A DNA stretch of 29,180 bases from a virus: the IMG/VR virus record IMGVR_UViG_3300047562_004445, positions 1-29,180 of that record; one strand, given 5' to 3'. Numbering within the stretch: the first letter of the stretch is position 1; each line of letters begins with the position of its first letter. This document shows positions 1-29,180 of this stretch, in pieces. The notes below the pieces were generated by a model, which was given only the letters and a program-made list of their open reading frames with translations, ran no database searches and was not told where the DNA came from. The position numbers and the translations under genes are program-made.

Positions 1-237
1 GGAATGTGTGAAGAACATATTCGTGATTATCTTGCACAAGCAATCCGTCAAAACTTTGTAGTTTCTTTTAACCTACGATCCGTTCTTCATATCATGGATC
101 TTCGAGCAAAGATGGATGCCCAATTGGAAATCCAAGCACTTTGCGAACAGTTTGTTCCACATCTTCAAAGGTGGTCACCAAATGTTTGGAAGTATTATGA
201 AGAGAAAAGATTGCATCGTGCTCGTCTAAGTCCATAA
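1..237 (+). CDS. thyX: ThyX, FAD-dependent thymidylate synthase (C-terminal part, 5' end outside window)
   Basis: The frame is open from the first base and stops at 235-237, so about the last 78 residues are present. The stretch NLRSVLHIMDLR followed by AQLEIQALCEQF is the pattern seen near the C-terminus of ThyX proteins (an NLR...LDLR segment, then AQ-EIR). ThyX makes dTMP from dUMP with FAD, methylene-tetrahydrofolate and NADPH, and is common in cyanophages, where it supports DNA synthesis. The ATG at base 4 is probably internal, because the family is usually over 200 residues long. The RHR signature motif would lie upstream of the window, so activity cannot be judged. PhoH and replication genes follow on the same strand. 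Confidence 0.82.
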   Translation, partial: GMCEEHIRDYLAQAIRQNFVVSFNLRSVLHIMDLRAKMDAQLEIQALCEQFVPHLQRWSPNVWKYYEEKRLHRARLSP

Positions 238-243
238 TAAATA
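236..243 (+). promoter_or_regulatory. Candidate T4-type late promoter (AATAAATA)
   Basis: AATAAATA differs from the T4 late consensus TATAAATA only at the first base. It lies just after the thyX stop codon and about 26 bases before the TTG start at 269, which has a strong GGAGG site. The sequence is AT-rich, so chance matches are possible; the intergenic placement is the main support. Confidence 0.4.
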
Positions 244-268
244 TGCTTATATAAAATGGAGGTTAAAA

Positions 269-511
269 TTGCCAACTTACCCTGTAATTAATAATAATAC
301 TGGTGAAACAAAAGAACTTGTTATGCCTGTTGCAGACTATGAACAATGGAGAAAAGATAATCCTGAATGGGATAAAGATTGGAGTCAAGGATGTGCTTCT
401 ATTGGTGAAGTAGGTGAATGGAAAGACAAATTAATTAAAAAGCATCCAGGATGGAATGACGTACTTTCAAAAGTATCAAAAGCACCAGGATCAAATGTAA
501 AAAAAATTTAA
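269..511 (+). CDS. Conserved cyanophage-type hypothetical protein, 80 aa, TTG start
   Basis: I do not recognise a function. The protein begins MPTYPVINNNTGE and has a tryptophan-rich middle (YEQWRKDNPEWDKDWSQG) and a basic C-terminus. Its start resembles the MPTY start of small FmdB-type zinc-ribbon proteins, but there is only one cysteine, so no zinc ribbon can form. The TTG start at 269 is chosen because a strong Shine-Dalgarno GGAGG (258-262) sits 6 bases upstream and no ATG is better placed. It lies between thyX and phoH on the same strand, 6 bases before phoH, suggesting co-transcription. Confidence 0.75.
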   Translation: MPTYPVINNNTGETKELVMPVADYEQWRKDNPEWDKDWSQGCASIGEVGEWKDKLIKKHPGWNDVLSKVSKAPGSNVKKI

Positions 512-517
512 AAAAAT

Positions 518-1267
518 ATGGCAAGAAAGAAAATCACAAATCCAGTACCATTTGGAACAAGCAATCGTGTTATGAAAAGAAAAAAACCAATAAATCTTGA
601 TTACATGAAGAAAATTGAACCTCTTACTGATAATCAAGAATTATTATTTTCAAGATATTCATTAGATCAAAATCTTGTTGCCTATGGTGCAGCAGGAACA
701 GGTAAAACTTTTATTACTCTTTATAATGCACTTAGAGATGTTCTAAATGAAAAAACGCCATATGAAAAGATCTACATTGTAAGATCTCTTGTTGCGACTC
801 GTGAGATTGGTTTTCTTCCTGGAGACCATGAAGATAAGTCTTCTCTTTATCAGATTCCTTACAAGAATATGGTAAAATATATGTTCGAAATGCCTGACGA
901 TCCTGCATTTGAGATGCTTTATGGAAATCTCAAAACTCAAGGTACAATTAGTTTTTGGAGTACTTCTTTTATTCGTGGAACTACTTTGGATGATTCAATC
1001 ATTATTGTTGATGAATTTCAAAACTTGAACTTTCACGAACTTGATAGTATCATTACTCGTGTTGGTGAAAATTCTAAAATTATGTTCTGTGGTGATGCTA
1101 CTCAAAGTGATCTTATAAAAACAAATGAAAAAAATGGTATTGTAGATTTTATGAAAATTTTAAGAATTATGCCATCTTTTGATATTATTGAATTTGGTGC
1201 AGAAGACATTGTTCGTTCTGGATTGTGTAAAGAATATATTATTGCTAAAATGGAGTCTGGTTTTTGA
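518..1267 (+). CDS. phoH: PhoH-like P-loop ATPase
   Basis: This 249-residue protein has a Walker A motif GAAGTGKT at about residues 57-64, a conserved R-x-x-x-x-GFLPG segment at about 95-102 and a Walker B motif IIIVDEFQNL at about 161-170. A CGDATQSD segment follows near 191-198. These are the hallmarks of the PhoH family (P-loop ATPases related to helicases), widespread in marine phages. The biochemical role in phages is not settled; some cellular relatives are linked to phosphate starvation or RNA metabolism. The ATG at 518 has only poly-A upstream and no clear ribosome-binding site, so translation may depend on the preceding gene. The stop overlaps the next start. Confidence 0.9.
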   Translation: MARKKITNPVPFGTSNRVMKRKKPINLDYMKKIEPLTDNQELLFSRYSLDQNLVAYGAAGTGKTFITLYNALRDVLNEKTPYEKIYIVRSLVATREIGFLPGDHEDKSSLYQIPYKNMVKYMFEMPDDPAFEMLYGNLKTQGTISFWSTSFIRGTTLDDSIIIVDEFQNLNFHELDSIITRVGENSKIMFCGDATQSDLIKTNEKNGIVDFMKILRIMPSFDIIEFGAEDIVRSGLCKEYIIAKMESGF

Positions 1268-1956
1268 TGGGGAATTCATTGAATAAAAATTTTAATCATA
1301 TTAATATATCTCTACCCAAACTTGAGAGAGAATCTATTGATGGAGTAAGATATTATAAAATTTCTGGTATAAACAAAAAGTTAGTATCAATTACTTCTGT
1401 TATAAGTCATTATAAAAAAGATTTTTTTAATGAGTGGAGAAAAAGAGTAGGTACTGAAGAAGCTGATAAAATTACTAGAAAGGCAACCAGTCGTGGAACT
1501 GATATGCATACTCTAGTTGAACATCATTTAAAGAATGAAGATCTTCCTAAAGTTCAACCTCTTTCCGAACATTTATTTTATATTGCTAAACCAGCATTAG
1601 ATCGTATAAATAATATTCATGCTCTTGAAGGAGCATTGTATAGTGAATACCTTGGAATTGCAGGTACAGTAGATTGTATTGCAGAATTTGATGGCGAACT
1701 TGCTATCATAGATTTTAAGACATCTAAAAAACCAAAACCAAGAAATTGGATTGACGGATATTTTGTCCAATGCTGTGCCTATGCGTGCATGTTACATGAA
1801 ATGACAGGAATTTCTGTCAAGAAATTTGTAATTATTATGTCTTGCGAAAATGGAGAACTTGTAGTATATGAAGAAAAAGATAAAGCATACTATTTAAAAC
1901 TTTTAATCAAGTATATTAAAAAATTTGTTGATGATAAATTGGAAAACATGCTTTGA
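1267..1956 (+). CDS. PD-(D/E)XK family nuclease (Cas4/RecB-like exonuclease)
   Basis: The 229-residue protein carries the RecB/Cas4-type nuclease core: RGTDMHTLVEHH near residue 77-88, YLGIAGTVDCIAEFDG with an acidic residue near 136, the catalytic IIDFKTS (D-x-K) near 147-153, and a downstream FVQCCAYA segment matching the usual Q-x-x-x-Y motif. It probably degrades or processes DNA in phage recombination, replication or host-DNA breakdown. The start could be TTG 1264 or ATG 1267. I prefer ATG, which shares its A with the phoH stop TGA and sits 11 bases after GGAG (1252-1255). The stop codon lies inside the -35 box of the next promoter. Confidence 0.82.
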   Translation: MGNSLNKNFNHINISLPKLERESIDGVRYYKISGINKKLVSITSVISHYKKDFFNEWRKRVGTEEADKITRKATSRGTDMHTLVEHHLKNEDLPKVQPLSEHLFYIAKPALDRINNIHALEGALYSEYLGIAGTVDCIAEFDGELAIIDFKTSKKPKPRNWIDGYFVQCCAYACMLHEMTGISVKKFVIIMSCENGELVVYEEKDKAYYLKLLIKYIKKFVDDKLENML

Positions 1957-1981
1957 CATTTTAAAAATATAATGCTATTCT
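1953..1981 (+). promoter_or_regulatory. Sigma70-type extended -10 promoter for genes 33-59-DUF1825
   Basis: TTGACA (1953-1958) is followed after 17 bases by TATTCT (1976-1981), with TGC directly before the -10 box (extended -10). The predicted start near 1988 would leave about 20 bases before the gene 33 start. The -35 box contains the stop codon of the upstream nuclease gene. The layout matches the promoter upstream of gene 32. Confidence 0.65.
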
Positions 1982-2007
1982 AATTAAATATTTCGTAGGA
2001 GAAAATT

Positions 2008-2301
2008 TTGCCACTTAATTTACTAAATTTAATGGAAAATGACTTAGAAAAAGAATTAAAAAAAGAATTAGAAAATAAATTCATGTGTCAAGCGAAGTTT
2101 AGTCAAGAAATTGAAAATCTTGTATCATCAAATAAAGATTTTAATTATATTGATGCTATTGTTGTTTTTTGTGACAAAAATAAAATAGATTTAGAATCTG
2201 TTCCAAAGTTAATTTCAAAACCTCTTAAAGAAAAAATTAAATATGAAGCAATTCAATTAAATTTTCTTAAGAGAACTTCATATGCACGATTAGTATTTTG
2301 A
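2008..2301 (+). CDS. 33: gp33, late-promoter transcription coactivator
   Basis: The protein has 97 residues, against 112 in T4 gp33. Its middle aligns in pattern with the T4 protein: a short region predicted to loop back to the host polymerase, then FNYIDAIVVFCDKNKID and ISKPLKEKIKYEAIQLNFL, matching T4 YLEATTAFLEENSI and GIIEKIQSEAIDENLL. In T4, gp33 bridges the host RNA polymerase beta flap and the sliding clamp gp45 to activate late promoters. The TTG start at 2008 follows AGGAGA (1997-2002) by 5 bases; an in-frame ATG at 2032 has no such site. The order 33-59-...-32 matches T4. The stop TGA overlaps the TTG start of gene 59. Confidence 0.82.
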   Translation: MPLNLLNLMENDLEKELKKELENKFMCQAKFSQEIENLVSSNKDFNYIDAIVVFCDKNKIDLESVPKLISKPLKEKIKYEAIQLNFLKRTSYARLVF

Positions 2302-2894
2302 AATTGGATCCACATAATTGTTATAAAACTTACCTTTCACTTAAGAATCATTTCACAAAAGATCATTATGATTACCATAGACATAGTGGTAAAGTAAAAG
2401 CATCTATTGAAAGTTTCTATAAGCGCAAGGATCGTTTTTGGTTTGAAAAATTAAGTCGCAATAAAACAGATAATGAAATCATAAATTTTTTTGTTGCAAA
2501 TTTTGTTACATGTAATGATCCTCAATCATTGTGGATCGGTGAAATTATTAAAGAAGGAGAGGAAAGATATCAATTTTGGATGAAAAAAATACAATCTCTG
2601 TCTTACATTTTTAAGGAAGAGATTGTAAATTGCTTTGATTCTAAAAATTTTGATGAATTGTTTATAATTGAAGGTAGTAAACATCCACGATTATTAAAGG
2701 AACATCTTCAGAATAATATATCTTTAGAAAGTATGATAATATTAGATCGTATATTATCGTATAAAAATGATTTTGATAAAAAATTGCATGATCCTGTTTG
2801 GGAGTTTGTATCTAAAAGAATGTGTAAATATTCTGCATTCCTACATACAGATGTATTTAAATTTAAAAAAATTTTAAAGGAGTGTGTATTATGA
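2298..2894 (+). CDS. 59: gp59, loader of gp41 DNA helicase
   Basis: The 198-residue protein is close in size to T4 gp59 (217) and shares its pattern: CYKTYLSLKNHF near the start, KRKDRFWFEKLSR, FFVANFVT then WIGEI, and NNISLESMIILDRILS in the C-terminal half, matching T4 QSNIISFETFILLDSFL. gp59 binds replication forks and gp32-coated DNA and loads the gp41 helicase. The start is TTG, overlapping the gene 33 stop as TTGA. The stop forms ATGA with the next gene's ATG, so genes 33, 59 and the next gene look translationally coupled. Gene 32, the partner of gp59, lies one gene downstream. Confidence 0.85.
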   Translation: MKLDPHNCYKTYLSLKNHFTKDHYDYHRHSGKVKASIESFYKRKDRFWFEKLSRNKTDNEIINFFVANFVTCNDPQSLWIGEIIKEGEERYQFWMKKIQSLSYIFKEEIVNCFDSKNFDELFIIEGSKHPRLLKEHLQNNISLESMIILDRILSYKNDFDKKLHDPVWEFVSKRMCKYSAFLHTDVFKFKKILKECVL

Positions 2895-3232
2895 GTTTCT
2901 TTGATTCTGAAGTTGTTCGTTCAGAAATAGCAGAAATTTCTGAACTTCAGGAAGATCTTTATAAAAATGTTTTTAAATTTCCTACAATGTCTGATAATGA
3001 AAAAATTTCTCATATAGACTTGATGCAAAAACTTTTAAATAAACAACAAGTTCTTTATACTCGATTAAGTTTATCAGATGATCCTGAAGCAATTGAGATG
3101 AAAAATAGAATAGTTCAATCTGTTAGTATGACTGGACTACCAACAAATGTAGATGTTAATGTAATTTTTAACAACATGTCAAAACTTATCAGCACGATGC
3201 GTGAAAGTATTGACAACACCAAAGATTCCTGA
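2891..3232 (+). CDS. DUF1825-like protein between genes 59 and 32
   Basis: The protein (113 residues from ATG 2891) begins MSFFDSEVVRSEIAEI and continues with an LMQKLLNKQQVLYTRLSLSDD segment. From memory this resembles the cyanobacterial DUF1825 family, which starts MGFFDSEIVQ and has a helical EQM...RYRIFMKRFELSED segment. Function is unknown. The start at 2891 is supported by AAAGGAG (2876-2882) 8 bases upstream and by the ATGA overlap with gene 59. Placement between the helicase loader and the ssDNA-binding protein suggests a replication or transcription role, but that is inference. The gene 32 promoter -35 box lies within its 3' end. Confidence 0.65.
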   Translation: MSFFDSEVVRSEIAEISELQEDLYKNVFKFPTMSDNEKISHIDLMQKLLNKQQVLYTRLSLSDDPEAIEMKNRIVQSVSMTGLPTNVDVNVIFNNMSKLISTMRESIDNTKDS

Positions 3233-3238
3233 TATATT
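3210..3238 (+). promoter_or_regulatory. 32p: Sigma70-type extended -10 promoter for gene 32
   Basis: TTGACA (3210-3215), a 17-base spacer, and TATATT (3233-3238) with TGA directly before the -10 box. All six -35 bases and five of six -10 bases match consensus, with optimal spacing. The predicted start near 3245 places the candidate gene 32 leader pseudoknot at the very 5' end of the transcript. Confidence 0.78.
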
Positions 3239-3253
3239 GATAATATGAATTCA

Positions 3254-3298
3254 AGGGCTTGGCAACCCTCTATGTAAAATAGTAAAGTCGCCCACAAG
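3254..3298 (+). promoter_or_regulatory. Candidate gene 32 leader pseudoknot (autogenous operator)
   Basis: Stem 1 pairs AGGG (3254-3257) with CCCT (3266-3269). The hairpin-loop bases CTTG (3258-3261) directly adjoin stem 1 and can pair with CAAG (3295-3298), giving an H-type pseudoknot with coaxial stems and a long second loop. An alternative is a six-pair long-range stem, GGCTTG (3256-3261) with CAAGCC (3295-3300). A, U-rich, apparently unstructured RNA then leads to the GAGG site (3307-3310) and ATG. In T4, gp32 binds a leader pseudoknot and spreads over the ribosome site to repress its own translation; the layout here is the same. Confidence 0.5.
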
Positions 3299-3316
3299 CC
3301 AAATACGAGGTAAAAT

Positions 3317-4252
3317 ATGTCTTTTGAAAGTCTTAAAAAGCAGTCTAAACTTGGTTCTCTAACTTCTAAACTTGTACAAGAAGTTGAGAAAATGAATTCC
3401 AGCGGTTCTTCTGAAGATAATCGATTCTGGAAACCTGAAATGGATAAGGGTGGTACTGGATCTGCTGTAATTCGTTTTCTTCCAGCACCAGAAGGTGAAG
3501 ATCTTCCTTGGGTAAAAATCTTTTCACATGGATTCCAAGGTCCTGGTGGTTGGTACATTGAAAATTCATTGACAACTCTTGGACAAAAAGATCCTGTAAC
3601 TGAACATAATCGTACATTGTGGAACAGTGGTAATGAAAAGGATAAAGAAACTGTCCGTAAACAAAAGCGCAAACTTTCATATTATAGCAACATCTATGTT
3701 GTAAAAGATCCTCTACATCCAGAAAATGAGGGTAAGGTTTTTCTATTCAAATATGGTAAAAAAATCTTTGATAAGATCATGAATTCTATGCAACCTGAGT
3801 TTGATGATGAGGAACCTATTAACCCATTTGATTTTTGGACTGGTGCTAATTTCCGTCTAAAAATTCGTAAAGTAGAAGGTTACTGGAACTATGATAAATC
3901 TGAGTTTGAATCTCAGTCTGTTCTTCTATCAGATGATGATGCTCTAGAGGGAATCTGGAAGAAAGAATATTCTCTTACTGCTATTGCTGCTCCAGATCAG
4001 TTTAAAACTTATGAAGAACTTGAAAAGCGGTTAAATTATGTTCTTGGTATCGGCAAAGTTGCTCCAAAATCATCTACATATGATCAAGAAGAAGAACTTG
4101 AAACATATTCTCATTCACCAAAAATTGAAGAGAATGTAATGGAAGAACTAGAAGAATCTTATCGTAAGAGTAAAACTGTTTCTCCATCACCATCTTCAGA
4201 TGAAGATGAAGATGATGCTATGAGTTATTTCCAAAAATTAGTTGATGATTGA
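3317..4252 (+). CDS. 32: gp32, single-stranded DNA-binding protein
   Basis: The 311-residue protein (T4: 301) shows the gp32 layout. It has a short basic N-terminal region for cooperativity (LKKQSKLGSLTSKL), an aromatic-rich OB-type core (FSHGFQGPGGWYIENSL, KRKLSYYSNIYVVKDP, KVFLFKYGKKIFDKI), and an acidic, serine-rich C-terminal tail ending SSDEDEDDAMSYFQKLVDD for protein partners. It coats ssDNA in replication, recombination and repair and interacts with gp59. The protein contains no cysteine at all, so the zinc site of T4 gp32 (His64, Cys77, Cys87, Cys90) is absent. GAGG lies 6 bases before the ATG. It has its own promoter and terminator, and its stop abuts the convergent gene 53. Confidence 0.93.
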   Translation: MSFESLKKQSKLGSLTSKLVQEVEKMNSSGSSEDNRFWKPEMDKGGTGSAVIRFLPAPEGEDLPWVKIFSHGFQGPGGWYIENSLTTLGQKDPVTEHNRTLWNSGNEKDKETVRKQKRKLSYYSNIYVVKDPLHPENEGKVFLFKYGKKIFDKIMNSMQPEFDDEEPINPFDFWTGANFRLKIRKVEGYWNYDKSEFESQSVLLSDDDALEGIWKKEYSLTAIAAPDQFKTYEELEKRLNYVLGIGKVAPKSSTYDQEEELETYSHSPKIEENVMEELEESYRKSKTVSPSPSSDEDEDDAMSYFQKLVDD

Positions 4253-5407
4253 TTATTCATAAAGTCTAATATTATCTGCAACTTTAAGGGTGTTACTTAC
4301 ATATTGAGTAGCACCTTTTTTATATTCCATGAAATCTTCTATGTCATTTAAGATAATATTTAAATACTGTGGTTTTAGTATATAAATGTTTCTCTTTGTA
4401 TTTTCAATATTTAATTCGTATTCATAATTTGTAACTGGAATTAAATAATCAGTTGAGGGTATTTGAATTTCTTGTTGAAGTCCAAAATCATAAAATCTAA
4501 AATAGTTTGAAGAACTTATACGATTTAAAATTGGATTATTTCCCAAAGAAATTGTTGATATTTGTGGTATCGTTAATATATCCTCATCAAAATTTGAATC
4601 ATTCATTGATATTATAAATGAGGAAACTATTTGAGAATCTTGATAAAATGCTGGTCCAAGATTAATCCAATCAGATCCAGTATAAATCCACAATTGCTCA
4701 TCTGGAATTGTTGTGAGATAAATATCACCAATTTCACTAATTGGATTCAATGGAAGTAAATCTAAGTATGTTGGTTGTGATCCTAAAGGTATTATAAATT
4801 CATTAACTTCAAATTTTCCATTATATTGATTATCAGATATATCTTCAATTAATAGTTGAGTATTTTTAGAGAGATTAAATAATGGAGTGGTTGTTGTTAT
4901 GAATACTTTTTTTTCAGTTCCCACATTACTTAATACAACTATGCTGTTGATAATAGACTTATCAATTATATCAAAACTCGCATCGTTGTTTGGTTGCTTA
5001 AGTCCAGATTCTAGTATTAAATTACCTAAAGAATCTTTAATTTCTGTAGTTTCATAATGGTGGATTCCGGAGTAAAGATTATCATATGACCCATATCGGG
5101 ATAACATTATTTCATCAAATTGCTTTTGTGGTATAGGCCACTCAGTTTGTATATTTAAAATATTATTAGACAACAAAACTACCCAATCCAAGGTTTCGTC
5201 ATCATAAATTTTATACGCAACATTATCTGGTCTTTCATCACCAATAATTTGATACTTTTCAAAAAATACTAAGTTTTCAAAAATATCATCATCTAACTTT
5301 CCTCTTTTAAAAAGGTTTTTTACATCAATATATTCTCCTATTTTCGCACCATCAATACGACTTATATAAGAAAAATTTGGTACTTGCCTGAAGTATGGTG
5401 TTGCCAT
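4253..5407 (-). CDS. 53: gp53-like baseplate wedge subunit with a large internal insertion
   Basis: The 384-residue protein is about twice the length of T4 gp53 (196). The N-terminal ~120 residues carry the family pattern (NVAYKIYDDETLDWVVLLSN, then WPIPQKQFDEIM), and the last ~60 residues look like its C-terminal part (NIYILKPQYLNIILNDIEDF). Between about residues 130 and 330 is extra sequence that looks like fibre modules: LLIEDISDNQYNGKFEVNEF and QLWIYTGSDWINLGP. In T4, gp53 joins the six wedges around the hub. It is the last gene of the minus-strand block 4-143aa-48-53. Its stop directly abuts the gene 32 stop, and its 3' codons double as the gene 32 terminator on the other strand. Confidence 0.83.
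   Translation of the reverse strand: MATPYFRQVPNFSYISRIDGAKIGEYIDVKNLFKRGKLDDDIFENLVFFEKYQIIGDERPDNVAYKIYDDETLDWVVLLSNNILNIQTEWPIPQKQFDEIMLSRYGSYDNLYSGIHHYETTEIKDSLGNLILESGLKQPNNDASFDIIDKSIINSIVVLSNVGTEKKVFITTTTPLFNLSKNTQLLIEDISDNQYNGKFEVNEFIIPLGSQPTYLDLLPLNPISEIGDIYLTTIPDEQLWIYTGSDWINLGPAFYQDSQIVSSFIISMNDSNFDEDILTIPQISTISLGNNPILNRISSSNYFRFYDFGLQQEIQIPSTDYLIPVTNYEYELNIENTKRNIYILKPQYLNIILNDIEDFMEYKKGATQYVSNTLKVADNIRLYE
4287..4321 (+). terminator. Rho-independent terminator for gene 32, inside gene 53 antisense
   Basis: GGTGTTACT (4289-4297) pairs with AGTAGCACC (4307-4315) over nine pairs including one G-U, with a 9-base loop, followed by TTTTTT (4316-4321). Flanking A/T bases extend the stem. 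It begins about 35 bases past the gene 32 stop and lies wholly within the C-terminal codons of gene 53 on the opposite strand. No T-run follows the hairpin on the minus strand, so it should act only on the gene 32 transcript. Confidence 0.78.
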
Positions 5408-5408
5408 T

Positions 5409-6785
5409 TTAGTATCCTATTGCATGGTCTTTATTATAATCATCTGCATATACAGGAGTCAATTCTTGGAATGTTAACGATAAACCATATTGAACCGGAG
5501 TTCCTAGATTATCATCAAATGTCATATAAGAATTTGATGGCGTATAATCGACTGAAAATGAAGTTAACGCACATGTTTTAATTCTATTTAAACTTGGATG
5601 TATTGATGTACCATTTAATTGATATTCAATATCAAATACATGTGGTGCTTTAAGAAATAATTCTGCCTTTGTTCTTTGAACTGCCATTCCTTGCTTAAAG
5701 AATTTTATAATTCTTTTAATTGCTTCTGCTTCCGGTCCATTTCTTGGACTTAAATTAAAATTAAAGTTAAATGTTCTTAAATCAGGTGCTTGAAATAAAA
5801 GTTCTAAATTAGGATTAAAAACTCCACCAGCTAATCTTGAAGTTAATCCTTTAGTTGATGTTGCTTCTTGCGCTATTAATGATAAAATTCCAGATCTAAG
5901 ATCTTTTCCTCCCGCACCTTTTATTGTTGCTTCTGATCTTTCTGCAAATGATTTAGCCCCCTCAGATCCTCCACCGGCAGCACTATAAAAGAAATCTGTC
6001 ACAGCAGTTTCAAACATATTTATTGTTGATCCATTCCAAGATACTTTATTTGTATCTCGTATAGATGGTTGAATTCCAAGAATTACTCTTCCTTTAGTCT
6101 TAGTATTTTTTTCATCTCTAATAAAACCAACAGTATTTTGATTAAAATCTACAGGTATATATTCTTTTCTAGTAAAAAGAACAGCATCCATATCTTTCAT
6201 CTCAAAAGGATATCTAGTGTTATCGATATCCACTTTATCATCCATGTCTAAAGATACTGCTCTAATTTTTCTAAGTTCCAATGGATCTTCATAAGATGCT
6301 GTTGGGGAACTGTCACCAGGGCCACGAGCAGGTGGTGCTGGTCCATCACTTTTCTTTTCTTCGGTTTCAGTTTCAGTTTCAGTTGCATTTCCTGTTGATT
6401 TATAATAACTACTATTTTTTAAATCTTCTTTTTCTTTTTCAGATGCTAATTTTTGATTTGCTCGAAATGCAACATCTTTAACACTTTTTTCAATGTTTTG
6501 AATGTCCTCTGGTTTTAATTGATTTAAATTGCCCTGATTTTGTATAGTTCTTGCTCCACTGGCACTTTGCGTAAATAAAGGAATTCTTGGCCCATTGAAT
6601 CCAATACCACCACGAACTTCATAATATTGAATATTTCCCGTTGCATAATCAAACTCAGCAACTATTGGTGATATTCCACCACTTATAGATTTTATTGTAG
6701 CAACATTTCTTCTTAATATTGTTGGTTTATTGGAATTATCCTGATACCATCCAGGAAATCCTTGATCTTTAAACTCAACGCTCAT
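5409..6785 (-). CDS. 48: gp48-like baseplate tail-tube cap protein
   Basis: The protein has 458 residues from the ATG at 6785-6783; T4 gp48 has 364. The start MSVEFKDQGFPGWY is chosen because GGAGG (complement of 6793-6797) lies 7 bases upstream, while the ATG further upstream lacks a site. The C-terminal part (LRTFNFNFNLSPRNGPEAEA, IKRIIKFFKQGM, FSVDYTPSNSYMTFDDN, SLTFQELTPVYADDY) has the beta-rich tail-tube pattern of gp48 and gp54. In T4, gp48 sits on the hub below the tube and starts tube assembly. A low-complexity linker (TETETETEE then proline and glycine residues) lies near residue 140. Gene 53 starts one base after its stop. Confidence 0.85.
   Translation of the reverse strand: MSVEFKDQGFPGWYQDNSNKPTILRRNVATIKSISGGISPIVAEFDYATGNIQYYEVRGGIGFNGPRIPLFTQSASGARTIQNQGNLNQLKPEDIQNIEKSVKDVAFRANQKLASEKEKEDLKNSSYYKSTGNATETETETEEKKSDGPAPPARGPGDSSPTASYEDPLELRKIRAVSLDMDDKVDIDNTRYPFEMKDMDAVLFTRKEYIPVDFNQNTVGFIRDEKNTKTKGRVILGIQPSIRDTNKVSWNGSTINMFETAVTDFFYSAAGGGSEGAKSFAERSEATIKGAGGKDLRSGILSLIAQEATSTKGLTSRLAGGVFNPNLELLFQAPDLRTFNFNFNLSPRNGPEAEAIKRIIKFFKQGMAVQRTKAELFLKAPHVFDIEYQLNGTSIHPSLNRIKTCALTSFSVDYTPSNSYMTFDDNLGTPVQYGLSLTFQELTPVYADDYNKDHAIGY
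6365..6382 (-). repeat. Three tandem copies of a 6-bp unit in gene 48
   Basis: TTTCAG is repeated three times on the plus strand. Read on the minus strand it encodes alternating Thr-Glu within the gp48 linker. The length probably varies between relatives by slippage. Confidence 0.75.
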
Positions 6786-6858
6786 CAGAATTCCTCCACA
6801 TAAGGAATTCATCCATCTCAATTTTTTGTAGAGTATGAGACATTTATGACTTTACTTT

Positions 6859-7290
6859 TTATCTATTTATCACGAATCTTGCATAAGGTATTCTTCTTAA
6901 TGCGTTGAATTCTTCTTTTTCTAATACATGAAAAGAACTCATAACTTGTTCCCAGTTATATCTTCTTCTTGTTCTCCAATGAACATTTAATCCTTCAAAT
7001 CCTTTATCATCATATGAAAGCATTGCAATTAATGGATGTCTATCATATTTTATCTTTGGTGTTTTTGCAGCATACCTAAAAGTATAAAATTTACCAACTT
7101 GTGGAAGTCCTTCAGTTTGATCAAAGATTTGTAAAATTATATCCATCAATTCTTCTGGACTTGTAATTCCTTTAGTCCTTTCAAATAGTAACTCTATTTT
7201 TGATTGTTGCCTTTGTAATCTAAGTTTTTCTTTTTGGGATGTAAGGAATGACTGTACTTTACCTTTTGGTATCTTACTTCTTTTTGCCAT
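6859..7290 (-). CDS. Conserved phage hypothetical protein, 143 aa, between genes 4 and 48
   Basis: I do not recognise the function with confidence. The N-terminus is very basic and helical (MAKRSKIPKGKVQSFLTSQ, then KEKLRLQRQQSK). The C-terminal half has a compact pattern: YTFRYAAKTPKIKYDRHPLI, GFEGLNVHWRTRRRYNW and a final RIPYARFVINR. In T4, gene 2 (DNA end protector) is the neighbour of gene 4, so this could be a positional equivalent, but it is much shorter (T4 gp2 is 274 residues) and I see no proof. Its ATG shares one base with the gene 4 stop (TAATG), indicating translational coupling with the head-completion gene. Confidence 0.7.
   Translation of the reverse strand: MAKRSKIPKGKVQSFLTSQKEKLRLQRQQSKIELLFERTKGITSPEELMDIILQIFDQTEGLPQVGKFYTFRYAAKTPKIKYDRHPLIAMLSYDDKGFEGLNVHWRTRRRYNWEQVMSSFHVLEKEEFNALRRIPYARFVINR
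6864..6871 (-). promoter_or_regulatory. Candidate late promoter for genes 48 and 53 (GATAAATA, minus strand)
   Basis: The minus strand reads GATAAATA, one base from the T4 late consensus TATAAATA. It lies at the very end of the upstream 143-aa gene and about 80 bases before the gene 48 ATG, in the only notable gap of the minus-strand block. Confidence 0.4.
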
Positions 7291-7742
7291 TACTTAAGAC
7301 CTAATTCTACTTCTGTGATGATTTTAAATTCGATCATTCTATCATCACAAAATTCTTTTGCAGCTTTCCATTTAGCAATATTTTTTTCGTAAGTTAATGC
7401 TTCTGTTATAAATGTTTTATTTCTTTTTTTGGGTGTTTTAACTGGGGGAATGGTCTGGTTTTTTGGTTTTATTTCAATAATATATTTTTTAATTGATCCA
7501 TTACTTTCTTTCACTTTCATAATAAAATCTGGAAAGTATTTTCTCACTTTTCTTGTTGTTGGATCATAGTAGGGTATATAAAATTCTTCAGATCCCCATT
7601 CCAAAATATTTTCATTTCTATCACAGTACCTCATAAATTTTAATTCCCATGAGGATCTGTAAATTATATTTTTATAATCACCTTTATATTTTTCAGGGTT
7701 TTGGGGATGAAACTTTCCTTGATGATACCTATCTTCCCTCAT
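7290..7742 (-). CDS. 4: gp4 (gp50/65) head completion protein, nuclease-like fold
   Basis: From the ATG at 7742-7740 the protein has 150 residues, the same length as T4 gp4. It matches the T4 protein in pattern: YHQGKFHPQNPEKYKGD (T4 YSGKWVPKNISKYRGD), IIYRSSWELKFMRYCD, ILEWGSEEFYIPYY and YIIEIKPKNQTIPPVK (T4 FFIEIKPKKETQPPVK). Glu33, Pro71-Asp72 and Glu90-x-Lys92 form a PD-(D/E)XK-like set, so a nuclease role in trimming or sealing packaged DNA is plausible. gp4 acts when tails join filled heads. The longer frame up to 7778 is rejected: it would overlap the divergent gene 54 start and place the late promoter inside the gene. No clear Shine-Dalgarno is visible. Confidence 0.88.
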   Translation of the reverse strand: MREDRYHQGKFHPQNPEKYKGDYKNIIYRSSWELKFMRYCDRNENILEWGSEEFYIPYYDPTTRKVRKYFPDFIMKVKESNGSIKKYIIEIKPKNQTIPPVKTPKKRNKTFITEALTYEKNIAKWKAAKEFCDDRMIEFKIITEVELGLK

Positions 7743-7762
7743 ACATAATATATAACTAATAA

Positions 7763-7770
7763 TATTTATA
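7763..7770 (-). promoter_or_regulatory. T4-type late promoter TATAAATA for gene 4 (minus strand)
   Basis: The minus strand reads TATAAATA, an exact match to the T4 late consensus, 20 bases before the gene 4 ATG and directly at the divergent start of gene 54 (7772). This is the best late-promoter match in the window. Confidence 0.65.
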
Positions 7771-7771
7771 G

Positions 7772-8647
7772 ATGGCATCTGCTATAAAGAAAGAAATAAT
7801 AAGTAGTATAAAAAATAAACTACTTAGACCTTCTTTAACGTCACATTATTTGTGTAACTTTTCTCCTCCAAGTAACTTAACTGAAAAAAATCCAGGAAAT
7901 GGATTTTTTTTAGGTAGAGGAATAAATGTCTTAGATAAAAATAAAATGTATGATAGACTTTCTTTAGGATGTTGTGAGGCTTCTTTGCCTGGTTCATCAC
8001 TTGCTACTCTTGATATTAATAATGACTATCATGGAGTAACTCAGAAACATGCTTATAGGAGATTATATGATGATAGAGCAGATTTCACTTTTTATGTTGA
8101 TGGTTCAGAATATTATGTAATTCACTTTTTTGAGGCTTGGATTTCGTATTGTATCAATGAACAGCGTTCAGATGACAGAATAAAAAGACATCAAGATTAT
8201 ACATATAGGGTAAATTTTCCTGACACCTATTATGCAAATGAAATGAGTATTGTTAAATTTGAAAGAGATTATATAGATTCATCTAGAAGTTCTACAATCC
8301 AATATAATTTTGTTGGAGCATTTCCAATTAGCATTAGTTCTATGCCAGTTTCATATGATCAATCTAATTTATTAAAATGTACAGTTTCTTTTTCATATCA
8401 AAGATATTATCTAGATAAATTTATAAATTCTCAATCATATACTCCTAAAAATCCAAATGCAACTGGTGTTTCTGAATTAAATAATAAACCTGCAAGTAAA
8501 TCTTCTAATGGTACTCAAGTAGCATCTTCTGTATCACAAAGTGGTAGTGAACAATTACCACAAAGACAGATTGCTAATCAAAATATTTTAAATAATAGAG
8601 CATTTGTAAGAACATCAATATATACTGATGGTGGAATAGTAAGATAA
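7772..8647 (+). CDS. 54: gp54-like baseplate tail-tube initiator
   Basis: The 291-residue protein (T4 gp54: 320) has the beta-rich tail-tube fold pattern: RLSLGCCEASLPGSSLATLD, YRRLYDDRADFTFYVDG, HFFEAWISYCIN, then QYNFVGAFPISISSMPVSYD and LKCTVSFSYQRYYLD. The paired LPG segment and the SFSYQRYY strand are typical of gp19/gp48/gp54 relatives. In T4, gp54 binds gp48 and starts tube and sheath polymerisation. The C-terminal ~70 residues are low-complexity, rich in Asn, Ser and Gln. The ATG is separated by 29 bases from the divergent gene 4 start. No strong Shine-Dalgarno is seen upstream. Confidence 0.8.
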   Translation: MASAIKKEIISSIKNKLLRPSLTSHYLCNFSPPSNLTEKNPGNGFFLGRGINVLDKNKMYDRLSLGCCEASLPGSSLATLDINNDYHGVTQKHAYRRLYDDRADFTFYVDGSEYYVIHFFEAWISYCINEQRSDDRIKRHQDYTYRVNFPDTYYANEMSIVKFERDYIDSSRSSTIQYNFVGAFPISISSMPVSYDQSNLLKCTVSFSYQRYYLDKFINSQSYTPKNPNATGVSELNNKPASKSSNGTQVASSVSQSGSEQLPQRQIANQNILNNRAFVRTSIYTDGGIVR

Positions 8648-8650
8648 ATA
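8643..8650 (+). promoter_or_regulatory. Candidate late promoter (GATAAATA) before gene 26
   Basis: GATAAATA overlaps the gene 54 stop codon and lies about 32 bases before the gene 26 ATG, in one of the few gaps of this block. It has one mismatch to the T4 late consensus. Confidence 0.45.
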
Positions 8651-8681
8651 AAATTACTGAAATTCACATAATTAAAAAATT

Positions 8682-9398
8682 ATGCCTTTACCTAAGATTT
8701 CTACACCAACATATGAGTTGGAATTGCCATCTACAGGACAAAAAATTAAATACAGACCATTTTTAGTCAAGGAAGAAAAACTACTTCTTCTTGCATTAGA
8801 AACTGAAGATAATAAACAAATTACAAATGCAATTAAAACTGTAATTAAAAATTGCATTGAAACTAAGGGCATCAAAGTTGAGACTTTGCCCACATTTGAT
8901 ATTGAATTTTTATTCCTAAACATTCGTGCAAGATCTGTCGGGGAAGAAATTGAAGTTAATTTGATTTGCCCAGATGACAATGAAACAACAGTTCCTGTAA
9001 CAATTAATGTTGACGATATTAAAGTAGAAAAGAATAAGAATCATCACAAACAAATTAAACTTGATGATTCACTTATGATGGATATGAAATATCCTTCTTT
9101 AGATCAGTTCATTAAAAATAACTTCGATCTAAATGGAAATACAATGGAACAATCATTTGAACTAATTGCAGATTGTATTGATAAAATTTACTCAGAAGAA
9201 GAAGTTTGGTCTTCATCTGATGTGACTCGTGAAGAGATGGTTGATTTTCTTGAGCAAATGAACTCACTTCAGTTTAAACAAATTGAAGAATTCTTTGAAA
9301 CCATGCCAAAACTTTCTCATAAAGTTAAAATTAAAAATCCAAAAACTAAAGTTGAAAGTGAAGTTGTTCTTGAAGGATTATCAAGTTTTTTCGGATAG
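8682..9398 (+). CDS. 26: gp26-like baseplate hub or tail assembly chaperone protein (0-frame form)
   Basis: The 238-residue protein (T4 gp26: 208) begins MPLPKISTPTYELELPSTG. It has a conserved KYRPFLVKEEKLLLLALET segment followed by TFDIEFLFLNIRARSVGE and EVNLICPDD, as in T4-like gp26 proteins. The C-terminus is helical and acidic. T4 gp26 is needed for hub assembly; the position upstream of the tape-measure-like genes equals that of tail assembly chaperones in other phages. The frame ends SSFFG with TAG at 9396-9398, but a slippery heptamer lies just before the stop and the -1 frame continues for 61 codons, so a longer product is likely also made. Confidence 0.8.
   Translation: MPLPKISTPTYELELPSTGQKIKYRPFLVKEEKLLLLALETEDNKQITNAIKTVIKNCIETKGIKVETLPTFDIEFLFLNIRARSVGEEIEVNLICPDDNETTVPVTINVDDIKVEKNKNHHKQIKLDDSLMMDMKYPSLDQFIKNNFDLNGNTMEQSFELIADCIDKIYSEEEVWSSSDVTREEMVDFLEQMNSLQFKQIEEFFETMPKLSHKVKIKNPKTKVESEVVLEGLSSFFG
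9386..9392 (+). other. Candidate -1 programmed ribosomal frameshift site T TTT TTC
   Basis: In the gene 26 frame the codons read AGT TTT TTC GGA TAG. The seven bases T TTT TTC are a canonical X-XXY-YYZ slippery heptamer. Slipping back one base keeps perfect pairing in the P site and continues with CGG ATA GGT. The -1 frame is closed by TGA at 9371-9373 and the 0 frame by TAG at 9396-9398, so the heptamer lies exactly in the short usable overlap. AAGGA (9373-9377) upstream could act as an internal Shine-Dalgarno stimulator. A weak 5-pair hairpin (9398-9402 with 9412-9416) begins 5 bases downstream. Confidence 0.72.
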
Positions 9399-9577
9399 GT
9401 CTTTCTCATATAGATCTTGAAAATTACTTTCGATTAAATTTTTCTTTGATGCAATATCATAAATACTCTTTGACAGAGATTGAAAATATGATGCCTTTTG
9501 AGAGAGACATCTATGTTGCTTTATTACAACAGCATTTAGAAGAAGAAAAACTTAAGCAACAGCAAAATGGCGGATAA
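9392..9577 (+). CDS. -1 frame extension of gp26 (gpGT-like domain), 61 codons
   Basis: After the slip the product gains 61 residues, giving about 298 in all. The extension reads RIGLSHIDLENYFRLNFSLM, then a segment with SLTEIENMMPFERDIYVALL, and a charged tail ending KQQQNGG. An E-x-x-x-M-P-x-x-E-R-x-x-Y motif of this kind is typical of small downstream ORFs beside tail chaperones. No start codon with a ribosome-binding site precedes it: ATG 9449 and ATG 9488/9491 lack one, and each would give only a fragment. In T4 a separate gene 51 lies in this neighbourhood; equivalence is inference. It overlaps the next gene by 11 bases. Confidence 0.65.
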   Translation, partial: RIGLSHIDLENYFRLNFSLMQYHKYSLTEIENMMPFERDIYVALLQQHLEEEKLKQQQNGG

Positions 9578-11873
9578 ACTAGACCGAGAACAAATTGATG
9601 AAAGAGTTTTGAGGCTTCTTGGTCTAGAAGATGTCTTTGATTTAGATCCTGATGAATATCTTCAATTAATTCGTGAAAAAATTGAAGCAGAAAAAAATAG
9701 GTTATCGCAGGAAGATTTAGCAAGACTTGCAAATGAAAGAAAGAGAGTAAGAGCAGAACAGAGATCATCTAAGAAACCAAATCTTTCAAAAGCACAATCA
9801 GCAATAAAGTTTCTAAAACCATCAAAAGTAACAGGTTCCCAGCAAGTTGAATTTCTTAAAACTGAAGATCTAGATAAATCTGAAAATATTATTGGTATTG
9901 TTACAACAATAAAAAAAACAGTTGATAGTATATACAAGACACTTGTTATACAAAGTAAGTTATTTGAAAACATAAATGAACAGTCTAGAAGAGAAAGAGA
10001 GTACAATAGAAGAAGAAAAAGAGAAGAAGACCTTGAGAAAAAAGATACGGGATTAATTGCAGTTGCAAAAAAAATATTAGAACCATTTCAAAGTATCTTT
10101 GATAGAATTTTTAAATTTTTATTCTTTACATTATTAGGAAGAGCATTTGTAAAATTTACTGAATGGGCATCAGATCCAGAAAACAAAAAGAAACTTGAAG
10201 TACTTGGTAGATTTTTAAAAGACTTTTTTCCTGCTTTAGTAGGAACATACTTTCTATTTGGCACATCGTTAGGTAGGTTTGTAAGATCTATTGTAGGAAC
10301 AGTAGCAAAACTTAGTTTCCATCTTGCTAGATTTGCGATTCCAAAACTCCTAAGTTTTGTAAGGGCACATCCATTATTGGCAATTGGTGCTACTGCAGGA
10401 CTAGCAACTCTTGGTGCCTCAATGTGGGGAGGAAAAGAAAAAGAGAATTTGATGCAACAGGAGTCTGAAAAAACTGGTAAACCTAAAGAGCAAATCAAGA
10501 CTGAAGTAGAATCTGCAAAGAGAAGTCCATTTGCAATGTTTGGTGAAGGCCTGTCAAATATTACTGGATACAAAAGGGGAGGAGAAATATTCAGTGGACT
10601 AGTTGGAAATGATAGTGGTATAAAAGTATCTGGTTATGGGAAAGATACTCAATACTTTCCAATTGCAGGAACTGATGAGGGTGCTGTATTATATCCTGGT
10701 GAACTTGTTGTAAATGCCCAACAGCGAGAAAAAATTGCCGCAGACACTGGTGTTGATGTTGCAGATTATGTTCCTGGTCCTAAATCTGGAAAGGTTAAGA
10801 AGTATGCATCTGGTGGAATGATTGGTATTGCTGCGCATCATTTAAAGCAAGATGAAGCACTATCATCATTAACAAAAGGTGTAAATGATTATGTAAAACC
10901 TGGAGGAAAGAGTATTCGTAGTGGAACACCATGGAGTAATATTACAAAAAGTACTCCAATTCATTCTTATATTGATAGTGTTGGTCAAGCAACTATTGGA
11001 TGGGGATCAACTTTTTATGATAATATTTTAAATGGTAAAAAACCTGTAAGACCGGGTGATACTATTACAAAATCAAAAGCAGATGATGTATTGTCAACTA
11101 ATCTTTTAAACTTAGCAAAGGAATATTCACAAAAAATTCCTTTATGGAATAATATGTCAGATAAGCAAAAGGCAGGAGTTCTTATTGTTGGATATAATGC
11201 ACCATATGGTCCTATTGGATCTTATCCAAAATTAACTGAGTCACTTAAAACTGGAAATATGATTTCTGCTGCTTCTAATGTTACTAGAGGTGGTCCAAGT
11301 CCATCTAGACTTGCACTTGAAAAAAGTTTATTAATGAGTGGTCCATCAAACTTAAGTTCAATTAAAAAACCACAATCTTATACTCAACCTAAAACAGAAA
11401 CAAAAGATAAAGGAATTTTATCTAAATTAAGATCCTTTTTGCCATTCGAAGGTGGTGGTTTTCCAGTAAAAGAAAACACTGGAATGGATATTCCAGGAGC
11501 AACTGCTGATAGACAACTTGTTTCTATGAGATTACATCCTGGCGAATATGCAAAAATATTTACAAAGGATTTTGTAGATAAAGGAGGAATGAAGATCGTT
11601 GAATATCTTCAAGCACTTTTAGATTCAGATTCTAATGCAAGAAAAGATGGTGTATTATCAAATTCATCTTTAAATAGATATATTCCTGAACCACCTTCCA
11701 AAAATAAAAGTGGATCTAATATGATTACATTACCACCACAAATTATTTCTGGGGGAAGTGGTCAATCATATAATTCTAAAGGAAATAATGGAGTTCCAAA
11801 TTTTAGTGCAATTCCTAGTTCTGCATTAGAAACTCGTCAAAATCTAGCAGACATTTACGGTATTCTAGGATAA
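9567..11873 (+). CDS. Tape-measure or hub-like structural protein with a GH24 lysozyme-like domain
   Basis: The 768-residue protein has a charged helical N-terminus (about 1-170), a membrane-like hydrophobic region (RIFKFLFFTLLGR near 180 and further stretches to about 290), then tape-measure-type glycine segments with two PGE motifs (GAVLYPGELVVN near 375; SMRLHPGEY near 655). Between about 420 and 590 is a GH24-like region: SYIDSVGQATIGWGS (Asp470, Thr476) and PGDTITKSKADDVL. Without gaps, Lys461 stands where the catalytic Glu is expected, so activity is doubtful. Position between gene 26 and the gp27-like gene fits T4 gene 29 (tape measure/hub). It shares the FLFFT-LG segment with the next protein. 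Confidence 0.65.
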   Translation: MADKLDREQIDERVLRLLGLEDVFDLDPDEYLQLIREKIEAEKNRLSQEDLARLANERKRVRAEQRSSKKPNLSKAQSAIKFLKPSKVTGSQQVEFLKTEDLDKSENIIGIVTTIKKTVDSIYKTLVIQSKLFENINEQSRREREYNRRRKREEDLEKKDTGLIAVAKKILEPFQSIFDRIFKFLFFTLLGRAFVKFTEWASDPENKKKLEVLGRFLKDFFPALVGTYFLFGTSLGRFVRSIVGTVAKLSFHLARFAIPKLLSFVRAHPLLAIGATAGLATLGASMWGGKEKENLMQQESEKTGKPKEQIKTEVESAKRSPFAMFGEGLSNITGYKRGGEIFSGLVGNDSGIKVSGYGKDTQYFPIAGTDEGAVLYPGELVVNAQQREKIAADTGVDVADYVPGPKSGKVKKYASGGMIGIAAHHLKQDEALSSLTKGVNDYVKPGGKSIRSGTPWSNITKSTPIHSYIDSVGQATIGWGSTFYDNILNGKKPVRPGDTITKSKADDVLSTNLLNLAKEYSQKIPLWNNMSDKQKAGVLIVGYNAPYGPIGSYPKLTESLKTGNMISAASNVTRGGPSPSRLALEKSLLMSGPSNLSSIKKPQSYTQPKTETKDKGILSKLRSFLPFEGGGFPVKENTGMDIPGATADRQLVSMRLHPGEYAKIFTKDFVDKGGMKIVEYLQALLDSDSNARKDGVLSNSSLNRYIPEPPSKNKSGSNMITLPPQIISGGSGQSYNSKGNNGVPNFSAIPSSALETRQNLADIYGILG

Positions 11874-11877
11874 GACT

Positions 11878-14769
11878 ATGGCAATTAATAGAAATTTATT
11901 GTTACCATCAGCATCATCCTCAAGTGCAATAGTTAAGAAGACCTTTAATGCTTCTGCATTAGCATCTATTAAAACTAATAAAAAAGAATTAACACTTAGT
12001 CCCCAAAAGACATCATTAAAAGATTTACTATCATCTATTAATGAAACCGTAAAGAAAATTAATATTATAGTAAAGAAGACTACTTTATCTCAGAGTAAAG
12101 CATATAAAGACGGTCTTAAAGAAGCAAGACTTGCAAGAAATGCTGAAAGAGAAAGAAAACTCGAAGAAAAAAAGAAAGATAAACCCAAAGAAAAAGAAGA
12201 AAAAAAAATACCAGGATTAGGATTTCTTGATAGAATTAAAAGATTTTTATTCTTTACATTCTTGGGATGGTTAACAAATAAGTATTGGGATAAACTTCCA
12301 CAAGTATTAGAGTTTACGAAGAAGTTAACTCCAATCATTGATGTCATCGAAACTATTGGTGGAGCATTATTTAATGGAGTGGTTAATTTTATTGATACTG
12401 GTTATAAAGTTTATGATGGTCTTAGAGACTTTACAAAACAAATTGGTGGGGAAGATTTTCAAAAGAAATTTGATGACTTTAGTAAAAATCTTAATACCTT
12501 TATTAACATTGCCATTATTGCTGGTATGGCAACGATGGGTGGTACTGATTTTGGTTCTAGAGGTGGTCGTCGTGGTGGTCCTGGTGGTGGAAAACCTGGA
12601 AGGGGTGGTTATAGAAATGGAGTTCGCACGGGGCAATATAATGGATTTAATACACGCACTACTCGTAGTGGAAATCTTTTAAGTAGGACTGGAGATGCAT
12701 TACGCGCCCAAAGAGGAGATTGGAGTACCTCTGGTTATATAAAGAGTGAAAAAGATATAATGAAAAGATACTTCCAGAAACATGGAAGGGATGCTGCTAT
12801 TCGTAGATTTGGTCAGGAGGGAGTCGAATCTTTAGGTGGTAAGTATGCTAGATCTGGAGTCACTAATCTTGCTAGAAAAGGTGCAGTTAGTCTTCTTGGA
12901 AAAGGTGGCACAAAAGCAGCACTAAGAATAGTACAACCACTAGTTAGAAATATACCACTAATTGGTGGTATTATGGAATTTGTTCTTTCTTGGATGTCTG
13001 GTGACTCTCCAGGAAAGGCAGCATTTAAAGGTGTTGGTGCAGGACTTGGAACATGGGTTGGTGGTGCAATTGGATCTTTGATTCCTATTCCTGGTGTAGG
13101 AACTGCTATTGGTATGTGGTTAGGTAGTCAAGGTGGATCTGCATTAGGTGAAGCACTGTATAATAAGATCTTTGAAAATAGAGAACCGGGTCAAAAGAAA
13201 TTAGATCAACCAAAGAAAAAAGCAAGAGGTGGCGTAACCAGAGGTGGTAAAAAAGTTGCTGAGAATATTGGTAGATCATTAAAAATACAAAGAACTATTA
13301 AAAGGAATTTAATCTCACCTAAACCAAATAAAATAATTCCAGGTGTTGATGTTGGTGGTGAAAATAAAATAAAATCAATGTTTCCTGAACCATCTATGCA
13401 ACAAAGTGGTTTATATCAAAATCCATTTGGATTTTTATATAATAGTACCAATTCTATGGGAGATGTTCCCTACATTGGACCATTATTTTCTTTATTTGGA
13501 AAATTGCTACTTGGACAATCACCTAAAAGTTCAGATTATAAAATTATAAGTCTTGGGTTAACCGCATGGATTAATAATGCAATAACTGATAATTTGTTAA
13601 ACGGAAATAATATAGAAAAAATGATAAAAGAAATGCCAATATGGATGGAATCATCTATTAAAAAATTGGTAGATGGTGTAACAATTGATGTATTAAATCA
13701 ATTAAAAGAATACTTGTTATTGAAACCATTAAGAGAAATGTTTTCATCATCACAATTATCTGGATCTGAAGCAGGAGAATTGGGTTCTGCAAGTGATGCT
13801 GTTGGTGGTGCAAGATTGTTTATGGCAGCGGGTTTCCCAATGCTTGCTGCAGCTATTCTTTCTGGAAATGTTCAGCAAGAATCTGGATGGAAAGGTCAAA
13901 GAACTCCTTGGGTTTTAAATGATGGTGCAGGAACTAATAAAGGATTGATAAGTTGGAATAGAACTAGAATCACAAACGCTGAGAAATTTTTAGGTAAACC
14001 ACTAGAAACTGCAAGTAATGCAGAGCAAGTTAAATGGATTAAAGAAGAATTAAGACAATATGGGTTGCTTGATGATTTTATGAATCCTCAAGCAACAGAA
14101 GCGCAACTTCAAGAAGCATCATACAAATATATTGGTTGGGGACACCTTGGTAAAAGATGGGATTACTCAAAACAAATTTTTTCTGCACTTCAAAAAGGTG
14201 AGCAAGGAACTTATTCCCCAGGTGTTAATATAAGATTGGGTTCAAATAATGATGCTGCACTAGGATCTAAACTTGCTGGAGAACTTGGAGATTTTATGAA
14301 ACAATGGGGAGGAGTTCCCGGTGATGTGCATAGACATCCAAAACATCTACCTTGGGATCCAAATCGTGGACATTCACCAGGATCTTTGCATTACCAGGCA
14401 CAAGGTGCCAGAGCTATTGATTTGGGATCTTGGGCAAATGAACAAGGACCTATACTTAAAAAAATAGAAGAATTTAATAGATTAAAGGGAGTTTCACCAG
14501 TTCAACTTTTACATGCAGGAAATGATCCAACTGGAAATCATGATAACCATGTTCATGTTGCTTATAAAGATGGTGGAATGATTGGTCCTAATAAACCAAG
14601 AAATATAAAACCACTTCAAGAATCAGCATCATATGATGAAGGATATATGATCTTAATTCAACCAGTTATTATCGAAAAACCAGTACCAGCTATGGATAAT
14701 AAGATTAATTTTTCTGGTGGTGGTAGTGTAAATATTAATAAGGACAAGTCATCTCTATTCATAAGGTAA
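11878..14769 (+). CDS. Large tape-measure or hub-like protein with lysozyme-like and M15-peptidase-like domains
   Basis: This 963-residue protein has a charged coiled N-terminus with KEK repeats (near 80-115), FLDRIKRFLFFTFLGW (near 117-132) shared with its upstream neighbour, an RGG/glycine-rich segment (near 222-256), and glycine-rich hydrophobic helices (near 350-430). Near 655-790 is a phage-tail-lysozyme-like region: SGNVQQESGW (Glu668), GLISWNRTR and KYIGWGHLGKRWDY. The C-terminal part has a zinc-peptidase-like set: SLHYQAQGARAIDLG (His838, Asp848) and NHDNHVHVAY (His891, His893), as in D-Ala-D-Ala peptidases of the M15/VanY type. It probably combines tail-core structure with cell-wall opening. 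The stop overlaps the next ATG (TAATG). Confidence 0.65.
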   Translation: MAINRNLLLPSASSSSAIVKKTFNASALASIKTNKKELTLSPQKTSLKDLLSSINETVKKINIIVKKTTLSQSKAYKDGLKEARLARNAERERKLEEKKKDKPKEKEEKKIPGLGFLDRIKRFLFFTFLGWLTNKYWDKLPQVLEFTKKLTPIIDVIETIGGALFNGVVNFIDTGYKVYDGLRDFTKQIGGEDFQKKFDDFSKNLNTFINIAIIAGMATMGGTDFGSRGGRRGGPGGGKPGRGGYRNGVRTGQYNGFNTRTTRSGNLLSRTGDALRAQRGDWSTSGYIKSEKDIMKRYFQKHGRDAAIRRFGQEGVESLGGKYARSGVTNLARKGAVSLLGKGGTKAALRIVQPLVRNIPLIGGIMEFVLSWMSGDSPGKAAFKGVGAGLGTWVGGAIGSLIPIPGVGTAIGMWLGSQGGSALGEALYNKIFENREPGQKKLDQPKKKARGGVTRGGKKVAENIGRSLKIQRTIKRNLISPKPNKIIPGVDVGGENKIKSMFPEPSMQQSGLYQNPFGFLYNSTNSMGDVPYIGPLFSLFGKLLLGQSPKSSDYKIISLGLTAWINNAITDNLLNGNNIEKMIKEMPIWMESSIKKLVDGVTIDVLNQLKEYLLLKPLREMFSSSQLSGSEAGELGSASDAVGGARLFMAAGFPMLAAAILSGNVQQESGWKGQRTPWVLNDGAGTNKGLISWNRTRITNAEKFLGKPLETASNAEQVKWIKEELRQYGLLDDFMNPQATEAQLQEASYKYIGWGHLGKRWDYSKQIFSALQKGEQGTYSPGVNIRLGSNNDAALGSKLAGELGDFMKQWGGVPGDVHRHPKHLPWDPNRGHSPGSLHYQAQGARAIDLGSWANEQGPILKKIEEFNRLKGVSPVQLLHAGNDPTGNHDNHVHVAYKDGGMIGPNKPRNIKPLQESASYDEGYMILIQPVIIEKPVPAMDNKINFSGGGSVNINKDKSSLFIR

Positions 14770-16079
14770 TGGGTGCATCTAAAAAAGCAGAATCTGGAAA
14801 CATAAAAAAGTTTGAAGTATATTCAAACTCAGGAGAAACTATTGATCTTACTGGTGCTGGAGTTTTATCCGAATTAGTTTACTATGAAAGTATTTTAGAT
14901 TTAACTGTAAGGGCATCTGCAACTTTTGTTGATAGTGGTAATAGAACAAGTGGAGAAGGAATTTCTTTAGTTGAAGAATTATCTTCTGGAAATAAAACAA
15001 ATATTAAAATATCAGATAATTATGGAACCACTTTATCTTTTTCGGGGGATAATCATTTAAGAGTAAAGCAACCAAGGAATATGTTGCAAGACACTTTTAA
15101 ATCGACATTTACAGTTGATCTTTATTCTAGAGACTTTATTACCAACGATGAAGCAAAATCACTAGTAGAAAAAAAGTATAGTGGAAAAATAACAGATACT
15201 ATTGAAAAAATAATAAAACAGGACTCATTAAAAACTGAAAAACCTTTATTGATTGATGAGTCAGTTAATACATTAGAAGTTATTGGCAGAAAAAGAAAAC
15301 CATTTTCTGTAATTTGTGAACTTGCAACAAAATCTTGTCCTGATATTGAAGGTTCATTTGGAATTTTAGCAGGATACTTTTTTTATGAAACTTATGATGG
15401 ATATAATTTTAGATCAATTGATAAACTATTCATGCAAAGTCCAAAAAGAAAGTTAATTTTTAATAATACAGATGGATTGCCAGTGGGTTATGATGAAAAA
15501 ATAATAGAATATTCTTTTGATGTTGGTATTGATCTTGATAATAAAATTAAAAGTGGATCAATTGGTAAAACTAAATTAATTACTTTTGATACTTTTAATA
15601 ATACGTATCAGGGAGAAAATGGAAATGAATTTGATATATCAGAACAATTTAAAGGTAAAAATAATGCAGGAAAGGATGAGATTAAATATCCATCAGATTT
15701 AGATATTGATGTAACTAAAATATATACAAAAATACCTGATATTGGCATTAATCCTCCAGGAAAAAATGCCAAAGAGCAGTTAAAAAATTCTCAAAATATT
15801 AATTTCGATATAGATAAAATTGTTAGACAATCAAAAGCAAGATATAATAATTTATTTAACGTAAAACTTTCAATCGCAATTGCAGGTGATCTAAGTTTAA
15901 GAGCAGGTGATTTAATTCACTGTGACTTTCCAGAAGTATCAAGTAAAAAGAATATTATTGCAAGTAAGAAAACAAGTGGACTATATATGATAGTAGATAT
16001 AGCAACTTTATTTAATAGTGCGGGAACATTTACTAGAATTAATCTAGTAAGAGACACAATAGGAAGGAAACCTACTTAA
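14769..16079 (+). CDS. 27: gp27-like baseplate hub protein
   Basis: The 436-residue protein (T4 gp27: 391) has a beta-rich start with SELVYYESILDLTVRASATF and NLLQ-like segments, then KRKPFSVICELATKSCP and GYFFYETYDGYNFRSIDKLF. This pattern (a helper helix PF..I..L...., then F-F-YET-DGY-F-S---L) is typical of tail-hub proteins of the gp27/gpD type. A C-terminal strand set includes LSLRAGDLIHCDFPEV and GLYMIVDIATLF. In T4 the gp27 trimer is the hub that holds gp5. The gene lies directly upstream of the CP12-like and gp5-like genes, consistent with this. Overall identity to T4 is probably low, so the symbol is given by role and position. Confidence 0.72.
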   Translation: MGASKKAESGNIKKFEVYSNSGETIDLTGAGVLSELVYYESILDLTVRASATFVDSGNRTSGEGISLVEELSSGNKTNIKISDNYGTTLSFSGDNHLRVKQPRNMLQDTFKSTFTVDLYSRDFITNDEAKSLVEKKYSGKITDTIEKIIKQDSLKTEKPLLIDESVNTLEVIGRKRKPFSVICELATKSCPDIEGSFGILAGYFFYETYDGYNFRSIDKLFMQSPKRKLIFNNTDGLPVGYDEKIIEYSFDVGIDLDNKIKSGSIGKTKLITFDTFNNTYQGENGNEFDISEQFKGKNNAGKDEIKYPSDLDIDVTKIYTKIPDIGINPPGKNAKEQLKNSQNINFDIDKIVRQSKARYNNLFNVKLSIAIAGDLSLRAGDLIHCDFPEVSSKKNIIASKKTSGLYMIVDIATLFNSAGTFTRINLVRDTIGRKPT

Positions 16080-16080
16080 A

Positions 16081-16296
16081 ATGGATAGAACAATTCAACA
16101 ACATATTAATGACGATAAACATGAATTAGATTCTGGGTCACTAAGTCCCCAAAGAAAACGTCATATCCAATCTGAACTTGAACAGTTACAAAATTATCAA
16201 CAGAAACATCCTGACCATACACAAGATCCAACTCCATTGCAACTTTATTGCGACGAAAATCCAGACGCCCTTGAATGTAGAATATACGAAGAATGA
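16081..16296 (+). CDS. CP12-like small protein within the tail-hub operon
   Basis: The 71-residue protein ends TPLQLYCDENPDALECRIYEE. The Cys57-(8 residues)-Cys66 pair with NPDA and ECRIY is the signature C-terminus of CP12, the disordered redox protein that binds GAPDH and phosphoribulokinase and slows the Calvin cycle. The N-terminal cysteine pair is missing, and the usual AWD-VEEL core appears only as SELEQLQ (31-37). The start ATG 16081 follows the gp27-like stop by one base, and the stop ATGA overlaps the gp5-like ATG, so it is fully embedded in a late structural operon. It may be a metabolic regulator made late, or a repurposed virion part; the sequence cannot decide. Confidence 0.72.
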   Translation: MDRTIQQHINDDKHELDSGSLSPQRKRHIQSELEQLQNYQQKHPDHTQDPTPLQLYCDENPDALECRIYEE

Positions 16297-18950
16297 GTTT
16301 ATTTAATAACGAACAATTTGGAGAAAATGTTAAAATTTGGATGGGCCAAATTGTTGATGATGAATATTGGAAAGATAACGAGCAAGCAGAAAAATGGTCC
16401 GATCCTGATGACATACCTGGATGGGGGGCAAGATATAAGGTAAGAATTTTTGGTAATCATCCAGAAAATGCAAATGATTTAAAAAATGAAGAACTACCTT
16501 GGATTGAAGTAATGTATCCTGTTACTGCAGGTTCTGGACATGCAGGAAGTTCTCAGACATCAAATCTAAGAAAAGGTGCTTTTGTTATTGGTCTTTATAG
16601 AGATAAAGATGAAAATGAACCTTTTATTATTGGATGCTTGGGAAATAATGACCAAACAAAATTAAATTATCAACAAACTGATAAAGGATTTACTACATTA
16701 TCAGGATTTGGCGGACAAAATCCTGAGAATGTTCCTGGATATTCTCAGTCTCAAAGTGGTGGCAAGAAAACTGAAGCAAATACTACATCAGCAACTAAAG
16801 AAAAGACTAAAACTGATGAGAAGCAAAAAAAAGATGGTGAAAGAAGTAATGCTTTAAAAAAAACTACAAAATGTGGTGGCAATGAACTAAGTGCAGCACA
16901 AAAATCTATTCAAAAATTAATATTAGATATTGAAGAATTTAAAGATAATTATCAAAATAATTTAATTACTGAAGAAGGGCAAAGTTATGGATTAAGAGAA
17001 TATATTCAGTATAAAGTAACTAATGCTGCTAAAGAAATATCAAAACCAATTAAAACAATAATTAATCATATACGTAAATATACAACTGAAAAAGTTAACA
17101 ATGGATTAAAAGATCTTTATTATATTATTTTCCCTGAAGATAGACCAAAAGCAAAAACTGCGCTTGAAAAAGCATTAGAGTTACTTTCTTGTTTATTTGA
17201 TAAGATTATTGACAATCTTCTTAAGATGATTGGTCAATTTTTAATGCAAATTGTTGACCGATTTATTAATACTCCACTATGTGCAGTTGAAAACTTTTTA
17301 GCACAATTGCTTGGGGAAATTGTTAGTTTAATTATGGGTGCAGTTGATGCAATTTTAGGTCCTTTAGAAGCAATATTTGGAGCAATTGATGTTGCAATAG
17401 ATGTTTTAACTATACTTTTAGATATTATTGGATTTTTTAGTTGCAATCAGGATCCAGAATGTCCAGATATTACAGAATGGAGTATTTGGGATGGAGCTAA
17501 TAGTAATCTAAGTTTGGATATTAATTCTGTCTTTAATAAAGCAAAGGGTGTTGCGGATCAATTTAAAGGGTCTATTGGAGACATTGCAAATTTTGATTAT
17601 AATATTGATTTTGCAGGAATGCTCCAAAGTACTTTAGATTCTTGCAACGTTGGTCCTTTGTTATGTGGGCCTCCCACTTTATCAATTTATGGAGGAGGAT
17701 CTGGAGAAGGAACAAGTGGAAATGTAATTGTAAGTGCAGTTGGAGATATTCTTGGGGTTGACATTATTACTCCTGGATCTGGATATACAAAGCAACCTTT
17801 TCTAAAAATTATTGACAATTGTGGTAAAGGGAATGGTGCCGTTGTAAAACCTCAGATGGGAATTGTACCCCCAGAATTAGATTTAACTGCTACAAAACAA
17901 CCAAATGGCACATATGACATCAATTGGAAAACTAAAAAAGCAAATAAAGTGGAAACTTCATTTGGAGCTACCACATTAAATGGAACAATTAATGTTAATC
18001 CAGATCAAACATCAACATATACAGTTACTGCATTCGGTAAAAAAATAAAAAATTCTGAAAGACCTTATATAACAAAATCAATAACTATTAATGTATCGAC
18101 ACAAATTATAAGTCAAAATAGTCCGATTATATCAGGAGTACCTATAAGAGATGCTGTACAATATGTAACGTCAGATATTCCAGAATACCCAGGAAACATT
18201 GGAAACCCTTTGGGCCCTGATGGAAATAATTCAAATCCTTCACTTGAAGATCCATGTTCAGATACTCCAATTATTAAGAATTTATTATCAACTGGAAAAT
18301 TTACATCAGATCAGATTGGTATTATTAATATAGTTGTTCTGGATTCTGGTGCAGGATATCTGTCAAAACCTGATGGAAGTCTTGGTGGCGATGGTAGAAC
18401 ATGGGCACAACCAAATGAAACTGTTATTAGGAGAAATGATGGAACATATGATAAACCATATAAACCCGGTGAAGTTATTTCTGTTAATAAGTGTGATCAA
18501 GTAAATCCTCCCGATCAACCTACTTATCAACCTGATGAACCAATTATTCTTACAGCTCCAGAACCAACTGGAGGACCTGTAAGAGCAGGAACTTATGCAA
18601 CTAAAGATACTGGAGAATATCCAGTGTTTTTATATCTTTGTGGTATTGAAATTGAAGATGCAGGCGCTAATTATGATAAAGATATTGATAGTATTACAAT
18701 TACTCCAGATAATGGTGCAGTTCTTGAACCAGTATTTGGTCCTGGTGGTAGATTAATTGACATTAAGATAATTAAAAATGGATTTGGATTTACTGAAAGA
18801 CCTGTAATAACTATAAAAACAACAACTGGATATAATGTAAAAATCAATCCAATATTGTGTGTAAATAGATTGAATGATGATCCAATTGCCGCATCAAGAA
18901 TTCCTGCGGACAAAATTATTAAAGTTGTTGATTGTGTAGGTAAAATCTAA
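16293..18950 (+). CDS. 5: gp5-like baseplate hub/spike-base protein without an evident lysozyme domain
   Basis: The 885-residue protein begins with a gp5/VgrG-type OB domain (about 1-125): VKIWMGQIVDDEYW, GWGARYKVRIFGNHPEN, LPWIEVMYPVTAGSG and KGAFVIGLYRDKDENEPFII. T4 gp5 has 575 residues with a lysozyme in the middle; I see no GH24 motif here. A charged linker follows, then a hydrophobic helical part (about 265-385). The C-terminal ~400 residues have repeated strand motifs of the type D-x-x-x-x-GxGY (TPGSGYTKQPFLKI, DSGAGYLSKP, DAGANYDKD, KNGFGFTERPVITI). The beta-helical spike is encoded by the next gene, whose ATG overlaps this stop. A unit split between genes is therefore likely. Confidence 0.8.
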   Translation: MSLFNNEQFGENVKIWMGQIVDDEYWKDNEQAEKWSDPDDIPGWGARYKVRIFGNHPENANDLKNEELPWIEVMYPVTAGSGHAGSSQTSNLRKGAFVIGLYRDKDENEPFIIGCLGNNDQTKLNYQQTDKGFTTLSGFGGQNPENVPGYSQSQSGGKKTEANTTSATKEKTKTDEKQKKDGERSNALKKTTKCGGNELSAAQKSIQKLILDIEEFKDNYQNNLITEEGQSYGLREYIQYKVTNAAKEISKPIKTIINHIRKYTTEKVNNGLKDLYYIIFPEDRPKAKTALEKALELLSCLFDKIIDNLLKMIGQFLMQIVDRFINTPLCAVENFLAQLLGEIVSLIMGAVDAILGPLEAIFGAIDVAIDVLTILLDIIGFFSCNQDPECPDITEWSIWDGANSNLSLDINSVFNKAKGVADQFKGSIGDIANFDYNIDFAGMLQSTLDSCNVGPLLCGPPTLSIYGGGSGEGTSGNVIVSAVGDILGVDIITPGSGYTKQPFLKIIDNCGKGNGAVVKPQMGIVPPELDLTATKQPNGTYDINWKTKKANKVETSFGATTLNGTINVNPDQTSTYTVTAFGKKIKNSERPYITKSITINVSTQIISQNSPIISGVPIRDAVQYVTSDIPEYPGNIGNPLGPDGNNSNPSLEDPCSDTPIIKNLLSTGKFTSDQIGIINIVVLDSGAGYLSKPDGSLGGDGRTWAQPNETVIRRNDGTYDKPYKPGEVISVNKCDQVNPPDQPTYQPDEPIILTAPEPTGGPVRAGTYATKDTGEYPVFLYLCGIEIEDAGANYDKDIDSITITPDNGAVLEPVFGPGGRLIDIKIIKNGFGFTERPVITIKTTTGYNVKINPILCVNRLNDDPIAASRIPADKIIKVVDCVGKI

Positions 18951-19543
18951 TGGCAGAAAAAAAGAATAATCATACTATAAGGTATGGAAATAAAGATGGA
19001 GAAATAAAGTTTGGTCATATTCATGATGATCAAAATGTATCTGCTTTTATGGTAAGAAGTGGATATAATGCCAAACATTATATGACTATGGATGCTACGG
19101 GAGATGTAGCACAAGGTAGGAAAAATGGCACTATCAATCGTTGTCCTGGAGTATATGCCATTAAATGTGGTGATGATGTTCAAGAAGGAATTCCTGCATT
19201 ATACATTGAAGCAGTTAATGGTGATATTGTTTTAAGTGCAAACAATGGAAGAATTAGACTACAAGCAGATAATATTGAATTGCTTGCAGAAGGTGCTGAT
19301 AATAAAAATGGAAATATAGTTATGGAATCAAATCAAAAAGTTGAAATTAGATCTAATAATATTGAAATTAATGGAACTTCTGTAGTTAATGTATATTCTT
19401 CTTCCAAATTAGAATTAGTTGCAGATGGTGTGTTAAATATGTTTGGGTCTCTTATGGAAGCAGTTGAAGCTTGTGCTAGAAAAAATCCCTCCAAATCTTT
19501 TGGACCTCTTGAAATTATTCAATCACTAAAAAATATTCTATAA
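18950..19543 (+). CDS. Beta-helical central spike protein (gp5 C-terminal-domain-like)
   Basis: The 197-residue protein has repeated short strands typical of the triple-stranded beta-helix of gp5/VgrG spikes: NGDIVLSANNGRIRLQADNI, ELLAEG, NGNIVMESNQKVEIRSNNIE, INGTSVVNVYSSSKLELVAD. The N-terminal half (FGHIHDDQNVSAFMVRSGYN, RCPGVYAIKCGDD) probably docks to the OB domain of the preceding gp5-like protein, with which it is coupled by a TAATG overlap. The C-terminal ~35 residues are helical (MEAVEACARKNPSKSFG). It would form the puncturing needle under the hub. No histidine-rich metal-binding tip is visible. Confidence 0.7.
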   Translation: MAEKKNNHTIRYGNKDGEIKFGHIHDDQNVSAFMVRSGYNAKHYMTMDATGDVAQGRKNGTINRCPGVYAIKCGDDVQEGIPALYIEAVNGDIVLSANNGRIRLQADNIELLAEGADNKNGNIVMESNQKVEIRSNNIEINGTSVVNVYSSSKLELVADGVLNMFGSLMEAVEACARKNPSKSFGPLEIIQSLKNIL

Positions 19544-19546
19544 ACA

Positions 19547-20254
19547 ATGGATTTAAATACAGACGTAAAAGTTGGAAAAAGACTTCAATGTGGTTCGGGT
19601 AGACCTCCATTAATGGGTCTTGGTACTACAGAAGTTAATGGATTTGCTTCACTTGAAGGACCTGCTCAAATAGGTGCTGATTCAGAATTTGCAATTCCTG
19701 CTATTGATGGAGAAACTGGAGGACCCCCATGTGGGTCTGCAACTTTGATGGTTGGTAGAACTGCAAATAAAGATGTTTTAAGAAATCCTTTATTTGGTGG
19801 AGCACCTTTTTATTCATTATTAGTAAAAACTTATGCTAGAATTAAAAGTTTTTTGAAAGTTGATGTTTTATTGACGGTTAAACTTTTAAAAGCAAAGATT
19901 ATTTACACAGAAGTTCTTATGGCAAAGTCTAAGAACTTTGTCATAGATCATCCTTCACAACCAAATAAGAAGTTAGTACATGCTTGCTTAGAGGGTCCAG
20001 AACATGCAGTATATGTAAGAGGTCGTATAACTAATAAAACAATAATTGAGTTACCTTATTATTGGAAAGATCTTATAGATGAATCTACAATTACAGTTCA
20101 ATTGCAACCAATTGGAGCACATCAAAATATTATTATCAAAAGAATTGGTCAAAATGAGATACATTTACAAGGACAAGGGATACCAATAGATTGTTTTTAT
20201 CATGTTTATGCAGAGAGAAAAGATATAGATCATTTAGAAGTGGAGATTGATTGA
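19547..20254 (+). CDS. Virion-associated protein with a C-terminal fibre-type domain (copy 1)
   Basis: The N-terminal ~85 residues are glycine-rich (RLQCGSGRPPLMGLGTTEVN, GGPPCGSATLMVGR), with no motif I recognise. From about residue 125 the protein has FVIDHPSQPNKKLVHACLEG, PEHAVYVRGRI, IIELPYYWKDLIDESTITVQ and a final CFYHVYAERKDIDHL. This HP-x-P...LEGPE..VY-RG...LP-YW domain is shared with the next gene and, from memory, with many phage and cyanobacterial fibre-like proteins, where it often sits at the C-terminus. It is probably a tail or baseplate appendage. No clear ribosome-binding site precedes ATG 19547; the gap from the spike gene is 3 bases. Confidence 0.6.
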   Translation: MDLNTDVKVGKRLQCGSGRPPLMGLGTTEVNGFASLEGPAQIGADSEFAIPAIDGETGGPPCGSATLMVGRTANKDVLRNPLFGGAPFYSLLVKTYARIKSFLKVDVLLTVKLLKAKIIYTEVLMAKSKNFVIDHPSQPNKKLVHACLEGPEHAVYVRGRITNKTIIELPYYWKDLIDESTITVQLQPIGAHQNIIIKRIGQNEIHLQGQGIPIDCFYHVYAERKDIDHLEVEID

Positions 20255-21084
20255 TGGCACCATTTAAATTTAGACACTATGGAACCTTTACAGGACCAAT
20301 TTCTCTAACTGGTGACTGGATTTATGATAGTGTTTCATTGGAAGGATCTTGGCAAACAGATTTTCCAATTGATACCTCATTTAAGTTAACAGATGTTGCT
20401 GTAGTTTTTTATAATAATGAATTTGACTACATGGGGTATCATTTATATGGATTTAATACAAATATTGCAGTATTAGAAAAAAATACGGGTCCTTTAGCTT
20501 TATTACTAGCAAATGTATCAAATACAATATTTAATGGAAATACAATTGCAAATGGTAATGTAATTACAAATGGCAATGTAGTTGCTAATGGAAATATAGT
20601 TTCTAATGGGGTATTAAATTGTACAGGATCAGTTACTATTGCTGGTGTTGGTGAAATGGTTCAAGCAATTACTGAGGCAAAAGCATTGCCAGCAAAATCA
20701 TTTGATATTCCTCATCCATCAAAACCAAATACTCATAGACTTAGGCATGTAAGTTTAGAAGGACCAGAGATTGGAGTTTATTGTAGAGGTAAACTTGAAA
20801 ATGAAAGTATAATTAATATTCCAGAATACTGGTATGATTTAATTGATCCAGAGACAATTACTGTTAATTTGACACCATTTGGATCATATCAAGAGTTATT
20901 TGTAGAAAAAATTGAGTGGGGTAAAAAAATTATTGTAAAAAACAATTCAGGATCTTCTATAAATTGTTATTATACAATTTATGCAGAGAGAAAAGATCTT
21001 GATAAATTAATTGTAGAATATGAAGGAAAATCTATACAAGATTATCCTGGACAAGATTTCTTAGGCATTAAAAAGGAAGTTTAA
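20254..21084 (+). CDS. Virion-associated fibre-like protein with hexapeptide repeats (copy 2 of the C-terminal domain)
   Basis: From ATG 20254 the protein has 276 residues. GGAG (20242-20245) lies 8 bases upstream, and the ATG shares a base with the previous stop; TTG 20251 is less likely. A first domain ends in tandem NGN repeats (about residues 93-118) predicted to form a small beta-helix. The C-terminal domain repeats the plan of the upstream gene: FDIPHPSKPNTHRLRHVSLE, GPEIGVYCRGKLENESIINI, PEYWYDLIDPETITVNLTPF and CYYTIYAERKDLDKL. The two genes probably arose by duplication and may form one appendage. Confidence 0.62.
   Translation: MAPFKFRHYGTFTGPISLTGDWIYDSVSLEGSWQTDFPIDTSFKLTDVAVVFYNNEFDYMGYHLYGFNTNIAVLEKNTGPLALLLANVSNTIFNGNTIANGNVITNGNVVANGNIVSNGVLNCTGSVTIAGVGEMVQAITEAKALPAKSFDIPHPSKPNTHRLRHVSLEGPEIGVYCRGKLENESIINIPEYWYDLIDPETITVNLTPFGSYQELFVEKIEWGKKIIVKNNSGSSINCYYTIYAERKDLDKLIVEYEGKSIQDYPGQDFLGIKKEV
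20533..20610 (+). repeat. 18-bp tandem repeat, about 4.5 units, coding NGNxxx hexapeptides
   Basis: Units start at 20533, 20551, 20569, 20587 and 20605 (partial). Each begins AAT GGN AAT (Asn-Gly-Asn; the last lacks the third codon) followed by three variable codons for Thr, Ile, Val or Ala-type residues. The period matches one turn of a left-handed beta-helix or a trimeric fibre repeat. Confidence 0.8.
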
Positions 21085-21086
21085 TT

Positions 21087-22358
21087 ATGTCAGAATTTTA
21101 TATACCACCTATAGATAACAGTCTGAATGTAACACAAAATAGTCAAGTTGTTGTTGCAGGATTAGGTTCTGAAAGAAGTGGGATTGAATCTGCTAATAGT
21201 ATATTACATAAACCAGTTGGAATTGCTTCAACTGCTATTAGTAGATATCAAGTTATAGCAAAAGAATTAGATCTTGAACTATTAAATAATGTTTCTTCAA
21301 TTCTTAATGAAATTAATAGCAAAAAACTTCAAATAGTTGAAAAATCTCAACTAGCATTGGTGGGATTCGTTACAGGTATTAACCCTCCAATATGCGAAAT
21401 TGCATCTGATAAAAGTGATATTGATTCTTCTGTTGTATCAGAAAAAGATACTATTTCTGCATCAAACGCATTGACTGGAAGTTTAAGTGGATTGCCCGGA
21501 GTTCCAACTCCAAAAATTTCATACGGAGTAGTAAGAAAAGATACATTAAGGGTTTGGATAGCACCAAACTTAGAAGAAAGAAAAGCGCCAAATAATAATG
21601 CTTTTGAAAATTTAAAATATCCAAAATTAAATCAAGATAGATGTGGAAAAGGAAAAGAAAATATCATATTTAAAAATGATAAGTATAATGATGGAACTAA
21701 CACAATCTATTGTTGGAATAATACAGGTGATTGGTCTATTAAAGGATGGGAAAAAACAGGTAATGCATTAGGTAAATATTATTCAATTATTGGACCTGGA
21801 TCAGGAACTGCTAGATTAGCAGGTGTTTATGATGCAGTGACTCAAATATATACTCTTGATCCAGAATTTCAATCATTAACAGAAATACTTACTGATATTA
21901 CGACTGGAACATATACTCCACAAACAGGTGATGCACTTGTAGATATACCTATAAGTGCAAATTATAATCTAACTACAGGAAAGTTGACAAAATCAATAAT
22001 TTCATTTTTACCTATTCCTAGTGGATCTGGTTATTTTGAATTTGATTCAACTGGAATTTGTAATACTTTAAAATCTGAAATTGCTACATTAGAGTCTGAA
22101 ATTGAAACTCTTCGTGTAGGACTATCAACTTATTTGGAACCACCAAACTCTTTAAAATCAAAAAAGCATAGTGAGCAATTAAAAATGTGGTCACTAAAAA
22201 GAGTTGAAGTTGAAAATGAAGAAAAAATTACACAAATAGGAATTTCTACAAATGCTATTGTAGAAATAGATTCTTCACTACCATCAGGATCAAATACATT
22301 TGATGATGGAGTTCTGACAACATTCGATTCAGGTCAAATAACATTTGATGCTTATTAA
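21087..22358 (+). CDS. Conserved virion structural protein of unknown function, 423 aa
   Basis: I do not recognise a named family. The first ~90 residues are Ser/Ile/Val-rich with a helical segment (ELDLELLNNVSSILNEINSK). The middle has tryptophan-containing strands (YGVVRKDTLRVWIAPNLEER; YCWNNTGDWSIKGWEKTG), and residues 330-405 form a coiled coil (LKSEIATLESEIETLRVGL, then EQLKMWSLKRVEVENEEKI). The protein ends in three short FD-containing repeats (NTFDDGVLTTFDSGQITFD). A purine-rich AAGGAAG sequence precedes the ATG. Its place after the spike and appendage genes in an unbroken plus-strand run makes a baseplate or tail component likely. Confidence 0.7.
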   Translation: MSEFYIPPIDNSLNVTQNSQVVVAGLGSERSGIESANSILHKPVGIASTAISRYQVIAKELDLELLNNVSSILNEINSKKLQIVEKSQLALVGFVTGINPPICEIASDKSDIDSSVVSEKDTISASNALTGSLSGLPGVPTPKISYGVVRKDTLRVWIAPNLEERKAPNNNAFENLKYPKLNQDRCGKGKENIIFKNDKYNDGTNTIYCWNNTGDWSIKGWEKTGNALGKYYSIIGPGSGTARLAGVYDAVTQIYTLDPEFQSLTEILTDITTGTYTPQTGDALVDIPISANYNLTTGKLTKSIISFLPIPSGSGYFEFDSTGICNTLKSEIATLESEIETLRVGLSTYLEPPNSLKSKKHSEQLKMWSLKRVEVENEEKITQIGISTNAIVEIDSSLPSGSNTFDDGVLTTFDSGQITFDAY

Positions 22359-22364
22359 TAAATA
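22357..22364 (+). promoter_or_regulatory. Candidate late promoter (AATAAATA)
   Basis: AATAAATA overlaps the stop of the 423-aa gene and lies about 21 bases before ATG 22386, whose ribosome site GGAAGGAA (22367-22374) follows directly. One mismatch to the T4 late consensus. Confidence 0.45.
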
Positions 22365-22385
22365 GCGGAAGGAAATTTAAAAATT

Positions 22386-22742
22386 ATGGCAAAAACACTT
22401 ATCAATTTAGGTTCAGTTCAAGATGATGGAACTGGAGATCCTCTGAGAACTGCTGGACAAAAAATTAATAATAATTTTGATGAAATCTATGCAACTTTTG
22501 GTGATGGAGAAACTTTAAGTCCAAATGTAGGTAATGCCAATACTGCAAATTATGCAGTTACTGCTGGTATTGCAACTTATGCTGATGGACTTAGAAATGC
22601 TCCAAATATTACAGTTGGTATTGTGACAGCAACTGGATTTATTAGTGCTGCAAATACAACACCAATTTCAATTACTCTTGATGGCAATAACTTAACATTT
22701 ACTGCTGTTGGAATTGGATCCACAACACTCACCCTTACATGA
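22386..22742 (+). CDS. Small fibre-like structural protein, 118 aa
   Basis: The N-terminus INLGSVQDDGTGDPLRTAGQ followed by KINNNFDEIYATFGDG is a motif common at the start of many phage fibre and appendage proteins (I-G-DGTGD-LR-A--K-N-NF-E-Y). The rest is short beta strands rich in Thr and Ala and ends abruptly in a strand (STTLTLT). It could be a complete short appendage adaptor or a shortened fibre; the sequence after the stop gives no clear continuation in any frame. GGAAGGAA upstream supports ATG 22386. It is the last structural gene before the island of non-structural genes. Confidence 0.7.
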   Translation: MAKTLINLGSVQDDGTGDPLRTAGQKINNNFDEIYATFGDGETLSPNVGNANTANYAVTAGIATYADGLRNAPNITVGIVTATGFISAANTTPISITLDGNNLTFTAVGIGSTTLTLT

Positions 22743-22755
22743 GGAGCACGGGGGG

Positions 22756-22784
22756 TTGACATTTCAATTCAAGTGGTCTATGCT
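22756..22784 (+). promoter_or_regulatory. Sigma70-type promoter opening the small-gene island
   Basis: TTGACA (22756-22761), 17-base spacer, TATGCT (22779-22784). A start near 22791 would leave about 20 bases before ATG 22811. A GGGGGG run precedes the -35 box. Confidence 0.62.
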
Positions 22785-22810
22785 ACTTGAGTAATCAGAA
22801 ATACAATCGA

Positions 22811-22993
22811 ATGCAAGATGAATATCTTTCACGGTGTGTGGTGGATCCTATCAAGCGTACAGTGTATCTGTACTCCAGTGAGGGGTCAGAAAAGCAAGTA
22901 ACCTGTGATACGGTTGATGAGTTTATGAACGTGCTAGAGTTCGTTCGTGCTACAGTGGACGAAGAGACACTTTCTTATTCAAATCCTCTCTGA
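22811..22993 (+). CDS. Small conserved cyanophage-type protein, 60 aa
   Basis: MQDEYLSRCVVDPIKRTVYL, then a segment with GSEKQVTCDTVDEFMNVLEF. I do not know its function. It looks like a small alpha/beta protein with two cysteines. ATG 22811 is preferred over the TTG at 22787, because the predicted transcript starts near 22791. No Shine-Dalgarno is visible. It is the first gene after a sigma70-type promoter, so it is probably expressed early, unlike the flanking tail genes. Confidence 0.68.
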   Translation: MQDEYLSRCVVDPIKRTVYLYSSEGSEKQVTCDTVDEFMNVLEFVRATVDEETLSYSNPL

Positions 22994-23069
22994 AACCAAA
23001 ATCGACTTTTAATTCCATTTTTGGGCAAAAAAAACTCCGGCAAAAATTCTCACACGATACTTTTTTAAA

Positions 23070-23276
23070 ATGAATCCTTATCGCATTAATCACAAAACAC
23101 TAAAAGAAGAACCTGTAAAAACAACTCCAGAGAATGTGAAGGAATCGAATGAGAATTTATTTCGTGCAAAGTGGAATCTTCCTCAAGCAGCAAAACATTG
23201 TGGGATGTCGCATAAAGAAATGAAGTTGACATTTTTTGAGTATTTAAAGTATAATCCTAGTACTTATGTACAATGA
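23070..23276 (+). CDS. Small conserved protein with a possible helix-turn-helix, 68 aa
   Basis: The C-terminal half, WNLPQAAKHCGMSHKEMKLT followed by FFEYLKYNP, has the spacing of a helix-turn-helix (LPQAAKHCGMSHKEMKLTF, with A at the first helix, G in the turn and a second amphipathic helix). The N-terminal 35 residues are charged and likely disordered. A DNA-binding role is possible but unproven. The ATG follows a T- and A-rich stretch with no ribosome-binding site. The 3' end of the gene contains a full-consensus promoter for the genes downstream. Confidence 0.66.
   Translation: MNPYRINHKTLKEEPVKTTPENVKESNENLFRAKWNLPQAAKHCGMSHKEMKLTFFEYLKYNPSTYVQ
23226..23255 (+). promoter_or_regulatory. 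Full-consensus sigma70 promoter (TTGACA, 18 bp, TATAAT)
   Basis: TTGACA (23226-23231) and TATAAT (23250-23255) both match consensus at every base, with an 18-base spacer. It lies in the last 50 bases of the 68-aa gene. A start near 23262 would serve the 89-aa gene, the tRNA and probably the genes up to the terminator at 24701-24726. Confidence 0.78.
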
Positions 23277-23320
23277 TTATAATATAGGATTAAAATTATT
23301 TTATTATAAAATTTTTTAAT

Positions 23321-23330
23321 CTAAATACTC
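23321..23330 (+). promoter_or_regulatory. Possible late-type box CTAAATACTC
   Basis: CTAAATACTC closely resembles the box before the large fibre gene (CTAAATAACTC at 24733-24743), and both contain TAAATA as in late promoters. It lies 22 bases before ATG 23352. It is a weak call based on this similarity. Confidence 0.25.
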
Positions 23331-23351
23331 AAAAGTAATAGGAATATTACT

Positions 23352-23621
23352 ATGAAGTACAGAATAGACGCCTCATATGTTTGGTACAATAGAGGAAAAC
23401 AAATTGTTTTAATGTACTTTATAAATTCAATTCCTTTTACTTTTGATGAACTCCCTGACGATTCCTTATTTGACTTGGAGTTAATTGAATTGGCAGACAA
23501 ACAAAGACGATTTGAAACAGAAGATTTGTATCAATCTTCTTATTACCTTATTCTAGAAGAATGTCATCCTTTGCTTTATGAGTTGGATTTAGAAAATCCA
23601 GAAATGTTGCCTGTTGATTAA
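23352..23621 (+). CDS. Conserved hypothetical acidic protein, 89 aa
   Basis: MKYRIDASYVWYNRGKQIVL, then IPFTFDELPDDSLFDLELIE and an acidic C-terminus (LDLENPEMLPVD). I do not recognise a family. AGGA (23340-23343) lies 8 bases before the ATG. The gene follows a full-consensus promoter, and its stop is 3 bases before the tRNA gene, so both are on one transcript. Confidence 0.65.
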   Translation: MKYRIDASYVWYNRGKQIVLMYFINSIPFTFDELPDDSLFDLELIELADKQRRFETEDLYQSSYYLILEECHPLLYELDLENPEMLPVD

Positions 23622-23624
23622 TTT

Positions 23625-23695
23625 GCCGAATTAGTTCAGTGATAGAACGCCATACTTGTAATATGGATGTCATCGGTTTGATCCCGGTATTCGGC
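23625..23695 (+). tRNA. tRNA-Thr (anticodon TGT)
   Basis: The 71-base gene folds as a complete cloverleaf. Acceptor stem GCCGAAT (23625-23631) pairs with ATTCGGC (23689-23695) over seven perfect pairs. D stem is GTTC/GAAC. Anticodon stem CCATA/TATGG encloses loop CTTGTAA with anticodon TGT at 23657-23659 (reads ACA, Thr). T stem ATCGG/CCGGT encloses loop TTTGATC. No CCA is encoded. The D loop AGTGATA has A where G19 is usual, and the T loop has T where C56 is usual, so the elbow pair G19-C56 is replaced by A19-U56. Acquired or phage-maintained tRNAs of this kind probably help translate AT-rich late genes. Confidence 0.93.
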
Positions 23696-23716
23696 TTGAG
23701 TTCTATAAAACTCCAA

Positions 23717-23875
23717 ATGTCATTAATTTCACAAAAAGACCGCGAAATGGCCATTGAGGCTCTTGAATATTATGTTCAAAAACTTAAGGACGATAATTGC
23801 ACAGATGCTTCCATCACAGCATTCCAAACCCTACTTAACTGGGTGGAACTCGAACATTTCAAACATGAAAATTAA
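23717..23875 (+). CDS. Small hypothetical protein, 52 aa
   Basis: MSLISQKDREMAIEALEYYV, then a helical segment ending LLNWVELEHFKHEN. It looks fully alpha-helical and acidic. The open frame extends upstream to 23639, but that part lies inside the tRNA gene, so ATG 23717, about 20 bases after the tRNA, is chosen. It overlaps the next gene by 11 bases. Function unknown. Confidence 0.6.
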   Translation: MSLISQKDREMAIEALEYYVQKLKDDNCTDASITAFQTLLNWVELEHFKHEN

Positions 23876-24038
23876 TCTTTGGTACTGTGAGGGAATGAAG
23901 CAGTGGAGATGGACTTTGACTGATTCTTCACGACCTATTCTTAAGCAAGAATCTGGACAACAACCATTTCTTCGGGATGCAATGAACGATGTTGCAAATA
24001 CTGTAGAGTATATGTTAGAATGCAAACAAAGTGAGTAA
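23865..24038 (+). CDS. Small conserved cyanophage-type protein, 57 aa
   Basis: MKINLWYCEGMKQWRWTLTD, then QESGQQPFLRDAMNDVANTV. A tryptophan-rich strand part is followed by a helix; I do not know its function. The frame is open up to 23754, but only the part from ATG 23865 looks like protein, since the earlier part is the upstream gene in another frame. It ends 10 bases before the Mom-like gene. Confidence 0.66.
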   Translation: MKINLWYCEGMKQWRWTLTDSSRPILKQESGQQPFLRDAMNDVANTVEYMLECKQSE

Positions 24039-24048
24039 AAATACTTAG

Positions 24049-24657
24049 ATGAAATCAGATTTTTACATAGATAAAGTAGGTAAAGAAGAAATCAAATATC
24101 TTCTTTATACCTATCATTATCTTAAAGACGAATCAAAAGATTTTAAATCTGGTTTCAATTATGGGCTTTTCAGATCCTCAGTTTCTGATATTCTTAGGGT
24201 TGGTGGGTGCTTGGGCACTTGTATCTTTACTGGTCTACCAGTCCCCGAAGTAGCAGTAGGTGCATTTGGATTGGAAAGAAACCAACAAGAAGGGATATAT
24301 GAACTCTCAAGACTTTGTATACATCCAGATATTCAAAAAGAAGAGTATAATATTACATCTTGGTTCGTTAGTCGTTGTATAAGGAGATTTAAGAAAGATG
24401 CCACAGTTCGTGCTATTCTTAGTTACGCTGACAATAATCACCACTCTGGAATTATATACAGAGCTTGCAATTTTCAATACTATGGTTTGACTGATCCAAA
24501 AAAAGATTTTTACTATGCTGATGGAACTAAACACTCAAGAGGTTCTGTAAAGGGTCAAAGGGGTGAATGGAGGGAAAGAAGTAGAAAACATAGATACCTA
24601 ATGATATTTGATAAAGAACTGAAAAAACACTTGACATGGAAGGAAGAAAAGTGGTAA
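24049..24657 (+). CDS. Mom-like GNAT-fold protein (putative DNA base modification)
   Basis: The 202-residue protein has an ELSRLCIHPDI segment (85-95), SWFVSRCIRRFKKD (104-117), then SYADNNHHSGIIYRACNFQY (125-144), and a basic C-terminus (GQRGEWRERSRKHRYLMIF). The SYAD...HxGxIYRAxNFxYxG motif is characteristic of the phage Mu Mom family, acetyltransferase-like proteins that modify adenine in phage DNA to block restriction. A general GNAT acetyltransferase is the alternative. It is the last coding gene of the island. Its last codons contain the -35 and much of the -10 of the promoter of the candidate small RNA. Confidence 0.62.
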   Translation: MKSDFYIDKVGKEEIKYLLYTYHYLKDESKDFKSGFNYGLFRSSVSDILRVGGCLGTCIFTGLPVPEVAVGAFGLERNQQEGIYELSRLCIHPDIQKEEYNITSWFVSRCIRRFKKDATVRAILSYADNNHHSGIIYRACNFQYYGLTDPKKDFYYADGTKHSRGSVKGQRGEWRERSRKHRYLMIFDKELKKHLTWKEEKW

Positions 24658-24660
24658 AAT
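24631..24660 (+). promoter_or_regulatory. Sigma70-type extended -10 promoter of the candidate small RNA
   Basis: TTGACA (24631-24636), 18-base spacer, TAAAAT (24655-24660) with TGG directly before the -10 box. All six -35 bases and five of six -10 bases match. The predicted start is near 24667, only about 60 bases before a strong terminator. Confidence 0.72.
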
Positions 24661-24666
24661 AATATA

Positions 24667-24726
24667 GTGTGAAGGAAGAGCGCACTTAATGTGCAGACGA
24701 GCATCCAGTTATCTGGATGCTTTTTT
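24667..24726 (+). ncRNA. Candidate ~60-nt phage small RNA with two stem-loops
   Basis: The segment lies between the promoter at 24631-24660 and the terminator at 24701-24726 and contains no plausible ORF. It has a single-stranded purine-rich 5' part (GTGTGAAGGAAGAG), a small hairpin GCAC (24682-24685) with GTGC (24691-24694) around TTAAT, a short linker, and the terminator hairpin as its 3' end. This is the usual layout of bacterial regulatory RNAs. The alternative is a leader with constitutive attenuation for the fibre gene. Transcript ends are predicted, not observed. Confidence 0.55.
24701..24726 (+). terminator. Strong rho-independent terminator ending the island
   Basis: GCATCCAG (24701-24708) and CTGGATGC (24713-24720) form a perfect eight-pair stem around loop TTAT, followed directly by TTTTTT (24721-24726). 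It would end both the island transcript from 23226-23255 and the candidate small RNA. Confidence 0.9.
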
Positions 24727-24732
24727 CATATG

Positions 24733-24743
24733 CTAAATAACTC
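24733..24743 (+). promoter_or_regulatory. Candidate late promoter (CTAAATAACTC) for the large fibre gene
   Basis: It lies between the terminator and the fibre ATG at 24770, where a new promoter is required because upstream transcription is terminated. TAAATA matches the core of the late consensus, and the box resembles the one at 23321-23330. Confidence 0.4.
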
Positions 24744-24769
24744 TAACGGAAATCTATAAGATAATAAAA

Positions 24770-27700
24770 ATGGGTCTCAGTCGCCTTCAGAATTTTATTA
24801 AAAATGTAAAGGGAAATATTCTTTATGTTGACCCTAACAATCTGGATGCAACAGATAATGTAGAAAATAAAGGTAATAGTCCTGTTCGTCCATTTGTTAC
24901 ACTTCAAAGAGCCTTAATTGAAGCAGCAAGATTCTCTTATCAGAGAGGATTTGATAATGATAGGTTTGAGCGTACTACAATTATGCTCTCCTCAGGTATT
25001 CATACGATCGATAATAGACCTGGTTTAATTCCTGATTGGGATTCTGGTTTCGATCCAAGTTATATTCAAAGAAGTGGTTCAAGAACAAATGACTTTCCTC
25101 CATTTGATTCTACAACAAATTTTAACATAGAGTCTACAAATAATATTCTCTATAAATTTAATAGTATTCATGGTGGCGTTTTTATACCTAGAGGAATTTC
25201 AATTGTAGGTACTGATTTAAGAAAAACTAAAATTCGTCCACTTTATGTTCCAAATCCGCAGAATGATAATATTGAAAGATCTGCGATTTTTAGAATGACT
25301 GGTGGATCTCATTATTGGGGATTTAGTATTCTTGATGCAGATCCAAATGGTTATTGCTATAAAGATTATACTTCAAATACTTTTCTTCCTAATTTTTCTC
25401 ACCACAAATTAGCAGCATTTGAATATGCTGATGGTGTAAATCCAGTTTCTATTGATGATAATTTTCAAACTTATTCTACAACAAGAACTGATTTAGACCT
25501 TTATTATGAAAAAATTGGTCTCGCTTACGGAACTCCAAGTGGAAGATTAATATCTCCAGATTATCCATCAAATGTAATAGATATTCAAGCAAAAATAGAT
25601 GAATATCGTATTGTTGGTTCAACTGGACAAGAAGTTGGAATTACTAGTATAAAAGCAGGGGATGGTACTCTTTCTTCCAACATAATTACAGTTGATGTAA
25701 ACGAAGAAATAGAAGGTCTTCAAGTAGATTCTCCTATTAAAGTCAGCGGTGTTACTGTATCTGGTTATAACGGACCTTTTGTTGTTAGTGAAGTTGTATC
25801 ATCAACACAATTTAAATATAAAGTACAAAATTCTCCAGATAATCCTCTTCCAACTGGAATAGAAATTTCTAGTGCAACCTTAAGTATCATTTCTGACACT
25901 GTAACTTCATCATCTCCATACATTTTTAATATTTCATTAAAATCTGTATTTGGTATGTGTGGATTACATGCAGATGGAAGTAAAGCAACAGGATTTAAAT
26001 CCATTGTTGTTGCACAGTTCACTGGAATTGGTTTGCAAAAAGATGATAATGCTTTTGTAGTTTATGATCAACAAACAAGAACTTATCTTGATAGTAGTTC
26101 AGTATCAAACTTAAGTTCTAATTCAAAAGCAAGATTTAAACCATCATATGAAAATTATCACATTAAGGCAAGTAATAATGCATTTGTCCAACTAGTTTCT
26201 ATTTTTGCAATTGGTTATGCAGAACATTTTAAAGCAGAGACTGGTGGAGATCTTTCAATAACAAACTCCAATTCAAATTTTGGAGCAAAATCTTTAGTAT
26301 CAAGTGGATTTAGAGACTCTGCTTTTAATAGGGATGATGTTGGATATATTACCCATATCATTCCTCCACAAGAAATCGAAAATAACGATATAACAATTGA
26401 ATATAAATCTTTAGATGCAAATCTAACAAGATCTGTTGGAATATCAAGTCACTTATATCTTTTAAATGAAACTAATGAAAATTCCGTACCAGATTATGTA
26501 GTTGACGGATATAGAATTGGTGCAAAAAATAACGAAAGATTAAACTTAAGATATAATCAAAATAATTATTCTTCCACTATTGTAATGGAGGGATCTTCTG
26601 AAATTTCTTCCAAAAAATCATATACTGTAAATAAAAAACTTGATGGAATATCAAATGAAATTAATGGAAATGTAATTACGTTAACATCTCCTCATGATTT
26701 TGCAAACGGAGAATCTGTAAGAGTACTATCAGATAATGGACAATTACCAAGTGGATTACTTCCAAATTCAATTTACTATGTAATTACCAATGATATTGAT
26801 CCTGGATTAAATTCGGATCAAATTAAACTATCCCAATCATTAAATGATGCTTTAAATGGAAGTTTATTTGGTTCCGAAATTACTCTTTATAGTAATGAAA
26901 GTTCAATATTAACAATCGAAAGTAGAGTATCTGATAAAATTCCTGGAGAACTTGGTCATCCAATTCAATGGGACTCTATTAATCAAAATTGGTATATTAA
27001 TACAACATCATCAAATATTCTTTATGATTTAATACAAGCAATACCTTTATCAGCAACTCCTAGAACTTTTATCACTAGAATTCCAGATACTAGAAGTTCT
27101 GTTGATAAAATTTATAGACTTCGTTATGTAATTCCTAAAGATTCTCCAATTCTAGCGAGACCACCTTTAGATGGATTTGTTATTCAGGATTCTAGTAGCA
27201 ATTTATTATTAGAATCTGAGATTGAAAAATATTTCAATTTATCTCCTGTTACTTTACAAAATCCTACAGAACTTAAAAGTACAAGATTTATTTCTAATGC
27301 TTCTTGGTTAAATGGTGTTGCAACAATTACTACAGAACTTCCACATAATTTAATTCCAGGATCTGAAGTCAAAATTGAAAATATTATCAGTTCAGTTAAT
27401 ACAAATGGAACTGATAATAATGGATACAATGGAACATTTATTGTACAATCAATTGCAAGTAGAAAAGCATTTACAGTTTTAATTTCATCAAATCCTGGAA
27501 TATTTGATCTAAAACAAACTATTAATCGTAGTATAAATTTACCACAGTTCAAAAAGATTAAATTTAATGGGACATATACTTCATATAGGGTTCAAGAAGT
27601 TCAACCATATGTTAGTGGCGAGCAAGATGGAATTTATCATTTAATTTTAGTTGATTCATCAAATTCCCCTAATATATCACCTTTTAATAATTTTAAATTC

Positions 27701-29180
27701 TCTCAACCAATTCAATACTTATATCCCAGATTAAATAGAGATAATCCACAATCAGATCCAAAAGAATCAAAATCATATGCATTACCAGATCCTATAGGTC
27801 AAGTAGTTATTAATGATCCTGAAAGTAGTATAACAAAAGAATCTTTAAATAATATTATCGATGATTTTGGAATTGGAATTGGAATTACAAATATAGTTTC
27901 AAATTCTGCTGGAATATCTCATACAATCTATACAAGTATTGATCATGGTTTTAATAGAATAACTAATCTTTCTATAATCAATCCAGGAAGAGGTTATGGA
28001 ACTGGATCTGCTGGAAATATTTACAATGCAAGACTTGTAGGTATTGGATTATCTATAGTTGGTGATGGTGCAACTGCGGTAATTTCTGTAGATTCTTTAG
28101 GAATTATAGGTGATATTAAGATTATTGATGGGGGTAGTTCTTATTCTGTTGGTAATGACCTTGCTGTTGTTGGAGTTGCTACAACATCCAATCATATTGT
28201 TGGCGTTGTAAGAGTAACAAGTATTTACAATGATATAGATACAACATTTGAAATAAGGGGTATTGATCAATCACAAGATGGATACAATACAAATTATAGG
28301 ATTACTGGTATTGGGACTGGTAATAGTAAAGAAATTCAAGTTTCTTCATCTGAAGCAGTTACTTCACCATCTACAACTGGATTAGGAATATCATACACTA
28401 CAAATTCATCATTACTCACAACAGGTAAAGTTGTAAATATTTCTTCAATTTCTTATTCAAATATAACAGGAATTGCAACTGTTACTTCTTCTGGATCTCA
28501 TGGATTCCAAGTTGATAATAAAGTAGTAATTTCGGGATCTAATAATAGTTTCTTTAATGATAGTTTTATTATTAAAAAAATTAATAGTTTAACTAGTTTT
28601 GAAATTGATTGTGGAATTAATCAAACCCCACAAACTTCTTCCGGTACTGTTTATGCATATTCTTCTGGATTTAATTCTAGAGGTGGCACTATTAATAAAA
28701 ATAATGAAAATATTTCTGGAAGACTTATTACCAAATATGATAATGTTACAAGTACTCTTCTTGGTCCTATAACAAGTGCAACTTTAGATAATATTAGTAT
28801 AACAAATGTAGAAAATTTGGGATTGAATGTTGGTGACTATTTGCAGATAGGAAATGAAATTGTAAGAATTGGATCAACAGTAGTAACAAATCCAATTTAT
28901 GTATTCCGTGGTGTTCTTGGAACTCGTAGCACACCACATTCCGCTGGAGTTATTGTTAAAAGAATTCTACCAAAACCAATTGAGTTTAGAAGAAATTCTA
29001 TTATCAGAGCATCTGGACATACATTTGAATATGTTGGTTTTGGCCCTGGAAATTATTCAACTGCTTTACCAGATAAGCAAGATAGAAAATTAAGTGCATC
29101 TGAAGAATTATTAGCACAATCAACAAAGGTTAATGGTGGATTAACAGTATTTACCGGCATGAATGATGCTGGTGATTTTT
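24770..29180 (+). CDS. Very large fibre-like virion structural protein (3' end outside window)
   Basis: The frame from ATG 24770 appears open to the window end (1470 codons so far, no stop seen on reading through). The start GLSRLQNFIKNVKGNILYVD, then VRPFVTLQRALIEAARFSYQ and MLSSGIHTIDNRPG, is the pectin-lyase-like layout (NILYVDP...PF-T-QRAL-EA--F) of large cyanophage appendage proteins. Later parts hold repeated beta modules with an (Y/F)NG-x-F-x-V core near 25713-25830, 27311-27480 and 28460-28612, plus GRGYG-type motifs near 27980-28150. It is probably a tail or baseplate fibre or side appendage for host contact. The ribosome-binding site is weak. It restarts the late block after the terminated island. 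Confidence 0.8.
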   Translation, partial: MGLSRLQNFIKNVKGNILYVDPNNLDATDNVENKGNSPVRPFVTLQRALIEAARFSYQRGFDNDRFERTTIMLSSGIHTIDNRPGLIPDWDSGFDPSYIQRSGSRTNDFPPFDSTTNFNIESTNNILYKFNSIHGGVFIPRGISIVGTDLRKTKIRPLYVPNPQNDNIERSAIFRMTGGSHYWGFSILDADPNGYCYKDYTSNTFLPNFSHHKLAAFEYADGVNPVSIDDNFQTYSTTRTDLDLYYEKIGLAYGTPSGRLISPDYPSNVIDIQAKIDEYRIVGSTGQEVGITSIKAGDGTLSSNIITVDVNEEIEGLQVDSPIKVSGVTVSGYNGPFVVSEVVSSTQFKYKVQNSPDNPLPTGIEISSATLSIISDTVTSSSPYIFNISLKSVFGMCGLHADGSKATGFKSIVVAQFTGIGLQKDDNAFVVYDQQTRTYLDSSSVSNLSSNSKARFKPSYENYHIKASNNAFVQLVSIFAIGYAEHFKAETGGDLSITNSNSNFGAKSLVSSGFRDSAFNRDDVGYITHIIPPQEIENNDITIEYKSLDANLTRSVGISSHLYLLNETNENSVPDYVVDGYRIGAKNNERLNLRYNQNNYSSTIVMEGSSEISSKKSYTVNKKLDGISNEINGNVITLTSPHDFANGESVRVLSDNGQLPSGLLPNSIYYVITNDIDPGLNSDQIKLSQSLNDALNGSLFGSEITLYSNESSILTIESRVSDKIPGELGHPIQWDSINQNWYINTTSSNILYDLIQAIPLSATPRTFITRIPDTRSSVDKIYRLRYVIPKDSPILARPPLDGFVIQDSSSNLLLESEIEKYFNLSPVTLQNPTELKSTRFISNASWLNGVATITTELPHNLIPGSEVKIENIISSVNTNGTDNNGYNGTFIVQSIASRKAFTVLISSNPGIFDLKQTINRSINLPQFKKIKFNGTYTSYRVQEVQPYVSGEQDGIYHLILVDSSNSPNISPFNNFKFSQPIQYLYPRLNRDNPQSDPKESKSYALPDPIGQVVINDPESSITKESLNNIIDDFGIGIGITNIVSNSAGISHTIYTSIDHGFNRITNLSIINPGRGYGTGSAGNIYNARLVGIGLSIVGDGATAVISVDSLGIIGDIKIIDGGSSYSVGNDLAVVGVATTSNHIVGVVRVTSIYNDIDTTFEIRGIDQSQDGYNTNYRITGIGTGNSKEIQVSSSEAVTSPSTTGLGISYTTNSSLLTTGKVVNISSISYSNITGIATVTSSGSHGFQVDNKVVISGSNNSFFNDSFIIKKINSLTSFEIDCGINQTPQTSSGTVYAYSSGFNSRGGTINKNNENISGRLITKYDNVTSTLLGPITSATLDNISITNVENLGLNVGDYLQIGNEIVRIGSTVVTNPIYVFRGVLGTRSTPHSAGVIVKRILPKPIEFRRNSIIRASGHTFEYVGFGPGNYSTALPDKQDRKLSASEELLAQSTKVNGGLTVFTGMNDAGDF

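Follow-up and report, generated by a model that had tools for sequence, protein, structure and literature searches.

A probable −1 frameshift gene for short and long tail-assembly chaperones in a T4-like phage, and its bearing on the annotated 'gp51'

The gp26 gene in the DNA analysed here, a stretch of 29,180 nucleotides from IMG/VR record IMGVR_UViG_3300047562_004445 (hereafter the window), is very probably a −1 frameshift gene of the gpG/gpGT type, which makes short and long tail-assembly chaperones. A programmed frameshift of this type had been proposed in an earlier note on the same DNA, and the proposal is supported by the conservation of the slippery heptamer, the purifying selection in the −1 frame, the loss of start codons, the in-frame fusion in T4 gp51 and the chaperone-like fold modelled for gp26. 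The window appears to originate from a T4-like cyanophage, judging from its relatives in the Kyanoviridae.

The features of the locus are summarized in Table 1. The earlier note had placed an in-phase slippery heptamer between a stop of the −1 frame and the stop of the 0 frame, followed by an extension that runs into the next gene, and direct reading of the sequence confirmed these positions to the base. The gp26 product ends in ..GLSSFFG*, encoded by the codons ..GAA GGA TTA TCA AGT TTT TTC GGA TAG, and the heptamer TTTTTTC has the phase X XXY YYZ, where frame 0 is parsed as AGT TTT TTC. The −1 frame is open from the TGA at 9371-9373 to the TAA at 9575-9577, which corresponds to FF and 61 residues, and its end overlaps the next gene, starting with ATG at 9567, by 11 bases. 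The predicted long product has 237 + 61 = 298 residues; base 9392 would be read twice, and the 61 residues added after the slip would be RIGLSHIDLENYFRLNFSLMQYHKYSLTEIENMMPFERDIYVALLQQHLEEEKLKQQQNGG.

Table 1. Features of the gp26 locus and neighbouring genes in the window (positions in nucleotides of the window).
Feature	Position	Strand	Basis or remark
Upstream gene, tail tube protein family	7772..8647	+	PF23849 E 8e-13; phrog_45 tail tube E 3e-33
gp26 / TAC-N, predicted short tail-assembly chaperone, 238 aa, 0 frame	8682..9398	+	PF12322 E 8e-78; phrog_150 E 6e-83; AF2 model vs 2ob9
−1-frame stop TGA, 5' limit of useful slip window	9371..9373	+	sequence
GAAGGA, Shine-Dalgarno-like candidate stimulator, 8 nt 5' of heptamer	9372..9377	+	anti-SD pairing peak, 147 loci
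Slippery heptamer T TTT TTC, putative slip to TTT TTT	9386..9392	+	in-phase TTTTTTN in 322/322 single-copy relatives
Weakly foldable 75-nt stretch from heptamer, MFE ~-7.6 kcal/mol	9386..9460	+	no single structure conserved; possible weak downstream stimulator
−1 extension after putative slip (TAC-C, 'gp51'), 61 residues RIGLSH...QQNGG + TAA	9392..9577	+	phrog_634; phrog_150 C-terminus; pN/pS 0.17; hhalign vs T4-type gp51
Frame 0 stop TAG	9396..9398	+	sequence
Downstream gene, phage lysozyme domain, first candidate tape-measure gene	9567..11873	+	PF00959 E 6e-7; phrog_35029
Second downstream gene, weak tape-measure matches	11878..14769	+	phrog_794 E 1e-7; phrog_9570 E 3e-7; tail length tape measure protein

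The layout of the gp26 heptamer exceeds the chance expectation. The 23 main genes of the window contain 100 in-phase XXXYYYZ heptamers, and three in-phase sites consist of TTTTTT followed by C or T; among all in-phase XXXYYYZ sites, a product that exceeds the gene by 20 aa or more results only from that of gp26 and from one in a helicase-loader gene. The helicase-loader gene (2298-2894) carries an in-phase TTTAAAG at 2873-2879 near its end, and a slip there would join it to the next gene (2882-3232), which lies in the −1 frame. An ordinary overlap is the likelier explanation at this junction because the second gene possesses a GTG/ATG of its own and a GGAG.

To determine the conservation of the heptamer, 80 close relatives were taken from IMG/VR, more distant sets were retrieved by searching with Syn10, a Vibrio phage, T4 gp51 and one phage each of Sinorhizobium and Pelagibacter, and genomes of isolates were added from GenBank. 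The 3' end of gp26 was readable in 322 single-copy loci, of which 147 were non-redundant after the removal of near-duplicates. An in-phase TTTTTTN near the stop, together with an open −1 frame, was found in all 322 loci, and the distance from the start of the heptamer to the end of the stop was 13 nt in 261 of them. The slip-site codons of the 147 non-redundant loci were NNT TTT TTC in 130, NNT TTT TTT in 16 and GAT TTT TTG in one. The first Phe codon was TTT without exception (147/147), compared to 73% elsewhere in the same genes, and the second was TTC in 130, compared to a background of 27%, while Phe-Phe pairs elsewhere in gp26 genes are encoded as TTT TTC in only 5 of 161 cases. From background codon usage, the chance of these choices is ~10^-20 for the first position and ~10^-54 for the second (130/146), where independence of loci that are in fact related is assumed, so that the values serve as a guide and not as p-values. 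The comparison of relatives that had been suggested for the heptamer and the −1-frame protein thus shows both conserved, with a nearly fixed synonymous choice of TTT TTC.

Outside the cyanophages, the heptamer is kept in Vibrio phages phi-Grn1 and D484, Aeromonas phages CC2 and Aswh_1, Cronobacter phage S13, Stenotrophomonas phage YB07 and Pelagibacter phage Mosig, and a TTTTTTT or TTTTTTG variant is present in Methylophilales phage Melnitz-3, Sinorhizobium phage phiN3 and Rhizobium phage Y68. In Mosig (locus L093, 1507-1540), unlike most relatives, the 0 frame runs about eight codons past the heptamer; the resulting heptamer-to-stop distance of 34 nt occurs in 22 loci of the set. Four Vibrio phages that keep a gp51-like −1 extension, 207E48.1, VAP7, D506 and Kuja, lack an XXXYYYZ heptamer at the junction of gp26 and the extension, where sites such as CTTTTTC, GTTTTTC and CTTTTCA are found instead; Kuja has no ATG near the junction. 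All of these except D506 are filed under Ackermannviridae, and the four phages may use another slip signal or a coupled start.

The same figures bear on two explanations that place the change of frame outside translation. Homopolymers such as the one at the junction are typical sites of error, and an indel introduced by sequencing or assembly into a single continuous gene, or the decay of a gene, would give a similar appearance; the recurrence of the layout in 322 loci and many complete genomes of isolates refutes this explanation for practical purposes. Transcriptional slippage, in which one base is inserted at the T run in some mRNAs, would shift the frame in the same way and yield the same fusion. 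A run of six T is short for slippage by the polymerase. In ~90% of the loci, a C follows directly on the sixth T, the X XXY YYZ phase, which is needed by tandem tRNA slippage and not by the polymerase, is kept without exception, and the Shine-Dalgarno-like element described below fits ribosomal slippage. Polymerase slippage is therefore considered to be very improbable.

The extension behaves as a real protein, as had been suspected in the earlier note, because purifying selection acts in the −1 frame only. Over the 49 codons past the 0-frame stop, pN/pS was 0.17 in the −1 frame, compared to 1.9 and 3.1 in the other two frames, and changes at the third positions of the −1 frame dominate (4446 versus 2129 and 968). 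Across the same 49 codons, none of 290 loci has a −1-frame stop, and each of them is interrupted by stops in both of the other frames. Conserved coding in the −1 frame, a feature of gpG/gpGT-type genes, is thereby present at this locus.

The earlier note regarded the extension as hidden, and this point did not hold, because many cyanophages annotate the region as a separate 'gp51 baseplate hub assembly catalyst'. The extension matches the phrog_634 profile of that name (cyanophage 'gp51') with an E-value of 1.6e-29 and also the last 53 positions of phrog_150, which first indicated that the extension is carried in frame by some members of the family; a Pfam search of the extension gave no real family. 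In GenBank, a separate gp51 follows the gp26 stop in the records of S-SM2, P-SSM2 and S-PM2, and no gene is listed over the extension in those of S-CAM1, ACG-2014b, Syn10, ACG-2014d and P-RSM1.

As in most database annotations, gp51 could be a separate small protein made by re-initiation after the gp26 stop, and in roughly half of the relatives codon 5, codon 8 or both codons of the extension, just 3' of the stop, are indeed ATG; this is where the gene is annotated in records such as those named above. In the window, these usual start positions are occupied by CTT and ATA, and the −1 frame contains no ATG, GTG or TTG before TTG 9446 and ATG 9449, which bears out the remark that the extension has no good start of its own. 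Initiation at either of these codons would remove the conserved residues H7, L10, N17 and F18 (0-based extension positions). A separate gp51 gene was therefore rejected for the window. Among the relatives, 136 of 319 loci have ATG as codon 5 and 180 of 319 have a codon for leucine there, an alternation that appears to be the pattern of a hydrophobic position inside a protein. An ATG is present at neither codon 5 nor codon 8 in 160 of 319 loci, and the first 11 extension codons contain no ATG in 88 of 145 non-redundant loci; since half of the phages, the window included, thus lack an ATG at both usual starts of gp51, the conserved part cannot arise there by separate initiation. Re-initiation also explains neither the fixed heptamer nor the in-frame fusion in T4 gp51, and as the general account of gp51 it is improbable. 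In relatives with an ATG just after the stop, which are about half of the set, a separately started gp51 may be made in addition. For the window, where a fixed heptamer is combined with the lack of a usable start, frameshifting appears to be the only simple reading of the sequence.

The arrangement in T4-type phages provides a further comparison. T4 gp26 and gp51 both match PF12322, and on the 282 positions of phrog_150, T4 gp26 ends at 235, whereas T4 gp51 reaches 280, through the extension. The extension profile aligns with positions 200-245 of T4-type gp51 with an hhalign probability of 90.5 and an E-value of 1.4e-6. T4 genes 26 and 51 thus share the family PF12322 and the C-terminal extension with the window gene; they differ from it in being two divergently transcribed genes, short and long, without the T6 heptamer. 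No TTTTTTN heptamer was found in the 11 T4-type two-copy genomes scored, and T4 gene 26 retains both Phe codons in the form TTC TTT, which is not slippery. One PF12322 match was found in each of 20 single-copy genomes or large contigs, and two or more in each of 10 T4-type genomes. In the one T4-type genome with three matches (IMGVR_UViG_2974754850_000001), gp51 appears to be broken into two pieces (125062-125666) by a sequencing error or a mutation. By these alignments, T4 gp26 and gp51 are two copies of one gene, where gp26 corresponds to the short form and gp51 to the long form, which includes the extension in frame.

In the tree, the T4-type gp26 and gp51 form a group with a support of 0.97 that adjoins the single-copy Vibrio, Cronobacter and Aeromonas phages, where the branches are long and RB43 gp26 is oddly placed. 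The simplest history would be that a frameshift gene was duplicated, after which one copy kept the short form and the other fused the long form. Within the window, which is a 29-kb fragment, one PF12322-like ORF with the heptamer is present rather than the T4-type pair, and complete frameshift relatives have one gp26-family copy. The suggestion that two genes kept separate in T4 may have become fused in this phage was thus not borne out; T4 26 and 51 are, by the sequence comparison, paralogues, and among the loci examined the state with a single frameshift gene is the more widespread.

The assignment of gp26 to a chaperone family is based on profile, fold and position. The protein belongs to PF12322 and phrog_150, with a PF12322 score of 261.5 bits (cut-off 24.5) over residues 9-237. 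Searches of the gp26 and T4-type gp51 profiles against PDB sequences gave weak hits only, unrelated to phage tails. The AF2 model of gp26 has a pLDDT of 87, and its top PDB matches are 2ob9 (Z 8.0), 3fgx (7.8) and 3klu (7.2), followed by a next row at 4.8; all three are named as tail assembly chaperones (PMC9603447). The match to 2ob9, the HK97 tail assembly chaperone, has an rmsd of 4.0 over 84 residues, where the Z of 8.0 is middling and concerns the N-terminal domain only. The fold search with the T4-type gp51 model returned no chaperone row, and its best match, to C1QBP/p32 with Z 4.9, was uninformative.

As shown in Table 1, the gene order is a tail tube family gene, gp26, the extension and then large genes, one of which has weak tape-measure matches, as the earlier note had recognized in placing the site upstream of tape-measure-like genes. 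The gene at 9567-11873 lies in between, and both it and that at 11878-14769 are candidates for the tape measure. The gp26 gene occupies the gpG/gpGT-type location between tail tube and tape-measure genes. The chaperone-like fold, taken together with this order, fits a gpG/gpGT-type chaperone. The gene directly 3' of the extension carries its PF00959 phage lysozyme domain within a large tape-measure-like protein. Elsewhere in the window, the adjacent genes at 19547-20254 and 20251-21084 are paralogues in tandem that belong to a single unnamed family (phrog_17490 / phrog_28536), and the gene at 24049-24657, which has tail genes on both sides, gives matches to profiles of Mom-like DNA modification and of HNH/homing endonucleases and is possibly a mobile insertion.

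Candidate stimulators of the slip were examined on both sides of the heptamer. Over the 147 loci, the anti-Shine-Dalgarno pairing energy shows a sharp peak ~15 to 8 nt 5' of the heptamer, with a mean of ~-6.5 kcal/mol, which is stronger than that of synonymous recodings (-6.54 versus -5.24, paired Wilcoxon p = 7e-13); no such excess was seen in a control stretch lying 150 nt upstream. A conserved Glu-Gly accounts for part of the peak, and the upstream Glu codon is GAG in 70 of 102 cases, compared to ~30% elsewhere. On the 3' side, RNA folding has a mean z of -1.5 relative to shuffles, compared to -0.44 in the control stretch. A universal downstream stem-loop or pseudoknot was rejected, as no structure is shared and the commonest predicted pairs occur in less than one quarter of the loci; the downstream fold of the window itself is weak. 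The upstream stretch may therefore stimulate the slip, as suggested by the pairing pattern. A wider proposal, to which we give about an even chance, is that in single-copy T4-like chaperone genes, those of cyanophages included, a selected Shine-Dalgarno-like element ~8-10 nt 5' of the heptamer (dnaX-style) and lineage-specific 3' hairpins stimulate the slip, and that the ratio of short to long form is tuned in cis by anti-Shine-Dalgarno pairing.

In the proposed mechanism, most ribosomes would stop at TAG 9396 and release the short form, TAC-N, of 238 aa. A minority, on decoding AGT TTT TTC, would slip back one base on T TTT TTC, where both Phe-tRNAs can re-pair with TTT TTT, and would then read the −1 frame to TAA 9575 to give TAC-NC, of 298 residues, the first 237 of which are shared with the short form and the remaining 61 added. 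In analogy to lambda gpG/gpGT, both forms may act as chaperones that coat and recruit the tape-measure protein in tail assembly.

T4 genes 26 and 51 are reportedly named in the abstract of the 2022 study by Vladimirov and co-workers, and frameshifting is said to be kept in several T4-like groups. Chaperone genes of this kind were identified in T4-like phages by Vladimirov, Gautam and Davidson (Virology 2022), according to the papers that cite that study: T4-like TAC-N genes are stated to bear poly-T −1 frameshift signals (PMC12846349), and some T4-like phages are stated to have two genes instead, one of them short and the other long and fused (PMC10885494). By these statements, the arrangement is the same as that of the window gene, and its kind had thus already been reported for T4-like phages in 2022. 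The window differs in being an uncultured relative without ATG at the two usual gp51 starts, as far as the cited statements describe the earlier cases. The conservation figures, the argument from the loss of ATG and the Shine-Dalgarno-like stretch 5' of the heptamer are added here. Compared to lambda gpG/gpGT, which the window gene resembles in arrangement, the heptamer is TTTTTTC instead of GGGAAAG, and a Shine-Dalgarno-like stimulator appears likely in the window gene. The TAC of Vandenendeviridae and Andersonviridae (Pseudomonas phage Adele), in the account given in PMC12846349, likewise uses a −1 frameshift and has a downstream ORF that is routinely annotated as a separate hypothetical gene, but these are other, non-T4-like phage families with the motif GTTTTT.

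In 2010, T4 gp51 was described as essential and of unknown function (PMC3004832). The 'gp51 baseplate hub assembly catalyst' of single-copy phages is most likely the frameshifted C-terminus of gp26, and the frameshift reading of gp26 would thus correct a common annotation in abundant marine phages.

Follow-up and report, generated by a model that had tools for sequence, protein, structure and literature searches.

cp12 and its neighbours in the tail-hub operon

We analysed a 29,180-nucleotide stretch of viral DNA (IMG/VR record IMGVR_UViG_3300047562_004445), referred to below as the window, in which the plus-strand gene cp12 (16081..16296) encodes a 71-amino-acid CP12 with a C-terminal cysteine pair only. 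Directly upstream on the same strand lies the gene for a gp27-type baseplate hub protein (14769..16079; T4-GC15 / PHROG 350, the latter matched at 8.8e-60), and downstream that for a gp5-type hub or central spike protein (16293..18950, plus strand; Pfam Gp5_OB at 1.7e-6, PHROG 1922 at 1.5e-92). A Foldseek search with the model of the 14769-16079 product returned T4 gp27 (9mkb, 1k28 and 2z6b; best E 5.8e-18), and its cyanophage orthologue, T4-GC15, has been detected in virions of S-SM1 (PMC3037559). Further upstream are a baseplate-hub gene (8682-9398, PHROG 150) and a tail-tube-type gene (7772-8647, PHROG 45). Coupling of cp12 to hub genes on both sides, as read from the sequence in the original prediction, was confirmed, with flanks that are of the gp27 and gp5 types: a single nucleotide separates cp12 from the end of the gp27-like ORF at 16079, and the cp12 stop codon shares an ATGA with the gp5 start codon at 16293. 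A possible ribosome-binding site for cp12 (AGGAAGG, 16061..16067, plus strand) may be recognised within the end of the gp27 gene. Two adjacent plus-strand genes after the hub genes (19547-20254 and 20251-21084) are tandem paralogues, whose products have a common C-terminal domain of ~120-150 amino acids and both match PHROG 17490 and PHROG 28536, and a plus-strand gene at 24049-24657 encodes a Mom-family DNA modification protein (PF25680, 77 bits; PHROG 1384).

The PF02672 (CP12) profile matched the product of 16081-16296 with 52.3 bits, the cut-off being 22.7 (E 1e-13), over profile positions 5-70 of 70, and thus bore out the proposal of a CP12-like gene in the tail-hub operon. A match of 1.1e-21 was obtained to PHROG 627, the CP12 of T4-like cyanophages (T4-GC 337), and, judged by these profile matches, the product is a genuine CP12, far beyond chance. 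When the window CP12 was used in tblastn, 372 GenBank phage records were matched (best E 1e-20), all of them titled Synechococcus, Prochlorococcus, cyanophage or marine virus. Identity to the CP12 of any isolate is 58% at most, and the nearest IMG/VR relative stands at 72%. The AlphaFold2 model (mean pLDDT 90.6) consists of two N-terminal helices and short C-terminal helices, and its best two PDB neighbours were CP12 chains of the cyanobacterial GAPDH-CP12 complexes 6gfo (probability 0.89) and 6ghl (0.75); as these matches reached only E 0.048, the fold search was counted as supportive only. The median dN/dS of 0.15 for cp12, a value of clear purifying selection, shows that this is an active, constrained gene.

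The GAPDH-binding tail and the N-terminal part

The C-terminal GAPDH-binding tail, YCDENPDALECRIYEE (16246..16293, plus strand), aligns to the solved CP12 tails of 3ZDF (YCDDNPDAAECRIYDD, crystallised on GAPDH), 3B1J and 6GFO/6GVE, and contains both Cys57 (codon 16249-16251) and Cys66 (codon 16276-16278). With this alignment, the reading of the C-terminal cysteine pair as part of a near-consensus GAPDH-binding tail was upheld. Both cysteines are invariant across 48 aligned relatives, and a check of relatives at the locus found the C-x8-C tail kept in 107/107 distinct hub-locus CP12s; it was also always present in 11 distinct other phage CP12s and in 65 distinct CP12s from a genome collection, nearly all of marine Prochlorococcus or Synechococcus and one a phage contaminant.

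The N-terminal two-helix part (16081..16230, plus strand; helices predicted at residues 5-17 and 23-42) carries neither a cysteine pair nor AWD_VEE. No cysteine occurs before residue 57 of the window CP12, the N-terminal pair of the classical CP12-N/C form being absent, and AWD, likewise missing in the window, was found in none of the 107 hub-locus, 11 other phage and 65 genome-collection CP12s. Only 2 CP12s, both from the genome set, have two cysteines before the tail; the extra N-terminal cysteines of locus L086 arise from a reading frame that extends upstream of the true start. CP12 forms without the N-terminal pair have been described as CP12 subclasses, and the marine picoplanktonic group is without the classical form (PMC3906501). 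By its residues, the window protein is not a classical CP12-N/C, yet it is still a CP12. The N-terminal cysteine pair and AWD core had been called degraded; their absence was confirmed but decay of the N terminus was rejected, since the same state is found in related phage and marine picocyanobacterial CP12s, hosts included.

Compared with classical CP12 (S. elongatus, T. elongatus and plants; 6GVE, 3B1J, 3QV1), the window protein has a near-identical C-terminal GAPDH-binding tail but not the N-terminal pair and AWD_VEE core, so that it is not expected to bind PRK in a ternary complex. The CP12 of marine picocyanobacteria (Prochlorococcus and marine Synechococcus) is like that of the window in having the C-terminal pair only, no AWD_VEE and a similar N-terminal helical part, at mostly 35-47% identity; phages have NPxxSPQxRRHxExEL in place of the host-type segment that precedes the KVRHL motif. 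In a CP12 tree of 72 columns, in which most forks are unresolved, host sequences form their own clade save for one phage contaminant. The CP12 of T4-like cyanophages (T4-GC 337, PHROG 627; Sullivan 2010) belongs to the same family, with the same C-terminal cysteine pair and N-terminal type.

At 12 hub loci, an intact CP12 tail is joined to an N-terminal half of different, unrelated-looking sequence, of the PHROG 2603 type (L191, L199, L202, L205, L216, L237, L243, L244, L248, L250, L251 and L252). Proteins of PHROG 2603 (P-SSM2, P-SSM5 and the Marine virus AG-345 group) have the same tail as the window CP12 and occupy the same gp27-gp5 junction in IMG/VR and single-cell records, whereas their N-terminal half is histidine- and acid-rich (KEHINHGMIEY...INDWHTRHED). 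Such CP12s were also seen in the single-cell virus records AG-345-E15, -E08 and -D19, and in P-SSM2 at another site. As the tail is intact where the N-terminal half has been swapped, it is the GAPDH tail that selection maintains.

The gp27-gp5 junction across cyanophages

To avoid selection by CP12, loci for a survey of the junction were collected by their gp27 protein, which gave 80 loci, 76 of them with both flanks. cp12 was present at 61 of these 76 junctions (60 by rule, together with L248, which has a longer ORF) and the other 15 were cleanly empty, with a gp27-gp5 spacing of -4 to +35 nt; on the gp27 tree, the label for cp12 presence switches at least 6 times. The order gp27-like/cp12/gp5 is common to the isolates S-SSM7, S-SM2, S-RSM4, S-SCSM1, SynMITS9220M01 and DSL-LC02, and in S-SM1, Syn9, Syn33 and S-SZBM1 cp12 is followed by other inserts before gp5 (cpeT, a 2OG-oxygenase or tRNA-Val). 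The junction is empty in P-HM2, P-TIM68 and B23. Relocated copies occur in P-TIM68 (elsewhere in the genome) and in P-HM1 (adjoining talC), and in B23 cp12 was found neither at the junction nor elsewhere. Sullivan et al. (2010) had noted variable positions for cp12 in T4-like cyanophages, near gp5 among them. The hub junction is the usual place of cp12 in such viruses and is not special to the window; the suggestion that coupling to hub genes is unusual for a metabolic cargo gene did not survive the synteny survey, given the 61 occupied junctions and the six isolates with the same order. The finding is real, though mostly known: this is a standard cyanophage CP12, found where such genes commonly lie. 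The window copy, coupled on both sides and without a late-type motif of its own, is unlike the cassette type (S-SM1, Syn33) and the relocated type (P-HM1).

Several further observations were made on the surveyed records. A 188 kb contig assigned to 'Nonlabens xiamenensis' (NZ_RMVE01000006.1, L147) has a CP12 after a gp27-sized ORF and before CpeT-like and gp5-like ORFs; this CP12 groups with phage CP12s, and the contig, in a flavobacterial genome, looks like a contaminating cyanophage genome. In an empty-junction phage (L230 record, G009:62252-62338; L254), a short ORF elsewhere matched the CP12 tail alone, at 18.9 bits, which is below the cut-off. psbA was considered as a sign of non-cyanobacterial hosts for cp12-less hubs, and psbA-type matches were found in 2/8 empty and 7/10 occupied IMG/VR contigs; with matches in both groups and contigs too fragmentary, this marker cannot decide. 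In two records (L187, G019:31286-33268; L220, G022:28000-30006), the D1/D2 (PF00124) match is broken up along the DNA into three successive segments, as though introns or inserts interrupted it.

Late-promoter motifs and timing of expression

The sequence NATAAATA has been described as the late promoter motif of S-PM2 and Syn9 (PMC2984593). In the window, a late-promoter-type motif, CATAAATA (9459..9465, plus strand), is the last on its strand before the hub operon, and the next lies at 22358. The ATAAATA core is rarer in the window than in shuffles (9 vs 22), and for 6 of the 9 sites a start codon follows within 120 nt (binomial P 2.6e-6); sites close upstream of start codons, where they are concentrated, include 237, 8644, 9459 and 22358 on the plus strand and 6870 and 7769 on the minus strand. 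No late-type motif was found within 140 nt of the window cp12, nor on the plus strand between 9459 and 22358, so that the simplest reading has cp12 transcribed from 9459 together with the hub genes.

This arrangement was compared across 110 distinct tight loci, in all of which (110/110) the gp5 start lies -11 to +11 nt from the cp12 stop; 90, the window included, have a gp27-cp12 spacing of <20 nt and 20 have wider gaps. A late-type motif in promoter position was found in 0/90 of the former and in 10/20 of the latter. Copies in cassettes (5/10) and relocated copies (7/9; 12/19 together) carry it 27-31 nt upstream (~-28), and the P-HM1 gene beside talC has it at -31; the background within gp27 was 1/1080. 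Sigma-70-like matches in the gp27 3' end were regionally no commoner than in shuffled sequence, and a sigma-70-like promoter near cp12 was set aside for this reason.

Late timing, as originally proposed, was judged likely: the motif pattern argues for late, hub-linked expression of cp12 here and in the tight class. Two published observations bear on this reading. cp12 of P-HM2 is a middle gene (PMC5082946); as this copy is relocated and the gp27-gp5 junction of P-HM2 is empty, its timing speaks neither for nor against late timing here. S-RSM4 halts host CO2 fixation at ~2 h, compared with ~4 h for S-PM2, which is without cp12, talC, gnd and zwf (PMC10452541), a correlation only; S-RSM4 being of the tight type, this shut-off is in some tension with strictly late expression. 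The open-access literature searched does not seem to mention the division between motif-less tight copies and those that have a motif of their own, the clean presence or absence of this single gene at the junction, or the swapped-N-terminus CP12s found there.

Metabolic cargo or virion component

In gp27-ascertained loci, cp12 distances correlated weakly with those of gp27 and gp5 (r 0.24-0.42; for gp27, r 0.35 with a permutation P of 0.002), whereas equal-length 70-column pieces of gp27 and gp5, used as a control, gave mutual r values of about 0.65-0.87. A first pass over all loci had given r ~0.06 and the claim of no co-evolution with the hub; because those loci had been partly picked by CP12 similarity, and the gp27-ascertained loci gave a correlation that was significant with gp27, the claim was softened. 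cp12 and the hub genes are partly co-inherited, with exchange.

We also consulted published virion proteomes. The main text of the S-SCSM1 report gives 45 proteins by mass spectrometry, in which 13 unknowns and three named enzymes make up the non-structural set (PMC9602691), and that of the S-SZBM1 report gives 30, including gp5 (S-SZBM1_61), one enzyme and five unknowns (PMC9146016). CP12 is not named in either main text, S-SCSM1 having a tight hub cp12, although mass spectrometry of virions readily overlooks a small protein that yields few tryptic peptides. Cyanophage virions do contain other metabolic proteins (NMNAT or cytidylyltransferase; PMC9602691).

CP12 could have been taken over by the gp27-gp5 hub, as a small component of its structure or as an assembly factor, and the tight placement of gp5 after cp12 in all 110 loci, the mutual binding of T4 gp27 and gp5 (1k28, 2z6b) and the weak but significant correlation with gp27 are what such a role would lead one to see. 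A baseplate-hub component should be present wherever the hub is, however, and related hubs do without cp12 at 15 of the 76 junctions, which are cleanly empty, and at those of P-HM2, P-TIM68 and B23; it is the GAPDH tail that is conserved and not the N-terminal part, cp12 tracks the hub far less than hub genes track each other, and the main-text proteomes do not name CP12. We regard a structural role as very improbable. The chances are slimmer still that virions carry CP12, perhaps attached to the hub, and inject it so that the Calvin cycle is inhibited as soon as infection begins. If made together with the hub proteins, CP12 would be at hand during assembly, the virion enzymes mentioned above set a precedent, and the early stop of CO2 fixation by S-RSM4 would fit, but the proteome texts for S-SCSM1 and S-SZBM1, both with cp12 at this locus, do not name it, and no fusion of CP12 to a structural protein was seen. 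It would be just as surprising, to our minds, if CP12 rode on or near the gp27-gp5 spike at levels too low for past proteomics to detect and, once injected, throttled the Calvin cycle within minutes, before phage gene expression. The suggestions of a packaged CP12 or a baseplate part were not supported; the empty junctions, relocated copies and proteome texts speak against them.

Clean absences and relocated copies alongside intact hubs point instead to cargo, as do the tail kept next to a swapped N-terminal half, the weak tracking of hub distances, the proteome texts and the low dN/dS, and the occurrence of cpeT, a 2OG-oxygenase and tRNA-Val at the same junction marks it as a place where metabolic cargo enters. 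On this evidence, a metabolic effector made together with the late hub proteins is preferred to a component of the virion. That cp12 is ordinary cargo with middle timing and its own promoter, its hub position an insertion accident of no regulatory meaning, would agree with the middle class of P-HM2 cp12, with the many looser or relocated copies that have a motif at ~-28 and with the use of the junction by other metabolic genes. We nevertheless think it unlikely, in view of the contrast between 0/90 tightly spaced loci and the 10/20 wider-gapped and 12/19 cassette or relocated copies with a motif, and of the motif-free 140 nt around the window gene.

Proposed role of the hub-linked CP12

The identity of the gene, its conserved tail, its operon position, the wide conservation of that position and the lack of a nearby late-type motif are directly established. 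We consider it very probable that the product is a phage Calvin-cycle regulator, a CP12 of the marine picocyanobacterial type that acts as a metabolic effector from inside a T4-like cyanophage late hub operon. cp12 would be read within a long, presumably late transcript that also encodes the gp27- and gp5-type proteins, with its translation coupled to theirs, and the product would remain in the infected cell. There its tail, closed by a Cys57-Cys66 disulphide, may occupy the active-site cleft of host GAPDH (Gap2); redox-controlled binding and inhibition of GAPDH are predicted for the window CP12 from its tail. Calvin-cycle activity would then fall, and NADPH and sugar phosphates would be diverted to nucleotide synthesis. 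In the absence of the N-terminal cysteine pair, CP12 probably acts on GAPDH first, and recruitment of PRK is doubtful.

Viral CP12, which switches off host carbon fixation, is a textbook example of how phages reprogram carbon fixation in the ocean, and the CP12 of T4-like cyanophages was reportedly described by Thompson in 2011. The accepted middle timing of the gene rests on P-HM2, a phage with an empty gp27-gp5 junction whose sister, P-HM1, has cp12 adjoining talC. In the commonest arrangement surveyed here, cp12 is welded to late hub genes and is without a late-type motif of its own. If the tight copies are truly late, the account of NADPH diversion during replication would need a second timing class, and this contrast in timing, between the tight copies of S-RSM4 and S-SCSM1 and the relocated copy of P-HM2, is testable in existing isolates.
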